Positions 1 through 64,000 of a stretch of 64,000 nucleotides of DNA are shown in pieces. The stretch is from Mucilaginibacter sp. OK268 (GTDB lineage: Bacteria > Bacteroidota > Bacteroidia > Sphingobacteriales > Sphingobacteriaceae). Every line of letters begins with the position of its first letter. The stretch's first letter is position 1. Under the pieces are notes generated by a model, which did not search any database, was not told the origin of the DNA, and saw nothing but the letters and a program-made list of their open reading frames with translations. The position numbers and the translations under genes were made by a program. The stretch covers positions 62,001-126,000 of the forward strand of contig NZ_FNJV01000003.1 of the NCBI RefSeq assembly GCF_900103125.1. The letters are read 5' to 3'.

Positions 1-1692
1 GGCAAGCAATTTGATCTTATATACATCAATGTACTTTTCATCACCATATTTTTCTTCCAGATTTATTTTAATCTCCTTTTTTCCATCTTTATAAGTAGCT
101 TCTGTTGAGTTACTTGAACTGGAAGATGGTGCATCCTTACCTACGGCTATCATCTCTATTTGAGGTATAGCTTTTAGTTTGTTCATAAACACCTGGTTGC
201 GACTGGCCGTACGGTTTTTCCAGGGAGAATTAATAACTATAATAGCATCCTTTTTAAAACCCAGATCCTTATGCAGCGCATAATATATTTGCTTGCTCAC
301 CAATACTGTTGCCATTATAAAAAACTGGGCTATCACAAACTGTAAAACTGTTAATGATTTACGCAGCACCGCGTTACGTGTTTTATTGCTATTGGCAGCG
401 GTTTGGTTTTTAAGTACCAATGCGGGTTTGTATGACGATAATAAGACAGCTGGATAAAAGCCTGATAAAATGCTTACCACAATTGTTAATATGAACAGAA
501 AAATTATCAGATCAGGATGCCCCAAAATATCTACTTTAATACCCTGCGGAATAAAATCAGCAAACAATTTGAGTATAACAGGAGCCATCGCTACAGATAC
601 AATTACGGCAATTAAAGTTATCAAAAACGTTTCGCTCAGAAACTGAATAATGAGTTGCACGCGGCTACTGCCCATTGTTTTGCGGATACCTATTTCTTTG
701 GCCCTTTGGGTAGCCTGTGCGGTAGTTAAATTCACAAAGTTGATACAACCTAGTAATAATAGAAACAAAGCAATTACCAGCAAACCATACAAGGTTATTT
801 TATTGGCAGTATGACTGGTACCTGTATCAAACGTTCCATAAGTTCCGTTAAAATGCAGATCGCTTAATGGCTGCAACTTAAAATTCCTGGTGTTACCCTT
901 ATCTGATGGTTTAGGTGGATTGTTTTTCTTTAACAATTCATTTAACTGTTTCTCAATATGCGTAACAGTGGTATTGGGTGATAGCTTGATAAAAAGTTGA
1001 GAAGCAGATGTTGTACTACCCCATTGTGTCGGTCTTATTTCTTCCAGGAGCGCTTTATTCGAATTTATAGTACCATAGGATATGAAATCATGAAAAGTAA
1101 AGTCGTTATTACCTTTTAATGATTCCACAATACCACTAACAGTTGTGGTTAAAGTATCATAAGTAACCGTACGCCCCAGCATCTGGTTATAGGAAAGTGA
1201 AGGAAAGTATTTTTTAGCCTGATCTGTGGTCAATACCACCTGGTTAGGCGCGTTTAAGGCAGTCTTGGCAGAACCCACTTTCCAATTATAATTAAACAGA
1301 TTAAAATAATGACTATCTGCAATAACTACATTGTCCTGTATCTTGAATTTAACCGGAACACCCGATTTTATCGAAATGAGCACATTTGGCTGATTGAGCG
1401 TAAAAAATGGTACTGAAACAGCTACCCCACTCACGGATTTCATTGCCCCGGGCAAAGCACCTGTAACTCCCCTGTTATGAGCCTCTTCACCAGAGAATGT
1501 GTAATTTGAAACTATACGATATATCCTGTCACCATCTGTAAAGGATTGGTTAAAAGTAAAATCAAAATGTACAATCAAATAAATGACCAATGCAGAGCTT
1601 ATACCAATGGATAAGCCGATGATATTGATCATTGTAAACAATTTGTGCTTACTAAAATTGCGCAAAGCAATCTTGAAATAATTTTTGATCAT
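1..1692 (-). CDS. ABC transporter permease, MacB/FtsX type (C-terminus cut by window edge)
   Basis: This reading frame opens at an ATG (minus strand, 1692) and runs without a stop to base 1, giving 564 residues of a protein whose relatives here are about 800 long. The N-terminus begins MIKNYFKIALRNFSKHK, followed by a hydrophobic segment (about residues 20-43), a large extracytoplasmic MacB_PCD-like region and a first FtsX block containing the charged EIGIRKTMG-type loop after a membrane helix. It is the last visible member of four paralogous permeases and follows the 1760-4183 gene by 67 nt, so the two probably share a transcript. By family it should be the membrane part of a MacB-like mechanotransmission ABC complex that moves lipoproteins, peptides or drugs across the periplasm. 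The substrate is unknown. Confidence 0.9.
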   Translation of the reverse strand, partial: MIKNYFKIALRNFSKHKLFTMINIIGLSIGISSALVIYLIVHFDFTFNQSFTDGDRIYRIVSNYTFSGEEAHNRGVTGALPGAMKSVSGVAVSVPFFTLNQPNVLISIKSGVPVKFKIQDNVVIADSHYFNLFNYNWKVGSAKTALNAPNQVVLTTDQAKKYFPSLSYNQMLGRTVTYDTLTTTVSGIVESLKGNNDFTFHDFISYGTINSNKALLEEIRPTQWGSTTSASQLFIKLSPNTTVTHIEKQLNELLKKNNPPKPSDKGNTRNFKLQPLSDLHFNGTYGTFDTGTSHTANKITLYGLLVIALFLLLLGCINFVNLTTAQATQRAKEIGIRKTMGSSRVQLIIQFLSETFLITLIAVIVSVAMAPVILKLFADFIPQGIKVDILGHPDLIIFLFILTIVVSILSGFYPAVLLSSYKPALVLKNQTAANSNKTRNAVLRKSLTVLQFVIAQFFIMATVLVSKQIYYALHKDLGFKKDAIIVINSPWKNRTASRNQVFMNKLKAIPQIEMIAVGKDAPSSSSSNSTEATYKDGKKEIKINLEEKYGDEKYIDVYKIKLLA

Positions 1693-1759
1693 AATGATAT
1701 AATTTCTAAACTATAGTTTCTAAATCCTAAACAACCTTGAGCTTTCTGCATTTAGCTTC

Positions 1760-4183
1760 TTATTCGCTACGTAAACTTTTTACCGGGTTGGCCATTGCCG
1801 CTTTGATAGATTGAAAGCTAATGGTCACAAATGCGATCACCACTGCAATAACACCGGCCATTAAAAATACCCACCATTGTATACTGATACGGAAGGCGAA
1901 ATCAAGCAGCCATTTACTCATGGCATACCAGGCAATAGGTAACGCAATGACCGAAGCGATGAGTACCAGTTTTAAAAAATCTTTGGATAGCTCGGTTACA
2001 ATCTGAGGGATACTCGCGCCCAATACTTTGCGTACCCCGATCTCTTTAACTCGTTGGGTAATGGTGAAGGCCGATAAGCCAAACAATCCCAAACAAGCTA
2101 TAAATATAGCGATGAAAGAAAATATGGTGAATAAATTAGCCTGCTGTTGTTCGCTATAGTATAATCTCTGGAAACGTTCATCTAAAAATGTATACTCAAA
2201 TGGTTTTTCGGGTTGTAATTTCAACCAGGCTTCCTGAATGGTATTGATGGATGAACTGATATTATTCCCCGCAATTTTAATCGATAATCTTCCGTAATGA
2301 CCTTCACTGGCCATACGGAATAACAAAGGAATGATACTTTGATGCAACGACTCAAAATGAAAATCATTTACCACGCCGATCACCTTACCTTTTACCCCCC
2401 CATAGGCCAAATCTTTTCCAATGGCATTTTCGGGGGTTTTCCAGCCAAGTACTTTTACAGCAGCCGAATTGATCACATAATTATTACTGTCTGTACCAAA
2501 ATCCCGCGAAAAATTGCGCCCGGCAGCCATCTTCATACCAAAGGTGGGTATAAAGCCATAATCAGTATTTACATATTTAACATCCGCTTTAATCGGCTGG
2601 GATTTAGCCCCCTCAAAAACAGATATTCCCTGATCATCCAATAAACGGCCGGATGGGACTCTTGACGAGCGTCCTAATTCCTTGATATCAGCGTTTTTCA
2701 GCAGCTCATTTTTAAAGGCTTCAAACTGACTATTAGAAAATGGGTTATCCATCGTAATAACATGCTCTTTATCAAATCCAAGCGATTTTTGCTGTATATA
2801 TCTTAACTGCTGAAATACAATGGTTGTGGCCACTATTAATACAATAGAAACAGAGAATTGTACCACCACCAAAACTTTGCGGAATGATACACCTCCTGAA
2901 CTTACCTTTAATAACCCCTTCAATACCTTTACAGGTTTAAAGGATGACATGAATAATGCCGGATATATTCCGCTGAGAATACCCACAAAAAATGGCAGTA
3001 TAATTAGAGAGGCCAATAGTTTAGGCTCATACAAACCATGAATACTTAAGCCCAGATTCGAAAAACCATTTATAAATGGTATCATTAACCAGGTAAGTAC
3101 TAATGCCAGGATTAGTGCAAAAGCAGTGATCAATATTGATTCACTTAAAAACTGGGTGATTATTTCTTTCCGTTGTGCCCCTATCACTTTCCGGATACCA
3201 ATTTCACGCGCCCTTAAAGCTGACCGTGCAGTTGACAAATTCATGTAATTGATACAGGCTATCAACAGAATAAATAAGGCAATAGCCGAAAATATGTAGA
3301 CCCGTTTGATATCACCATTGGTTTCAATCTCCGCATCCAGATGGGAATGTAGATGTATGTCTAATAACTTCTGAATATGTAATTTGCTATTTTTTGATTC
3401 CTGGAAATTGCCTGGTTGTCCAGGGAAATGAACATACTTATTTAAAAAAGCAGGGAATAAGGATTCCATATGCTCCACATTGTAGTTTGGTGGTAAAAGC
3501 ATATAGGTGTAAAAATCATTATTACCCCAATTGGTGCGTAATTGTTTGTCGCCATATATTGTACTATCTTTTAAGGTAATAAAAGACAAAAGCATTTCAG
3601 GATGAAGATGTGAGTTAGCCGGGAACGGTTTATAAATGCCGGTAACTTTAAAATTGAACTGGTTATCCAGTCTGATCTCCTTATTTATCGGATCCTCATT
3701 GCCAAAATACTTACGGGCCATGTCTTCTGTCATCATCACTGTAAAAGGATCGGAAAGGGCTGTGGCCGGATCTCCCTTAATTGTTTTTACGGTAAAAACA
3801 TCCACAAAACTTTCATCAGCAAAGTAGGATTCTTTTTCATTAAGCAACTTCTCTTTGTATCGCATGGTAACCGTACCTGTTCCGCGTATCTGGGTTACTT
3901 TTTTTATATCAGAAAATTCATTTTTTAACAGGGGGCCAAATGGAGGGGCTATGGAACCCAGGAAAAGGGTTTGGGCACCATCTGTAGTATTAAAGCTCCT
4001 GGTTACCCGGTAAACATTATCTGCGTTGGTGTTAAACTTATCATAACTCAGCTCATTTAAAATATATATGAGGATAAGCATACAGCAGGTTAAGCCGATG
4101 GTTAAACCAAAAATATTGATAAACGAGATAAATTTATGTCTTGTGATATTGCGTATAGCGCTCCGTAAATAATTCTTTAACAT
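1760..4183 (-). CDS. ABC transporter permease, double-FtsX MacB-like, 807 aa
   Basis: The protein has one N-terminal membrane helix (about 18-43), a periplasmic MacB_PCD-like domain (to about 290), a first FtsX block with helices between about 297 and 460, a second periplasmic domain, and a C-terminal FtsX block (about 685-807). The cytoplasmic loops REIGIRKVIGA and KEIGVRKVLGA after each block are the ATPase-coupling signatures of this family. It carries no ATPase domain, so it must borrow one, probably the protein at 10623-11300. A terminator and a putative activator site precede it, so it likely starts a second transcription unit with the partial permease downstream. Substrate cannot be told from sequence. 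Confidence 0.93.
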   Translation of the reverse strand: MLKNYLRSAIRNITRHKFISFINIFGLTIGLTCCMLILIYILNELSYDKFNTNADNVYRVTRSFNTTDGAQTLFLGSIAPPFGPLLKNEFSDIKKVTQIRGTGTVTMRYKEKLLNEKESYFADESFVDVFTVKTIKGDPATALSDPFTVMMTEDMARKYFGNEDPINKEIRLDNQFNFKVTGIYKPFPANSHLHPEMLLSFITLKDSTIYGDKQLRTNWGNNDFYTYMLLPPNYNVEHMESLFPAFLNKYVHFPGQPGNFQESKNSKLHIQKLLDIHLHSHLDAEIETNGDIKRVYIFSAIALFILLIACINYMNLSTARSALRAREIGIRKVIGAQRKEIITQFLSESILITAFALILALVLTWLMIPFINGFSNLGLSIHGLYEPKLLASLIILPFFVGILSGIYPALFMSSFKPVKVLKGLLKVSSGGVSFRKVLVVVQFSVSIVLIVATTIVFQQLRYIQQKSLGFDKEHVITMDNPFSNSQFEAFKNELLKNADIKELGRSSRVPSGRLLDDQGISVFEGAKSQPIKADVKYVNTDYGFIPTFGMKMAAGRNFSRDFGTDSNNYVINSAAVKVLGWKTPENAIGKDLAYGGVKGKVIGVVNDFHFESLHQSIIPLLFRMASEGHYGRLSIKIAGNNISSSINTIQEAWLKLQPEKPFEYTFLDERFQRLYYSEQQQANLFTIFSFIAIFIACLGLFGLSAFTITQRVKEIGVRKVLGASIPQIVTELSKDFLKLVLIASVIALPIAWYAMSKWLLDFAFRISIQWWVFLMAGVIAVVIAFVTISFQSIKAAMANPVKSLRSE

Positions 4184-4246
4184 ACCTGTAAATATTAAAT
4201 TCTAAAACCTGATATCCCCATCCCAACTACTCCTGCTTATTGAAGG

Positions 4247-4261
4247 TTAAAATACGTACCA
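4247..4261 (-). promoter_or_regulatory. Candidate -24-like promoter box for the 4183 permease
   Basis: Read on the minus strand this is TTGGTACGTATTTTAA. The TTGGTACG part resembles the -24 half of a sigma-54 promoter (consensus TGGCACG). The expected GC of the -12 half is AA here, so it is not a canonical sigma-54 promoter. Its GG lies 76 bp from the 19-nt site at 4336, exactly as in the copy upstream of 12671. It is about 76 nt before the start codon. Confidence 0.35.
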
Positions 4262-4335
4262 ATTATATAAAATACTAACAAACAGTCGATTATATACAAA
4301 TTAATATTTAAACTGTTCGCAGGCGTAACACATGG

Positions 4336-4354
4336 TGTCCGGTTATGATACAGT
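4336..4354 (-). promoter_or_regulatory. Putative upstream activator site, copy 1
   Basis: The plus-strand sequence TGTCCGGTTATGATACAGT is identical to 12791-12809. Its ends form a short dyad, TGT-N11-ACA. It lies between the terminator of the DUF4097 gene and the start of the 4183 permease, where an enhancer for a new transcription unit would be expected. Inference: it is a binding site of the NtrC-family regulator encoded at 13098. Confidence 0.5.
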
Positions 4355-4365
4355 AAAAAACAAAG

Positions 4366-4397
4366 AAAGCCTGTCAGAAATTAATCCAACAGGCTTT
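4366..4397 (-). terminator. Hairpin terminator after the DUF4097 gene
   Basis: AAAGCCTGT at 4366-4374 pairs perfectly with ACAGGCTTT at 4389-4397 across a 14-nt loop. It lies 20 nt past the stop of the DUF4097 gene. The minus-strand 3' side continues CTTTGTTTTTT, a T-rich tail. It should separate the upstream ABC unit from the permeases at 1-4183. Confidence 0.7.
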
Positions 4398-4416
4398 TTA
4401 TATGATTAATAGTTAA

Positions 4417-5451
4417 TTAGTTCACATTCAGATTGACGCGGCCATTTCCTCTCACCTCAACCAACGAACCGCCGCCATTCAATTTGCCTTTTACCCTTTC
4501 TTTTTCTTTAGTCCCATCAAAATTTCCTGTAAAATTGGTTTCTACCTTTTCACCCCGGAGATCCAAATCAACGCCCTGTTTTGATGGCAGATCCAGGTCA
4601 ATATGCCCGGAGCTCACATCTATCTTAACATACTTACCCACACTGTTAAACTGCGCGTGAAAACTTCCCGAACTGGTTGACGCATCAAGTGCGCATGACA
4701 ATTGGGTGAGGTTAATGCTACCACCGCTGGTACTGGTTATCAGTTCACCATTAATGCTGTTACCACGAATACTGCCTCCACTTGTAGTAGCATCGATGTT
4801 GCCTTGCAGCCCTTCCAGTTGCAATGAACCTCCGGATGTTTCCAACCTGATGTGTCCAATACAATTAGCCGCGCTGATACTTCCGCCACTGGTCTGCAAA
4901 TCAATATCCTGACCTGAATTACTAACGTGGATACTGCCACCTGATGTTCTGCCATGTATGGTGCCGGTTAACCTGTCCATATGCAGGCTCCCTCCACTGG
5001 TCTCAAAGGTTTGCTTACCGGTTAAATTATCCAAACTAATACTACCTCCGCTGGTATTCAGATCTGTGGTTACCTGTTTAGGCACAAAAACTCTGAATGA
5101 GATGTTCAGGGAGTTGTTCCAGTTAAAGAAACCTTTACTTTTGCCTTTCGCAATAGCTTGTACTTCGCCATTATTAACGGTTACCTCCAGTGTGTAATTC
5201 TCCAAACGCTTTTTTATTTCATCGTTCGAGATATCATTGTTACCATTATTACCGCTGATATAAACCTCAACCCGGGGCTCCCCAACACCCGCGCCGGTAA
5301 CACCAATACTACCGCCGGATGTTTTAACTACAACCGATCTGATAGCAGATCCTGTTAGCGATTTAGTCATATAAGGGGTTTGCCCGTTACGCTGGGCAAA
5401 GGCTACACAGCTTTGACCGGCGACAAATAACAACAGTAAATATTTTTTCAT
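4417..5451 (-). CDS. Secreted DUF4097 beta-solenoid protein, 344 aa
   Basis: A signal peptide (about residues 1-19, ending AFAQ) precedes a protein built from about ten short units, each beginning with T-S-G-G-S and a hydrophobic residue at intervals of roughly 19-25 residues (for example KTSGGSI, NTSGGSI, ETSGGSL, QTSGGSI). The last two units degenerate to TSSGSF and VSSGHI. The pattern matches the DUF4097 / putative adhesin family, which forms a right-handed beta-helix. It sits between permeases of the ABC cluster and is probably expressed with them, ending in its own hairpin terminator. Its role is unknown. An envelope-surface or periplasmic partner of the transporter is a guess from context. 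Confidence 0.88.
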   Translation of the reverse strand: MKKYLLLLFVAGQSCVAFAQRNGQTPYMTKSLTGSAIRSVVVKTSGGSIGVTGAGVGEPRVEVYISGNNGNNDISNDEIKKRLENYTLEVTVNNGEVQAIAKGKSKGFFNWNNSLNISFRVFVPKQVTTDLNTSGGSISLDNLTGKQTFETSGGSLHMDRLTGTIHGRTSGGSIHVSNSGQDIDLQTSGGSISAANCIGHIRLETSGGSLQLEGLQGNIDATTSGGSIRGNSINGELITSTSGGSINLTQLSCALDASTSSGSFHAQFNSVGKYVKIDVSSGHIDLDLPSKQGVDLDLRGEKVETNFTGNFDGTKEKERVKGKLNGGGSLVEVRGNGRVNLNVN

Positions 5452-5559
5452 GATTTTTTGTTTGGTTCATCTATAAGACCCACTTCAATACATCTTGGTT
5501 GCATCGTATTGGAAATATATCTGGATCTGACCGTAATACAATTCAAAATATGTTTACCC

Positions 5560-7920
5560 CTACTCGCTTCTTAAACTTTTTATCGGGTTGGTAAGAGCTG
5601 CCTTTATAGATTGAAAACTAACCGTTGCCAAGGCAATGATCATGGTTAACAAGCCTGCTGCTATAAATACCCAAACCTGAATATGAATACGGTACGTGTA
5701 GTTTTGTAACCAAACATGCATACCATACCATGCTATGGGCGACGCTATCAAAAATGATATAAGTACCAGCATTAAAAAGTCTTTGGATAATAAAGTAGTC
5801 AGGTTAGAGACCGACGCACCTAATACTTTGCGCACACTGATCTCTTTTTGACGATTTTGAGCCATGTAAGCCGCTAAGCCAAATAAACCCAGGCATGATA
5901 TAAATATGGTTAAACCAGCAAACAAGCTTGCCAGTGTGCTGGTACGCTTTTCATCGTTAAATTTCCGGGCATACTCATCATCAGCAAAATGGTACTCATA
6001 CGGATATTCTGAGTTATACTTTTTAAATACCCCTTCGGCCCGTTTCAGGTTCTCCGCAGTAGTATTAGCCGGATTCAATTTATAGTGCACTACATTAAAC
6101 CATGATTTTGGGCCCTGTACAATCATCGGGCGAACAGGTTCATATGGTGATTCAATGATAAAATTCTTGATCACACCTATAACATGCCAGGCACGACTAT
6201 CGCCATTTTTGATGATCTGGCCTATAGGGTTATTAAAACCCATAACCTTAACTGCAGCTTCATTTAGCAACATAGCAGTTGAATCTGTTGGATAAGCGTT
6301 AACATCCACATCGCGACCGGCAATTACTTTTAGCCCCATTGTTTTAACAAAGTCGCCATCGGTATTATAAGTGATAAAATCAATTTTCTGACTTTGATCC
6401 TTTCCTTTCCAATCATAACCCCAGCTATCGCTCCAACGTTGAGTGATTGGCGAGCTGGTTTTGGTTACAGACGTTGCCGCTCCGCTACTGATCAACTCGC
6501 TTCTGATCATTTTATAATTCTTTTCTATACTACCCATCATCATGGTATAAACCAGGTTATCTTTTTTATAACCCAACTCACGATCTTGCGCATACTGCAT
6601 TTGGTTGCGGACAATAATTGTACAAATGATGAGTACAATGGCGAAGGTAAACTGTAGAACCACCAGTAACTTACGCGGCGTAACCAAAGCATTTGCCGCC
6701 TTGAATGTGCCCTTTAATACGCTTACCGGCTTAAATGATGATAAATAAAAGGCAGGATAACTGCCGGCTATAACACCGGTTAATAATATAAATATCAGGC
6801 AGATAAGCCAGAATCCAACATTGCCAAATGGTATAAACAGCTGTTTATCTGTCAATTGATTAAAGCCCGAAAGACTAATTTGTACTATAATCAGCGCGAC
6901 TGTACCGGCAATCAGGGCCAGTAATATAGATTCGCCAAGAAACTGACCTATAAGCGAACCTTTTTGAGCGCCCACTACTTTGCGAATGCCTACTTCCCGT
7001 GCGCGCCGTTCACTTCGGGCTGTACTCAGGTTCATGAAGTTGATACAGGCAATGAGCAAAATAAACATAGCTATCACCCCAAACAACTTTACGGTGTTGA
7101 TACGGCCACCCACTATTTTGCCGTTTTCAAACTCCGAATACAAACGCCATTTGCTGGCAGGGTGCATAAAAACGTCACCATCTTTTTGGTCGGAGTGCGA
7201 TCTGGTTATATTTTGCACCTGTTTATTTAAGGAGGCTTCAGAAACATTGGGTTTGGCCAGCACCCAGGTTTGTACCGAGTTATTACCCCAGTTTTTTTCA
7301 TCCTCGTGCTCTGTTTTTATCAAATAACTCCAGGGTATCAGGTATTCAAAGTTAAATCGCGTATTATTAGGTAATGCCTTCAAAACCCCCGTAACGGTAA
7401 AATTGTCAACACTATCAATCCGGACAACTTTTCCCATCGCATCATCGTTACCAAACAGCTTTTTGGAAAGTTGTTCGGTGATCACAATAGAGCTTACAGT
7501 ATTGAGCGCTGTTTTGGAATTACCCTTCAGCAGAGGAAAACTAAACATTGTCAGGAATCCAGGATCGCTAAAATAACCAGGAACGTTCAGGTGTTTATCG
7601 CCAACAGTAAATAAAAAATTAGCCGATGTAGATCTTGTAACATCCTCTACTCCTGGATATTCCTGCTTTAAAGTTTTAGCCATTACTTTTGGTGTAGTAG
7701 ACCAACACCAGAGTTTGCCATCAAAAACAGCCCTGTTATAAGCCAGATACAAGCGCGACTTATTGGTATGAAACTGGTCGTAACTCACTTCGTTCTGGAT
7801 CCAGAATAAAATAAGTGCGGCACTGGCCATACCGATGGCCAATCCTGCTATGTTTATCAGCGAAAATGATTTATGTCGCAATAAATTTCGCCAGGCTATT
7901 TTTATAAAGTTTTTGATCAT
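5560..7920 (-). CDS. ABC transporter permease, double-FtsX MacB-like, 786 aa
   Basis: The layout is that of the cluster's other permeases: helix at about 18-40, periplasmic PCD domain, FtsX block 1 (about 280-440, loop REVGIRKVVGA), second periplasmic domain, FtsX block 2 (about 665-786, loop KEISVRKVLGA). The C-terminus TNPIKSLRSE matches its paralogues. It follows the 7976 permease by 55 nt and probably shares its transcript. No ATPase domain is present. It is a clear but diverged paralogue, so the four copies look like old duplications rather than a recent tandem array. Confidence 0.93.
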   Translation of the reverse strand: MIKNFIKIAWRNLLRHKSFSLINIAGLAIGMASAALILFWIQNEVSYDQFHTNKSRLYLAYNRAVFDGKLWCWSTTPKVMAKTLKQEYPGVEDVTRSTSANFLFTVGDKHLNVPGYFSDPGFLTMFSFPLLKGNSKTALNTVSSIVITEQLSKKLFGNDDAMGKVVRIDSVDNFTVTGVLKALPNNTRFNFEYLIPWSYLIKTEHEDEKNWGNNSVQTWVLAKPNVSEASLNKQVQNITRSHSDQKDGDVFMHPASKWRLYSEFENGKIVGGRINTVKLFGVIAMFILLIACINFMNLSTARSERRAREVGIRKVVGAQKGSLIGQFLGESILLALIAGTVALIIVQISLSGFNQLTDKQLFIPFGNVGFWLICLIFILLTGVIAGSYPAFYLSSFKPVSVLKGTFKAANALVTPRKLLVVLQFTFAIVLIICTIIVRNQMQYAQDRELGYKKDNLVYTMMMGSIEKNYKMIRSELISSGAATSVTKTSSPITQRWSDSWGYDWKGKDQSQKIDFITYNTDGDFVKTMGLKVIAGRDVDVNAYPTDSTAMLLNEAAVKVMGFNNPIGQIIKNGDSRAWHVIGVIKNFIIESPYEPVRPMIVQGPKSWFNVVHYKLNPANTTAENLKRAEGVFKKYNSEYPYEYHFADDEYARKFNDEKRTSTLASLFAGLTIFISCLGLFGLAAYMAQNRQKEISVRKVLGASVSNLTTLLSKDFLMLVLISFLIASPIAWYGMHVWLQNYTYRIHIQVWVFIAAGLLTMIIALATVSFQSIKAALTNPIKSLRSE

Positions 7921-7975
7921 AATAATTGAAATTCTAATTTCTAAATTCTAAATCGCTTTCTGCTTTCAACACCCC

Positions 7976-10405
7976 TTACTCAGTCTTTAAACTCTCAACC
8001 GGATTGGCAATTGCAGCCTTGATCGATTGAAAACTTATGGTGATAACAGCGATAAACAGAGCGGCCAAACCAGCCAGCACCAAAACCCACCACTGGATAT
8101 TTATCCGGTAAGCAAAACCTTGCAGAAACCATTTATTCATAAAGTACCAGGCCAATGGTGTGGCAATCAAAATAGAAATGAATACCAGCTTAATAAAGTC
8201 TTTAGATAGCATGCCCGCAATAGCCGACACACTGGCACCCAATACCTTGCGTATGCCTATTTCTTTGGTGCGCTGCTCGGCAGCGTAGGCAGCCAGGCCA
8301 AATAAACCCAAGCAGGCAATGAGAATGGCCAGCGAGGTAAATACAATAAATATCTGGCCTGTACGCTGTTCTGTGCGGTAAGAAGCATCAAACTCCTGAT
8401 CCATAAATGAGTAATCGATCTGTACATTGGGAGATAATTCCTTCCATTTATTTTTTATTTGAGATAACAAGGCTGGCAGATTTTTAGTATCAACCCTGAT
8501 ACTTAAAGCACCTGTATTTTCGGCAAGTGTCATCACCACCGGACCTATACTTTCGCGCAGGGAATTAAAATTAAAATCTTTCACAATCCCTACTACGTGG
8601 TATTTCTTTACATTATCCAGCGTATTTTTGCCTCCCTGGCTTTTATACAGGATTTTATTGACATCATTAAATCCCAGGAACCTGGCGGCCGATTCATTGA
8701 GTATAATACCAGCGGAATCTGTGGGCATATCTTTGGAGAAGCTGCGCCCTGCCACCATCTTCATGCCAAGTGTTTTTACATAATCCTCATCAATTTCCCA
8801 GCTTTGGGGAAACAGAGATTTTTTTTGATCAAGGGTGGCATCTTTATAGTAGATGGCTGTGCTTTTCCAATTGGAAGTAGGGAGGAAACCCGTCATGGTG
8901 GCATTGATAACACCCGGAATTTCTTTCACCTCTTGTTTAAATATTTTAGCCTGTTTGTTAAGCTCAAAAACATTTTGAACAATGAGTACCTGGTTACGGT
9001 TATAACCTAAATTTTTTGTCTGGATGTAATTTAACTGATTATATATCACCAATGTACCAATGATCAGGAAAATAGATATGGAGAATTGAAAAACCACCAG
9101 GAAACTCCTGAGCCTGCTGCCTTTAAACCCGGTAGCTAATTTGCCTTTTAAAACATCAACCGGTTGAAAAGCCGACAGGTAAAAAGCCGGATATGAACCC
9201 GCTATTGCACCAACAAATAAGGATATGAATAATAATGCCGGAACTATCCATACTAACGACTGGCGGTTAATCTCCAGTTCTTTACCGGATAGCTGGTTGA
9301 ACAACGGCAATAGAAACAAGGCTGTTATAAAGGCCAGTAAAGTAGCCACAAACGTAACCAATACAGATTCGGTTAAAAACTGGGCTATCAGCTGCTTGCG
9401 GTCGGAGCCTAAAACTTTACGCACCCCAACCTCACGCGCACGGTTTGACGAACGCGCAGTGGAAAGGTTCATAAAGTTTACACAGGCTATTAAAAGAATA
9501 AAAATGGCTATCGCCGAAAATATATAAATGTACTGTGTAGTACCATTAGGGCCTAACTCGCCGCTCAAACTCGATTTTAAGTGAATGTCCGTTAGCGGGA
9601 TCAGGTTCATCCTGAAAAAGCTGCCACTTTTTTCAAAGGCATCAATGCTCATGTTTAACTGAGCCTGCATTTGCGCACCGCTGAATTTTTTTAACAGTTC
9701 CGGAAAGCTGGCTTCCAGTTTTTTGGCGTCAGAGGGGGCTTTTAATAAAACATAGGTATTATAATCACTCCTTAACCATTCATTGGAACGGCTATCAGGC
9801 CAGGTAGGCATCGACAGGAAGAAATCAAAATTGAAATGTGACTGCTTAGGCACATCACGAATAACACCGGTTACTTTAAATGGCGTATTATCATTTAACA
9901 CCAGTGTTTTGCCAACAACATTAATGCTGTTGAAATATTTTTTGGCTGCAGTTTCGGTAATTACAACGCTATTAGGTTCGGCAAGGGCTGATGACGGGTT
10001 CCCGCTGATCATTGGTAAGGTAAAAACATCAAACAGCGAAGGATCGGCATAAACTACCCGGTTCTCGAGTATATTGGAATTGCCTTTTTTAACGTGCCAG
10101 CTACCGGCATTTTTTAGGCGGACAGCATTTTCAACGTAAGGATACTCTGCTTTTAAGGTTTTGGCCAGGGGCGGCATACATACAGCATACTGTACGCTGT
10201 TATCGCCCAGTTTAAGATCCTCATTTACCCGGTATATCCTGCTGGATTTGGTATTATACCGGTCATAGCTTAATTCATCAATTACGTACAGTACAATGAG
10301 CAGGCAGGTTGCCAGCCCCAAAGCCAGTCCCAGGATATTGATGGCGGTAAACCCTTTGTTTTTTTGAAGACCGCGGAAAGCTGTTTTTATATAATTCTTG
10401 ATCAT
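7976..10405 (-). CDS. ABC transporter permease, double-FtsX MacB-like, 809 aa
   Basis: It has an N-terminal helix (about 18-42), a PCD-like domain, a first FtsX block (about 295-460, loop REVGVRKVLGS), a second extracytoplasmic domain and a second FtsX block (about 690-809, loop KEIGIRKVLGA). It is the permease nearest the ATPase gene, 217 nt downstream of it, and is the most likely obligate partner. The intervening 217 nt hold an imperfect hairpin (CCCCTCCTGATAAGGAGAGG region, about 10542-10566) and no gene. Family knowledge points to a MacB/LolCDE-like complex, but the substrate is unknown. Confidence 0.93.
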   Translation of the reverse strand: MIKNYIKTAFRGLQKNKGFTAINILGLALGLATCLLIVLYVIDELSYDRYNTKSSRIYRVNEDLKLGDNSVQYAVCMPPLAKTLKAEYPYVENAVRLKNAGSWHVKKGNSNILENRVVYADPSLFDVFTLPMISGNPSSALAEPNSVVITETAAKKYFNSINVVGKTLVLNDNTPFKVTGVIRDVPKQSHFNFDFFLSMPTWPDSRSNEWLRSDYNTYVLLKAPSDAKKLEASFPELLKKFSGAQMQAQLNMSIDAFEKSGSFFRMNLIPLTDIHLKSSLSGELGPNGTTQYIYIFSAIAIFILLIACVNFMNLSTARSSNRAREVGVRKVLGSDRKQLIAQFLTESVLVTFVATLLAFITALFLLPLFNQLSGKELEINRQSLVWIVPALLFISLFVGAIAGSYPAFYLSAFQPVDVLKGKLATGFKGSRLRSFLVVFQFSISIFLIIGTLVIYNQLNYIQTKNLGYNRNQVLIVQNVFELNKQAKIFKQEVKEIPGVINATMTGFLPTSNWKSTAIYYKDATLDQKKSLFPQSWEIDEDYVKTLGMKMVAGRSFSKDMPTDSAGIILNESAARFLGFNDVNKILYKSQGGKNTLDNVKKYHVVGIVKDFNFNSLRESIGPVVMTLAENTGALSIRVDTKNLPALLSQIKNKWKELSPNVQIDYSFMDQEFDASYRTEQRTGQIFIVFTSLAILIACLGLFGLAAYAAEQRTKEIGIRKVLGASVSAIAGMLSKDFIKLVFISILIATPLAWYFMNKWFLQGFAYRINIQWWVLVLAGLAALFIAVITISFQSIKAAIANPVESLKTE

Positions 10406-10622
10406 TTACGTAAGCGTTAAATATTTGATATTATAAAACACCATTTCCCTTTCTTTAAAACCGGCTGTTTATCCCACGTTTCTTTAAACTTAAAGGATAT
10501 TGAACTATCCCCCCAGTAGCAAAAAGTAAAAAACTCAAGCTAACCCCTCCTGATAAGGAGAGGATAGCGAGGCACTTACTAACTTATTATAAACTATTTT
10601 CTTTTGGGAAGAGGCTTTTGGC

Positions 10623-11300
10623 TTAAACCATAATATTCTCCATTACGCTCTGACCATCCAACAAGCGGATGATACGATGACTATAACGGGCATCGTGTTC
10701 AGAGTGCGTAACCATGATAATGGTGGTGCCTTGTTCGTTCAGGTCGGTTAGCAGTTCCATAACATCGTTACCGTTGCTGCTGTCCAGGTTACCAGTGGGC
10801 TCATCCGCCAGTATCAGTTTGGGTTTGTTAACTACCGCACGGGCAATGGCCACACGCTGTTGCTGACCACCTGATAACTGTTGCGGATAGTGGTTACGAC
10901 GGTGCATGATCTGCATTTTATCCAATACCTCTTCTACCCTTTTTACCCTTTCGGCTGATGCTACGCCGGTGTATATCAAAGGTAATTCCACGTTTTCAAA
11001 TACGGTAAGCTCATCAATCAGGTTAAAGCTCTGGAATACGAAGCCAATGTTATGTTTACGCAGATCGGCACGTTTCCGCTCGGTAAAATGAGCTACCTCA
11101 ATATCATTAAAAACATAGCTACCTGCGTCCGGATCATCCAGCATCCCTAATATGTTAAGTAATGTTGATTTGCCACAACCAGATGGGCCCATGATGGCCA
11201 CAAATTCGCCGGTAGCAATTTCAATCGATAGCTTATTTAAAGCTATGGTCTCTACCTCTTCGGTACGGTAGAATTTTTCGAGATTAGTAATTTTTATCAT
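10623..11300 (-). CDS. ABC transporter ATP-binding protein, MacB/LolD type, 225 aa
   Basis: This is the ATPase that energises the neighbouring permeases. Numbered from the chosen start, Walker A GPSGCGKST is at 38-46, the ABC signature LSGGQ at 142-146, Walker B LILADE at 162-167 and the switch His at 199. Length and sequence fit the LolD/MacB/FtsE subfamily. The frame stays open to an ATG at 11327, but the start at 11300 (MIKITNLEKFY) aligns with family N-termini and has AGGAGG six nt upstream, which is unusual in Bacteroidota where Shine-Dalgarno sites are often weak. It is the only ATPase for four permeases in the window. Confidence 0.95.
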   Translation of the reverse strand: MIKITNLEKFYRTEEVETIALNKLSIEIATGEFVAIMGPSGCGKSTLLNILGMLDDPDAGSYVFNDIEVAHFTERKRADLRKHNIGFVFQSFNLIDELTVFENVELPLIYTGVASAERVKRVEEVLDKMQIMHRRNHYPQQLSGGQQQRVAIARAVVNKPKLILADEPTGNLDSSNGNDVMELLTDLNEQGTTIIMVTHSEHDARYSHRIIRLLDGQSVMENIMV

Positions 11301-11417
11301 TTGTGCCTCCTGGATCATCCCCGCCATGTGGCGGGTAGAATATTTTTTATGTTTCGTTAAGTTAATTAGTTTTATATATGATGTTTTATAGCTGCTTTTC
11401 GTTGCAGTTTTATCAAT

Positions 11418-12671
11418 TTATTTTTTCAATATCAGTTCCTGAATATCACCATAAGTTTCATAGCTTGAGGTAATTACCTTATCGCCCGGGTTCAAACCTT
11501 GATTCACTACATAATAATCAGGGCTCGTCAGTCCAAGTTGTATATCAACTTTATAAGCACGTTTACCATCCTCGCTTACTTTAAATATCCAGTTACCACC
11601 TGTTTGCTGGAAAAAACCACCTTTAGGAACCAATATCGCCGTTCTCTCTTCGCTCAACGCCAGTCTTACCTGCAGCGTTTGTCCTTTTCTGATACCTTTT
11701 GGCACCGCACCTACAAACTGCATATCAACCTGAAACCTGCCGGCAGTTACCTGCGTAAAAACTTTTTTGATCACCAGATTATAAGTTTTATCAGCAAACT
11801 GAAAGTCGCCTTTTAAACCGGTGTAGATACGTGACAGATAATGTTCGTCAATATCAACCCTTGCCTTAAATCCCGACTGAACATCTATCTGCCCGAGGTG
11901 CTCACCTTGTTTCTTATTTTGTCCAACTTCTGCATCCATTGAGGTTAACTGGCCATCAACATTCGCTCTCAAAACCAAACTGGCTACTTTTTTACGCATC
12001 AGCTCCAATGTGGTTTTCATGTGCGCATATTGTTCCTGTGATTGCGAAGCCTGTTGCTTAACCAGCGCCGTATCCTGTACTAATATTTGTCTGGCTAATT
12101 TATAACGGTTAACCTGATAGTCGTACATATTTTTATCAGATTGATATTGTTGTAAACCAATGGCTTTTTGATCATAAAGATGTTTGTCCAGCTTATACAC
12201 CCTTTCGGCCTCTTTATAAGCGTTCTCTACATCGGCCATGGTATTTAACTTGGTGATGGTATTTTGCTGCGCGTTGTTGTGCGATATCTGCATTTGGGTT
12301 TGCTCTGCGTATACAGCTGTTTCCTGGTTGGCCAGGTTTAGCTCCAGATCAGTATTGGACAGTTTTAAAATCGGGTCGCCTTTTTTGAGCGTAGCGCCAT
12401 CCTCAACAAATTTTTCTTCAACAACACCGCCTTCTGTCGCATCAAGATAAATAGTGGTCAGGGGCATTACTACGCCATTAACCGGGATAAATTCCTGGAA
12501 AGGGCCTTTGGTGATAGTGCTGATGGTTATACGTTCGGTATCAACATCCAGTTTACTTTTACCCGATGTAAAATAAATACTGCCGCCAACTAATAAAATA
12601 ATGCCTGTTATGCCCGCAATTGTTAGTATCCGTTTACTGTTCCAGGTCTTTTTTTCAATTTTTCTGTCCAC
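11418..12671 (-). CDS. HlyD/MacA-family periplasmic adaptor, 417 aa
   Basis: A short cytoplasmic N-terminus and one membrane helix (about 16-32) precede a biotinyl-lipoyl-like segment (about 70-110), a long coiled-coil hairpin rich in Q, A and K (about 110-235), the second lipoyl half and beta-barrel and membrane-proximal domains. This is the order of MacA/HlyD-type membrane fusion proteins, which link an inner-membrane ABC exporter to the outer membrane. It is the first gene of the minus-strand ABC unit, followed by the ATPase and permeases. The putative activator site at 12791 lies 120 nt before its start. No outer-membrane TolC partner is encoded in the window. Confidence 0.92.
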   Translation of the reverse strand: MDRKIEKKTWNSKRILTIAGITGIILLVGGSIYFTSGKSKLDVDTERITISTITKGPFQEFIPVNGVVMPLTTIYLDATEGGVVEEKFVEDGATLKKGDPILKLSNTDLELNLANQETAVYAEQTQMQISHNNAQQNTITKLNTMADVENAYKEAERVYKLDKHLYDQKAIGLQQYQSDKNMYDYQVNRYKLARQILVQDTALVKQQASQSQEQYAHMKTTLELMRKKVASLVLRANVDGQLTSMDAEVGQNKKQGEHLGQIDVQSGFKARVDIDEHYLSRIYTGLKGDFQFADKTYNLVIKKVFTQVTAGRFQVDMQFVGAVPKGIRKGQTLQVRLALSEERTAILVPKGGFFQQTGGNWIFKVSEDGKRAYKVDIQLGLTSPDYYVVNQGLNPGDKVITSSYETYGDIQELILKK

Positions 12672-12701
12672 TGTAGTTTATTATATTTTGAATAGTCATA
12701 A

Positions 12702-12716
12702 CAAAAAGATATGCCA
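12702..12716 (-). promoter_or_regulatory. Candidate -24-like promoter box for the ABC adaptor operon
   Basis: The minus strand reads TGGCATATCTTTTTG. TGGCA matches the -24 half of sigma-54 promoters, but the -12 GC is absent or displaced by one base. The GG (12714-12715) is 76 bp from the 19-nt site at 12791, the same as in copy 1. It lies about 31-45 nt before the adaptor start codon. Confidence 0.35.
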
Positions 12717-12790
12717 CAAATTAAATTACTGTATTTCAATACATTAAACTAAAAATAAGCAATTGAAGCGTACGCTTCTGTTACAGCAAG

Positions 12791-12809
12791 TGTCCGGTTA
12801 TGATACAGT
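12791..12809 (-). promoter_or_regulatory. Putative upstream activator site, copy 2
   Basis: TGTCCGGTTATGATACAGT is a perfect 19-nt match to 4336-4354. It lies 120 nt upstream of the adaptor gene, at a distance typical of enhancer-binding-protein sites, and in the intergenic region it shares with an NtrC-family regulator gene. Binding by that regulator is inferred. Confidence 0.5.
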
Positions 12810-13097
12810 GGTACAATTTTGTGGTATCCCTTCATTATTGATTTACAGTTTAATACTTGTATTATTATAACTGGTATGAAATTTAAGCATTCAATTACTA
12901 ATTTGCACAAAGTTTCTAAGGTTCATAGATCATAGTTGATGGTTCATAGAAATAAAATGCTATTTGCCTTCACCCAACCTCGCTTTTGGGTAGGATTTAG
13001 GCGGGGCTAAATATTTATAAAGGCATTAATTATAAACTATCAACTACCAATTACTAACTATGATCCATGAACTATCAACTATGAACTATATAAAAAT

Positions 13098-14453
13098 ATG
13101 ATATTAAAAAAAGCTACTATTTTAATTGTTGACGATGACCCGGATGTGCTGACCGCCGTTAAGCTTTTACTGAAAACAGAAGCGCAGGAAGTGATCACCG
13201 AGAAAAACCCGGAGAATTTGAATTGGTTATTGCAGCGCAACGAGGTTGACCTGGTTTTGCTGGATATGAATTTTAATAGCGCTATTAATACCGGCAACGA
13301 GGGTTTATACTGGTTGCGTAAGGTTAAGGACTGGAAGCCCAACGTATGCGTGATCATGATAACCGCTTATGGCGATATTGATCTGGCGGTACGTTCTTTA
13401 AAAGAAGGCGCTAATGACTTTATTGTAAAGCCATGGCATAACGAAAAACTGATAGCCACCATAAAAGAGCTGTTGGATAAAAAGGAAGGTGTAAAAACTA
13501 CCAAAACGGCTGTTAAAAGCACGGCTGGCGATACCTCTATCCTGGGTGAATCGGAAGTGATGCAGGATATTTTTTACAAGGTGAATAAAATTGCCCCTAC
13601 CGATGCTAATATCCTGCTCCTGGGCGAAAACGGCACCGGTAAGGATTTGATGGCCAAAGCTATACATGAACGTTCACTACGTGCAGATAAACCATTTATT
13701 AAAGTGGATGTAGGCGCCCTTACCGATACTTTATTTGAGAGTGAGCTTTTTGGTCACAAAAAAGGTGCCTTTACCGATGCCCGCGAAGATCGTACCGGCA
13801 GGTTTGAAGATGCACAGGGCGGTACCCTGTTCCTGGATGAAATTGGTAATATTACCCTGCAGCAACAGGCCAAATTATTAGCCATACTGCAAAACCGGCA
13901 GGTAACCCGTTTGGGTACCAACAAAGCCGTTGATATCGATATCAGGTTGATTTGCGCTACCAACGTGCCTATGCATGAACTGGCCAATGAAAACCGTTTC
14001 CGTAAGGATTTAATATACCGGATCAATACCGTCGAGATCAATATGCCCCCCTTGCGCCGCCGCAATGAAGATATTTCCATACTGGCCAGGCACTTTGCCA
14101 AATTGTATGCCAGCAAGTACCTTAAACCAGCAATGGATTTTGATGCCGCGGCTTTACAAAAATTAAAATCATACAATTACCCCGGTAACGTACGCGAACT
14201 GCAATATACTATTGAAAGAGCGGTGATCATGGCCGATGAAAACATACTGCGCCCGGATGACCTGATATTTTCGATCCTGGAAACCGCGCCCGAAACCATT
14301 GCCGATGATGACAACATCCAATTAAGCACTTTGGAAAAGAACGCTATACTACGGGTTATTGAAAAACACAATGGTAATATAACACGGGCTGCTAAAGAAT
14401 TGGGATTAACCCGCACAGCCCTATACCGCAGACTAAGCAAATATGATATTTAA
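13098..14453 (+). CDS. NtrC-family sigma-54-activating response regulator, 451 aa
   Basis: Three domains are visible. The receiver (about 5-125) has acidic residues D12-D14, phospho-acceptor D56, T89 and K111. The AAA+ domain (about 150-385) has Walker A GENGTGKD at about 175-182 and the sigma-54-contacting GAFTDA loop at about 223-228. A Fis-type helix-turn-helix occupies about 415-451. The GAFTDA loop is intact, so the protein should activate sigma-54 RNA polymerase on phosphorylation. It overlaps the downstream kinase by 11 nt and is divergent from the ABC adaptor operon. Context suggests that it controls that operon through the repeated 19-nt sites. Confidence 0.96.
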   Translation: MILKKATILIVDDDPDVLTAVKLLLKTEAQEVITEKNPENLNWLLQRNEVDLVLLDMNFNSAINTGNEGLYWLRKVKDWKPNVCVIMITAYGDIDLAVRSLKEGANDFIVKPWHNEKLIATIKELLDKKEGVKTTKTAVKSTAGDTSILGESEVMQDIFYKVNKIAPTDANILLLGENGTGKDLMAKAIHERSLRADKPFIKVDVGALTDTLFESELFGHKKGAFTDAREDRTGRFEDAQGGTLFLDEIGNITLQQQAKLLAILQNRQVTRLGTNKAVDIDIRLICATNVPMHELANENRFRKDLIYRINTVEINMPPLRRRNEDISILARHFAKLYASKYLKPAMDFDAAALQKLKSYNYPGNVRELQYTIERAVIMADENILRPDDLIFSILETAPETIADDDNIQLSTLEKNAILRVIEKHNGNITRAAKELGLTRTALYRRLSKYDI

Positions 14454-15792
14454 CCGATATGAATGGCGGCTGTTGCTGCGTGTTTTCCTGATGTTTCTGG
14501 CCCTGGTTGCTGCAGCTTTTGTTATTGTTAGCGGCAAACCGCTATACCTCGTTATTTTTATCCCGCTCATCGTATACGCGGTTATCGAGATGATCCGTTT
14601 TCAGAAAAAAGCACAGGACGAGGTAAACCAGTTTGTGGAATCGATACATTACCGTGATTTTTCGAGACATTTTGACGTTCGTCGTGCACCCAATGAGCTA
14701 AAGCCATTACGTAAAGGTTTTAATGATATCAATACCACCTTTAAGCTCATCAGCCGTGAACGCGAAACACAATATCACTACTTGCAAAAGATATTGGAAC
14801 TGGTGGATACCGGCATCCTGTCGTTTGAGGAAGAAACCGGCAACATCAGCTGGATCAACGAGGCTTTTAAAAACCTCATCGGTATACCCTATCTCAAAAC
14901 CGTTCATTCGCTTGAAAAACGCGATCCGGCCTTGTACCATGAATTAACCATCGTAAAACCCGGCGACAGTAAGATCATCACCATCACGCGCAACCAGCAA
15001 CTGGTAAAAATGCTCATCACGGCCAGTGTTATGCGCAGCGATGATATCTTGTACAAGCTGATAGCCTTTCAGAACGTTAGTGAAGCCCTGGATGAAACCG
15101 AATCAAAGGCATGGTCGAAATTACTTAACGTAATGACCCATGAGATCATGAACTCGGTGGCGCCTATATCCTCATTGGCCGATACGTTGAAGAACCGGCT
15201 GCAAAGTCCCGAAATAACCGGGGCTATTCAAAGCAGCGAACTGGAAGACCTGGAGCTGGGTATCGATACCATCAAAAGGCGCAGCGAAGGTTTACTCAAA
15301 TTTACCGAAAGCTACCGTAGCCTCAACAAGATCACCAAGCTCGATCTGAATAAGATCCTGGTGCGCGACCTGTTTGAGAACCTGGCCAGCCTGATGCGCC
15401 CCACACTCGAGAAAAAGAACATCGAGCTTGAAATTATCCTGCGCGACCCTACCCTGGCCATACAGGCCGATATTAACCTGATTGAGCAAGTGATGATTAA
15501 CCTGTTGGTAAACGCCATTGAAGCGGTAAAAGACCGCGATGAGCCCCGCTTAATACTTTCAGGAGAGTTACAGAATAACAGTAAAACCCTGGTAAAGGTG
15601 ACCGATAATGGTTTAGGTATGCCACCTGAACTGCTCGATAAGATCTTTATCCCCTTCTTCAGTACCCGTAAAACGGGCAGCGGTATTGGACTCAGCCTGT
15701 GCAAACAGATCATGCTGCTGCATAAAGGTAATATACAGGTTCAATCAACTGAGGGCAAGGGATCCTCGTTTATTTTGCAGTTTATACCGTAA
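14443..15792 (+). CDS. Sensor histidine kinase, 449 aa
   Basis: Two membrane helices (about 10-30 and 33-50) bracket almost no periplasmic sequence, so the sensing site is likely in or near the membrane, or in the cytoplasmic PAS-like region (about 105-215). The phospho-acceptor lies in MTHEIMNSVAP (H233). The ATPase domain has the N box NLLVNAIEAV, the G1 box DNGLGMP (about 387) and the G2 box GSGIGLSLCKQ (about 411). It begins 11 nt inside the response regulator gene, so translation is probably coupled and the two form a cognate pair. An envelope-stress or lipid-packing signal would suit a kinase without a periplasmic domain, but this is inference. Confidence 0.95.
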   Translation: MIFNRYEWRLLLRVFLMFLALVAAAFVIVSGKPLYLVIFIPLIVYAVIEMIRFQKKAQDEVNQFVESIHYRDFSRHFDVRRAPNELKPLRKGFNDINTTFKLISRERETQYHYLQKILELVDTGILSFEEETGNISWINEAFKNLIGIPYLKTVHSLEKRDPALYHELTIVKPGDSKIITITRNQQLVKMLITASVMRSDDILYKLIAFQNVSEALDETESKAWSKLLNVMTHEIMNSVAPISSLADTLKNRLQSPEITGAIQSSELEDLELGIDTIKRRSEGLLKFTESYRSLNKITKLDLNKILVRDLFENLASLMRPTLEKKNIELEIILRDPTLAIQADINLIEQVMINLLVNAIEAVKDRDEPRLILSGELQNNSKTLVKVTDNGLGMPPELLDKIFIPFFSTRKTGSGIGLSLCKQIMLLHKGNIQVQSTEGKGSSFILQFIP

Positions 15793-15805
15793 CGGTCTTT
15801 ATCCT

Positions 15806-15912
15806 TTGTAGAGACGCATATTTGCGTCTCCTAATTTAAGGGTATTCGCCGGGGCTTATGGTTTGGGCTATTTTTTCTGTATACCCTGAGACGCAAATAT
15901 GCGTCTCTACAA
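15806..15912. repeat. MITE-like element with perfect 25-nt inverted termini
   Basis: The arms 15806-15830 and 15888-15912 are exact reverse complements. Each arm also folds on itself (GAGACGCA / TGCGTCTC around TATT). The 57-nt interior has no ORF. It lies directly after the histidine kinase stop and may also act as a terminator. Elements of this look are dispersed in Bacteroidota genomes. Confidence 0.75.
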
Positions 15913-15923
15913 TAAATTAAAAA

Positions 15924-16457
15924 GTGATCAAACATAATCTCTTCGCCATTCCGGGCAGTCTGCGCTCCGGCTCATCAAACCATCACATCTTAAAATACCT
16001 GGCTACCCAAATTCCTGCGGATATTAATTACACCATATACGACGAACTGGCCCTGATACCGCCTTTTGATCCGGGCATGGATAATGATACTCCGCCGGAG
16101 TCTGTGAAACATCTGCGTGAGTTATTGGCGAATGTGGATGGCGTGATCATTTGCACACCCGAATATGCTTTTGGTGTACCCGGGCAGCTTAAAAACATGC
16201 TGGACTGGTTGGTATCCAGCAGTTCCCTGGTCGAAAAACCGGTAGCGCTTATCACCGCCTCCTTAGGCGGCGAACATGCCCATTCCTCGCTCCTGCTTAC
16301 GCTGGGTGCATTAAATAGCCATGTTATTGATGGCGCTACGCTGCTTATTTCCTTTATCCGCTCCAAAATAAACGCAGATGGCCAGATCATTCATCAGGAA
16401 ACGCTTAAAGATCTAAATAAGCTATTGGAAATATTTTTAAAAGCCATTCCTGCATAA
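15924..16457 (+). CDS. NADPH-dependent FMN reductase family protein, 177 aa
   Basis: The N-terminal IPGSLRSGSSNHHIL (about 9-23) is the FMN phosphate-binding loop of the flavodoxin-like NADPH-dependent FMN reductases. TPEYAFGVPGQLKNMLDW (about 79-96) is the second family signature, binding the isoalloxazine ring. The product is a cytosolic flavin or quinone reductase of the SsuE/ChrR/azoreductase group. The exact substrate cannot be assigned. The start codon is GTG, and no in-frame ATG gives a complete P-loop. The gene begins 11 nt after the inverted-repeat element at 15806-15912 and ends 19 nt before the conserved element at 16477. Confidence 0.9.
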   Translation: MIKHNLFAIPGSLRSGSSNHHILKYLATQIPADINYTIYDELALIPPFDPGMDNDTPPESVKHLRELLANVDGVIICTPEYAFGVPGQLKNMLDWLVSSSSLVEKPVALITASLGGEHAHSSLLLTLGALNSHVIDGATLLISFIRSKINADGQIIHQETLKDLNKLLEIFLKAIPA

Positions 16458-16471
16458 GCGTTTAAAGGCAC

Positions 16472-16502
16472 TTGATGATCCCCCGGAATTTTCGTATCTT
16501 TA
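16472..16502 (+). promoter_or_regulatory. Candidate Bacteroidota-type promoter within element copy 1
   Basis: TATCTTTA at 16495-16502 is one base from the TANNTTTG -7 consensus, and TTG at 16472-16474 lies 20 nt upstream in the -33 position. Transcription would begin at or just before the GC hairpin and read towards htpG. Confidence 0.45.
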
Positions 16503-16766
16503 TATCATTAGCAGCCCGGCTCTCTTTTACTTAGAGAGCCGGGCTGTTTGGTTAAGGGACAAAGAGCCTCAAAATAGATCATTTTACACATAGGTAATTG
16601 ATTATCAAATATTTAATACTTTTTAAAGTAAAAAAATCGTGTTAAAATTTGTTAAAAAGTGTTAAAATCGATGGTTTTGAGCAAGTTTTGAAGCCTTTTT
16701 GAATGAAAAACGATCAATTTTAGCCAGAAAAGTGTTAAAATTTAAGCTTTAAAAAGTCCCTTATCC
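16477..16766 (+). repeat. Conserved 290-nt non-coding element, copy 1 (upstream of htpG)
   Basis: This aligns with the reverse complement of 25202-25492 almost end to end. In order it contains a TTCGTATCTTTA promoter-like box, a 13-bp GC-rich hairpin (16512-16546), the block GGTTAAGGGAC, the segment TTTAATACTTTTTAAAG, a 36-nt stretch (16633-16668) identical in both copies with TGTTAAAA at 16640, 16650 and 16660, a fourth TGTTAAAA at 16733, and CTTTAAAAAGT (16747-16757), which pairs with ACTTTTTAAAG (16617-16627). It begins 20 nt after the FMN reductase stop and ends 130 nt before htpG. It may be a structured leader, an sRNA gene or a terminator plus protein-binding array. Confidence 0.75.
16512..16549 (+). 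terminator. GC-rich hairpin of element copy 1, possible terminator
   Basis: CAGCCCGGCTCTC (16512-16524) pairs with GAGAGCCGGGCTG (16534-16546) over 13 bp with a 9-nt loop, followed by TTTGG. It could terminate the FMN reductase transcript. Two base pairs differ from copy 2 by compensatory change, which supports an RNA structure. Confidence 0.55.
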
Positions 16767-16896
16767 AAAATTTAACATTTGCCGGCAGGCTGACCTCAAA
16801 AATCTTTACTGCCAATTTGACAACATCACACCCTTTGGAACAGGCATTGATGGCTACAGATCGAAAATCATATTAAATCAATCATATAAAAATATT

Positions 16897-18780
16897 ATGC
16901 AAGAAAAAGGCAGTATTTCGATTCACACCGAGAACATTTTTCCGATCATTAAAAAATTCCTTTACTCTGATAATGAGATATTTCTGCGCGAGCTGGTATC
17001 AAACGCGGTAGATGCTACCCAAAAGATCAAACGCCTGGCCTCCCTGGGTCAATACAATGGTGAATTGGGTGATCTGCGTGTTGAAATAGCTTTTGACGCG
17101 GACAAAAAAACCATCACCATATCTGATAACGGTCTGGGTATGACCGCCGAAGAGATCAAAAAATACATCAACCAGATCGCGTTTTCGGGCGCTACTGAGT
17201 TTATGGAAAAATTCAAAGAAGCCAAAGACGCTAATGAAATCATCGGTCGTTTTGGTTTAGGTTTCTACTCCGCTTTCATGGTGGCTGATAAGGTTGAAAT
17301 TCAGACACTTTCATACCAGGATGGCGCCGAACCAGCTTACTGGGTTTGCGATGGCAGTACCGAGTTTGAAATTGGCGAAGGTGTACTGGAAGAACGCGGT
17401 ACCGAGATCACCCTGTATATCAACAGCGAATCGGAAGAGTTTTTGAATGAGCACAAACTTCAGGAGATACTAGACAAATACTGTAAATTTTTACCTGTAC
17501 CTATTAAATTTGGCACCAAAACCGACAGTGAAGAAGATGGTGTTGATGAAGAAGGAAAACCCAAATACATTGATGTTCAACACGATAACATCATCAACGA
17601 TACCAACCCTATCTGGACAAAAGCGCCATCAGAATTAAAAGATGAGGATTATCTTAACTTTTACAAAACGCTTTATCCTTTCAGCGAAGACCCCCTATTC
17701 TGGATCCATCTGAATGTAGATTATCCTTTCAATCTGACCGGTGTATTATACTTCCCTAAGCTGAAAAACGATTTTGAGGTTCAAAAAAACAAGATCAAAC
17801 TATTCAGTCGCCAGGTATTTATCACCGACGAGGTAAAAGACATTGTACCTGAGTTCCTGATGCTGTTACATGGTGTTATTGACTCACCAGACATTCCGCT
17901 TAACGTATCCCGTAGCTTTTTACAAGCTGATAGCAACGTTAAAAAGATAAATAGCTACATCACCAAGAAAGTAGCTGATAAATTGTCAGAGCTATTTAAA
18001 ACTGACCGTAAAGCATACGAAGAAAAATGGACAGATATAGGTTTGTTTGTAAAATACGGTATGGTAAGCGAAGACAAGTTTTATGACAAGGCTAAAGATT
18101 TTGTTTTGGTTACCAATACTAAAAACGAAAATTTCACCCTGCCCGAATATAAAGACAAGGTAGAAGCCGTACAAACCGACAAGGACGGTCAGCTGGTTTA
18201 TATTTACACCAATGATCCGGCAAAGCAGGATGCATTTATCCAATCAGCCGGTAAAAAGGGTTACGATGTGCTGGTTATGAACTCTCCTATTGACAATCAC
18301 TTTATTAGTCAGCTGGAACAAAAACTGGAAAAAACATCACTGAAACGTGTTGACGCTGATGTGGCCGATAAGCTGATCAAAAAAGATGATGCTCCGGAAA
18401 CTGTTTTGACTGAAGAACAGTCGACCAAGGTGAAAGACATCTTTAACAAAGCCATTAACAAGCCAGCGTATAACGTTCAGATAGAAAGTCTTAACCCGGA
18501 CGAACTGCCTGTAACTGTTACTATGGACGAATTTATGCGCCGCATGAAAGATATGGCAGCAATGGGCGGCGGTATGAGTTTTTATGGCAATATGCCCGAT
18601 AATTACAAGGTAATTGTGAATGGAAATCATAAACTAATCAACCGTATATTACAAGAAGAAAACGAAGATACCCAGGCTCAATTATCAAAACAGGCATTTG
18701 ATTTGGCCCTGCTTTCTCAAGGTTTATTGACCGGTGCCGAGCTTACAGAGTTCGTTAACCGTAGCGTTAATTTGATATAA
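16897..18780 (+). CDS. htpG: Molecular chaperone HtpG (Hsp90)
   Basis: This 627-residue cytosolic ATP-dependent chaperone is full length for bacterial Hsp90. The GHKL ATP-binding domain shows FLRELVSNAVDA (about 29-40), DNGLGM (about 77-82) and GRFGLGFYSAFMVADKV (about 112-128). The middle domain carries the conserved NVSRSFLQ segment, and a dimerisation domain follows. It stands alone with a hairpin terminator behind it and a long 439-nt upstream region, most of it the conserved element at 16477-16766. That element is the best candidate for its control, because no heat-shock repressor site was recognised. Confidence 0.98.
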   Translation: MQEKGSISIHTENIFPIIKKFLYSDNEIFLRELVSNAVDATQKIKRLASLGQYNGELGDLRVEIAFDADKKTITISDNGLGMTAEEIKKYINQIAFSGATEFMEKFKEAKDANEIIGRFGLGFYSAFMVADKVEIQTLSYQDGAEPAYWVCDGSTEFEIGEGVLEERGTEITLYINSESEEFLNEHKLQEILDKYCKFLPVPIKFGTKTDSEEDGVDEEGKPKYIDVQHDNIINDTNPIWTKAPSELKDEDYLNFYKTLYPFSEDPLFWIHLNVDYPFNLTGVLYFPKLKNDFEVQKNKIKLFSRQVFITDEVKDIVPEFLMLLHGVIDSPDIPLNVSRSFLQADSNVKKINSYITKKVADKLSELFKTDRKAYEEKWTDIGLFVKYGMVSEDKFYDKAKDFVLVTNTKNENFTLPEYKDKVEAVQTDKDGQLVYIYTNDPAKQDAFIQSAGKKGYDVLVMNSPIDNHFISQLEQKLEKTSLKRVDADVADKLIKKDDAPETVLTEEQSTKVKDIFNKAINKPAYNVQIESLNPDELPVTVTMDEFMRRMKDMAAMGGGMSFYGNMPDNYKVIVNGNHKLINRILQEENEDTQAQLSKQAFDLALLSQGLLTGAELTEFVNRSVNLI

Positions 18781-18828
18781 CTACCTGTATTTCAATAATT
18801 TGAAATAAAAAACTATTATATTAAAACT

Positions 18829-18858
18829 AAGCCACTCGTATAAAACGGGTGGCTTTTT
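18829..18858 (+). terminator. Rho-independent terminator of htpG
   Basis: AAGCCAC (18829-18835) pairs with GTGGCTT (18849-18855), and the stem is extended by CGT/ACG. It is followed by TTTATTTT. It lies 48 nt after the htpG stop. Confidence 0.75.
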
Positions 18859-18920
18859 ATTTTAATTATTTTAGATTTGTTGTAAACAGTTACACAATCA
18901 GACTATAAAACACGCTTAAA

Positions 18921-19532
18921 ATGTCAAAATTTAATCCCCAATTTGATGAGTATATCGAAAAATCTGCAGATTTTGCAAAGCCGATCATGGAGTATTTACG
19001 CCAAATAATTCATGAAACATGCCCGGAAGTTGAAGAAATCATTAAATGGGGCAATCCGCATTTTGATTACAAAGGTGATATGATGTGCATCCTTGCTGGT
19101 TATAAAAACCATTGCTCATTCAGCCTTTATAAAGCGGAACTAATGAGCGATACAAAGATAATAGAGAGCGTAAAAGCAGGACAAAAGATGGGATATATGG
19201 ATAAAATAAAGTCTTTATCTGACCTGCCAGCAAAGGAAACATTGGTAGCTTATATCAAAGAAGCTATGGTTCTAAATGAAAATGGAGTAAAAAAAGCAAA
19301 GCCTGTATCTGAAAAACCAAAAGTAATTGAAGTACCTGATTATTTTAGTGAAAAGCTCGCGACCAACCCCTTAGCAAAAGAAATTTTTGAAAGCAAATCC
19401 TCTTCTTTTCGCAAAGACTACTTAGTTTGGATAACCGATGCAAAAACAGAAGCCACAAGACAAAAAAGAATGGATCAGTCCCTAGAATGGATAGCCGAAG
19501 GGAAAGGCAGATTTTGGCAATACGAGAAATAA
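18921..19532 (+). CDS. YdeI/OmdA family protein with DUF1801 domain, 203 aa
   Basis: The N-terminal half (about 15-115) fits DUF1801, an alpha/beta fold with the motif EIIKWGNPHFDYKGDMMCI. The C-terminal third (about 140-200) fits the YdeI/OmpD-associated region, ending in the typical SLEWIAEGKGRFWQYEK. The two-domain order is that of E. coli YdeI-like proteins, a family annotated with tolerance to certain bacteriocins or antimicrobial peptides, though its biochemistry is not established. It has no signal peptide and should be cytosolic. It is a single-gene unit with hairpin terminators on both sides. Confidence 0.88.
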   Translation: MSKFNPQFDEYIEKSADFAKPIMEYLRQIIHETCPEVEEIIKWGNPHFDYKGDMMCILAGYKNHCSFSLYKAELMSDTKIIESVKAGQKMGYMDKIKSLSDLPAKETLVAYIKEAMVLNENGVKKAKPVSEKPKVIEVPDYFSEKLATNPLAKEIFESKSSSFRKDYLVWITDAKTEATRQKRMDQSLEWIAEGKGRFWQYEK

Positions 19533-19575
19533 GCTACTTTGATAAAAAGTTCAATCAGCTCATTTAATTTGTGCC

Positions 19576-19604
19576 AAACCACCTACAAAACGGGTGGTTT
19601 TGTT
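19576..19604 (+). terminator. Hairpin terminator after the YdeI-like gene
   Basis: AAACCACC (19576-19583) pairs with GGTGGTTT (19593-19600), followed by TGTTGTTT. It lies 44 nt past the stop codon. Confidence 0.7.
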
Positions 19605-19679
19605 GTTTAAATAATGCTTAACTTTAATAATAATTAAACCTGAGTACCACTTTATCGTCTAACTAACAAATACTTAATT

Positions 19680-20201
19680 ATGAAATTGTTAAAGAATATA
19701 TCAGCATTAATTTTGCTGGCTTTTATCAGTATAAATGCAGCTAATGCTCAAAGCACTTCCAAGGACAAAAAAGCCGCCCGTGCCCTGGCTATAAAAAATA
19801 TGGTAGAAGCTCAAAACTATGTATTTAAAGCCAATTACGTGGTTCCTATGAGGAATCCGGGTCGGTCATTAACTTCTGATTATGACCTGACAGTATCTAA
19901 AGATACTGTTGCCGCATTTTTACCCTATTTTGGCAGGGCTTATACCGCTCCTTACAATCCTACGGAGGGTGGCATTAAATTTACCAATACCCACTTTACT
20001 TATACTTCAAAAGCCGGTAAAAAGGGAGGCTGGAGCATTATTATAAAACCAACTGGCAAGGACAAAAATATCAGCGATTGGCGCGATGTGCAAACCTTAA
20101 GACTTGACATTTCTGCCGATGGTTATGCATCACTCCAGGTAACCAGCAGTAATCGCGATCCCATCTCTTTTAACGGAACTATTGAAAAGCGAGGGAAATA
20201 A
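19680..20201 (+). CDS. DUF4251 domain-containing secreted protein, 173 aa
   Basis: A signal peptide (about 1-23, ending ANAQ) is followed by a lysine-rich segment and a compact beta-rich domain. Features such as FKANYVVPMRNPGRSLTSDYDLTVSKDTVAAFLPYFGRAYTAP-type spacing (about 48-95) and the late SSNRDPISFNGTI (about 156-168) are typical of DUF4251, a Bacteroidota family of unknown function. It is likely periplasmic. It is not clustered with functionally related genes and gives no further clue to its role. Confidence 0.85.
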   Translation: MKLLKNISALILLAFISINAANAQSTSKDKKAARALAIKNMVEAQNYVFKANYVVPMRNPGRSLTSDYDLTVSKDTVAAFLPYFGRAYTAPYNPTEGGIKFTNTHFTYTSKAGKKGGWSIIIKPTGKDKNISDWRDVQTLRLDISADGYASLQVTSSNRDPISFNGTIEKRGK

Positions 20202-20500
20202 GCTTTTCTGTCTCCCCGGGCGCTCCTAAAAGGGTACCCGAGCAGACATAGGAGGTACTCTGCTTGATGAGCATAACTGTCCGAAGCCTGAGATATTCAG
20301 ACAGCGTGTAAAATTTTCGCTCAACTCTACCGGCAGCAGGTTAATGATATTGAATACATTGCTCTAAGATGGTTTACACTTAAATGATAGTTAAATATTT
20401 AACAACTTGATTTTAAGTGACATAAATCAATATTAACCATAAATTATGTAAACCATGTAAACCCACTTTTTAGTCTCCTCAGGGACTCCTTTTGGTTCTC
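20202..20500. other. Convergent intergenic region without a recognised gene
   Basis: This 299-nt stretch separates the DUF4251 gene (plus) from eutC (minus). It has no convincing ORF. A weak imperfect hairpin near 20472-20488 might terminate eutC but lacks a clear T tract. The CTGTC...GACAG pair at about 20278-20305 looks like chance. Confidence 0.4.
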
Positions 20501-21256
20501 TCAGCTTTCCAGTAACCCAGCGTTATCTTTAAGTTCCACGCCAGATAATTTTCGTTTAAAAGCCTCGCTGATGAGATAGAATATCTTCTTGGCTGCTTTG
20601 GAGTACGATAAACCACCAGGTCTGATATTGGATACGCAATTACGAGCTTCGTCTGTAAGGCCTGGTTTAGGGCCGTAGGTAAGATAAACACCGAGACTAT
20701 CTGCCGAACTTAGTCCTGGCCGTTCGCCTATGAGTATCAGGGATAGTTTTGCATGTAGTCCGTGGCCGATGTCATCACCAATAGCCACACGCCCCTGTTC
20801 AACCAGGCTTATGGGTGCCAGCTTAAAACCGGCTCCTGTTAGTTGCGGAATGAGCGCCTGTAGCAATCCCAGGGAGTTTTTATTGACGGCAGTTGCCGAT
20901 AATCCGTCGGCTATAATAATGGCAACATCTGTTTGGTTATGGTATTCCTGGAGCAACTCAATAGATCCCTCATTTAATCTGCGCCCCATATCTGGTCTTT
21001 GCAGATATTGTTCACGGTAACCTACCCTGCTTTGCAGATGTAAAACCGGCAAACTGAATAATTTAAGTAAATCTGTTAAATTATTGATATCCAATTCAGA
21101 ATACACCGCGTCACGAGCGTGAGCATGAGCCAGTTTAAACTCCAGTGCTTGTTTTAAAGGAATGCTGGTACCCACCCGCCCAATGGCTATCCGGGCCGGG
21201 GTAAACTCCTGTAGCGCCTTTAATGGCTGTATCTCCTGGGGGATATTCCTTTTCAT
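20501..21256 (-). CDS. eutC: Ethanolamine ammonia-lyase small subunit EutC, 251 aa
   Basis: EutC together with EutB converts ethanolamine to acetaldehyde and ammonia using adenosylcobalamin. The N-terminal TPARIAIGRVGTSIPLKQALEFKLAHAHARDAV (about 19-51, read as motif IGR.G..L and HA.ARDAV), the central IIADGLSA (about 113-120) and the region VGIGERPGLSS-like (about 179-190) are EutC signatures. It is somewhat shorter than enterobacterial EutC, mainly at the N-terminus, which is the variable part in microcompartment systems. Its start lies 1 nt after the eutB stop, so the two are co-transcribed. No microcompartment-targeting N-terminal extension is apparent. Confidence 0.95.
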   Translation of the reverse strand: MKRNIPQEIQPLKALQEFTPARIAIGRVGTSIPLKQALEFKLAHAHARDAVYSELDINNLTDLLKLFSLPVLHLQSRVGYREQYLQRPDMGRRLNEGSIELLQEYHNQTDVAIIIADGLSATAVNKNSLGLLQALIPQLTGAGFKLAPISLVEQGRVAIGDDIGHGLHAKLSLILIGERPGLSSADSLGVYLTYGPKPGLTDEARNCVSNIRPGGLSYSKAAKKIFYLISEAFKRKLSGVELKDNAGLLES

Positions 21257-21257
21257 A

Positions 21258-22640
21258 TTATTTGATCATGGCATCCAGTAACCCGTGTGATTGGTTTACT
21301 GGTAGCATATTTCCATTGTTATCAACTATTCCCTGCTTGATGAGCCATTTTTCAAACTCGGGCGCGGGTTTGAAGCCAAGTACTTTGCGTAAGTACAAAG
21401 CATCATGGTACGAGGTTGATTGGTAATTGAGCATAATATCATCGGCACCCGGAATGCCCATCACAAAATTACAGCCAGCCACACCCAATAAAGTGAGCAA
21501 ATTGTCCATATCGTCCTGATCGGCTTCGGTATGATTGGTATAGCAAACATCTACTCCCATAGGCAAGCCAAGCAATTTTCCGCAGAAATGATCTTCCAAA
21601 GCCGCCCGGATAATTTGCTTGCCGTCGTATAAATATTCAGGCCCGATAAAACCCACTACGGTATTGACAAGCAATGGTTTAAATTTCCGGGCAACCGCAT
21701 ACGCCCGCACCTCGCAGGTTTGCTGATCTACACCAAAATTGGCATTAGCCGATAGTGCGCTGCCCTGCCCGGTTTCAAAATACATCACATTATCGCCTAT
21801 GGTTCCGCGATTTAAGGATAAGGTGGCCTGATATGCTTCCTCAATTAAACTTAGGTTGACCCCAAAACTGGTGTTGGCCTGCTCCGTTCCCGCTATGGAT
21901 TGAAAACAGAGATCAACAGGGGCACCTTGATTAATCAATTGCAAGGTGGTAGTAATATGGCTCAGTACACAGGTTTGAGTTGGTATATCAAACTGGTAAC
22001 GAATATTATCCATTAGGTTGAGTAGGTTACTTACCGCTGCAGGGCTATCCGTAGCCGGATTGATACCAATACAGGCATCTCCGCTGCAATTCAATAAGCC
22101 ATCAATAATACTAGCTGCTACTCCTTTTGGATCATCAGTTGGATGATTAGGTTGCAATCGGGTACTGAAATACCCTTTTAAACCGATAGTATTCCGAAAA
22201 CGGGTGATCACCTCACATTTTTTTCCTATAGCTATCAGATCCTGATTACCCATTAGTTTGGATACCGCAGCCGCCATTTCAGGCGTAATGCCAGCCGCTA
22301 TACTGGTTAAAGTTACTGAATCTGTTTCATCACTCAACAACCAGTCGCGCAGCTCGCCAACGGTTAAATGACTTATTAAGCTAAAACTTGTAATGTCATG
22401 ACTATCAATGATCAACCTGGTTATTTCATCCTGCTCGTAAGGTATCACTACCTCGTTCAGGAAAGTTTTTAAAGGCACATCAGCCAGGGTTATCTGGGCC
22501 GCCACGCGTTCTTCATAACTTTCAGCAACCACACCAGCCAGTTCATCCCCAGAGCGGTACGGCGACGCCTTGCCCAGCAAAGTTTTCAGATCTAAAAACT
22601 TATAAACCTTATTACGTATGGTGTGCCTGTAAGCGCTCAT
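21258..22640 (-). CDS. eutB: Ethanolamine ammonia-lyase large subunit EutB, 460 aa
   Basis: This is the catalytic TIM-barrel subunit of the adenosylcobalamin-dependent lyase, of normal length (about 453 in E. coli). Family segments are visible: LMGNQDLIAIGKKC (about 146-159), TRLQPNHPTDDP (about 177-188), GDACIGINPATDS (about 208-220), FETGQGSALSANANFG (about 284-299) and CYTNHTEADQDDMDNLLTLL (about 364-383). It lies 24 nt after the permease gene and 1 nt before eutC. No EutA reactivase, EutH, acetaldehyde dehydrogenase or shell protein is encoded nearby, so this is a minimal, non-compartmentalised pathway. Confidence 0.97.
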   Translation of the reverse strand: MSAYRHTIRNKVYKFLDLKTLLGKASPYRSGDELAGVVAESYEERVAAQITLADVPLKTFLNEVVIPYEQDEITRLIIDSHDITSFSLISHLTVGELRDWLLSDETDSVTLTSIAAGITPEMAAAVSKLMGNQDLIAIGKKCEVITRFRNTIGLKGYFSTRLQPNHPTDDPKGVAASIIDGLLNCSGDACIGINPATDSPAAVSNLLNLMDNIRYQFDIPTQTCVLSHITTTLQLINQGAPVDLCFQSIAGTEQANTSFGVNLSLIEEAYQATLSLNRGTIGDNVMYFETGQGSALSANANFGVDQQTCEVRAYAVARKFKPLLVNTVVGFIGPEYLYDGKQIIRAALEDHFCGKLLGLPMGVDVCYTNHTEADQDDMDNLLTLLGVAGCNFVMGIPGADDIMLNYQSTSYHDALYLRKVLGFKPAPEFEKWLIKQGIVDNNGNMLPVNQSHGLLDAMIK

Positions 22641-22664
22641 TAGTTCAATTGTTCATTAGTATTT

Positions 22665-24011
22665 CTATCTTACTTCCGTAAACTCAGGCGCGGTCATCAT
22701 TTCGTCGGTTAACGCTATTTTATGCTTACCCATTAATACAAAAATTGCTACTACTACAGCTAAACCCGCAAAGAATATACCGCTCACCTCCAAATTAAAC
22801 CAGATGATAGCGAACAGGCATACCGTTGATATGATAAGGGCTGTAGCTGGGAATACCGGATAAAAGGGCGAAGCAAATGGCCTTTCCAAGCGCGGTTCTT
22901 TTTTGCGGAGGATAAAAAGGCTCAGCATGCTCATCAAATACATCACAATAGCCCCAAGTACCGATAGGACGATGATCTGTGCTGTAGTGCCACTATAAAT
23001 GGCTATAAAGCTCACCACCCCGCCGGCAATAAGCGCCCAGTGCGGTGTTTTAAACCTATGATTGATTCCTGCAAGTCCCCGAGGCAGATAGCCGCTGCGT
23101 GCCATAGCAAATACTTGCCTGGACGAAGCCAATATGGTACCATGCAACGAAGCAATGAGCCCAAACAGGCCAATACTAGCAAATATTTTAGTAAGACCGC
23201 TTGCTTTGCCTAAAACAATTCCTATAGCTTCTGGTAGCGGATAATCCAGGTTGCTCAATTTGCGCCAATCTGTTATCCCTCCCGTTAATATCATGACTCC
23301 CAGGGCTAATGCAACTAAGGTAGCCAATGCTGATATATAACCTCTTGGAATGTTTTTTTTAGGCTCCTTAACCTCTTCGGCAACCATCGCTACACCCTCG
23401 ATAGCCAGGTAAAACCAAACCGCGAATGGCAATGCCGCGAACACCCCGGCCCAACCAAAAGGCATTGGATTGCTCAGGTAATTATCCATTTTAAAATGAG
23501 GCGATACAATACCCATATACAGCAATAGTTCGGCTACGGCCAGTATGGTAATAAATACCGAAAATGTGGCAGATTCCTTTACCCCCGATATATTGAGTAC
23601 AATAAATGCCACGTTGAATATCATAGCCGACTGCATAATAGGTATGGCCGGGTATAAAAAGTGCAGATAGCTCCCCAAAGAAATAGCTATAGCGGGGGAT
23701 GCCAGTAAAAAATCGATCAGCGTAGCGTAACCGGCTACAAGACCTCCGATAGGCCCTATGGCCCGGTAGGCATAAGCAAACGCGCCACCCGCATGCGGAA
23801 TAGAAGTGGTAAGCTCCGTATAGCTGAAAATAAAGGTGATATACATTACGGTAACCACTAGGGTAGCTATCAAAAAACCAATGGTTCCCGATACTGCCCA
23901 ACCCAGGTTCCAGCCGAAATACTCACCGGATATAACCAGCCCCACAGCTATTGCCCACAGGTGAACAGGTTTTAATACTCGCTTTAACTGTTCTGCCGGG
24001 GGTGCTGCCAT
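22665..24011 (-). CDS. eat: Ethanolamine permease, APC superfamily, 448 aa
   Basis: About twelve membrane helices span the protein. The N-terminus LWAIAVGLVISGEYFGWNLGW (about 18-38) is the APC helix-1 substrate-binding signature of the ethanolamine permease subfamily, and PHAGGAFAYAYRAIGPIGG (about 72-90) is the second amino-acid-transporter motif. Position directly upstream of eutB, with 24 nt between them, supports uptake of ethanolamine as carbon or nitrogen source. A perfect stem-loop ends 15 nt before its start codon and may be a regulatory site or the end of the upstream gene's transcript. Confidence 0.93.
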   Translation of the reverse strand: MAAPPAEQLKRVLKPVHLWAIAVGLVISGEYFGWNLGWAVSGTIGFLIATLVVTVMYITFIFSYTELTTSIPHAGGAFAYAYRAIGPIGGLVAGYATLIDFLLASPAIAISLGSYLHFLYPAIPIMQSAMIFNVAFIVLNISGVKESATFSVFITILAVAELLLYMGIVSPHFKMDNYLSNPMPFGWAGVFAALPFAVWFYLAIEGVAMVAEEVKEPKKNIPRGYISALATLVALALGVMILTGGITDWRKLSNLDYPLPEAIGIVLGKASGLTKIFASIGLFGLIASLHGTILASSRQVFAMARSGYLPRGLAGINHRFKTPHWALIAGGVVSFIAIYSGTTAQIIVLSVLGAIVMYLMSMLSLFILRKKEPRLERPFASPFYPVFPATALIISTVCLFAIIWFNLEVSGIFFAGLAVVVAIFVLMGKHKIALTDEMMTAPEFTEVR

Positions 24012-24026
24012 ATTTTTTGTTTTAAT

Positions 24027-24051
24027 GCGGCTTTAAGATACTTAAAGCCGC
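24027..24051 (-). promoter_or_regulatory. Perfect 11-bp stem-loop just before the ethanolamine operon
   Basis: GCGGCTTTAAG (24027-24037) pairs exactly with CTTAAAGCCGC (24041-24051) around a 3-nt loop. On the minus strand it lies after the 24100 gene and 15 nt before the permease ATG. It is not followed by a T tract in that direction, so operator, leader hairpin and weak terminator all remain possible. Confidence 0.5.
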
Positions 24052-24099
24052 TGTTAAATCAAAATGATGACATGTTATGGAATTGTTAAGGTCAACCAA

Positions 24100-25032
24100 T
24101 TACACCTTCAATGTATTTTTTAAATATCCAATACTACTGGTTATGCTAGCTAGCGGGTCTTTGGGCATATCATGCTCTACAAAGAAATGTTTCATTCCGG
24201 CTGATGATGCCGCGGCGAAAATGGGTTTAAAATCAATGGTTCCACTGCCTACAGGCAATATAGCTTCACGTGCGGCATCCAGATCCTTAACGTGCCACAA
24301 AGGGAAACGGCCGGGATGTTGTTTAAACATTTCAACCGGATTTTTACCGCCTTTTACGGCCCAGGCCAGGTCAAGTTCCATTTTTACGTTTTGGGCATCG
24401 GTTTCGCTAAGTAACAGATCGTAAGGAACTTTACCCTCAACCGGATGAAATTCCATATCGTGGTTATGATACGCGAATTGGATACCCACTTTTTTAGCGG
24501 CCTCACCTGTTTTGTTCAGCACCTCAATAGTCGATTTGATCTCCTCCAGCGTACCTGTAGGTGAATTAGCGCAAACCAGGTATTTGATCCCTCCTTCGGC
24601 AGCATCGTCAACCAGTTGCTGCATATCGTCGCGCAGGTTTTTCATGGGTGGTATCACCATAGGCTTACCATCGGCTCCTACGGGCATTCTAGCCCCTGGA
24701 GGCATTTTGAACGGCGCTCCAAGCACATGATGTGATGTCCACGCCATGCCCAGGTCGTTAGCCATAGCTTTAAACTCTTTTGGACTCATGCCATAGTAAC
24801 CGCCTTTTTTACTAAAGGCAGATTCCAGCTCGTTATAGCCTAAACCAGCTATTTTGGTAAGGGTTCCCTTTACATCTTCGTCAATAACTCCAAAAAATGT
24901 AAATAGCTGTAAGCCAACCGCGTGTTCGCCTTTTACATTATTGAACAACGTACCCGCTTTGCCGGATAGTGCCATGGTGCCAAGAGCCAATGCCCCAGCG
25001 CTTTGGATAAACTTTCGCCTGTTGTAATTCAT
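24100..25032 (-). CDS. Tat-exported sugar phosphate isomerase/epimerase-like TIM-barrel protein, 310 aa
   Basis: The N-terminus NRRKFIQSAGALALG carries twin arginines (residues 5-6) and a hydrophobic stretch, a Tat-type signal common in this family in Bacteroidota. The body is a xylose-isomerase-like TIM barrel (AP endonuclease family 2 fold) with metal-ligand candidates in LESAFSKK (about 77-84), the YHNHDMEF segment (about 188-195), MELDLAWAVK (about 217-226), WHVKDLD (about 246-252) and FVEHDMP (about 287-293). It probably isomerises or epimerises a sugar outside the cytoplasm, but the substrate cannot be assigned. Its 484-nt upstream region holds the second copy of the conserved element. 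Confidence 0.9.
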   Translation of the reverse strand: MNYNRRKFIQSAGALALGTMALSGKAGTLFNNVKGEHAVGLQLFTFFGVIDEDVKGTLTKIAGLGYNELESAFSKKGGYYGMSPKEFKAMANDLGMAWTSHHVLGAPFKMPPGARMPVGADGKPMVIPPMKNLRDDMQQLVDDAAEGGIKYLVCANSPTGTLEEIKSTIEVLNKTGEAAKKVGIQFAYHNHDMEFHPVEGKVPYDLLLSETDAQNVKMELDLAWAVKGGKNPVEMFKQHPGRFPLWHVKDLDAAREAILPVGSGTIDFKPIFAAASSAGMKHFFVEHDMPKDPLASITSSIGYLKNTLKV

Positions 25033-25201
25033 GCTGATAATTTTTAGTTTTTAATAAGTGGTACAGTAAAACTAAATAAATTTTATATCGAATTAAACTT
25101 TATTGTGTCTTTTTAACACAATAATTATTGACGATGATTTTTTTATCAGATATTTCAAATTGATTGTGGCAAAAAATGGGGCTATTTTGATCCGCTAGCC
25201 C
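25033..25201. other. AT-rich leader between conserved element copy 2 and the isomerase gene
   Basis: This stretch of 169 nt has no gene. It holds an AT-rich sequence including TTGTGTC...GACACAA-like bases near 25104-25125 (TTGTGTCTTTTTAACACAATAA), possibly an operator. Nothing more definite was seen. Confidence 0.3.
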
Positions 25202-25492
25202 GGTCAAAAAACTTTTTAAACCTTAAATTTTAACAAATTTCTGCTCAAAAACGGGTAAAAACACTTGAAAATCACTTCAAAAACCCTCATTTTAACACTT
25301 TTTAACAAATTTTAACACGATTTTGATGGGTTTTGAAAGCTTTAAAAAGTATTAATTATCTGATTAACAAATAACTATATAAAAAACGGTCGTTTTTTGG
25401 CCTTGTTTTTCCCTTAACTAAACTGCCCGGTTCCTTTATAAAAAGAGAACCGGGCAGCTATTCATATAAATATACGAAAAATCCGCGGGATT
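25202..25492 (-). repeat. Conserved 291-nt non-coding element, copy 2 (upstream of the isomerase gene)
   Basis: Read on the minus strand this repeats the order of copy 1: TTCGTATATTTA box, GC-rich hairpin (25423-25457), GTTAAGGGA, AATTAATACTTTTTAAAG, the 36-nt core identical to copy 1 (25289-25324) with three TGTTAAAA units at 10-nt steps, a fourth TGTTAAAA (25228-25235) and TTTAAAAAGT. It starts 25 nt after the stop of the upstream glucosidase gene and ends 170 nt before the isomerase gene. In both copies the element follows the upstream gene's stop by 20-25 nt. Divergence outside the core shows that it is not a recent duplication. Confidence 0.75.
25423..25457 (-). terminator. GC-rich hairpin of element copy 2, possible terminator
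   Basis: CTGCCCGGTTC pairs with GAACCGGGCAG (11 bp), and CTTT/AAAG extends the stem past a one-base bulge. Compared with copy 1, an A-T pair becomes T-A and a C-G pair becomes T-A, both sides changing together. It could terminate the glucosidase transcript. Confidence 0.55.
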
Positions 25493-25516
25493 ACCGATAC
25501 CAGCGTGCCGCTAAGT

Positions 25517-28114
25517 TTAAATATACAGGCAATTAGCGATCAGTCCTGTCCAGCCGGTTTGGTGGGATGCACCCGCACCGCGACCATTGTCGCCATCAAA
25601 ATATTCATAAAAAAAGATGTAGTCTTTAAAGTTCGGATCGGTTTGCATTTTGTGATACTGGCCAAATACCGGGCGGTTACCGTTCTCATCGCGTAAAAAC
25701 AGCTTGGATACCCGGCGGTAAAGTTCATTGGCCACCTCTTTCAGGTTCACATAGTTACCAGATCCCGTTGGGCATTCCACTTTAAAATCGTCGCCATAAT
25801 ACTCGTAAAAGCGGTGCAGGCTATCAATGATCAGGTAGTTGATCGGGATCCAGATGGGGCCACGCCAATTGCTGTTGCCGCCAAATAAACCACTGTCGCT
25901 TTCGGCCGGTGTATAGCCTATACCAAAATCGACACCATTTACGGCCACATGAAATGGCTTATCCAGATGATATTTGGAAAGCGAACGGATACCGAAATCG
26001 CTCAGGAATTCTTTTTCATCCAGCATGTATTTCAATATGGATTTCATCCTGAAGCCACGCAGCAAACTGATGAGGTGCTTGCCATTGGCACTTTTCTCGT
26101 TCCAGCGCGAAACCAGCGAGGCCAGGTCGGGCCTGTTCTCGGCAAACCATTTCATCCGATCGCGAAATATGGGGCTGTCGGTAATATCGCTTTCGTTCAA
26201 TACCTCGGTCGCAAACAGTGGGATAAGTCCTACTATACTACGTACCTTCATTTTGATGGAACCATCATCCGGGAAACTGATCTGATCGTAAAAAAAGCCG
26301 TCTTCTTCATCCCAAAGCCCTTCATTGTTTTCGCCCAGGTTTGACATCGCCCCTACAATGTAAATAAAGTGCTCAAAGAATTTCGAGGCGATATCGGCAT
26401 AAGCATTGTCCCCTACAGCCAGTTCTGTAGCTATACGCAGCAAGTTAAGCGAGTACATCGCCATCCAACTAGTACCATCGGCCTGTTCCAGGTGCTGGCC
26501 CGATGGCAAGTGCATATTCCGGTCAAAAACGCCGATGTTGTCTAAACCCAGGAAACCACCTTCAAATACGTTGTTTCCAGAAGCATCCTTACGGTTTACC
26601 CACCAGGTAAAATTGAGCATCAGCTTATGAAATATCCGCTCCAGGAAATAAGTATCGCCCTTGCCGTTATTGGCTTCCTTATCGGTTTTATAAATACTCC
26701 AGGCCACCATAGCGTGCACCGGTGGATTACCATCACCAAAATCCCACTCATAGGCTGGTAACTGCCCGTTGGGGTGCATATACCAGTCGCGGGTAAGCAA
26801 TATGAGCTGATTTTTGGCAAAGGCCATATCAATGCGGGCCAGTGCCAGGCAATGGAAAGCCAGATCCCAGGCAGCAAACCAGGGGTATTCCCATTTATCG
26901 GGCATGGATATCACATCGCGGGTATTCAGGTGCATCCATTTGCTGTTGCGGGCATCTTTGCGTTGCGGGGGCGGTGCAGGCTGTGCCGGATCGCCGCGGA
27001 GCCAGTGCCGAATATCGCAATAGTAAAATTGCTTGTTCCACATCATACCGGCAAAAGCCTGCCGTTGTATCAGGCTACGATCGATATCCTGTTTGTTGCT
27101 ATATATATCTTTATAAAATTGGTCAGCCTCGGTAATGCGGGTAGTAAATATGTGGTCAAAATCTTCAAAACTGTAATTGGCATCAGGCGACAAGCGCAAC
27201 CGTATCGTAACGCTTTGTTTGGCTGCCACAGTAACATCATAGTTAACAGCTGCCTTGGTGCCGGTATTCCGCGGATTGACGGTATCAGCACCGTGTACAA
27301 TATGGTCATTAATACCGTCTTTATGATATTTGATGCCGTTATCGTAATTATAAAGCCGGTTGGAATTGGTTTCGTTATCGCAAAACAGCAAGGCATTCGC
27401 GCCTTCGGTATGCAGCCAAAGCTGATCAAGGTCTTTATGTGATACCTCTATCCTGCCCTCTCCGTTGGCTGCTAAATAGGGTTTATAATCATTATAACCC
27501 CAGCTCCAGGTATTGCGGAACCATAAGGTGGGCATTACATTCAGTGCGGCGTCTTCATTACCACGGTTGTGGATGGTGATTTTGATCAGGATATCGTCTT
27601 GTGCGCTTTTGGCGTATTCGGTAAATACATCAAAATAAGCGTCGTTATCAAAGATCCCGGTATCTATCAGTTCAAATTCAGGATCTTTACGGGTACGGCG
27701 TTTATTTTCAGCCAGCAGCCATTCGTATGGAAAAGTTTGCTGCGGGTATTTGTACAACGCTTTCATGTACGAGTGTGTGGGGGTACTATCCAGGTAATAG
27801 TAGATCTCTTTTACATCCTCACCATGGTTGCCTTCGGGGTTGCTGAGTCCGAAATAGCGTTCCTTGATGATCGGATCTTTTTTATTCCACAAGGCAATGG
27901 CAAAGCAAAGGTTCTGTTGCCTGTCGCAGATGCCGGCTATACCTTCTTCGCCCCAGCGATAGGTTTTACTGCGGGCCATATCATGTGTGATATAATTCCA
28001 GGCATCGCCATTGGCGCTGTAATCTTCACGAACGGTACCCCATTGGCGATCACTTACATAAGGGCCCCATTTTTTCCAGCTGGTATCTTTTAACCTTGAT
28101 TGTTCTGCATTCAT
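25517..28114 (-). CDS. GH63-like (MGH1-type) glucosidase, 865 aa
   Basis: The protein has an N-terminal beta domain opening with DTSWKKWGPYVSDRQWGTVREDYS (motif about 9-32) and a C-terminal (alpha/alpha)6 barrel with WAAWDLAFH-type (about 415-424), LPAYEWDFGDGNPP (about 450-463), EGGFLGLDNIGVFDR (about 518-532), NWRGPIWIPIN (about 752-762) and HQTGWTGLIA (about 851-860). These match the MGH1-like glycoside hydrolases of family GH63, which cleave alpha-glucosidic or mannosylglycerate-type linkages. No signal peptide is apparent, so it is probably cytosolic and may act on a compatible solute or internal oligosaccharide. GGAG lies about 10 nt before its start. It appears to be a single-gene unit. 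Confidence 0.88.
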   Translation of the reverse strand: MNAEQSRLKDTSWKKWGPYVSDRQWGTVREDYSANGDAWNYITHDMARSKTYRWGEEGIAGICDRQQNLCFAIALWNKKDPIIKERYFGLSNPEGNHGEDVKEIYYYLDSTPTHSYMKALYKYPQQTFPYEWLLAENKRRTRKDPEFELIDTGIFDNDAYFDVFTEYAKSAQDDILIKITIHNRGNEDAALNVMPTLWFRNTWSWGYNDYKPYLAANGEGRIEVSHKDLDQLWLHTEGANALLFCDNETNSNRLYNYDNGIKYHKDGINDHIVHGADTVNPRNTGTKAAVNYDVTVAAKQSVTIRLRLSPDANYSFEDFDHIFTTRITEADQFYKDIYSNKQDIDRSLIQRQAFAGMMWNKQFYYCDIRHWLRGDPAQPAPPPQRKDARNSKWMHLNTRDVISMPDKWEYPWFAAWDLAFHCLALARIDMAFAKNQLILLTRDWYMHPNGQLPAYEWDFGDGNPPVHAMVAWSIYKTDKEANNGKGDTYFLERIFHKLMLNFTWWVNRKDASGNNVFEGGFLGLDNIGVFDRNMHLPSGQHLEQADGTSWMAMYSLNLLRIATELAVGDNAYADIASKFFEHFIYIVGAMSNLGENNEGLWDEEDGFFYDQISFPDDGSIKMKVRSIVGLIPLFATEVLNESDITDSPIFRDRMKWFAENRPDLASLVSRWNEKSANGKHLISLLRGFRMKSILKYMLDEKEFLSDFGIRSLSKYHLDKPFHVAVNGVDFGIGYTPAESDSGLFGGNSNWRGPIWIPINYLIIDSLHRFYEYYGDDFKVECPTGSGNYVNLKEVANELYRRVSKLFLRDENGNRPVFGQYHKMQTDPNFKDYIFFYEYFDGDNGRGAGASHQTGWTGLIANCLYI

Positions 28115-28242
28115 GATAGAAACTCCTTACCTGATAATGCTTTTTTGAAGCAAGTGTTTGCAAAGTAGGCTTATTTAAGGAAAGTTAATATAATTGAATG
28201 GTTTGTTTTACATGGGGATGAAGAAGCCTCACCTAATATGCT

Positions 28243-28335
28243 ATGTCATTGCGAGCGAAGCGTGGCAATCTCCTCGCGTTTGTATCGATTATACTAACGA
28301 GGAGATTGCTTCGTCGTTCCTCCTCGCAATGACAT
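28243..28335. repeat. Dispersed inverted repeat, CATTGCGAG family, copy 1
   Basis: Arms of 34-38 nt begin ATGTCATTGCGAG and end CTCGCAATGACAT, and the inner parts GGCAATCTCCTCG / CGAGGAGATTGC also pair. It lies between the end of the dipeptidase gene and the start of the glucosidase gene. Two relatives are at 40135 and 56721. Confidence 0.8.
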
Positions 28336-28355
28336 ATTCTTTATTTGTTTTTTAT

Positions 28356-29426
28356 CTATCCCCAGGCGTTTCTTAAAAACCGGAGCCAGTTACCGTACAT
28401 CATGTTATCAATATCAGCGTCGGTGTAACCGCGTTTTTTGAGCAGGGCGGGCACTTTTTGCAGATCGGCGATGGTTTCCAGGTCATAAGGGCATTGCTCG
28501 CGACCAAAGGCACCGTCCAGATCAGATCCCATACCAATGTGCAAGGCGTTACCAGCTATCTGGCAGATGTGGTCAATATGATCAACCATCACTTCCAGGT
28601 TACAGTTCATGCCTTTTGGGGTCGACTGTCCCCTCACCCAGTTGGGTACCATCATCCAGGCATCCAGCGCTGCGCCGATCACCGCGTCACGGTCTATCAG
28701 GGCTTTGATCATTTCGTCGCTGTATTGGCGGTTGTGATTCACCAGCGCACGGCAATTATTATGACTGGCCCAAACATGACCGTTAAAATGATCAAGGGCC
28801 TCCCAAAAACTATCATCACACAAATGAGTGGCATCCAGGATGATGTTGAGGCGCTCCATTTCTTTCAACAGTTCATGGCCTTTCGATCCCATATAGCCCG
28901 TAGCATCTGTACCTTGCGCGTAACGACCTGGCCCGTAATGCGCAGGCCCTACAGCACGTAAGCCATAATTATAAGCACGCTCCAGGTGTTGTACGGTAAC
29001 AATGGAGTCAGCGCCTTCCAGGCTTAAAATATAACCGATGGGCTTATTTTCTGTCGATTGCCCGTCGCTCCAAAGTTGCAGGTGTTTCTCCAGCGATGGT
29101 AGATCATTTACCTGTACCATTTCGCCGGCATCTTCCATGGCTTTATACCAGGCTACCTGTCCCTGGGTTTGCGCCCAGGCCTGTTCGGGCGAATGCCAGC
29201 CCGGTAAAGGATTATCCGGCGCTACATAACGTCCAATTTGTGTACCTACAACTAAACCGATATTGCCTTTGCGCAGTTCAGGCAAAGTTACCACCGCCTT
29301 GGCACGGTCGGGCTTGTCGGTGAGTCCTTCTTCGCGATGGTTAACTTCGGATAGCGGACGGGTGAGGTCGCGGTTCCATTCCAGCGCGTTCATGCTCAGG
29401 TCAAGATGGGCATCGATTATAAACAT
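28356..29426 (-). CDS. Membrane-dipeptidase-like peptidase M19, 356 aa
   Basis: This zinc amidohydrolase-fold enzyme of the renal dipeptidase family shows the N-terminal metal motif HLD (residues 7-9), LEGAD (about 135-139, bridging Glu), DATHL (about 199-203), WASHNNCRALVNHNR (about 220-234) and GSDLDG (about 301-306). No signal peptide is present, so it is cytosolic. Family members hydrolyse dipeptides, often with a D-residue or cyclic or dehydro residue at the C-terminus. It starts 1 nt after the stop of the PLP enzyme gene and the two must be co-transcribed, which suggests a role in D-amino-acid or unusual dipeptide use. Confidence 0.94.
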   Translation of the reverse strand: MFIIDAHLDLSMNALEWNRDLTRPLSEVNHREEGLTDKPDRAKAVVTLPELRKGNIGLVVGTQIGRYVAPDNPLPGWHSPEQAWAQTQGQVAWYKAMEDAGEMVQVNDLPSLEKHLQLWSDGQSTENKPIGYILSLEGADSIVTVQHLERAYNYGLRAVGPAHYGPGRYAQGTDATGYMGSKGHELLKEMERLNIILDATHLCDDSFWEALDHFNGHVWASHNNCRALVNHNRQYSDEMIKALIDRDAVIGAALDAWMMVPNWVRGQSTPKGMNCNLEVMVDHIDHICQIAGNALHIGMGSDLDGAFGREQCPYDLETIADLQKVPALLKKRGYTDADIDNMMYGNWLRFLRNAWG

Positions 29427-29427
29427 A

Positions 29428-30534
29428 TCAGATCGTTATTTTTCTGTCGCGGGCGGCATTGAGCCACTCACCATTAAGTACTTTATTTTCAATTGTATAA
29501 GCACGTTCATATAAAGCTACTGTTGGGCATATATGATGTGGTATACCGTACAATACATCGCCTATCTTGTAAGCATGACCTTCGCCAGCCTCTACCACCA
29601 AATGCTCTTCGCTCTGACCAACAGGCACCAGTTCGGGAGCATTTAAAAAATAGATGCGCTTGCTCAATTCATTCTCTGCCGATACGGATTTATGCCCAAC
29701 ATCCAGGCAAAGTTTAGTAGTACCGGGCAGGGATATTACCCTGGAGATCACTAACGCCGCGGGTAAAAACCCTTGCTCTGCCATACTCTGCTGATAGCCT
29801 TTATCCCAGTAAACAAAAGTGCCAGGACTGCATTCTACAGCTTCCCTTTTAGTATGGATGGGGAATGTTGGCGATCCGCCTGCTATGATGATTGGCTCAG
29901 GATAATCACGCTTTTTGATATCCTGCTGCAATTTTAAAACCGGCTCAAAACTGGCATTGCTTCGTTCGGTACGGGTAGCCAGATCGATATCATGGATGTG
30001 ACCGTCATAAGCGTGCAGGCCAACAGGGTTCAATCCTGGTAATACAGCGCAATCCATGTACAGTTGCAAGGCCTCAAAACCGGCTTTTATACCGGTGCGG
30101 TTCATGCCTACATTAATATCGAGATAAACATCAACCTTCAGCTTATATTTTTCGGCAACCTCAGATATTTCATTAGCTGCCGCGGTATTATCAACCAGAC
30201 AAGAGAATTTAATGCCCGGATACGCGTGTATAAGCTTAATAAAGCGGTAAAGCTTTGGACCCACGGGCTGATAGGCCAGTAATACATCGGGTGCTTTGCT
30301 TATGGCCAACAGTTCGGCTTCGGCAATGGTTGCGCACTTGAATTTTTTGATACCTGCTTCCAGAAGTAACAGGGTAACTTCTTTATTCTTGTACGTTTTT
30401 ACATGCGGGCGCAAACGGGCCACATCATCAATCATGGTTTTAAGCAGCTCGATGTTGGCCTTTACCCTATCCGGGTAAACTACCAGGGCCGGTGTATCCA
30501 GCTTTTCTATATCATCTATTGTGTACCAGTTCAT
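29428..30534 (-). CDS. D-threonine aldolase/alanine racemase-fold PLP enzyme (D-TA family), 368 aa
   Basis: The N-terminal alanine-racemase-like barrel carries the presumed PLP lysine in RPHVKTYKNKEV (about 42-53), and the C-terminal beta domain has LDVGHKSVSAE (about 290-300), SEEHLVVE (about 322-329) and the metal-binding H-x-C of PHHICPTVAL (about 345-354). This combination is that of D-threonine aldolases and D-3-hydroxyaspartate dehydratases, which cleave or deaminate D-3-hydroxy amino acids. The exact substrate cannot be chosen from sequence. It overlaps in function with the M19 gene 1 nt downstream and with the upstream RidA protein, which commonly accompanies enzymes producing enamine or imine intermediates. 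Confidence 0.92.
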   Translation of the reverse strand: MNWYTIDDIEKLDTPALVVYPDRVKANIELLKTMIDDVARLRPHVKTYKNKEVTLLLLEAGIKKFKCATIAEAELLAISKAPDVLLAYQPVGPKLYRFIKLIHAYPGIKFSCLVDNTAAANEISEVAEKYKLKVDVYLDINVGMNRTGIKAGFEALQLYMDCAVLPGLNPVGLHAYDGHIHDIDLATRTERSNASFEPVLKLQQDIKKRDYPEPIIIAGGSPTFPIHTKREAVECSPGTFVYWDKGYQQSMAEQGFLPAALVISRVISLPGTTKLCLDVGHKSVSAENELSKRIYFLNAPELVPVGQSEEHLVVEAGEGHAYKIGDVLYGIPHHICPTVALYERAYTIENKVLNGEWLNAARDRKITI

Positions 30535-30570
30535 GTTGAGTTTTGAGTATTTTGCCTGAACATTGATTTC

Positions 30571-30680
30571 CCTGATTGACGGATAACCAGGATTTTTAAT
30601 GATATGATTAGTTATAAGCGATGAATTTGGATTAGTGGGCTATCAGCAACTCACTATATCATGATAATCCTTCAATCAGG
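30571..30680. repeat. Imperfect inverted repeat between the RidA and D-TA genes
   Basis: CCTGATTGACGGAT (30571-30584) matches the reverse complement of ATCCTTCAATCAGG (30667-30680) at 13 of 14 bases, with partly pairing AT-rich flanks inside. It has the look of the CTGATTAAAGGAT dispersed repeats of Bacteroidota and may attenuate transcription between the two genes. Confidence 0.5.
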
Positions 30681-30708
30681 AGAATCATGGTCAAAACTCC
30701 TACAACTA

Positions 30709-31173
30709 CTAAGCTAATTCAAACAAGGCCTCTATTTCTACCGGGATATTATCGGGTAACGAGCCCATACCTACGGCACTGCGTACACCTATGCCGTTTT
30801 CTTCGCCCCATACTTTGGCAAAAAGCTCACTGGCACCGTTAATGATAAAAGGATGTTTCTCAAAATCAGGAGTACAATTGACCATACCTAATACTTTGAT
30901 CACCCTTTTTACCTTATCAAGGCTGCCGATGTTGGCTTTAATGGTGGCCAGCATGGCTAAACCAACCTGGCGGGCTGCCAATTTACCGTCTTCCTGTGAA
31001 ATGGTATCACCGATACGCCCAATGATCAGCGTGCCGTCGTCCTGCACAGTACCGTGGCCCGACAGGTAAAGATATTTGCCATCAACTAAACAAGGTTTAT
31101 AAACGCCAAGCGGCTTTGGTGCGGGCGGCAGGTTTAAACCCAGCGCCGCGAAGTTTTCTTCGGGAGTGTTCAT
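30709..31173 (-). CDS. RidA (YjgF/YER057c/UK114) family protein, 154 aa
   Basis: The sequence matches the longer RidA-like subgroup with an N-terminal NLPPAPKPLGVYKP segment, YLSGHGTVQDDG (about 42-53), AARQVGLAMLATIKANIG (about 73-90) and the C-terminal GVRSAVGMGSLPDNIPVEIEALFEL (motif about 128-152, R essential for 2-aminoacrylate hydrolysis in canonical RidA). The frame stays open nine codons further to 31200, but the chosen ATG (MNTPEENF) fits family N-termini better. RidA proteins hydrolyse reactive enamine/imine products of PLP-dependent dehydratases, which suits the neighbouring D-TA-like enzyme. Confidence 0.92.
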   Translation of the reverse strand: MNTPEENFAALGLNLPPAPKPLGVYKPCLVDGKYLYLSGHGTVQDDGTLIIGRIGDTISQEDGKLAARQVGLAMLATIKANIGSLDKVKRVIKVLGMVNCTPDFEKHPFIINGASELFAKVWGEENGIGVRSAVGMGSLPDNIPVEIEALFELA

Positions 31174-31211
31174 AGCGGTAAAATTATAAAGTTTAGGCAA
31201 TAATTAGCAAC

Positions 31212-31240
31212 AAAAAAGCCGGGGATCTCACTCCCGGCTT
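31212..31240 (-). terminator. Rho-independent terminator of the 31265 gene
   Basis: On the minus strand AAGCCGGG (31240-31233) pairs with CCCGGCTT (31223-31216), followed directly by TTTTG. It lies 25 nt after the stop and closes the haloperoxidase/DoxX cluster. Confidence 0.85.
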
Positions 31241-31264
31241 CGAATTAATCAACTATAGGATATT

Positions 31265-32368
31265 CTATTTAAATTTAAAGGTAACGCCAACGTTTATGGC
31301 ATAATCGGCAAAAGCGGCATCGCCCTGGGTATATACACCAGTTAGCTGTGTGCTGATCTTATCAGGTACGCTTTGTGTACGATCTCGTTTTAGGGCTACC
31401 GGAACAAAGGCATATATGGAAAGCGCTTTGAGGCGATAAATAACACCTGGCTCGGCCGAAATAATATAACCTGGTCTTCTGAAGCCATTGCTGCCGCCTA
31501 CCAGGTCTTTCACCGGTAAACATTCGTAACGCACACCCGCCGAAAAGTCGAACTTACCAACGCCATAGCTGGCACCTCCCCTGATCATGACCTGATCTGG
31601 CACGCTCATCACATCGCTGCCATTTGCCACTGCTTTTGAGCTTGGTGTACTGCCACGAGCTGATGATGTCCCGTTTTGCTCACGCGGACTGATGAGGTAA
31701 TAAAAACCACCATACAAACCAAACTGATGGGTGAAATTATAATAAGCGTTGATCTCTGTAGTGATGCCAGTTCCGCCATCACCCAATTGTATCGATTGAT
31801 CAACAGGGCCTAGCGTACGGGCGTCATTAGCAGCGGTGTGGTAAAAATAGTCCTGGTAATTGTAGTTACCGGTAGGTAGTTTAAAACCTAAACCTACCTG
31901 GATATTGCCTTTACGGGCCTTGGCAGGATTAAGCAGCCAGGCATAAGCTGTTAAGCGGATATCGCCCAAACCAAATGAATGGGTGCTCAGTCGCTCTTTG
32001 CCGCCATGTTCATATAACGATGACCTGCTGTTATCCAATATAGGTACATCTACCGCGAACGACCAGCGATTGTTGAAAATGCGGGTAAGCGTAAGATCCT
32101 GTGTATAAGAATGGTTTATTACATTGGTACCCTGGGCAATACGTTGTTTTTGTTCCTGTGTGCCCACAAAGTGCTTGTATGATCTGAAATAGCGGTTATT
32201 GCTATTGAGTAACCAGCTGCTGCTGGTGTTGGAGCTGTCGGGATGTTCATCCATGGTACATAAACCACCGGTACTGCGGATGGCCACGCAGCCTTGTGCA
32301 TTTGCATGGGTGTTGGCGAAAAGGATGTAAAAAGTAATAGTAAAAAGTGTTCGTAAAGTTAGTTTCAT
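31265..32368 (-). CDS. Outer-membrane beta-barrel protein, 367 aa
   Basis: A signal peptide (about 1-25, ending ANAQ) is followed by an unusual cysteine pair in QGCVAIRSTGGLCTMDEH (about 25-42). The rest is a beta-barrel with alternating aromatic strands such as WSFAVDVPIL and ITTEINAYYNFTHQFGLYGGFYYL, ending in the terminal strand AINVGVTFKFK with a C-terminal aromatic-rich pattern. GLGFKLPTGNYNYQDYF (about 164-180) recalls transporter-type or phenol-degradation MetA-like barrels. The ligand is unknown. It is the last gene of a run with DoxX-like and haloperoxidase genes, ending at a clear terminator. Confidence 0.8.
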   Translation of the reverse strand: MKLTLRTLFTITFYILFANTHANAQGCVAIRSTGGLCTMDEHPDSSNTSSSWLLNSNNRYFRSYKHFVGTQEQKQRIAQGTNVINHSYTQDLTLTRIFNNRWSFAVDVPILDNSRSSLYEHGGKERLSTHSFGLGDIRLTAYAWLLNPAKARKGNIQVGLGFKLPTGNYNYQDYFYHTAANDARTLGPVDQSIQLGDGGTGITTEINAYYNFTHQFGLYGGFYYLISPREQNGTSSARGSTPSSKAVANGSDVMSVPDQVMIRGGASYGVGKFDFSAGVRYECLPVKDLVGGSNGFRRPGYIISAEPGVIYRLKALSIYAFVPVALKRDRTQSVPDKISTQLTGVYTQGDAAFADYAINVGVTFKFK

Positions 32369-32472
32369 GTGTGTTTGGTTAATATATATAATAGGGTTAT
32401 GGTAATCTGTTTAATAAAGCCAGGTTTCTCAGGCCTGGCTTTTACCTGCTCTCATACAGGATTTTTTATTAA

Positions 32473-33288
32473 TCAACTAAATCTCAAATCTTTGGTGTTT
32501 TTCCAGGGAAACACGATAAAACCCGACGGCGCTTTTTTAAACGCGAACCATAAAGCCAGCAGCACGCCATAGCTACCGCCCCGCTCTACCCATTCAAACA
32601 GTTCGTAATGCGGATAAAACAGCTCGCTGGTTATTTTCCAGATGATAAATACGAGCAATAAATTTTTAAACGGACGGATCAGTATGGAAATGGCCGCTAA
32701 GATTTCAAAAATACCAACTACCAGTGCGGTTCTAGCCGGGTCATGAAAACCAAGGGATTGGTACTGTTTCAGCAGTCCGGCTTTTTGTATGATATTAAGC
32801 CAGCCGTGACCCAATAACAATAAGAATGCTATTACCCTTAAGCTGCCTATCACCGTTTTTAATACAGACGGCTCAATTACTATTTCGTCATTCATGCGGG
32901 CAAACCATTGTTTCAGCGGAATTTTAATACCACCCTGTATGATCAACAGCACGAGCGGGGCTCCAAAATTGCCCGCGCGTTCAATAAACTCGGCAAAAGG
33001 TTCGCCGGATATTGGGCGGAATGACGCGGTAATGATCCCCCATATCACCAGCCAACCTGCTACAGCACGTGTAGGATAAACCAATATGGATATGCCCATC
33101 AAAATATCGATGGAGCCCACAACCGGCATTAAGCGATAGGCGTCATCATGCCCAATACCCATCACCGCGAAATAGTTACACCAAATTTGTTTGGTGATGA
33201 TGCCAAATGCACCATGCCCTATAAAACACATGGCACAGGCCAGTCTTAACGTGAAATATATTTTTTGATCGGTAGTTAAACGTAACAT
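32473..33288 (-). CDS. DoxX-like integral membrane protein, 271 aa
   Basis: About seven to eight membrane segments are arranged as two similar halves. The first starts FTLRLACAMCFIGHGAFGI (about 12-30) and the second VIAFLLLLGHGWLNIIQKAGLL (about 152-173). The helix motif F/L-GHG followed by a short loop is shared by DoxX/SURF4-like proteins, which are implicated in quinone-linked redox reactions in the membrane. The protein is twice the usual DoxX length, consistent with an internal duplication. It sits between the haloperoxidase lipoprotein and an outer-membrane barrel. Function in this setting is unknown. Confidence 0.78.
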   Translation of the reverse strand: MLRLTTDQKIYFTLRLACAMCFIGHGAFGIITKQIWCNYFAVMGIGHDDAYRLMPVVGSIDILMGISILVYPTRAVAGWLVIWGIITASFRPISGEPFAEFIERAGNFGAPLVLLIIQGGIKIPLKQWFARMNDEIVIEPSVLKTVIGSLRVIAFLLLLGHGWLNIIQKAGLLKQYQSLGFHDPARTALVVGIFEILAAISILIRPFKNLLLVFIIWKITSELFYPHYELFEWVERGGSYGVLLALWFAFKKAPSGFIVFPWKNTKDLRFS

Positions 33289-33381
33289 TCTTTCTTATTT
33301 TGTTTTGGATCAAAGAACAAATATTTTTGGATGAAAGACATACTCTTAAAATCTTTGCTCCTTGTTCCAAAAATCCTTACT

Positions 33382-34935
33382 CTATTTATCTGCTCCGTCT
33401 GCTTTTCCTCTCAATACTGCGTACTGGCCAATTTTGGCGCCGGTTTGCAAACCAACCTCGCAATCGCTACGATAATGTATGGCACCGTATAAACGCGACA
33501 TGGCAGCGTCATGCGCCAGATCGGTAAATTTGGTACCCCTATCAGGCAGTAAATAGGTTAATACGGCTGCTGCAGCGGCGCTAAAATTAGAGTGACCGGA
33601 AGTATATGCCGGGAAATTTGGCACGCCTGTCAACGTTTTAATATTAGGATTAGCCTGCGACGGGCGCTGGTTAAAATAAAAATATTTGGTATCCCAGCAC
33701 ACAATGGCGGCATCCATTTCGGCCATATTCAGCAAGGCAAAATTGCGTGCCCAGCGAATTTCACTGTATTTTTGCTTTACAAACTCATCGGCAGCAATAG
33801 CATTCCAGTGCCCCGTCGGGGTATACGTACCAACCCCATCGGCCCAAAAAGCTACCTGTTCTTCATGCGCACGTGAGTGATCATTACTAAAGGATAATAC
33901 CTCTTCCGTTTCCTTTTTAAATTCTGGTGAATTGGTTAAGTAAGGTGGCGCAGGTCTTAAAGCAACCACAGTGAGCGTATCAAACAAAAACGGCAATACC
34001 TTTGAAAATAAAGGCAGCATGGGCGGTCTTTTTGGTGTTTCCAGGCTCACCCAAAATTGTTCGCCTTTGGCCGTGGCAGCGGTTTCAAAACCTTTCCAGA
34101 TAGCTGGTGTACCGATAGCTTTACCGGCACGATCATTACGGGCGCGGTTAGCGAATATGGCAGCTACCTGTTTGCCTAACGCCTCACCAGCGTTAAGTTC
34201 ACCACGGGTGTTTGCACCGGCCATGATTCGGTACAGCTTTTCTTCGTCGGCCTTTTGCTGTATGTAGGCAATTTCGGTAGGGAATAACAATTTCATGATC
34301 TCAACCGTGGTGCCAGCCACAACAGCATCCTCGCTTGGGTACGATGGCAGATCGGAAGTTGGCACCAGTGGTGTAATCCCGGCATCATTTTTATATGGAG
34401 CAGTGCGCTTGTACAAATTTTTAAAATGCCAGGCCGCGATCAATGCATCATACTGGCTTGCGCTAACATAAGCATAAGCCCTTGCTGCATACGGCGGGTT
34501 TGAAAACGGAAACTCCGGGTAATTGAAAGGATTGGCTGAGTTTGGCGCGGGATACGTGCCATCAGGGTTTTGATAAGGCGGCACGTTGTGTTTGGCTACC
34601 AGGTCACGTAATATCTCGTTCCATCTCAAAACTGAGCCCGCGCTCCAGTATTTGATGCTCGCTTTCTGATCATCGGTCAGGCTGCGTTGAAGCGCTTTGA
34701 TCTCGTTGATATCAGCAACATAGGCAGGTGAAGTTACCGCGTCCGGAGCGGCTACACTCAGTACACTAAAATCAGTTACCAGTACCGGTTTCCAGGTATC
34801 TGCGTTCAGGTCGATATTGGCAGGGGCCAATGCGGGGTACAAGGAAGTACGATCAGTAATGTCCTTTTTACATGAGCTTAAAAAAGCTGTACCTAAAAAT
34901 AGGATTGGGACTATATAGCGTAATGTTTTTTTCAT
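33382..34935 (-). CDS. Vanadium-dependent haloperoxidase/PAP2 family lipoprotein, 517 aa
   Basis: A lipoprotein signal peptide ends at FLSSC (Cys at about residue 22 from the chosen start). The active site of the vanadium haloperoxidase/acid phosphatase superfamily is complete: K-x6-RP in KYFYFNQRP (about 415), SGH in AYTSGHSN (about 445) and SR-x5-H in SRLYGAIHYRSD (about 478). Such proteins either oxidise halides with bound vanadate or hydrolyse phosphate esters, and sequence alone does not decide. The second available ATG (MKKTLRY) is taken as start because the first adds only MIK. It lies 18 nt after an outer-membrane barrel gene. Confidence 0.9.
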   Translation of the reverse strand: MKKTLRYIVPILFLGTAFLSSCKKDITDRTSLYPALAPANIDLNADTWKPVLVTDFSVLSVAAPDAVTSPAYVADINEIKALQRSLTDDQKASIKYWSAGSVLRWNEILRDLVAKHNVPPYQNPDGTYPAPNSANPFNYPEFPFSNPPYAARAYAYVSASQYDALIAAWHFKNLYKRTAPYKNDAGITPLVPTSDLPSYPSEDAVVAGTTVEIMKLLFPTEIAYIQQKADEEKLYRIMAGANTRGELNAGEALGKQVAAIFANRARNDRAGKAIGTPAIWKGFETAATAKGEQFWVSLETPKRPPMLPLFSKVLPFLFDTLTVVALRPAPPYLTNSPEFKKETEEVLSFSNDHSRAHEEQVAFWADGVGTYTPTGHWNAIAADEFVKQKYSEIRWARNFALLNMAEMDAAIVCWDTKYFYFNQRPSQANPNIKTLTGVPNFPAYTSGHSNFSAAAAAVLTYLLPDRGTKFTDLAHDAAMSRLYGAIHYRSDCEVGLQTGAKIGQYAVLRGKADGADK

Positions 34936-34962
34936 CTTGATCATTATTAAGTATTAACCTGC

Positions 34963-35898
34963 TTATTTCTGTTTTTTAGTGCTAAAAACGTAATAAACAC
35001 CACCATAAAATGTCCGGGTTTGCCCCACATTACGGCCACTTAAAACATAGTTACCACCAGCGGTAAACTCCAGTCCGCTAATGGATTGAAGGCTATATTT
35101 CAATATTACCCCGGCCAGTGTCGAGTTCATTTTATTGCTGGGGAATGGCATATCGTTTTTACGAATGTCAAACCCGCCAATGGTAGTTACTTTGGTTAAT
35201 ACAGCTTCGGCATTAAACTTTAAGCTTCTGTAACCCGAACTCACCAAAAAGTTGGTCATATTGGGCATTTCCACTTCATTGGTATAATGCAGTTCCGTAG
35301 TATAATAAGAGTTTCTGTCGATAGTAATATTGCTCCGACGGATATACTGACCGGCTCCGGCTACAAAGAACCTGCCCGTCTGGTAGTTCAATAAAGCCCG
35401 TAAGGCTACATTTTTACTATGAAGCCCAATTGATAAGGGTAAATAATCCGCTTCGTAATTGCTTAGCGGTATCGATCCTGATAAAATGGCATGTAAGCTG
35501 AATAAACCCTTACCAATTTCTTCTTTTACAGCCATCCATTTGATAGATGCTGTCAGATCCTGAAAATTGTGCTCGCCCCTTAATGTACCTGCGGTAGCGT
35601 TGGTGGTTACATAGGGCACCATGAATAATATATTAATACGATTCGACAAACCATAGTTTCCGCCCAAGCTGTATACGCTGGAGCTTACTGTTCCCAGGTT
35701 AAGGTTGTCGCGTTTAAAGGTACCTTCCCAGTAATGATCCCAGCTGCTGTGAGTATACATACCGGCGGCGCAAAAATAGTTCTTGGGGATCATCAATGCG
35801 TCGGCATCTGTTTGCGCTCTGGCAAATGGCGATAAAATAAGGCAGAAGGCTATAACTAAAAAGCATCTGCAGAAAAGTTTTGATAAATTTTCTATCAT
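34963..35898 (-). CDS. Outer-membrane beta-barrel protein, 311 aa
   Basis: A signal peptide (about 1-28, ending ARAQ) is followed by a barrel with repeated amphipathic strands (for example SVYSLGGNYGLSNRINILFMVPYV and AGVILKYSLQSISGLEFTAGGNYVLSG) and a final strand TFYGGVYYVFSTK. The GLSNRINILFMVPYV segment is typical of the transporter-like barrel families often annotated as conserved hypothetical or phenol MetA-like in Bacteroidota. It is 18 nt upstream of the haloperoxidase lipoprotein gene and likely co-transcribed with it. No ligand can be proposed. Confidence 0.8.
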   Translation of the reverse strand: MIENLSKLFCRCFLVIAFCLILSPFARAQTDADALMIPKNYFCAAGMYTHSSWDHYWEGTFKRDNLNLGTVSSSVYSLGGNYGLSNRINILFMVPYVTTNATAGTLRGEHNFQDLTASIKWMAVKEEIGKGLFSLHAILSGSIPLSNYEADYLPLSIGLHSKNVALRALLNYQTGRFFVAGAGQYIRRSNITIDRNSYYTTELHYTNEVEMPNMTNFLVSSGYRSLKFNAEAVLTKVTTIGGFDIRKNDMPFPSNKMNSTLAGVILKYSLQSISGLEFTAGGNYVLSGRNVGQTRTFYGGVYYVFSTKKQK

Positions 35899-36146
35899 AT
35901 ATAATTTAATTAGGGTGAGGCTAATAAATCTGTAACCGGATTATAACCAAGTTAACAAATATTGATAACCGGTTTTTACAACCAATCAGCAATACCAAAG
36001 ACAATCAATCCATAAATTATGCTTACAAATAACTCATGTATATTCTAAATACTACCCAAACAGTTGTTTAGGCGATAAATCAAATACACTTGCAGCTTTA
36101 AATAAAGCGTGCAAAGTCATTCAACATCATCATTTAGGGTTTATGA

Positions 36147-36698
36147 TCAGCAAGTAAAGTTTGGGGGCTTGCCCGGAGATTCAATGAAGGGTGAACTCAA
36201 ATGGTATGATATAGGGTTCATTGCGGTTTTAAGCGTAGTTGAAAACGTTAAAAACCGGTAATGCATCATTTGGCAACTATATTCGTTACTAAAGTTTACT
36301 TTTTTAACGGGTGCTTCGTGCCCTTTTTTGCTCAGGGGTACATCGCAAAACTCTTTGGCGATAATTAAATTTGCGGAAACCAAACGGGTTTTTACACTAT
36401 TTGCGATGCAAATGAACGACATGGTGTCGCGGGTTACCTTGTATCTTAAATAATTATAGTAAACTCCTTTTAGTTGCAGCTGGCCATGGTCAACCACATA
36501 ATCATTCCAATCATGAATGCCTGGTAAATGAACAGGGAGCTTTATTTCGACAAGTTTGGTGGCATCTACCTTATTTTCGTAGATCTGTTTAACTATCTGA
36601 ACTTCCGAGCGATGAATTAAATATTTAAATACCAAATTATATCCGCCCAAATTGAACAGATGTACATTCAGCAAGAGTATGGCTATAAACCTTTTCAC
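36147..36698 (-). CDS. Secreted protein of unknown function, 183 aa
   Basis: The N-terminus MKRFIAILLLNVHLFNLGG looks like a signal peptide or anchor. The mature part begins with charged residues (HRSEVQIVKQIYENKVD), contains a proline-rich stretch IKLPVHLPGIHDWNDY (about 53-68), and ends ESPGKPPNFTC after a low-complexity tail. I do not assign it to a named family. Bacteroidota genomes often place small proteins of this type beside TonB-dependent receptors or transport genes. It heads the minus-strand run 31265-36698, though 248 nt separate it from the next gene, and it is divergent from the YeeE/YedE genes. Confidence 0.7.
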   Translation of the reverse strand: MKRFIAILLLNVHLFNLGGYNLVFKYLIHRSEVQIVKQIYENKVDATKLVEIKLPVHLPGIHDWNDYVVDHGQLQLKGVYYNYLRYKVTRDTMSFICIANSVKTRLVSANLIIAKEFCDVPLSKKGHEAPVKKVNFSNEYSCQMMHYRFLTFSTTLKTAMNPISYHLSSPFIESPGKPPNFTC

Positions 36699-36846
36699 CA
36701 GAAAGAGACAATTAATAGGGTATAATCTATTGTAAATATATTGATACGAATGATAAAAACAAATAAAAAATCAATAATTCATTAAGCAGTAGTGTATTGC
36801 TCACACAATAAATATCTTTACCTTAATATAGTTATCAGGTATCATT

Positions 36847-37407
36847 ATGGATATTTTAAAACAACCCTGGCCCTGGTATGTGGCCGGTCCTTTGATCGGG
36901 CTTGTGGTCCCGGCTCTTTTATTAGCAGGCAATAAAGCATTTGGTATATCATCATCGTTGAGGCATATCTGCGCGGCTTGTTTGCCGGCAAATATTTCTT
37001 TTTTTAAGTACGATTGGAAAAAGGAAAGCTGGAACCTGTTCTTTGTTGTTGGTATTGTACTGGGCGGTTTCATAGCCACACAATATTTATCGGGCAATCA
37101 CCCGGTTCAGATCAATCCACGCACCACTACCCTGCTCAAACAACAGGGTATTACTGATTTTAGCGGACTGCTGCCACGTGATGTATTCAGCTTTAGTCAG
37201 TTATTAACTTTAAGAGGATTCATTTTCATGGTTATCGGAGGTTTTATGGTGGGCTTTGGTACCCGGTACGCAGGCGGTTGTACATCAGGTCACGCTATCA
37301 TGGGCATATCAACTTTACAATGGCCGTCCGTAGTGGCCACTTGCTGCTTTATGGCGGGTGGTTTTGCTATGACCTGGTTTATTTTACCTTACCTTATCAG
37401 CTTGTAA
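36847..37407 (+). CDS. YeeE/YedE family sulfur transporter, first part, 186 aa
   Basis: Four to five membrane helices are visible. The helix-loop GFGTRYAGGCTSGHAIMGIS (about 139-158) contains the conserved GGC-x-SGH motif of YeeE/YedE proteins, in which cysteine carries thiosulfate or another sulfur compound through the membrane. The stop codon is immediately followed by the ATG of the second half. Two-gene YeeE/YedE systems are usual in Bacteroidota and Proteobacteria, so this is not a frameshift. The TATCTTTA box at 36813-36820 could be its promoter. Confidence 0.92.
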   Translation: MDILKQPWPWYVAGPLIGLVVPALLLAGNKAFGISSSLRHICAACLPANISFFKYDWKKESWNLFFVVGIVLGGFIATQYLSGNHPVQINPRTTTLLKQQGITDFSGLLPRDVFSFSQLLTLRGFIFMVIGGFMVGFGTRYAGGCTSGHAIMGISTLQWPSVVATCCFMAGGFAMTWFILPYLISL

Positions 37408-37821
37408 ATGACGCGTAACATTAAATATCTCATCATCGGAATGCTTTTTGGCCTTGTACTGGTTAAATCAGAAGTGGTGTCCTGGTTCAGGATACAGGAA
37501 ATGTTCCGGTTGCAATCATTCCATATGTATGGCATCATCGGCAGCGCTATTGTAGTAGGGCTTATCTCTGTTTTACTCATCAGGCGTTTCCGGGCAAAAA
37601 CCATATCCGGAGAAGTGATTGTTATTCCGGTTAAAAAATTTCATTGGGGTAATGTATATGGCGGGTTGATATTTGGCTTAGGCTGGGCTATAACAGGTGC
37701 CTGTCCGGGTCCATTATTTGCCCAGATCGGCAGTGGTTTTGCGGTAATTATAGTTACCTTACTCAGCGCTATAGCAGGTACCTGGGTTTACGGATTGCTT
37801 CGGGACAAACTTCCGCATTGA
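37408..37821 (+). CDS. YeeE/YedE family (DUF6691) sulfur transporter, second part, 137 aa
   Basis: Four membrane helices are visible, with the signature FGLGWAITGACPGPLFAQIG (about 88-107), in which GACPGP supplies the second conserved cysteine of the pair. Start and stop abut the upstream gene with no spacer, so the two subunits are translationally coupled. The following TlpA-like thioredoxin, 17 nt downstream, would be able to reduce or receive the transported sulfur species. The exact substrate (thiosulfate, sulfide or persulfide) is not shown by the sequence. Confidence 0.92.
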   Translation: MTRNIKYLIIGMLFGLVLVKSEVVSWFRIQEMFRLQSFHMYGIIGSAIVVGLISVLLIRRFRAKTISGEVIVIPVKKFHWGNVYGGLIFGLGWAITGACPGPLFAQIGSGFAVIIVTLLSAIAGTWVYGLLRDKLPH

Positions 37822-37838
37822 TTTACTGTTGATCAGGT

Positions 37839-38426
37839 ATGGTAGAGAAGAGAAAAATAACCATTGGTAATATCATCTATCTGTTATCGGCGGCTATTAT
37901 TGTTATTATGCTGGTTAACCCGACAGCCAAAAGTCTATTAATAAGAGGTTTGATAGGTATTGGCTTTTTTAAACCCGAGATCCCTGTTCAGGTATCCAAA
38001 AAAGCTTTGGCCGATCCGTTTAACATCGCTTTCAGAGATAGCAGTGGAAGAATTTTAAATACCAGTGATTTAAGGGGTAAAGTAATTTTTGTAAACTTTT
38101 GGGCCACCTGGTGCCCACCCTGTATCGCGGAAATGCCTAACCTTAACGATTTTTATAAGCAGTATAAAAATTACCCCAATGCGGTTTTCATACTGGCAGA
38201 TGTAGACAACAATTATACAAAAGCCAATGCGTTTATGAAAAAGCACCAGTATGTTTTACCTGTTTATACATTAGCCAGCAACGTACCGGAAAATATTATG
38301 GACGGAACCATCCCCACTACACTGGTATTTGACAAAAAAGGCGAACTGGTATTTAAACACACTAATGCCGCTAATTACAACAGCACCAGATTTACTGATT
38401 ACTTCACCACGCTGCTTAAACAATAA
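37839..38426 (+). CDS. TlpA-like thioredoxin-fold membrane-anchored protein, 195 aa
   Basis: An N-terminal anchor (about 11-27) places the thioredoxin domain in the periplasm. The active site is WATWCPPCIAEM with C92 and C95, the TlpA/ResA-type CPPC. The later TIPTTLVFD supplies the cis-proline. Members reduce disulfides or accept electrons at the outer face of the inner membrane. It follows the two YeeE/YedE genes at 17 nt and probably belongs to the same operon. That pairing suggests handling of imported or exported sulfur compounds. Confidence 0.93.
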   Translation: MVEKRKITIGNIIYLLSAAIIVIMLVNPTAKSLLIRGLIGIGFFKPEIPVQVSKKALADPFNIAFRDSSGRILNTSDLRGKVIFVNFWATWCPPCIAEMPNLNDFYKQYKNYPNAVFILADVDNNYTKANAFMKKHQYVLPVYTLASNVPENIMDGTIPTTLVFDKKGELVFKHTNAANYNSTRFTDYFTTLLKQ

Positions 38427-38443
38427 TTAATCCTGCCTATTAA

Positions 38444-38465
38444 TTGTTTTGTATACACAAAACAA
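38444..38465 (+). promoter_or_regulatory. Near-perfect 22-bp palindrome upstream of the GH51 gene
   Basis: Arms TTGTTTTGT (38444-38452) and ACAAAACAA (38457-38465) are exact reverse complements around a 4-nt centre. It lies 105 nt before the arabinofuranosidase start and 18 nt after the TlpA stop. The geometry suits a dimeric repressor operator better than a terminator, because the stem is AT-rich and lacks a proper loop. Confidence 0.45.
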
Positions 38466-38569
38466 AACTAATTACATCAACAGTATTTTTATTAAATTAA
38501 TTGTTGTTATTTTAACACTTATTATTTTTTTTTCTTTTCTTTACAATTCCAATATCAAAACCTCATTCA

Positions 38570-40120
38570 ATGAAAAAGAAAACACTTACCCATTTGTTTA
38601 CCTGGTTACTGTGTCTCGGTTCAGCTACGGCATTTAGTCAAACCGGAACTATTACAATTAGCGATAATTCAAAAACCACCATTGACAAAAATATCTACGG
38701 ACAATTTGCCGAGCATCTTGGTCACGGGATATATGGCGGTTTTTGGGTAGATAAGAGTCTCCCGGTAAAAAAGCAAAATCGTATCAGATTGGATGTGGTT
38801 GAAGCTTTGAAAAAAATAAAGATCCCTAACCTACGCTGGCCGGGCGGTTGCTTTGCAGATGAATATCACTGGCGCGACGGTATAGGGCCAACAGCACAAC
38901 GCCCGCGCATGGTGAACACCAACTGGGGGGGCACAACCGAGGATAACAGCTTCGGCACGCATGAATTTCTGGAGCTTTGCAGTTTATTGAAATGCGAACC
39001 CTATGTAGCTGGTAATGTGGGCAGCGGCACGGTTGAAGAAATGTCGAAATGGGTTGAATACCTGAACTCCAACAGTACCAGTACCGTGGTACAGGAAAGG
39101 GCTAAAAATGGTCATCCAGAACCATATAAAGTTACTTTTTGGGGCGTTGGTAACGAGAGCTGGGGCTGCGGCGGCAATATGACCCCAGAGTTTTATGTTG
39201 ATCAGTTTAAGCGTTATGCTTCTTTTGCCAAAGATTACCCAGGCGCCAGACTTAAAAAAATTGCCAGCGGTCCTAACTCCGATGACTACAACTGGACTGA
39301 GGTATGCATGAAAAATATACCGCAGTACATGATGTACGGCTTATCGCTCCATTATTATACCATACCAACGGGCCAGTGGGGTAAAAAAGGCTCTGCAACT
39401 TCATTTAGCGAAAGCGAGTATTTCAACACAATGGTAAACTGTCTTAAAATGGAAGAGCTGGTAACCAAACATTCGGCCATTATGGATAAATACGATCCTG
39501 AGAAAAAAGTGGCTTTAATAGTTGACGAATGGGGTGTTTGGACTGATCCTGAACCCGGCACTAATCCAGGTTTTTTATATCAGCAGAACAGTTTACGCGA
39601 CGCGCTGATAGCTGGTACTACACTAAACATTTTTAACAACCACAGCGACCGTGTTAAAATGGCAGCATTAGCACAAACTATCAACGTTTTACAATCGCTC
39701 ATTTTAACTGATAAAGAAAAAATAGTGCTTACCCCTACTTATCATGTATTTGATATGTACAAAGTTCACCAGGATGCTAAATACCTGCCTATAAAATTAG
39801 ATGTACCGGATTACGAGGTTGACGGCAAAAAGATAGCGGCTGTAAATGCATCAGCATCACAGGATGCTACGGGTAAGGTGCATATTTCCTTAGTTAACCT
39901 GGATATTCATCATCCTATAACCATTACAACCGGCTTGCAGGATATCAAATGGTCGGCAGTAAGTGGTCAGGTACTCACTTCGGCCAATGTAACCAATATC
40001 AACACCTTTGCTGATCCTAATAAAATACACCTGAGCAATTTTACAGGTGCCAAAAAAGATGGTGATAAACTGGTGGTAACATTACCTGCCAAATCAATAG
40101 TGACTTTGGAGTTGAATTAA
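38570..40120 (+). CDS. Alpha-L-arabinofuranosidase, GH51, 516 aa
   Basis: A signal peptide (about 1-24, ending AFSQ) precedes a (beta/alpha)8 barrel and a C-terminal beta-sandwich (about 390-516). [13 protein letters not shown] (Glu at about 198) is the acid/base segment and IVDEWGVW (Glu at about 319) carries the nucleophile of GH51. Other family segments are [13 protein letters not shown] (about 46-58) and [18 protein letters not shown] (about 93-110). It removes terminal alpha-L-arabinofuranosyl groups from arabinan or arabinoxylan, here outside the cytoplasm. No SusCD pair accompanies it, and a palindrome upstream may bind a sugar-responsive regulator. Confidence 0.96.
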
Positions 40121-40134
40121 TAATAATTTTCCCA

Positions 40135-40227
40135 CGCGTCATTGCGAGGTACGAAGCAATCTCTACACAGGCAGGTCAACTTTGCTCTGTAAAATTTAGA
40201 GATTGCTTCGTACCTCGCAATGACGCG
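40135..40227. repeat. Dispersed inverted repeat, CATTGCGAG family, copy 2
   Basis: The arms 40135-40164 and 40198-40227 are perfect 30-nt reverse complements, with a 33-nt loop. It lies between the convergent GH51 and FAD oxidoreductase genes and could stop transcription from both sides. The inner arm sequence differs from copies 1 and 3. Confidence 0.85.
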
Positions 40228-40246
40228 TTTAGGGCTTAGGGAACTT

Positions 40247-41695
40247 CTAAAATACCTTCACCTTAATCCCCCAAATATCACCCAACGCTTTTTTAGCGGC
40301 ATGATACCCACACATACCATGAACTCCGCCTCCTGGAGGTGTAGAGGACGAACAAATGTAAAGCCCCTTAGCCGATGTTTTATAAGGTGACCAGCGTAAC
40401 GCCGGTCGTGTAAACAGCTGTCCGATATCAATAACTCCTCCGTTAATATCTCCACCTATATAATTAGGGTTATACTGTTCCATTTGGGCGGTATTGAAAG
40501 TATGTTTGGCCAGGATAGTGTCCCTAAAACCCGGGGCAAAACGCTCCACTTGCTGTTCAATAATGGTGGTCATGTCTTTTTCCGAGCCGTTAGGCACATG
40601 ACAATAAGCCCAGGCCGTGTGCTTGCCTTCCGGCGCACGTGATCTGTCAAACTGGCTTTGCTGCGCCAGCAATACAAACGGTTTTTCGGGATGCTCACCT
40701 TTCCATATCCGTTGCTCCCCAATAGCTATTTCTTCAAATGTATTACCTATGTGCACTGTACCTGCCTGTTTAACCTGTTCTGCTTTAAAGGGGATCGGCG
40801 CATCCAGGGCCCAGTCTATTTTAAATACGCCCATCCCGTAGCGATAACGCTCCAATTGCCATTTATACAGGGATGAAAATCGGTGCCCAGCTATCTTTAA
40901 AAGCTGTTTAGGCGTAATGTCAAACAGCAAAGCATGGGCAGATGGAAGTTGATCTAACGATTCAATATAACGGTCGGTTTCTATTGTCCCCCCTATCGAA
41001 ATAAAATAGGAGGCTAGAGCCGAGGCTATCTGTTTTGATCCCCCTTTAGGTACAGGCCAGCCTTTTAAGTGTCCTTGCGCCATCAGCACCAGTCCGATAG
41101 CGGAAGTAGCTAAATTACTTAAAGGTTGTATAGAGTGCGCAGCCATGCCGGCAAATAAGCCCTTTGCGGCCTGTGTTTTAAAACGTTTCTCTAAAAAGGT
41201 TGCAGCTGTTAAACCATCAAAGCCAAACTGGGCCATGGCTAAAGGATGTTTGGGAAAATGCAGCGGACCTAAAGCATCGGGCGCGATGAGTGGCCAGTTT
41301 TTCACTACAGGTTTGATGAGTTTGAGATAAGCCTGCTCATCGTCGCCTAATAAGCTTGCGGTTTGTTCAATTGATTTGGTCAATATAGCGGCCGTGCCAT
41401 CATCAAATGGATGCGCGGCCGCTATCTCGGGATAAATATATTCCAATCCGTGCTGTTCCAGCGGCAATGTTTCAAAAAATGGTGAAGCTGCTGCCATCGG
41501 ATGGATAGCCGAACAGATATCATGAAGGTAACCGGGCAAAGTGAGTTCCGCGGAACGAAGCCCTCCTCCTATCTCCTTTTTGCCTTCGAGCAATAATACC
41601 GACAAGCCGTTTTGTTGTAATAATATAGCAGCTGCCAAACCATTGGGCCCTGAGCCAACAATTACGGCGTCATAGTCACGTTTTTCAAGCTTCAT
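40247..41695 (-). CDS. CrtI/phytoene-desaturase-like FAD-dependent oxidoreductase, 482 aa
   Basis: The Rossmann motif VIVGSGPNGLAAAILLQQNGLSVLLLE (about 11-37, GxGxxG with acidic end) is followed by the GGGLRSAEL substrate-entry segment (about 43-51). The C-terminal GLYICSSSTPPGGGVHGMCG (about 446-465) is the FAD-closing motif of the carotenoid desaturase / amine oxidase superfamily. It is closest in pattern to the NAD(P)/FAD-dependent oxidoreductases annotated as PYROXD2-like. No carotenoid synthesis genes are nearby, so a carotenoid substrate is not supported. It follows the carbonic anhydrase gene on the same strand by 90 nt. Confidence 0.88.
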   Translation of the reverse strand: MKLEKRDYDAVIVGSGPNGLAAAILLQQNGLSVLLLEGKKEIGGGLRSAELTLPGYLHDICSAIHPMAAASPFFETLPLEQHGLEYIYPEIAAAHPFDDGTAAILTKSIEQTASLLGDDEQAYLKLIKPVVKNWPLIAPDALGPLHFPKHPLAMAQFGFDGLTAATFLEKRFKTQAAKGLFAGMAAHSIQPLSNLATSAIGLVLMAQGHLKGWPVPKGGSKQIASALASYFISIGGTIETDRYIESLDQLPSAHALLFDITPKQLLKIAGHRFSSLYKWQLERYRYGMGVFKIDWALDAPIPFKAEQVKQAGTVHIGNTFEEIAIGEQRIWKGEHPEKPFVLLAQQSQFDRSRAPEGKHTAWAYCHVPNGSEKDMTTIIEQQVERFAPGFRDTILAKHTFNTAQMEQYNPNYIGGDINGGVIDIGQLFTRPALRWSPYKTSAKGLYICSSSTPPGGGVHGMCGYHAAKKALGDIWGIKVKVF

Positions 41696-41785
41696 GTATA
41701 CGGTAGATGTTTAAAAACATACTAAGGTATTTAAATAAACAGTTTGATACCCTAATGAATTTAAAAACCCGGTCGTATTTGGTGA

Positions 41786-42403
41786 TCAATTTAAAACCTC
41801 GCCGGCATGGGTAGCTTCCGGTACCTCGATCAGTTTGCCGGAACGTACATCATAAATGTAGCCATATATGGGTATGTTCCCTGCCACTAATGGGTGCTGC
41901 CTGATGCGTTGAACATCTTCGATAACACTCGCTTCCAGGTTTTTAAAGGTCAGAAAAGCGATATGCCGCGCTTCGGTTGATCCGCCACTTTCTTCGGTAT
42001 TACGCCAACCACGTTCATCAACGGTTGCGGTTTTCAGACTTTTGGCCAGCAGATCGCGGATAATATCGTCGGTGAACAAAGCCATTCCGCAATCGGTATG
42101 ATGAATTACGAACCATTCTTTAGTACCCAACAATTTGTGCGATATCACTAACGATCGGATAGCATCGTCGCTGGCACGGCCACCAGCGTTACGGATCACA
42201 TGCGCGTCGCCTTCGGCCAAACCTGCATACTGGGCCGGATCAAGCCGGGCATCCATACAGGTTAAAATGGCAAACTGACGGGCCGGTGGTATGGTTAACT
42301 CACCCTTGTTGCCAAAATGCTTTACATATTCCTGATTGGCCGAAAGCACCTGTTGGTGGACTTTCGACCTGATTTTTTGCAATGGATCAATTACGTTTGA
42401 CAT
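41786..42403 (-). CDS. Beta-carbonic anhydrase, 205 aa
   Basis: This cytosolic zinc enzyme interconverts CO2 and bicarbonate. Zinc ligands are C49 in [11 protein letters not shown]102 and C105 in HHTDCGM. D51 and R53 form the catalytic dyad typical of beta-class enzymes. [14 protein letters not shown] (about 72-85) is the conserved substrate-pocket segment. Length and spacing fit the short beta-CA subgroup in Bacteroidota and Actinobacteria. It lies 23 nt after the cysteine-free redoxin gene and is very probably in the same operon. Confidence 0.95.
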
Positions 42404-42426
42404 GGTATCTTTTTTTAAGATGATGA

Positions 42427-43074
42427 TCAGGCAGATTTTCTGCTGTGGTTGATCAATGCTGATTCATAAACCGAAGCAATAATATCATCGGCAGAAAATG
42501 TACCCAGGAAGTCGAAATCGATATGACTATAAATAACTTGTTTTGAAGGGGCAACAATATAAGTGGCTAAAAGCGGCGCGTTTACATCAATACCCGAAAA
42601 CCTGTTCCAAACCGGATCTTCATCGGAAAACACTCTGAACGCCTGCGCCAGTTCTTTTTCCTCATCATAATAAAAATTAAGGGTAAAGCTATGTTCCCAG
42701 GCTTTCTTTTCCAGTTCTTCGGTACGCTCATCACTGATGATCAACAAGTTTCCGCCACTGGCTTTTATTTCATTATGGATATTGTTAAGTTGTTTGAGCA
42801 ACGTAAAACCATGATCACGCCAATGATGCGAATAAAAAGCGATCACCAGTGGCTTATTCAAAAGATGTCTTAATGAAACAGGGCCATGCACTTCGGCTCC
42901 GTTAAAAAACTGTTGCCAGCGACTGTAAGTACTATAGAATTTAAGATCTGGCACATAGTTGCCGGCCTTAACAGGCTTTAATGGCTGGTATGGCTTAAAC
43001 GGAAGATCGGCATCAGCAACGATTTCTGACAGATCAAAAAATGGATATTTGTTATTATTATTTGTAGTTAACAT
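42427..43074 (-). CDS. Peroxiredoxin/redoxin-fold protein lacking cysteine, 215 aa
   Basis: The region from about 85 to 175 follows the AhpC/TSA fold: [25 protein letters not shown] in the active-site helix position (motif about 75-99), [19 protein letters not shown] (about 107-125), [16 protein letters not shown] (about 134-149) and [17 protein letters not shown] (about 169-185). The place of the peroxidatic T-x-x-C is SHHWRDH, and the whole protein contains no cysteine. It therefore cannot act as a thiol peroxidase and may be a structural or sensor derivative. It heads an operon with carbonic anhydrase. It has no signal peptide. Confidence 0.8.
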
Positions 43075-43132
43075 TTTTAATAGAATGAAGATTAAACGAA
43101 TTGTATTTGATTGTTGTGATGATAGATCAGGG

Positions 43133-43225
43133 TCAACAACTGCACAATCCGTAAACTACAGGATAGTCAGCTAATAGCCTGACGACTGCGGGCTTGTTTA
43201 ATTGATTTACCAGATAAGCGTTCAT
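43133..43225 (-). CDS. Possible 30-codon leader peptide ending Cys-Ser-Cys
   Basis: ATG at 43225 to TGA at 43133 encodes a 30-residue peptide starting MNAYLVNQLNKP and ending YGLCSC. The composition is protein-like, and the ORF ends 58 nt before the redoxin start. A random ORF of this length is not rare, so coding is uncertain. If translated, ribosome stalling at the terminal cysteine codons could sense cysteine or sulfur status and control the downstream redoxin-carbonic anhydrase genes. Confidence 0.35.
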   Translation of the reverse strand: MNAYLVNQLNKPAVVRLLADYPVVYGLCSC

Positions 43226-43489
43226 AAAATATATGTTAAATAATGAGATCAGTAAAATATGAGAATAGACGGGATCGACAGAAGGCTTTTGGTTCAACAA
43301 CAGCAACACACTTCTCTTTTCATATCTTCACGATATAAAAAGAGAAGTGTATTAAAGGTTAATTTACGACCCGGCATGATTTTGAATGTTTTGAAGTTCA
43401 AATATACTATAATGTCTATCTATTTAGTATGTATTTTATAAATTATTTTTTTATTTTTTGTTTTCTATCTTTCAGACAAAAAACTAACT
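43226..43489. other. Divergent region before the L,D-transpeptidase gene
   Basis: This is the remainder of the 415-nt gap between the redoxin and transpeptidase genes. It contains one strong inverted repeat (43308-43350) and a TATCTTTC box at 43466-43473, 17 nt before the transpeptidase start, which could be a -7 promoter element. No further gene was seen. Confidence 0.4.
43308..43350. promoter_or_regulatory. Perfect 13-bp inverted repeat in the divergent region
   Basis: ACACTTCTCTTTT (43308-43320) is the exact reverse complement of AAAAGAGAAGTGT (43338-43350), with inner TATC/GATA also pairing. On the minus strand it precedes the possible leader ORF by 83 nt. It has no T tract, so a leader hairpin or operator is more likely than a terminator. 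Confidence 0.5.
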
Positions 43490-45151
43490 ATGCTAAACGG
43501 GCGAATAAAATACTATACTTTACTGATAATCACCGGTATTTCTATTTTGTTTAGCTGCACTCAAAACCCCAAACACCGGGTATCCAAAGCCGATTCTATA
43601 AAAAAGAAGGCCGTAAAAGAATGGAACAAAACCATCCCCGGCAATTTCAGCGATCAAACAAAGGCCGTTTTCGACAGCTTACAAATAAATATTTTCCTGA
43701 AAAAGTATCCCGCCTTTGATCCATATGCCAAGGATATTAACTTGTTTTATAGTAAGCGTAAATTTGCTTACGCCTGGTACGCAAACAACACATTAATAGA
43801 GCAAGCTGGTAACCTGGTTGATAGATTAAATAATTTACAAAACGAGGGTATTTATAGAGCTATCCCCTACCCAAAATCCCTAGACTCACTGGTGTTTGAT
43901 GCGCATCCAAAAGCAACTACCGCAAAAGCTAAAACCAATATTACTACCGAGTTGATGCTTACCGCGCAGTATTTTGTTTTTTCAAAACTGGCTTTTCAGG
44001 GTATGAGCGACTCGGTAACCCGTGCTGTAAACTGGTATCTGCCCCGTAAAAAAGTCTCCTACAATGATTACCTGGATAGTTTGCTAAAAAAACCGGGAAA
44101 ACCGGGTGGAACTTTATCCGAACCTGTTTACCGGCAATATGACCTGTTAAAAACCTTCCTGGCTAAATACCGCCATCTGGATACCATAGATAAGTGGCAA
44201 CCGCTTATTATCGAAAAAAAGTTAAAACCTGGCGACTCCACAGCAGTGATATCATTGATCAAGAAACGGCTTTATAAATTGGAGGATTTTAAAGGCGATA
44301 CAACGAGCAATGTTTATGACGATGAACTGAAAGGTGCCTTTAAGCAATTTCAGTTGCGACATGGCCTTACTGCCGATGGCATTGCCGGTGCTGGTACCAT
44401 AGCCGAATTAAACGTTCCTTTAAAAACCCGGATGCGGCAGATCATCGTGAACATGGAACGCTGCAGATGGCTCCCAGTAAGTCTGAATACTGATTACCTG
44501 GCAGTGAATATACCTGAGTTTAAACTCCATGTTTATCACGCCGATAGTCTGTTATGGAGCTGCAATGTAGTTGTAGGTCAAAAAGTTCATCAAACAGTGA
44601 TATTCTACGGCGAGATGCAGTATATCGTTTTTAGTCCGTACTGGAACTTGCCTGAAAGTATCATCCGCAACGAGGTATTGCCCGAGATAAGAAAGAACTC
44701 CAACTATGTGAATGAACATAATATGATCATTACCGGGAAAGAAAATGGTTTACCAGTGATTAAACAAAAACCAGGTCCGGCCAATTCCCTGGGATTGGTT
44801 AAATTCCTGTTTCCGAACAGTTATAGTATCTATTTGCATGATACACCTTCTAAATCATTATTTGGCGAATCGTCAAGAGCATTCAGTCATGGATGTATCC
44901 GCGTTGGCGAACCAGCTAAGCTTGCTTCTTTTCTATTAAAATACGATACAACCTGGACGGCCGACCGGATCAGTAAGGCTATGCACCTGGGCAAAGAGCA
45001 GCAAATAACCCTTAAACATAAAACACCCGTTTTTATAGCCTACTTTACCGCTTTTACAGATCGTAACAACAAACTCAATTTCCGCAAGGATATATATAAC
45101 CGGGACGAACAACTGGCATCAATGATCATATCAGGAAAAGGTAGTTATTAA
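43490..45151 (+). CDS. L,D-transpeptidase (YkuD family) lipoprotein with peptidoglycan-binding domain, 553 aa
   Basis: A lipoprotein signal peptide ends at ILFSC (Cys at about 23). A scaffold domain (about 50-240) is followed by a PG_binding_1-like domain (YDDELKGAFKQFQLRHGLTADGIAG, about 277-301) and the YkuD catalytic domain (about 340-490). The catalytic motif is HDTPSKSLFGESSRAFSHGCIRVGEP (about 450-475), with the nucleophilic Cys at about 468. This is the architecture of periplasmic YcbB-like L,D-transpeptidases, which form 3-3 cross-links or attach proteins to peptidoglycan. It stands alone on the plus strand before the SusCD operon. Confidence 0.94.
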   Translation: MLNGRIKYYTLLIITGISILFSCTQNPKHRVSKADSIKKKAVKEWNKTIPGNFSDQTKAVFDSLQINIFLKKYPAFDPYAKDINLFYSKRKFAYAWYANNTLIEQAGNLVDRLNNLQNEGIYRAIPYPKSLDSLVFDAHPKATTAKAKTNITTELMLTAQYFVFSKLAFQGMSDSVTRAVNWYLPRKKVSYNDYLDSLLKKPGKPGGTLSEPVYRQYDLLKTFLAKYRHLDTIDKWQPLIIEKKLKPGDSTAVISLIKKRLYKLEDFKGDTTSNVYDDELKGAFKQFQLRHGLTADGIAGAGTIAELNVPLKTRMRQIIVNMERCRWLPVSLNTDYLAVNIPEFKLHVYHADSLLWSCNVVVGQKVHQTVIFYGEMQYIVFSPYWNLPESIIRNEVLPEIRKNSNYVNEHNMIITGKENGLPVIKQKPGPANSLGLVKFLFPNSYSIYLHDTPSKSLFGESSRAFSHGCIRVGEPAKLASFLLKYDTTWTADRISKAMHLGKEQQITLKHKTPVFIAYFTAFTDRNNKLNFRKDIYNRDEQLASMIISGKGSY

Positions 45152-45553
45152 AAATAATAATGGTCGATTGCGTATAAGGCGGCACTTTTTTTATTTGTCA
45201 TTTTGACAATAAAATCTGTTATGATAGCTTTTTAAGGTTTATAATACTGGTAAATTAAAAAAACAAAATATTTTTCGTGGCTTTGTAGGCAATAGTTAAA
45301 ATTTAATTGTCCCCTCTTTAAATCACTTCATGCGCCCGATCCTATTCCGGAGCGATTAAGTGTGAATTTAACACCAACATTGATTATTAAAACCCGAAAA
45401 AATTTAGGCCTATGTAAAAAACGCTTACTAACCCTACCCAAAGCACAATTACCCGGCGGGAAATTGCTGCTCCACAGAATGATTTTTGAATGTTTATAAA
45501 TGCAGGTGCAATCGACAGTACTTGTTATTAACTCCCTTTAAATTCAGTAAAAT
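45152..45553 (+). promoter_or_regulatory. 402-nt regulatory region of the SusC operon
   Basis: No gene was seen. TTGTCA (45195-45200) and TGACAA (45204-45209) form a palindrome with a 3-nt centre, a candidate activator site. TGGCTTTG at 45278-45285 is one base from the TANNTTTG -7 consensus. Transcription from there would give a leader of about 260 nt. Confidence 0.4.
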
Positions 45554-48500
45554 ATGAAATTTTTAAAACACCCAACGGGTGTACATAGGCCATGGATATC
45601 CAAATCTTTGCCCTTGTGTAAATTAGCCCTTGCAGGTTTAGTTCTCATAAATACGCAAACAGTGGCACTCGCAAGCCCTAAATTAGCCAACAGCTTAAAC
45701 TTTAACCTCAAAACCAATATCGCAAAAATCAGCGGTAAAGTAGTTGATGAAAAAGGCGAACCGTTAATTGGCGTAAGTATTCGCATAAAAGGTACTACAA
45801 CAGGTACCCAAACTGATACCCAGGGTAACTTTACACTTGATGCCGACAGCAAAACAGTTTTGATAGTAAGCTATATAGGCTTTACTACGAAAGAAGTAAT
45901 CGTAGGGTCAAAAACTTCATTCACCATAACACTAGCAAGTAACAATAACTTAAACGAGGTAGTAGTTACAGCTTTGGGTATCAAAAAAGAACAAAAAAAG
46001 CTTGGTTATGCACTTACAACGGTTAAAGGCGACCTTCTTGATAAAGCCAAAGAATCAAACGTTGCTTATTCATTAGAAGGCCGTGTGGCTGGTTTAAGTA
46101 TTAGCGGCACCAACGGCGGAGCAGGTTCATCTGCCCGTATATTATTACGTGGTGTAACCAGTACAGGTACTACCCAGGGGCCGTTGTTCGTAATCAATGG
46201 AGTACCAATGGATAACACCCAGAGAGGCCAGTCGGGCGAATGGGGCGGCGCCGATTATGGTGATGGTATTTCCAATATTAACCCGGATGATATCGAATCT
46301 ATGACCGTATTAAAAGGCCAGTCGGCATCTGCACTTTATGGTACCCGTGCTACAGGTGGTGTTATTTTGATCACGACCAAATCAGGCAAAAAAGATTCAG
46401 GCTTTGGTGTTGAATATAATACCAACTACCAGATGGATAAGGTTTATGATAATACCGATTTCCAAACGGTGTACGGCCAGGGAGAAAACGGAGCCAAACC
46501 AAACAATGCTGCCGATGCACTAAGTTCAGGCAACCTGGCTTGGGGAGCAAAGCTGGATGGGTCGCAGGTAATTCAGTTTGATGGTAAAAGCTATGCTTAT
46601 TCAAAAACGAGCGATGACTATACCAAATTTTACAAAACAGGTAATACCTTCACCAACACAGTTTCTTTAACCGGCGGTAATGAAACCGGCGCTTTCCGCT
46701 TATCATTATCAGATATGAATAATCATGCGATTATCCCCAATAGCGGATTGGGCAGAAAAACCTTTAACTTTAATGGCACCCAAACTGTAATGAAAAACCT
46801 GGATATAACTCTGGTTGCCAATTACATTTTGGACAATGAGAAAAACCGTTCTGGTTTAAGTGATGGCCCTGGCAACCCTAACAACGTGCAATTTTTAGCG
46901 CCAAATGAAGCTCAGAGTATTTTAGCGCCAGGCACAAAAGCTAACGGGACCGAACAATCATTTACCAATGATATATATGTGACAAATCCTTATTTTGCAG
47001 CTTATAATTTTGTATCCAGTACAAAAAGAGAGCGCTTAATATCTTCAATAGCTGCCAAATACAGCTTAACACCCTGGGCATATGTACAGGGCCGGATAGG
47101 TTATGATAATACTCATGACTCACGCCTAAATATAGAACCAACCGGGACGGCATATTTGAGTAGTAACGGTAACCTGAAAACACAAGCAACGCAAACAACC
47201 GAATTTAATGCAGATGTGTTGTTAGGCGCCAAACATGATCTGATTAAGGATTGGTTAAACCTGGACATGTCTGTAGGCGGTAACATCCGTAAAAACGATT
47301 ATGGAGGTACTTATATAAATGCCAATAATCTTATTTTCCCTTATTTTTATGATCTGTCAAACGGCCAGGTAAAACCGGCCGGAACTATCGGATCTGATTC
47401 TGATACACCAGACGACGATCCTAAAAAACAACAAGTTAACTCGGCCTATTACACAGCTGATTTTGCCGTAAAAAACTTTTTGGTTTTAAGTACAACCGGA
47501 CGTTATGATTATTATAGCAGTATAGCAAAATCTGTAGGACCGGGAATATTCACCCCATCGGTATCAGCAAGTTTTATCTTCTCTGATCTTACCCACATTA
47601 ATGGCCTTGATTTTGGAAAACTGCGTGTATCGTATGCAAAAACAAGTGGCAGCGCACAGCCTTACGCAAACAAGGTTTATTATCGCGTTGGCAATCCCGT
47701 TAATGGCGTTAATACCGTTACTTTTGGTAGCCAGCTTGCAAACCTCGACTTAAAACCGTATACCTTAAATGAGTTTGAAATTGGTACCGAGCTCAAATTC
47801 TTAAACGACCGTTTAGGGCTGGATTTGGCTTATTTTGACAGAAAAACTAAAAATGAGATAATAAACATTACCCTTGACCAAACAACTGGTTACACCAAAT
47901 CTTATGTGCCAACGGGATCAGTTAGTAATAAAGGTATAGAGGTTGAGCTGCATGGTACACCTGTAAAAACCGGAACTTTTAGCTGGACATCTTCTTTTAA
48001 CTTTACTTACATCAAAAATAAAGTATTGGAAACTGATGACCAGGGTAGAACCCTAACTTTGGGTACTTATCGCCCGTTAAATGCAGTTACCGCTTTTGTT
48101 AAAGGCCTGGCAGGCCCACAAATTATGGCTAACGACTATAAACGTGATGCCGGTGGTAACATTATATTTGACGCTACAGGTAATGCTGAAATTACAGATC
48201 GTATACCCATGGGAAGCGTAACGCCTAAATTTTATGGCGGTTTAAATAACGATTTTACTTTTAAACACTTTAACCTGGGCTTCCTGGTCGATTATCGTTT
48301 TGGCAACAAGGTATTATCGGCAACCAATTATTACAGCATTTTCCGCGGTTTAAACAAAATGACCTTACCTGGCCGAGAAACAGGTGTGGTTGGAGTTGGT
48401 GTAACCGAAAGTGGAGCACAAAACACGGTTAACGTACCTGCCGAAACCTATTATCAGACTTTAGCACGTAACGTTTCAGCATTGAATGTTTTAGATGGAA

Positions 48501-48748
48501 GCTTTATTAAACTACGCCAGGTTACATTTGGTTACAGCATCCCTAAAAATGTTTTAGGTAGCACTCCGTTCAACTCCATTACTGTTTCACTGGTAGCCAG
48601 AAACTTATGGACAATCATGAAGCATACAGACAACATTGATCCTGAATCTAACTTTGCACCTGGAATTAACTATGCAGGTATTGAAGGTACAAGCGTACCG
48701 GCTGTCAGAACATATGGGTTAAATGTTAACTTTAAATTTAAAAAATAA
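45554..48748 (+). CDS. SusC/RagA family TonB-dependent outer-membrane transporter, 1064 aa
   Basis: After a signal region (about 1-40) comes a CarboxypepD_reg-like domain (GKVVDEKGEPLIGVSIRIKGT, about 60-80, to about 135), the segment LNEVVVTALGIKKEQKKLGYA (about 133-153) that precedes the plug in SusC proteins, and the plug domain (about 155-280) with SASALYGTRATGGVILITTKSGK. The 22-strand barrel ends in GLNVNFKFK. No N-terminal FecR-interacting extension is present. With the SusD-like lipoprotein 5 nt downstream it should import a nutrient, but the operon contains oxidative rather than hydrolytic enzymes, so a glycan substrate is not implied. Confidence 0.96.
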   Translation: MKFLKHPTGVHRPWISKSLPLCKLALAGLVLINTQTVALASPKLANSLNFNLKTNIAKISGKVVDEKGEPLIGVSIRIKGTTTGTQTDTQGNFTLDADSKTVLIVSYIGFTTKEVIVGSKTSFTITLASNNNLNEVVVTALGIKKEQKKLGYALTTVKGDLLDKAKESNVAYSLEGRVAGLSISGTNGGAGSSARILLRGVTSTGTTQGPLFVINGVPMDNTQRGQSGEWGGADYGDGISNINPDDIESMTVLKGQSASALYGTRATGGVILITTKSGKKDSGFGVEYNTNYQMDKVYDNTDFQTVYGQGENGAKPNNAADALSSGNLAWGAKLDGSQVIQFDGKSYAYSKTSDDYTKFYKTGNTFTNTVSLTGGNETGAFRLSLSDMNNHAIIPNSGLGRKTFNFNGTQTVMKNLDITLVANYILDNEKNRSGLSDGPGNPNNVQFLAPNEAQSILAPGTKANGTEQSFTNDIYVTNPYFAAYNFVSSTKRERLISSIAAKYSLTPWAYVQGRIGYDNTHDSRLNIEPTGTAYLSSNGNLKTQATQTTEFNADVLLGAKHDLIKDWLNLDMSVGGNIRKNDYGGTYINANNLIFPYFYDLSNGQVKPAGTIGSDSDTPDDDPKKQQVNSAYYTADFAVKNFLVLSTTGRYDYYSSIAKSVGPGIFTPSVSASFIFSDLTHINGLDFGKLRVSYAKTSGSAQPYANKVYYRVGNPVNGVNTVTFGSQLANLDLKPYTLNEFEIGTELKFLNDRLGLDLAYFDRKTKNEIINITLDQTTGYTKSYVPTGSVSNKGIEVELHGTPVKTGTFSWTSSFNFTYIKNKVLETDDQGRTLTLGTYRPLNAVTAFVKGLAGPQIMANDYKRDAGGNIIFDATGNAEITDRIPMGSVTPKFYGGLNNDFTFKHFNLGFLVDYRFGNKVLSATNYYSIFRGLNKMTLPGRETGVVGVGVTESGAQNTVNVPAETYYQTLARNVSALNVLDGSFIKLRQVTFGYSIPKNVLGSTPFNSITVSLVARNLWTIMKHTDNIDPESNFAPGINYAGIEGTSVPAVRTYGLNVNFKFKK

Positions 48749-48753
48749 GAGAG

Positions 48754-50346
48754 ATGAAAAAACAACTGATATATAGTTGCCTGCTTATAGGTGCCACCTT
48801 TATAGCGGGTTGTACTAAAAACTTTGATCAAATAAATACCGACCCCACTAAAGTGGAACCAACTTTAGCTACTGCCCCCTATTTGATGTCCCAGGCGCAA
48901 ATTAAATTTTCTAACTCGGGCTACGATCAATTACTGTATCAAAGTATGTGGTCGCAATCACTAGCTTCAACTTATGATTACTACGGTAATGGTGATAAAT
49001 ATATTTATGCTGGTAGCGGACGCGATTATTACTCAAGGACCTGGAACACCAGCTATGGAGCTTCTACTTTAGTTGATGAAATGAAGATCATGATTAAAGG
49101 CAACGCAAGTTATACTAACCTTGATAACTGCGGAACTATTTTGAGAATGATGATATTGCAACGCATCACTGATGCTTACGGCGATATTCCCTTTTCACAG
49201 GAAGGGCAAGCAAAAGCAGGTATAGTTACACCTGTTTTTGATACGCAGCAAAGTATTTATACATCTATGCTTAGTCAGCTGGAGACAGCAACTGCTGCCC
49301 TGGATGCATCGAAAGACAAAATCCCTGCTGATCTTTTCTATGCAGGGGATATTTCCAAATGGAAAAAGTTAGGTTATTCATTAATGCTGAGGGCCGCCAT
49401 GCGTTTAACTAAAGTTGACGCAGTAACCGCACAAAAATATGCCGAAAAAGCGTATACCGGTGGAGCAATGGCATCTGTTGATGACAATGCAAAAGTAAAA
49501 GCGGATAATAGCAATAATAATGGTAACAGCGATGCTGCCGCATTATTAGTAACTGATGATTTCAGAGAAGTAAGGTGGTCAAAAACCTTGATCGACTATA
49601 TGAAATCAACTAACGATCCACGTATCAGTGCTATAGCCGAAATATCTACAGGTACCGGAAAAAAGGCTAATGAAACCCAGGTAGTTGGTATTAATACTGC
49701 AAGCCTGCAGGCAGGGATGCCAAACGGGTATGACCTTAAAGGCGGCGTTTATGACATTTCAAAAGCTCCTGGTTATCCCGGCACAAGTCCCGCCGACCCT
49801 ACTGTAGCAAACGATGCAGCAGCTCCTGATGGTAAATACTCACGTCCGCAGTTTGCAGTATATGACGATCGTAACCGTTACAACTTCCTAATGACTTACG
49901 GAGAAAGTGAGCTTTTATTTGCGGAAGCAGCATCAAAAGGCTGGAGCACAGGATCAGCGGCTACACATTATGCCAATGCTCTTACTGCTGATATGGCAAC
50001 CTTAGCTCAGTTTGGTACAACATCCGTACCAGCAGCAAGTATTACCGCCTATGTTGCCACGCATCCTTTGGTTGCGGCTACAGCTTTACAACAGATCAAT
50101 ATGGAGTATTTCGTTACAACATCAGCAACATTCAACTTCAATGAAACCTGGGCTAACTGGAGAAGGTCTGGATATCCTGTTATAACTCCGGTAACTTATC
50201 CAAATCAGTTTGCTGTATCAACTATTCCAAGAAGAATCCCTTATCCACTTGGATTGCCATCAACAAATGCTGCAAACTACGCAGCAGCTGTTGCCCGGCT
50301 TTCAGGTGGCGATACATTCGTCGCAAAAGTATGGTGGGATAAATAA
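48754..50346 (+). CDS. SusD/RagB family nutrient-binding lipoprotein (SusD-like_2 type), 530 aa
   Basis: The lipoprotein signal peptide ends FIAGC (Cys at about 20). The start of the mature part, TKNFDQINTDPTKVEPTLATAPYLMSQAQ (motif about 21-49), and the TPR-like stretch GDIPFSQEGQA, KWKKLGYSLMLRAAMRLTKVD (about 203-223) fit the SusD-like_2 group. This group pairs with SusC proteins and is common for non-starch substrates such as peptides or small glycans. It acts at the cell surface as the lid of the SusC transporter. A hairpin terminator follows, so read-through or a separate promoter must serve the genes behind it. Confidence 0.94.
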   Translation: MKKQLIYSCLLIGATFIAGCTKNFDQINTDPTKVEPTLATAPYLMSQAQIKFSNSGYDQLLYQSMWSQSLASTYDYYGNGDKYIYAGSGRDYYSRTWNTSYGASTLVDEMKIMIKGNASYTNLDNCGTILRMMILQRITDAYGDIPFSQEGQAKAGIVTPVFDTQQSIYTSMLSQLETATAALDASKDKIPADLFYAGDISKWKKLGYSLMLRAAMRLTKVDAVTAQKYAEKAYTGGAMASVDDNAKVKADNSNNNGNSDAAALLVTDDFREVRWSKTLIDYMKSTNDPRISAIAEISTGTGKKANETQVVGINTASLQAGMPNGYDLKGGVYDISKAPGYPGTSPADPTVANDAAAPDGKYSRPQFAVYDDRNRYNFLMTYGESELLFAEAASKGWSTGSAATHYANALTADMATLAQFGTTSVPAASITAYVATHPLVAATALQQINMEYFVTTSATFNFNETWANWRRSGYPVITPVTYPNQFAVSTIPRRIPYPLGLPSTNAANYAAAVARLSGGDTFVAKVWWDK

Positions 50347-50364
50347 TACCTCTATATCATAATT

Positions 50365-50403
50365 AAAAAACAAGGCTATGATGGGTTCATAGTCTTGTTT
50401 TTT
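50365..50403 (+). terminator. Hairpin terminator after SusD
   Basis: AAAACAAG and CTATGA (50367-50380 region) pair with TCATAG and CTTGTTTT (50387-50400 region) around TGGG-type loop bases, followed by a T run. It begins 19 nt after the SusD stop. Confidence 0.8.
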
Positions 50404-50538
50404 AATTTTTACACAAAAAAGGGGTATTCATATTGGCTGCAATTGCATATCAAATGCTTATTTTTATAATTACCATACACCAATAAAATCCACTCATTAA
50501 TGTATTGTTCCTTCCCTTTTACTTTCCTCTTGAATAGG

Positions 50539-53500
50539 ATGTTGTATAAGCCATGGGGCATTATACTCCTTTTGTGTTATAACGTCACCGTACTTAAAGC
50601 CCAGCAGCCACTTTTTAAACTATTACCCCCTGAGCAAACAAACATTACGTTTAGAAATAACCTGGTTGAGGACGAGCACCTGAATGTTTTATCCTACGAG
50701 TATTTATATAATGGCGGCGGGGTAGCGGTTGGTGACATTAATAATGATGGGTTGGAGGATATCTTTTTCACCAGCAATCTTGGCCCGGATAAACTTTACC
50801 TTAACCTCGGCAATTTAAAATTTAAAGATATTACCAAAGAAGCCGGCGCGGGAATGGCCGGACGTACAGGTGATTGGAAAACCGGTGTTACCATGGCCGA
50901 CGTGAATGGTGATGGTCTGCTGGATATTTATATATGCTATTCAGGTCTCGGCGACAACAGTAAACGCCGCAACCAATTATTCATCAATAAGGGTAATAAT
51001 AAGTTTGTTGAACAAGCGAAGGAATATGGCCTGGATGATCCAGGATATAGTACTCAAGCTGTGTTTTTTGATTATAATAATGATGGCAAGCTGGATATGT
51101 TCCTGCTTAACCACAATGTAAAAAAAATAAGCAACCTTGAGTTTGCCCAAAACAAAAAGGAAACGGATGAATTGGCGAGCAATAAGCTTTTTGAAAATCA
51201 AGGAGGACACTTCGTAGATGTTTCAAAAAAAGCTGGCATCATACAAAACCCGCTCACTTTTGGCCTGGGTGTTGCCATTGCCGATATCAATAAGGATGGC
51301 TTTCAGGATATTTACGTAACTAATGATTATAACGAACCCGATTACATGTATATCAATAATGGGGACGGAACTTTTACTGATAAAAGCAAACAAAGTTTAA
51401 GACACTTATCTCAATTTTCTATGGGTGTCGATATTGCCGACATAAATAATGACGGTCTTCCCGATATCATGACCCTGGATATGCTGCCACCGGATAATCG
51501 CAGACAAAAACTTTTGCAGCTTCAAGAAAACTATGAATCGTTCGAGTTGATGCTACAGCAGGATCTGTATAAGCAATACATGCGTAACATGCTACAGCTT
51601 AACAATGGTGATGGAACTTTCAGTGAAATTGGTCAACTGGCAGGTATTTCCAATACCGATTGGAGCTGGTGTCCCTTGATGGCCGATTTTGACAACGATG
51701 GTTATAAGGATATTTTCATCTCCAACGGATACTTTAGGGATTATACCAACAAGGATTTTTTACGATACTGGGGCGATTATAAGCTTAAAAAAGCTATGGA
51801 TCGTGAACCTTACCTGTTAATGGACCTGGTGAAAGCCATGCCATCTACCACCCTGTCAAACTATATTTTCCAAAACAATCACGATCTTACCTTCACCGAG
51901 AAAAAACAGGATTGGGGTATCAATAAACCGGGCATATCAAGCGGGGCGGTTTATGCTGATCTGGATAATGACGGCGACCTCGACCTTATTACTAATAATA
52001 TCAACAGCGAAGCCTCCATCTATCAGAATATGACTATGGAAACTTCTAAAAAGAATTATGTAGCCGTCAGCTTAAAACAAAACGGCCCTAATGTAAACGC
52101 CATAGGTGCCAAAGTTTACGTTTACAATGATAAACAAACCCAATACCAGGAAGTTAATCCCAACAGAGGCTATTTATCATGCGTATCGACCGTTTTAAAC
52201 TTTGGTCTGGGCGATCAAAACAAAGTTGACTCCATCAGGGTAATATGGCCCGACCAAACAACACAATTATTAACCGACCTAAAGGCTGATCAACGCTTAA
52301 ATATTGTTTATAAAGTGGGTTTAGCCAGCTACAAACCAGCTATTAAAAATAATAAAACGCTGTTAAGTGTAACCAAGCCAATTATTGATTATAAACATAC
52401 CGAAACTACCATAAACGACTTCAAGCGCCAGTTGCTCATGCTTTTTATGAGTTCTAAAACAGGTCCGGTTATCGCCAAAGGCGATGTAAATAAAGACGGA
52501 CTTGAAGATCTTTTCATTGGTGGCGATCAGAATACACCAGGCAAAATATATATACAAAAACCAGGTGGTACATTTACGGCTACCGAGGTATCAGATCTGA
52601 ATCATGAAAACACTTCAGCGGCTGTGTTTTTTGATGCCAATGGCGATGGTTTTCCAGACCTTTATGTGGCAAAAGGCGGCTACTCCTTATTAGAACCCAA
52701 CACACCAGATCTGCAAGATAAACTATACCTTAATGATGGCAAAGGCAATTTTACTTTGTCAACCACTTCCCTTCCCCAGCTTAATGCCAATAGTAAATCA
52801 TGCATACGCCCATGTGATTATAATAACGATGGCAAGGTTGATCTTTTTGTGGGTGCGAATATTATCCCGGGCCAATACCCGGTAACACCTAAAAGCTACC
52901 TCTTAACCAATGCTGGTGATGGACGCTTTACCATCACAGATGTACCTTTTGCTGCCTGCGGCATGGTAAAAGACGCTCAGTGGGTTGACTTAAATGGTGA
53001 TGGCCGTAAAGACCTCATCATTTGCGGTGAGTTTATGCCTATTATGGTTTATACCAATACACCTAAGGGTTTTGTGGATGAAACTGCCAAATACTTTGAT
53101 CAGCAGGAAAACGGCTTTTGGAATACTTTGACAGTTACCGATATAGATGGTGATGGCAAACCGGATATTATAGCCGGTAACCTGGGGACTAACACGCAAA
53201 TACATACATCACCTACAGAACCTGCCGAGATGTATTATGCCGATTTTGATGGCAACGGCTCTATCGACCCATTCTTTAACTTTTATATTCAGGGAGTAAG
53301 CTATCCATTTGTGAGCCGCGATGAATTAAATGAGCAGATATACCAAATGCGTAAAAAGTTCAGCTCATATAAAGCTTACTGTGATGCTACTATGAAGGAT
53401 ATTTTTAGTCCGGATGATCTGGTTAAAGCCACTAAACTCACTGCCGATGAGGTACAAACCAGTTGCTTTTTGAACAGGAATGGCAAATTCGTTAAAATAT

Positions 53501-53814
53501 CGCTACCTATGGAGGCGCAATTTTCTATGGTAACTCAAATAATTGCTACTGACTTTAATCATGATGGCAAAACCGATCTCCTATTGTTAGGAAATCATTC
53601 CGATAACCGCCTAAAACTGGGGAGTTTTGATGCCAGTTATGGCTGCCTGTTAACCGGCGACGGCAAAGGTGGTTTCAAATATCAAACACAGTTATCATCA
53701 GGAATATCGGTTACAGGGGATGTAAAATCAGCGGTAGCAACCCAAATAGGTGGTTCAAAATACATATTGATAGGTGTATCTGGTCAACCATTACAATTTT
53801 ATAAAGAAAACTAA
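50539..53814 (+). CDS. VCBS/FG-GAP repeat protein with ASPIC/UnbV domain, 1091 aa
   Basis: The chosen ATG (MLYKPWGIILLLCYNV) starts a signal peptide. The frame stays open to 50500, but that extension adds only 13 residues. Calcium-binding-like repeats D-x-N/D-x-D-G-x-x-D recur in two sets (about 55-510 and 640-1080), for example DINNDGLEDIFF, DVNGDGLLDIYI, DFDNDGYKDIFIS and DLDNDGDLDLIT. Between them an ASPIC/UnbV-type segment (NAIGAKVYVY...LNFGLGDQNKVDSIRVIWPD, about 520-590) is visible. The two beta-propellers are likely at the cell surface or in the outer leaflet. The stop overlaps the next gene's ATG by 1 nt, so expression with the haloperoxidase is coupled. Confidence 0.9.
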   Translation: MLYKPWGIILLLCYNVTVLKAQQPLFKLLPPEQTNITFRNNLVEDEHLNVLSYEYLYNGGGVAVGDINNDGLEDIFFTSNLGPDKLYLNLGNLKFKDITKEAGAGMAGRTGDWKTGVTMADVNGDGLLDIYICYSGLGDNSKRRNQLFINKGNNKFVEQAKEYGLDDPGYSTQAVFFDYNNDGKLDMFLLNHNVKKISNLEFAQNKKETDELASNKLFENQGGHFVDVSKKAGIIQNPLTFGLGVAIADINKDGFQDIYVTNDYNEPDYMYINNGDGTFTDKSKQSLRHLSQFSMGVDIADINNDGLPDIMTLDMLPPDNRRQKLLQLQENYESFELMLQQDLYKQYMRNMLQLNNGDGTFSEIGQLAGISNTDWSWCPLMADFDNDGYKDIFISNGYFRDYTNKDFLRYWGDYKLKKAMDREPYLLMDLVKAMPSTTLSNYIFQNNHDLTFTEKKQDWGINKPGISSGAVYADLDNDGDLDLITNNINSEASIYQNMTMETSKKNYVAVSLKQNGPNVNAIGAKVYVYNDKQTQYQEVNPNRGYLSCVSTVLNFGLGDQNKVDSIRVIWPDQTTQLLTDLKADQRLNIVYKVGLASYKPAIKNNKTLLSVTKPIIDYKHTETTINDFKRQLLMLFMSSKTGPVIAKGDVNKDGLEDLFIGGDQNTPGKIYIQKPGGTFTATEVSDLNHENTSAAVFFDANGDGFPDLYVAKGGYSLLEPNTPDLQDKLYLNDGKGNFTLSTTSLPQLNANSKSCIRPCDYNNDGKVDLFVGANIIPGQYPVTPKSYLLTNAGDGRFTITDVPFAACGMVKDAQWVDLNGDGRKDLIICGEFMPIMVYTNTPKGFVDETAKYFDQQENGFWNTLTVTDIDGDGKPDIIAGNLGTNTQIHTSPTEPAEMYYADFDGNGSIDPFFNFYIQGVSYPFVSRDELNEQIYQMRKKFSSYKAYCDATMKDIFSPDDLVKATKLTADEVQTSCFLNRNGKFVKISLPMEAQFSMVTQIIATDFNHDGKTDLLLLGNHSDNRLKLGSFDASYGCLLTGDGKGGFKYQTQLSSGISVTGDVKSAVATQIGGSKYILIGVSGQPLQFYKEN

Positions 53815-55151
53815 TGATCAAGAATATATCTATTTTTTTGCTGCTACTGTGCAGTTCAACTTTAGGCTATGCACAAAAGAATAAAAAATCTTTGCCCGAT
53901 TATTTACAACTGGATAATACCATCAAGGCCATATCAGCAGTAATGATACATGATGTGGTGAACCCACCTGCAGCCGCCCGTTATTATAATTACGTAATGC
54001 TGGGTGCCTATAACCTAACTGCTTTAAATAACAAAGAGATTGTCCCACTTGCTGATTTTGTAAAAACCTATAAAGATGATAATCAGCTCAGCATTGAAAA
54101 AGGCAAGTACAATTACCAGATAGCAGCCATATACTGCATGCTCGAAACCGGCAAGCAAATGCTCCCTTCAGGCTTTATGCTTCAGGATAATGAGGACAAA
54201 TACATTAAATTATTAAAAGACAATAAAATAGATGATGATATCATCAAACTATCCATAGCTGCAGCTGCAGAAATGACCGCCAAAGTGATCAAATACTCCA
54301 AAGGTGATAATTATAATAAATTAAGTGGCAGGCTGAGATACACCCCTATCAAAGGCGGCAAAAACTGGTACCCTACTCCTCCTACTTATATGGAAGCCGT
54401 TGAACCCAACTGGAAAACCATCAGGCCTATGTTGATTGACTCATCCAACGAGTTTGTACCGGTACGGCCAACACCCTTTAGTACCGATAGCACAAGTGAA
54501 TTTTATAAGCAAGCTTATGATGTTTACAAGGTTTCCAAAAATCCCCCATTGGAGCAGGTTGCTATTGCTAATTTCTGGGATTGTAATCCTTTCGCCGTAA
54601 CCACTTCTGGCCATATGATGATCGGGTTTAAGAAGATCAGTCCGGGGGGACATTGGATGAATATCGCTGGTATTGTGACAAAAAAAGCTGGTCTAAGCTT
54701 TGATCGTTCAGTAACTGTACTTACGCTTGAGGCGGTGACCCTTATGGATGCCTTTATTAGCTGCTGGGACGAGAAATACCGCAGCAATGGAATCCGGCCA
54801 GAAACATATATCAACAAGTATATCGACATCACCTGGACACCCTATTTGCAAACCCCACCTTTCCCCGAATACCCAAGTGGTCACGCGGTGCTTTCCAACG
54901 CATCGGCAGGAATTTTAACTTATCTGTTAGGTGATAAATTTGCTTATACAGATGATTCTGAAGTCCCCTATGGTGTTGGCCCACGTAGCTTTAAATCTTT
55001 CTATGAAGCCGCCGAAGAAGCCTCAATATCCCGGTTTTATGGGGGCATTCATTTTAAGGATGCTATAGTTTTTGGTAACAAACAAGGCCGGCTGGTTGCA
55101 GCCAAGGTTATTGAGAAAATAAAAGCTGCAAAAATTACCCGGCAAAATTAA
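53814..55151 (+). CDS. Vanadium-dependent haloperoxidase/PAP2 family protein, 445 aa
   Basis: A signal peptide (about 1-20, ending GYAQ) exports the enzyme. The full superfamily active site is present: K-x6-RP in KYRSNGIRP (about 321-329), PSGH in EYPSGHAVLSN (about 352-355) and SR-x5-H in SRFYGGIHFKD (about 405-412). Vanadate-binding haloperoxidases and PAP2 phosphatases share these residues, so the reaction is not decided by sequence. The start overlaps the VCBS protein's stop (TAATG), and the next gene follows after 5 nt. It is shorter than, and not obviously a recent duplicate of, the lipoprotein enzyme at 33382-34935. Confidence 0.92.
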   Translation: MIKNISIFLLLLCSSTLGYAQKNKKSLPDYLQLDNTIKAISAVMIHDVVNPPAAARYYNYVMLGAYNLTALNNKEIVPLADFVKTYKDDNQLSIEKGKYNYQIAAIYCMLETGKQMLPSGFMLQDNEDKYIKLLKDNKIDDDIIKLSIAAAAEMTAKVIKYSKGDNYNKLSGRLRYTPIKGGKNWYPTPPTYMEAVEPNWKTIRPMLIDSSNEFVPVRPTPFSTDSTSEFYKQAYDVYKVSKNPPLEQVAIANFWDCNPFAVTTSGHMMIGFKKISPGGHWMNIAGIVTKKAGLSFDRSVTVLTLEAVTLMDAFISCWDEKYRSNGIRPETYINKYIDITWTPYLQTPPFPEYPSGHAVLSNASAGILTYLLGDKFAYTDDSEVPYGVGPRSFKSFYEAAEEASISRFYGGIHFKDAIVFGNKQGRLVAAKVIEKIKAAKITRQN

Positions 55152-55156
55152 TTCAT

Positions 55157-56707
55157 ATGAATATAAGAGCGTTTATTTTAATCGGACTTTTTGTTTTAAC
55201 TGCTCTTATTTGCCTCAATTCCTTTACTACTAAAAGAGATCTGCCACCTAATGATGATGGCAAAATGCTTTTTGAGAGATATTGTACCAACTGCCATATG
55301 GCTCCCGATCCGGCCAGTTTAACTAAGGAGATTTGGCAAAACCACGTACTGCCTATTATGGCCAGCCGCATGGGAATTATCTATCCAAACTATGACCCAT
55401 TAAGAGGATTAAGTGACGAGGAACGGGAGGTTGTAAAAAAAAATCATATCATCCCCGATGAACCTATATTGACTAATAAAGAATATGGTAAGATCGTGAA
55501 CTATATACTCATTAATGCTCCCGATAGTATATCATTGGATGAAAAAAGGCTGACACGAAACAGTCCCTTAAAACAGTTCGAACGTCAGGATATTCAAATA
55601 TCAGAAAAGACATCTTCAATGATCACAGGATTGGAGTATAACACTTCAACCAACACCTTATGGATAGGCGATTTTTATAAAAAGGTATATAACTGGCAAT
55701 ATGGTAAGGGCGTGACCCGGATTATCAACAGCAATAGTCCGGTAGTTGATTTTAACTTTTATAAGGGCGATACCTATTTTACAGAGATAGGCAAATTATA
55801 CCCTACGGAGCTCAGCACTGGATCTTATTCACAATTGAAGGATAGTATAAACTCAACCCTAATTACGTCCTTACATCGACCCGTTCATGCTGAAATTGAA
55901 GATCTGGATAATGATGGGGTGCCCGAAATAGTAGTTTGTAATTTCGGCAATAAGATCGGCACGCTTTCATTGTTCAAAAAAGACAAATCAGGAAAATATA
56001 CCGAAGATATATTAATGCCCCTGGCCGGAGCTATTAAATGTTATATCAAGGATATGGATGGCGATGGTAAAAAAGATATTGTTGCCCTGTTTTCGCAAGG
56101 GGATGAAAGTGTTTGGATCTTTTACCAAAAGGATAAATTAAAATTTAAAGCCAAAAGAGTTTTACAATTTCCGCCTAATTACGGTACAACCGATATGGTT
56201 TTGGTTGATTATAACCACGATGGCCTTACCGATATTGTTACCGTACATGGCGATAATGCCGATTACTCCAATATACTGAAAGCCTATCACGGCATTCGTC
56301 TTAACATCAATCAGGGAAGCGGCGTGTTTCAGGAGAAATTCTTTTACCCGATATATGGCGTTACCAAAGTATTAGCCGAGGATTTTGATAAAGATGGCGA
56401 TATTGATTTTGCCGCGACGGCATTCTTCCCAGAGTTTGGGAAACTTGTTGATGAATCATTTGTGTACCTGGAGAATACGGATCAGAATAAATTCACCTTT
56501 AAATCATACACGCAAAAGAGCGAAGTACCCATAAAAACCTTAACACTTGAAGCTGCGGATGTTGATGGCGATGGAGACCTGGATATTATCACCGGTAACT
56601 TTGCTCAAAGCCCCGGTCCTGCCCCTGCAGATCTTGATCAGAAATGGAAATCGGCTAAATATGGTTTGAGTATTTTTTTTAATCAGTTGCACCAACCGAA
56701 GAAATAG
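55157..56707 (+). CDS. Cytochrome-c-like/VCBS repeat fusion protein, 516 aa
   Basis: A signal or anchor helix (about 4-21) is followed by a short c-type haem domain (about 33-115): FERYCTNCHMAPDP supplies C43, C46 and H47, and the methionine in PIMASRMG (about 72-79) may be the distal ligand. The rest (about 140-510) is a propeller of FG-GAP/VCBS-like repeats (DLDNDGVPEIVV, DMDGDGKKDIVAL, DYNHDGLTDIVTV, DVDGDGDLDIITG). A haem domain joined to such a propeller suggests electron transfer to or from a periplasmic or surface partner, plausibly the haloperoxidase-family enzyme 5 nt upstream. Its partner and donor are unknown. Confidence 0.88.
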   Translation: MNIRAFILIGLFVLTALICLNSFTTKRDLPPNDDGKMLFERYCTNCHMAPDPASLTKEIWQNHVLPIMASRMGIIYPNYDPLRGLSDEEREVVKKNHIIPDEPILTNKEYGKIVNYILINAPDSISLDEKRLTRNSPLKQFERQDIQISEKTSSMITGLEYNTSTNTLWIGDFYKKVYNWQYGKGVTRIINSNSPVVDFNFYKGDTYFTEIGKLYPTELSTGSYSQLKDSINSTLITSLHRPVHAEIEDLDNDGVPEIVVCNFGNKIGTLSLFKKDKSGKYTEDILMPLAGAIKCYIKDMDGDGKKDIVALFSQGDESVWIFYQKDKLKFKAKRVLQFPPNYGTTDMVLVDYNHDGLTDIVTVHGDNADYSNILKAYHGIRLNINQGSGVFQEKFFYPIYGVTKVLAEDFDKDGDIDFAATAFFPEFGKLVDESFVYLENTDQNKFTFKSYTQKSEVPIKTLTLEAADVDGDGDLDIITGNFAQSPGPAPADLDQKWKSAKYGLSIFFNQLHQPKK

Positions 56708-56720
56708 TATAATTTAAGAT

Positions 56721-56809
56721 ATGTCATTGCGAGCGATAGCGTGGCAATCTCCTCGTTTGTTTATAATTAAGTGAGGAGATTGCTTCGTCGTTCCTCCTCG
56801 CAATGACAT
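56721..56809. repeat. Dispersed inverted repeat, CATTGCGAG family, copy 3
   Basis: Arms begin ATGTCATTGCGAG and end CTCGCAATGACAT. The arms closely match those of copy 1 (28243). It lies between the convergent cytochrome-VCBS and GH92 genes, again directly 3' of coding sequence. Confidence 0.8.
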
Positions 56810-56831
56810 TTTTTAAATTCTAAATGGACTG

Positions 56832-59108
56832 CTATTTCAACACCGATACTGCTTTGTTCGCATCACCCACACCCCAAACCGTTCCAGGCTTATTACCCAT
56901 GGTAATTATCAGTTCGCCGCCATTCATGATGTCTTTGTGCGCAAAATAGGTTTTGTTGTAAACCTTGCCATTTAACAGCATCGCATTAATATACTTATTT
57001 TGCGGGCCGTTGTTTTTCACCACGATATGGAAGGTTTTATTCCCCTGTAATTTCAATGTAGCCTCATTGATAACCGGGCTACCGAAAACATACAGTCCGT
57101 TTGCAGGATTGGCAGAGTAAAAACCAAGCGCCGATAACACATACCATGCCGACATCTGACCAACATCCTCGTTACCAATAATACCATCTGGTTTATCGGT
57201 ATAAAAATCATCCAGGATATACCTTACTTTTTCGGCAGTTTTCCAGGGCTGACCAGAGTAATCATAAAAATAACTCATCGGATGGCTTGGCTCATTACCA
57301 TGCGCGTACTGACCGATCAGACCAGACACATCAGGCGATTTAAACTTGCCCATATCACCTTTCGCGATAAATAATGAGTCGAGTTTAATATTGAACTTTG
57401 CCTCGCCGCCCAATAAACTGATCAATCCTTCTACGTCTTGTGGTACCAGGAAAGTATATTGCCAACCATTGCCTTCGGTGAAATCACCATGCTCATGGAT
57501 GGAAATAAACGGACTATATGGTGTGCGCCATGAGTTTTCTGATAAACGACCACGCATAAATCCGGCTTTTGGATCATAATAGTTTTTATAATATTGACCA
57601 CGTTTGCTGAAGTAGTCGTAATCAGCCTGTTTGCCTAATTTTTTAGCAACCTGTGCTATGCACCAATCGTCAATAGCATATTCCATACCCATAGACACGG
57701 ATTCTGCAGTACTATCAGCTGGGATATAACCGAGGCTTTTTACAAATTTAATACCACGGGCATCCTGCATGGCGGTGGTCTTCATGGCCTCGTAAGCTAA
57801 ATTAGCGTCAAAGCCATTGTACCCCTTTAGCAAAGCATCAGCCACAACAGGTACGGCACTATAACCCACCATACAATTGGTTTCGTTGGCCATTAAATGC
57901 CATACGGGTAAACTACCCTGCTGCTGATAAATAGCCAGCATAGAGTTGATCATATCATTGGTATGCTCCGGGTGGATAATGGTCGACAATGGGTTATTTG
58001 CCCGGTAAGTATCCCATAAAGAGAATGTGGTTACATTATTGAATCCCTGATTTTTATGCACTTTTTTATCTGTTCCCCAGTATTCGCCGTTCACATCATT
58101 AAATATTGATGGAGCTATCATGGTATGATAAAAAGCAGTATAGAATTTTTTAAGCTGCGATAAAGAATCTGCTTTAATGGTGATCTTCTGAAGCTGGCTA
58201 TTCCAGGCTTTATCTGCGTCGACAACCACTTTATTAAAATCCCAACCTGGTATTTCGGTTTTGATGTTTAGCATCGCGTTTTCGGTGCTTACCGGCGATA
58301 TACCTACTTTTGCATAAACAACCTCGCCTTTGGTGGTGCTGAAGCTGACCACTCCTTTTACTTTAGTTCCTTTTAGTTCTATACCAGCTGCACTTGAAGT
58401 ACTGTCATATACCGTGAAGGTTTTGATTGGTTTGGAGAATACAGCAGTAAAGTAAATGCGCTGATCAACCGCCCATCCTTTTGAAAAACGATAGCCAACA
58501 ATGGTGTTTTTGTTAACTTGTTTAATATAAGTTTCCATTGGCCTGTCCCAACCGATACCTTCTTTCAAGTCGATCACGATATGAGCATCTTTTGCAGCCG
58601 GGAAGGTATATTTATGCATACCAACCCTGGTGCTTGCAGTAAGCTCTACGCCTATACTGTAACGTTTTAGCTTAACTTTATAATAACCGGGTTTTACCAC
58701 TTCATCCTGATGACTAAACAGCGAGGTGTAACCGCTCTGCAAATCTTTTATACTGCCCTTAGTTACTTTGATAGGCCCTGTAGTTGGCATAAAGGAAATA
58801 TCGCCCAGATCGCCTATACCGGTACCGCTCAAATGTGTATGCTGAAAGCCGATAATGGTTGAATCTGATATATGATAGCCCGAGCACCAGTCCCAGCCTT
58901 CAGAAATATTGGTTGGCCCTAACTGTACCGCACCAAAAGGTACGCTGGCACCGACAAAAACATGCCCATGAAATCCTGTACCAATATATGGGTCGACATA
59001 TTGGGTTAAACTACCTGGTTTATTTGCCATAGTGGTTTTATGCACCTGGCTAAAAGCACTTGAACTAAACAATGCCAGCAACCCGGCCAAACAGATTTGT
59101 TTTTTCAT
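56832..59108 (-). CDS. GH92 family alpha-mannosidase-like glycoside hydrolase, 758 aa
   Basis: A signal peptide (about 1-20, ending AFSQ) precedes an N-terminal beta-sandwich with VDPYIGTGFHGHVFVGASVPFGAVQLGP (motif about 38-65) and an (alpha/alpha)6 domain. FSLWDTYRANNPL (about 365-377), EDVGQMSAWYVLSALGFY (about 653-670) and GNEDVG are recognised GH92 landmarks, with the catalytic acids in the acidic segments E-D-x-G and related loops. The family cleaves alpha-mannosides by calcium-dependent inversion, often N-glycan mannoses. It lies in a row with GH29, GH20 and GH2 genes on one strand, 72 nt from the GH29 gene. Confidence 0.95.
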   Translation of the reverse strand: MKKQICLAGLLALFSSSAFSQVHKTTMANKPGSLTQYVDPYIGTGFHGHVFVGASVPFGAVQLGPTNISEGWDWCSGYHISDSTIIGFQHTHLSGTGIGDLGDISFMPTTGPIKVTKGSIKDLQSGYTSLFSHQDEVVKPGYYKVKLKRYSIGVELTASTRVGMHKYTFPAAKDAHIVIDLKEGIGWDRPMETYIKQVNKNTIVGYRFSKGWAVDQRIYFTAVFSKPIKTFTVYDSTSSAAGIELKGTKVKGVVSFSTTKGEVVYAKVGISPVSTENAMLNIKTEIPGWDFNKVVVDADKAWNSQLQKITIKADSLSQLKKFYTAFYHTMIAPSIFNDVNGEYWGTDKKVHKNQGFNNVTTFSLWDTYRANNPLSTIIHPEHTNDMINSMLAIYQQQGSLPVWHLMANETNCMVGYSAVPVVADALLKGYNGFDANLAYEAMKTTAMQDARGIKFVKSLGYIPADSTAESVSMGMEYAIDDWCIAQVAKKLGKQADYDYFSKRGQYYKNYYDPKAGFMRGRLSENSWRTPYSPFISIHEHGDFTEGNGWQYTFLVPQDVEGLISLLGGEAKFNIKLDSLFIAKGDMGKFKSPDVSGLIGQYAHGNEPSHPMSYFYDYSGQPWKTAEKVRYILDDFYTDKPDGIIGNEDVGQMSAWYVLSALGFYSANPANGLYVFGSPVINEATLKLQGNKTFHIVVKNNGPQNKYINAMLLNGKVYNKTYFAHKDIMNGGELIITMGNKPGTVWGVGDANKAVSVLK

Positions 59109-59180
59109 TGAATGATTGTATAGAAATAGTATTATGGTTTATAATTAGATACAAACATAAACCCAATACTTAATTGTTTA

Positions 59181-61283
59181 TTAATAAACGCTTAATTCGG
59201 CAATTGTAATACCATTTCCCGAAATTACGTGCGCTGCCTCAAATTTAAAATACCTGGCTTTAACCGGCTGTTTTAAAATAACCGGCTGTTCTATCAAACT
59301 TGCTTTAATATTAGAAAATTCGCCCGCAGCCACTTTTTGCCACTCCTTGCCATCATTACTGGTGTAAAATACATAGCTATCAACAATTCCCTCAAACTGC
59401 TTATCCTGGCGTGGCAGATACCCAAAGGCCTTAATTTCTTTAACGCTACCCAGATCAATGCTGATCTGTTGCGGAAAAGATGCACTTTCCTGCTTTAAAG
59501 TACTGTAAAGAGAATGGCTATTTTCGTCAATAGCATTTTCGGCATGGTTGTTATTACTTGCATCGATCACCTTCCAGGCGGTTTTAGCATATCCTAATGA
59601 AACAAAAGCCGTTTCACTTTGCTGATCTTTTCCTTCAAAGCTACGTGCTTTTATCACTGCATCATCAGTAGCAGTAAAAGAACCTTTATATAATGGTGAC
59701 TTTAAAGTTGGCTCCTGGCCGTTTAAGGTATAGTGAATAGAATTTACAGGCGCTTCGGTAGTAATGCTTATCTCGCCGCTTTTATTACGGCTGATCTTTG
59801 GAGCAGTTAAATGAACAGGCTCTTTATAAATACCAAAATCGCTTAAAGCTATGGCGGCCTGTGAGCCGGTAATGCGTAACCTTAGTTTAGTTGTTGTAAT
59901 GTTTTGAGTTAGGCGGATAAGACGATTACCTCCGATACTGGTCGCCGAAGCTATTTGCTGCCATTTGCCATTGGTATATGCGTCAACAGCGAGCGAATCG
60001 ATGCGTTGTCCTAATTTGATATTTTCACGTAACCTGATCACATTAAATGTTTTAGGAGTATGCAGATCAATAATTAGTTGAGGTGTTGTTACTTTATCAT
60101 CTGTAGCCCAATAGCTATAGCGATCATTATCCAACAAAAACTGCGGGCCGTATTTAATCTTATTCCCACCGCGTACGTTGCTGGCAGTAAACGTTGCTCC
60201 TTTTGCCAGGTTTACGGCAAAGGTTTGCTTTAGTAACTGACCAAATTCAGTGAGTGATTTTACATCTATCTCATTAACAATTCCCCGCTGATCAGGAGAC
60301 AAACCAAGATCAAGCGCGGCATCGCGGCCAACGCTTTTGTAATAGAGATCAAGTAAAGTATAAGGTGATTTTACTCCTCCATCCTGTGTTTTGTGGTAAA
60401 ACCATCCGGGTCTTAATGATACATCGCATTCAGCGGGCATCCAGTATTTACCGTCGCGGGTGCCTTCTGTACCTTCATAGTCTTTAACATATCCATTTCC
60501 AGGTTCTTTGCCTTCGTCCGGAGCATGAGGTGTATAAGTAGCCCAACAGGTTTCACCGGCATGCCCTTCTTCGTTGCCTACCCAACGTACATCGGGGCCC
60601 ACATCGCCGAATATCACAGCATTGGGTTGTAATTTACGGGTGATGCCCCAGGTGTTTTTCCAATCGTAATAAGTTGAGCGGTCGATCTTGCGGATCTCGC
60701 GTTTGCCGCCATAATAGCCATCGCCACCATTGGCGCCGTCATGCCAGGAAATGAACAGTGGGCCATAATGTGTGTATAGTTCCCGCAGTTGTTCCTGGTA
60801 TATTTTTAAATATTCTGGTGTACCGTAGTTGGGGTTATTCCTGTCCCAAGGCGAACAATAAACACCTAATTTCATGCCCAATTTATCACAGGCCTCACGA
60901 TATTCTTGCAGTATGTCACCTTTTCCATTTTTGTATGGGCTTTGTGAAATATTGTGTTCTGTTGTTTTGGTTGGCCAAAGGCAAAAACCATCATGGTGTT
61001 TTGCTACCACCACAACACCTTTAAATCCGCCTGCTTTGGCCGCAGCAACTATCTGCATGGCACTAAACTGAGATGGATTAAGCAATTTAGGGTCTTCGTC
61101 ACCATACCCCCACTCCTTGTTGGTATAAGTATCCAAACCATAGTGAATGATACAATACATCCCCATTTCCTGCCAGTTGAGTTGCCCCTGCGTTGGTAAG
61201 GGCCCAAACGGTTTAGGTGGGGCCTGACTAAAGCTACGAACGCTAACAATAAATAGTAATACAAACAGAATAATCTTTTTCAT
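59181..61283 (-). CDS. Alpha-L-fucosidase, GH29, with discoidin-type domains, 700 aa
   Basis: A signal peptide (about 1-19) is followed by the GH29 barrel (about 25-345). ISWHDGANGGDGYYGG (about 178-193) carries the presumed nucleophile Asp in the position of the family WFDG motif, and AKHHDGFCLW (about 93-102) is the conserved substrate loop. Downstream lie an F5/8-type discoidin domain (about 355-485), a short chitobiase-C-like segment (SIHYTLNGQEPTLKSPLYKG, about 520-539) and a second discoidin-like domain (about 570-700). These carbohydrate-binding domains suggest attachment to a glycan. The gene is 10 nt from the GH20 gene upstream. Confidence 0.95.
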   Translation of the reverse strand: MKKIILFVLLFIVSVRSFSQAPPKPFGPLPTQGQLNWQEMGMYCIIHYGLDTYTNKEWGYGDEDPKLLNPSQFSAMQIVAAAKAGGFKGVVVVAKHHDGFCLWPTKTTEHNISQSPYKNGKGDILQEYREACDKLGMKLGVYCSPWDRNNPNYGTPEYLKIYQEQLRELYTHYGPLFISWHDGANGGDGYYGGKREIRKIDRSTYYDWKNTWGITRKLQPNAVIFGDVGPDVRWVGNEEGHAGETCWATYTPHAPDEGKEPGNGYVKDYEGTEGTRDGKYWMPAECDVSLRPGWFYHKTQDGGVKSPYTLLDLYYKSVGRDAALDLGLSPDQRGIVNEIDVKSLTEFGQLLKQTFAVNLAKGATFTASNVRGGNKIKYGPQFLLDNDRYSYWATDDKVTTPQLIIDLHTPKTFNVIRLRENIKLGQRIDSLAVDAYTNGKWQQIASATSIGGNRLIRLTQNITTTKLRLRITGSQAAIALSDFGIYKEPVHLTAPKISRNKSGEISITTEAPVNSIHYTLNGQEPTLKSPLYKGSFTATDDAVIKARSFEGKDQQSETAFVSLGYAKTAWKVIDASNNNHAENAIDENSHSLYSTLKQESASFPQQISIDLGSVKEIKAFGYLPRQDKQFEGIVDSYVFYTSNDGKEWQKVAAGEFSNIKASLIEQPVILKQPVKARYFKFEAAHVISGNGITIAELSVY

Positions 61284-61292
61284 TGCTGATAT

Positions 61293-63587
61293 TTAATTTT
61301 TAAACCATTCAGCAGGAATATCCTGCCGGGCCGAACCATTTACACTATACTGGAGTTTAAGGGTAAAACCACCGCCACCTTCAATAAAATCAAGCGCGAA
61401 TGGGTGCAAACCCATTTTTAAGGCTATCTGTCCGCTTCTTTCTTGTGCCGAGTGATTACCGTCGTTATCAACCACCATCGTTGGGCCAATTTTTAATACG
61501 GCACCATCATCGGCGGTTAAATAAAAACTATAAATACCATCGGCAAGTATATCTATGTATCCTTTATAAGCGATGCCAAATGATGGAGCCTTTACCGTTG
61601 AGGGCACCTCGATGGCAGTAGTTGTAAAAGTGCTATCAACCCTGGCTTTTTTCATCAGGGATGTTTGTTTGAAGTAAGCCTTGTAATATTTGCAATCTAA
61701 ACCGGGTTTTGTGCTCCTGACTTTTACCGGGCCAAGCATATATTGCTTGGTGTAGTTTAAATTATAAACATCTCCGCGTGTACCATTTGCAGTAAAGGCC
61801 GCAACCCGAACCAATTCGTTATTTGTTATACTTAATGCAGATGGCAATTCCCTTGATTTTGTGTCGGGCAAAGACCCATCAGTTGTGTAACGGATAATCA
61901 AGGAAGGTAATGGTTTGTTGATGCTTAAGCTCCCCTCATCGGTAAATACATAATTGTTTAATAGTCCGGGAAGGTCGGGTAAGCGATAATTAATATTCAT
62001 AGCATCCATACGGCTATACTGTTTCACCAGGCGTTTCAGATAAGAATCATATTTACCAGGTTGATTTGTCCAGAGCATTTCGGCAAGGGCAGTGAGGCGC
62101 GGCATATACATATAATCTGCCCTTTTTTCTGAGGGTATCATTTCTGTCCAGATATTAGCTTGTGCTCCGATGATAGATTTGGCTTCCCCGGCATTTAAAA
62201 CCTTAGGGATAGGGTTAAAATGGTATACCTTATCAATCGAATACTGATCAGGCTGATTATCAAAATATAAGGGCTCTCCTGGTGTCATGATCACGGTGTT
62301 ACCGTTTTTTACTGCTTTTACCGGAGCATCGGGCACCCAGGTGCGCCAATACATAATGATAGCTGTTGGACTGATACCACCTTCGATAATCTCATCCCAG
62401 CCGATCAGCTTACGCCCCTTGGAGTTAAAGAATTTCTCCATGCGGTTGATAAAGTAGCTTTGCAAAGCAGGCAGATCTTTGATCCCCTCACGTTCCATTA
62501 AAGCTTTACAATCAGCAGATTTACCCCAATCGGTGCGATCAACTTCGTCGCCACCAATATGGATGTATTGCGACGGGAAAATATCCATGATCTCGCTGAA
62601 CACATTTTGAGCAAATTCATAAGTCGACTCTAATCCAGGGCAAATAGGTTTGGTAAACAATTTACCCCATGAATTTTCGCCATTACAGGTTAAAAAAGGA
62701 TAGGAATTAATAGCGGCCATCATATGACCGGGCATATCAATTTCGGGGATGATGTCGATATGCCGGACAGCAGCATAGGCCACTATACCCTTCATTTCCT
62801 GTTGAGTGTAAAAACCACCATACATGGTTTTACCCTCACGTTGAACAATATGTTCTTTGTCAATGACAAAGTCAGGATTATCCTTAGCTTTTTTGATACA
62901 AGCCGAATCCTGGTTATTAAAAGTACGCCAGGCACCTTCTTCGGTTAGCTTCGGGTATTTTTTGATCTCGATGCGCCAACCCTGATCATCAGTCAAGTGC
63001 AAGTGAAGTTTATTCATTTTGTAAAGCGCCATCCTGTCGATAAATTTTTTCAGATAAGCTACAGAAAAGAAATGCCGGGAAACATCCAGGTGCATTCCGC
63101 GCCAAGCATAGGCCGGTTGATCCTGAATAGTTACAGCAGGTAATACTAAAGTTTTACTTACTCTGCTTTTTTCGACAGAAACTGGTAACAATTGACGAAT
63201 AGTTTCAATCCCATGAAATATACCGGCCGGGTCTTTAGCAGCAATGATCACCTGCTGTTTATTGATGGTTAACTTATAGGCTTCGGGAGCTGTTAATGAA
63301 GCATCGTAAATCAATTTAATAGCACCCGGTTTATCACTTTGGGTTATAGGCAACTTTCTGCCTAAACCTTTTAATAATAACTGATCAAGTTGATTAGCCT
63401 CATCAGTAAATGGTTTTGCAGCTAGAATACTGGTTTTGCCACTGATAATAAATGAGCCTTTACCGGCTACCAATTGCGTTGGGTAAGGTATCAATGGAAA
63501 CCGGGCGGCTGTTTCCTGTGCATTCACAGCAGCAGTACAAGTAAGCATTAACGCAGCCGCCAACAAATATTTTGAAATGGTCTTCAT
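61293..63587 (-). CDS. Beta-N-acetylhexosaminidase, GH20, with C-terminal PA14-like domain, 764 aa
   Basis: The chosen ATG (MKTISKYLLAAALMLTC) gives a normal signal peptide ending VNAQ. The frame runs 14 residues further to 63629, but that would overlap the preceding gene. The GH20b domain (about 25-140) and catalytic barrel (about 150-490) follow, with the acid pair D-E in HIGGDEVDRTDWG (about 345-357) and WRGMHLDVSRHF (about 160-171). CHB_HEX_C-like RYTTDGSLPDTKS (about 562-574) and a PA14-like domain (about 620-764) follow. It removes terminal GlcNAc or GalNAc outside the cytoplasm. Confidence 0.95.
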   Translation of the reverse strand: MKTISKYLLAAALMLTCTAAVNAQETAARFPLIPYPTQLVAGKGSFIISGKTSILAAKPFTDEANQLDQLLLKGLGRKLPITQSDKPGAIKLIYDASLTAPEAYKLTINKQQVIIAAKDPAGIFHGIETIRQLLPVSVEKSRVSKTLVLPAVTIQDQPAYAWRGMHLDVSRHFFSVAYLKKFIDRMALYKMNKLHLHLTDDQGWRIEIKKYPKLTEEGAWRTFNNQDSACIKKAKDNPDFVIDKEHIVQREGKTMYGGFYTQQEMKGIVAYAAVRHIDIIPEIDMPGHMMAAINSYPFLTCNGENSWGKLFTKPICPGLESTYEFAQNVFSEIMDIFPSQYIHIGGDEVDRTDWGKSADCKALMEREGIKDLPALQSYFINRMEKFFNSKGRKLIGWDEIIEGGISPTAIIMYWRTWVPDAPVKAVKNGNTVIMTPGEPLYFDNQPDQYSIDKVYHFNPIPKVLNAGEAKSIIGAQANIWTEMIPSEKRADYMYMPRLTALAEMLWTNQPGKYDSYLKRLVKQYSRMDAMNINYRLPDLPGLLNNYVFTDEGSLSINKPLPSLIIRYTTDGSLPDTKSRELPSALSITNNELVRVAAFTANGTRGDVYNLNYTKQYMLGPVKVRSTKPGLDCKYYKAYFKQTSLMKKARVDSTFTTTAIEVPSTVKAPSFGIAYKGYIDILADGIYSFYLTADDGAVLKIGPTMVVDNDGNHSAQERSGQIALKMGLHPFALDFIEGGGGFTLKLQYSVNGSARQDIPAEWFKN

Positions 63588-63600
63588 TTTTTTCTTTTTA

Positions 63601-64000
63601 TTATTTGCTGATAGATATTGTTCGTTCAACTACATTCCATCCGCCTATAGTTACAGTGAGATTTCTTTTTGCGCTATTTTTATAATCAATGATTACTTTC
63701 TTTTCTTCGCCTGGTAAAACGGTAATATAATTATCGCTGTAAAAAGCAGGTAATACCCGTTGTTTGGTATCCGCATCAGTTAATGACAGCCTGTTAAAAA
63801 ACGCAAGTGGCCCATTGCCTGTATTAGTTAAGGTTACTTCTACTTTATCAGTACTTAAATATTTAGCCGAAGCACTTAGGTTTCCTTTGGACATACTTTG
63901 TAATCCAGAATAATTACCGTTCCCATCAGGTATCCAGTAAATGTTTTCGCTCAGGACTTTCTTATCTTTATCTAATAACTGCAGGCAAAGAAAGGCCCCT
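63601..64000 (-). CDS. Glycoside hydrolase family 2 protein, C-terminal part (start beyond window)
   Basis: The frame is open from the right edge to a TAA at 63601, giving about 133 residues. It reads LDKDKKVLSENIYWIPDGNGNY, then an Ig-like sandwich with YLSTDKVEVTLTNTGNGPLAFFNRLSL and LPGEEKKVIIDYK. This matches the last Ig-like (mannosidase) domain of GH2 exo-beta-mannosidases or exo-beta-glucosaminidases, where a short W-P loop precedes the sandwich. The catalytic domain is outside the window, so the substrate cannot be told. With GH20, GH29 and GH92 downstream on the same strand, a beta-mannosidase acting on the N-glycan core would fit. Confidence 0.85.
   Translation of the reverse strand, partial: GAFLCLQLLDKDKKVLSENIYWIPDGNGNYSGLQSMSKGNLSASAKYLSTDKVEVTLTNTGNGPLAFFNRLSLTDADTKQRVLPAFYSDNYITVLPGEEKKVIIDYKNSAKRNLTVTIGGWNVVERTISISK

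Follow-up and report, generated by a model that had tools for sequence, protein, structure and literature searches.

The window, i.e., the whole 64,000-nucleotide stretch of DNA analysed here, comes from the soil bacterium Mucilaginibacter sp. OK268 and carries part of a MacB/FtsX efflux cluster next to a divergently encoded kinase-regulator pair. MacB_PCD and FtsX domains are present in all ten cluster permeases (Pfam), and the operon limits used below are putative, being drawn from same-strand gene runs. The genes are as follows:

1760..4183, minus strand: MacB/FtsX permease, first gene of operon A (followed, beyond the window, by two further permeases and a GNAT-type gene)
4417..5451, minus strand: DUF4097 protein (Pfam), last gene of operon B
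5560..7920, minus strand: MacB/FtsX permease (Pfam), operon B
7976..10405, minus strand: MacB/FtsX permease (Pfam), operon B
10623..11327, minus strand: ABC transporter ATPase (Pfam), operon B
11418..12671, minus strand: HlyD-family membrane fusion protein (Pfam), first gene of operon B
13098..14453, plus strand: NtrC-family response regulator (receiver, Sigma54_activat domain with GAFTDA, Fis-type HTH), the proposed enhancer binder
14443..15792, plus strand: histidine kinase adjoining the regulator (Pfam)

The product of 13098-14453 contains Response_reg, Sigma54_activat, and HTH_8 domains (Pfam), i.e., the domain architecture of a bEBP, and it matched the NtrC-family structural chain 4l4u (E 2.9e-81). 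A preliminary description of this DNA had pointed to a divergent regulator at 13098 with an intact GAFTDA loop; both that loop and the Sigma54_activat domain were confirmed. This variant of the GAFTGA loop reads GAFTDA in 48 and GAYTDA in 32 of 80 orthologues. The same final 24 residues, which include the recognition helix LTRTALYRRL, were found in 61 of the 66 named loci outside L190-L203. The closest named relatives of the regulator are from Mucilaginibacter, with a 99% identical protein in the soil species M. lappiensis, and more distant ones include Chitinophagaceae (e.g., Flavisolibacter and Filimonas).

The preliminary description had also reported identical 19-nt sites upstream of two transcription units, each 76 bp from the GG of a -24-like box, and these observations held throughout. 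More specifically, TGTCCGGTTATGATACAGT lies at 4336-4354 and 12791-12809, which are the sole matches in the window at ≤3 mismatches (0.01 expected); both precede minus-strand ORFs starting at 4183 and 12671, and direct reading places the minus-strand GG pairs (4260/4259 and 12715/12714) 76 bp from their respective 19-mers. On the minus strand, i.e., in the direction of both transcription units, each 19-mer reads ACTGTATCATAACCGGACA, and it is followed at a 22-bp offset by a second, related 17-mer (4314-4330 and 12769-12785). The putative elements of the two promoter regions are:

4336..4354, minus strand: enhancer site 1 of operon A (19-mer; 17-bp core TGTATCATAACCGGACA in the minus-strand reading, 4336-4352)
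4314..4330, minus strand: enhancer site 2 of operon A (TGTTACGCCTGCGAACA, 22 bp offset from site 1)
4265..4284, minus strand: AT-rich stretch of operon A at the place of the IHF-like stretch of relatives (3 mismatches to the IHF consensus)
4256..4261, minus strand: -24 box of operon A (TGGTAC, GG at 4260/4259)
4249..4251, minus strand: T-tract of operon A at the -12 place (GG+9 to GG+11, no GC)
12791..12809, minus strand: enhancer site 1 of operon B (17-bp core 12791-12807)
12769..12785, minus strand: enhancer site 2 of operon B (TGTAACAGAAGCGTACG)
12720..12739, minus strand: AT-rich stretch of operon B at the place of the IHF-like stretch of relatives (3 mismatches to the IHF consensus)
12711..12716, minus strand: -24 box of operon B (TGGCAT, GG at 12715/12714)
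12704..12706, minus strand: T-tract of operon B at the -12 place, replacing the -12 element

Searching the genome with the 17-bp core revealed two further close copies, located on the same contig but outside the window, at distances of 8 and 21 kb past the 4336 site. Alignment of the four host copies showed each to be a tandem pair, TGTATCATAACCGKACR + 5 bp + TGTWACNNNNNCGWACR, with centres 22 bp apart; the 19-mer makes up the distal half of the predicted 39-bp enhancer, which has two 17-bp imperfect palindromes. The combined two-site pattern (≤1 mismatch) has exactly four matches in the 7.2-Mb genome and the reversed pattern has none. The single 17-mer (≤3 mismatches) matches 41 times versus 19 for its reverse; four of these matches are the cassette sites, the rest are without the second half, and part of the excess is unexplained. 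One single-17-mer match, with 2 mismatches, lies on contig C13 (locus L034). The four enhancer copies head four same-strand gene runs of one efflux cluster, taken as operons, which comprise an ATPase and a TolC-type protein; five permeases; three permeases and the GNAT-type gene; and HlyD, ATPase, two permeases, and DUF4097. The genome search suggested in the preliminary description yielded four two-site copies, each heading a MacB/FtsX-cluster unit, with a GG distance constant within 1 base (i.e., GG at 92, 92, 92, and 93 from the enhancer start). Judged by sequence, these elements look like genuine regulatory sites.

The same geometry recurs in other genomes. The strict enhancer pattern is present in 123 of 149 genomes of the host genus (reversed two-site pattern, 0) and in 96 of 399 genomes of a family sample that includes many genomes of the host genus (6 of 25 genera; reversed control, 0), and enhancer plus box together matched 10 of 395 genomes from the class, 7 of which belong to the host genus (4 of 196 genera; control, 0). 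Enhancers were also found in Chitinophagaceae, with the spacing to the box retained. In a set of 77 enhancer loci, consisting of those from the host, genus, and family searches together with the first 40 of the remaining matches as listed, a TGGYAY box with GG at 91-94 was present in 76, locus L113 having an enhancer without a box. Likewise, a matrix search of 80 regulator loci from named records detected the enhancer in 68 and the box in all 68 (reversed control, 0), and a relaxed pattern applied to the 14 most distant of these loci (L190-L203) detected the enhancer in 13, with GG at 91-93 (reversed control, 0); 5 of these 13 overlap the 68 found by matrix. Four of the 80 (L130, L131, L182, and L190) are without a clear enhancer by either approach, and in L182 the enhancer copy is interrupted by N and the box lies at GG 92. 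With all loci pooled, 176 of 177 unique loci carry TGGYAY, the -24 element of a sigma-54 promoter, the one exception being L113 (reversed control, 0), and GG is located at 90 (1 locus), 91 (21), 92 (99), 93 (25), or 94 (30).

Enhancer presence tracks the adjacent NtrC-family regulator. An orthologue (best E ≤1e-170) was detected in 128 of the 149 genus genomes, and the strict enhancer occurred in 117 of the 128 genomes with and 6 of the 21 without one (both, 117; regulator only, 11; enhancer only, 6; neither, 15; cross table tallied by hand; Fisher p 1.8e-9). Ten of the 11 regulator-only genomes were examined (G088 was left out), two of which are represented by the named loci L187 and L188, as matched by coordinates; nine have a diverged enhancer and one (L302) has the first half-site, and the box is at the same spacing in all ten. 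The six genomes having an enhancer without a detected orthologue, five of which are assembled in 170 or more contigs, would fit binding of the enhancer by a regulator other than that at 13098. We regard this as very unlikely, given that the regulator adjoins the enhancer and co-occurs strongly with it, that its C-terminal helices are near-identical where the site is conserved, and that TGTCCG half-sites lie beside a related sister regulator described below. Around six other activators in the host genome, and at 12 loci of the sister regulator in relatives, the enhancer matrix detected no site, so within this sample the motif is specific to its regulon. Binding of the enhancer by the adjacent regulator is what we infer.

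A -12 GC and a ten-base spacer are regarded as the core of sigma-54 recognition and of the block that imposes activator dependence, and the ten-base -24/-12 spacer is held to be strict. As the preliminary description had noted, the -12 GC is absent from both window boxes; T-tracts lie at that place. None of 133 unique promoters has a GC at -13/-12, nor one shifted by a single base towards the -24 box. Of 57 non-redundant promoters (below 70% identity), 1 has GG-N10-GC and 2 have GG-N9-GC; among 176 unique promoters, GG-N10-GC is present in 1. The 57 promoters have T at GG+9 in 88% and at GG+10 in all 57, while the columns GG+5 to GG+8 vary freely; a TTG begins at GG+9 in 10 promoters and at GG+11 in 5, and never at the canonical GG+10. 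An enhancer followed by TGGYAY-N5-TTGC was found in 1 of 149 genus genomes, so the canonical form appears possible but rare in this class.

We scored the 57 promoters with a -12 matrix built from 29 Salmonella sigma-54 sites (PMC3844500, Table 3), 24 of which have the GC as listed there; these sites had been found with a fixed-length matrix, in which a shorter spacer could not appear. Scores were below background in every register, the best mean being -1.8 bits at GG+9 versus -4.8 at the canonical position, and the best register per promoter was GG+9 in 22, GG+8 in 20, GG+10 in 7, and others in 8. The loss of GC is thus clear, and, as the best register varies, the placement of the residual T-tract/TTG one base nearer the -24 box than canonical is only a tendency in these sequences. 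Loss of the -12 C alone has precedent, since the bound Salmonella promoters listed in that table include single departures from GC (i.e., TTGT, TTGA, and TTTC; PMC3844500). The canonical pattern TGGCACRNNNNTTGCA was not enriched across 61 congeneric genomes (29 matches versus 40 reversed), a null that says little because many of the tabulated Salmonella sites (PMC3844500) would also fail so strict a pattern. A guessed alternative, TTGGCAYRNNNTTTGWAW, gave 11 matches versus 26 reversed and was dropped.

The fixed spacing and the shared odd -12 region might be inherited from one duplicated ancestral promoter, with no present functional constraint. Duplication does give rise to clusters of like genes, and within one operon class the promoters of different species are similar; against this, 57 promoters below 70% identity keep the box and the T at GG+10 while GG+5 to GG+8 drift, and the Chitinophagaceae loci keep the spacing. 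We consider inheritance without constraint unlikely.

A sister regulon in the host genome served as an internal control for the sigma-54 reading. Its regulator (G000 C11:676695, locus L281) shares 43% identity with the window regulator, has 12 congeneric counterparts, carries GAFTDA in all 13 loci read, and adjoins its own HlyD/ATPase/FtsX/OEP efflux cluster (domains checked in the host genome). The distance from a TGTCCG-type site to the GG of its promoter is exactly 68 nt in all 13 loci, and 12 of the 13 have TGGYAY-N5-TTGC at canonical spacing, L284 having TTGT instead; the sister-site pattern was written after viewing those sites, and its counts stand without a reversed control. For the two window promoters, the distance from the start of site 2 to GG is 70 nt. 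The Salmonella matrix scored +7.2 bits at GG+10 on the sister regulon. Thus, the genus keeps canonical-looking promoters and the enhancer class departs from them, and since the canonical sister box is in the equivalent place, the deviating box stands where a canonical sigma-54 promoter would stand. The preliminary description had suggested that Bacteroidota sigma-54 promoters may tolerate the absence of a -12 GC; as a general rule, this is at odds with the sister regulon, which keeps TTGC in 12 of 13 loci. As far as the sequences go, the missing GC is real and specific to the enhancer regulon. TGGYAY boxes were also listed near other activators of the host genome.

The genome encodes one RpoN, in which the ARRTVAKYRE box is intact and the STVSR helix kept, and which presumably serves both regulons. 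The loop after that helix reads TEFG, versus SPRG in the solved chain 8f1i, which we record as a lead only.

The missing -12 element would also suit activation by the regulator of a promoter used by another sigma factor, with TGGYAY as a contact for another regulator or for polymerase. TANNTTTG is the -7 element of the housekeeping sigma factor, and TANNTTTG-like sequences (≤1 mismatch) occur in 18 of the 57 promoters, 10 of which share one register, versus 10.2 after mononucleotide shuffling. This enrichment is weak (the housekeeping reading was examined for the -7 element only), the regulator has the GAFTDA loop, the sister regulon has a complete sigma-54 box at the equivalent place, and TGGYAY is the hallmark of the sigma-54 -24 element, as it also appears in the Salmonella table (PMC3844500). 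We judge use of another sigma factor quite improbable.

The region between enhancer and box contains a conserved YTGAWAATCAGNNNTTTWA-like stretch whose downstream end lies about 5 nt short of the box. The IHF consensus is matched within one mismatch in 19 of 45 non-redundant sequences versus 3.2 expected from dinucleotide shuffles, and 26 of the IHF-like matches within two mismatches start at GG-20 or GG-19; the host genome matches weakly at this register (2-3 mismatches in all four promoters). By eye, the sister promoters have a similar stretch. The host genome has a single PF00216 HU/IHF-family gene, so any protein that binds this stretch may be HU-like, or else the C-terminal domain of polymerase alpha.

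Taken together, the cassette is probably (roughly 85%, in our estimate) a two-site NtrC-family enhancer with a sigma-54 promoter, the regulator at 13098 being its activator. The fixed spacing, the co-occurrence with the regulator, and the canonical sister box lend strong support to the view of the preliminary description that a sigma-54 -24 box is preceded here by NtrC-type enhancers. Two dimers of the regulator would bind the adjacent 17-bp palindromes on one face of the DNA (predicted centres, -109 and -87) and activate sigma-54 RNA polymerase at the TGGYAY -24 box, perhaps assisted by a bending element just upstream of it. The promoter would be a weak-looking variant, with the -12 GC gone and the T-tract/TTG tending one base nearer the -24 box. 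Because one cassette heads all four cluster units, the kinase-regulator pair would induce the entire set of pumps at once. The use of sigma-54, the positions of the transcription starts, DNA bending, and any functional role of the altered -12 region are predictions of this model. We propose only tentatively, at somewhat below even odds, that a natural class of sigma-54 promoters in at least two Bacteroidota families works without a -12 GC and with a spacer one base short, and that a sigma-54 which also serves canonical promoters recognises it by the -24 box, a rigid enhancer geometry, and the bending element, such that the enhancer would help to define the promoter beyond activating pre-bound polymerase.

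In its sequence, the cassette resembles an NtrC enhancer with a sigma-54 promoter, but the putative promoter fails one defining feature. Similar to glnA/NtrC, zraP/ZraR, and pspA/PspF, it combines an activator having a Fis-type HTH and a sigma-54 AAA+ domain with palindromes upstream of a -24 box and a possible bending element between; unlike in those systems, the enhancer keeps its distance to the promoter within 5 bp (GG 90-94 in 176 of 177 loci), no -12 GC is present, and the T-tract tends one base nearer the -24 box. The enteric glnH promoter depends on NtrC and IHF. As tabulated for Salmonella (TGGCATGATTTTTTCATT; PMC3844500, Table 3), it likewise has a strong -24 box and a T-rich -12 region without GC, but it keeps the canonical spacing and the -12 C, and it is a single promoter rather than a conserved class. 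Sigma-54 control of COG0577 ABC permeases in Bacteroidia, i.e., of the target family and phylum of the window cluster, was predicted by promoter matrix in PMC12316311, which in its available portions calls itself the first evidence of such control for this ABC family and names non-canonical promoters as a challenge to its method; unlike the present analysis, those portions give no enhancer motif, regulator, enhancer spacing, or deviating -12 for these operons. In the open-access literature searched on sigma-54 in Bacteroidota, this target family, and spacing variants, we found no account of the enhancer, the regulator, the fixed geometry, or the deviating -12. The deviating -12 element suggests that consensus-based promoter searches may miss such efflux regulons in Bacteroidota. 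A further comparison is with the sister regulon, which likewise has a related GAFTDA regulator, an efflux cluster, and a fixed site-to-box distance, but whose promoter is canonical in 12 of 13 loci. Since the two regulons share the same cells, the same sigma-54, and related activators and differ in the -12 element, they offer a controlled test of the role of that element.

In the host genome (G000), the efflux cluster lies within C11 at about 43-75 kb, corresponding to window positions 1-12700 together with upstream sequence, and comprises a single run of ten MacB/FtsX permeases, which are accompanied by just two ATPases, with HlyD and a TolC-type protein represented once each. Across 80 orthologues (loci L127-L206) of the NtrC-family response regulator that is proposed to bind the enhancer (window 13098-14453, + strand), the position of the GAFTGA motif is occupied by GAFTDA in 48 and by GAYTDA in 32.

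At L113, the enhancer is intact, yet the TGGYAY box (i.e., the predicted -24 element) is absent at the usual distance; L332 is the sole congeneric enhancer followed by a canonical box (TGGTAT-N5-TTGCA).

Outside the main cluster, some species carry a variant enhancer type (loci L126 and L330, plus matches in genomes G024, G042, G048, and G056). Its first half is mostly TGTATCG....CGNACA, and its second half carries TGTAACG or TGTAACA, with CCGAAC or TCGTAC. At L126, the variant is followed by a box with its GG at position 91 from the enhancer start, upstream of a gene judged by eye to be FtsX permease-like. The regulon may extend beyond the main efflux cluster.

Separately, at L280 (around 11246), near a different sigma-54 activator, a TGGCAT box lies 58 bp upstream of a 91-aa ORF resembling groES; sigma-54 control is mentioned for Bacteroides GroES in a published report (PMC12316311).
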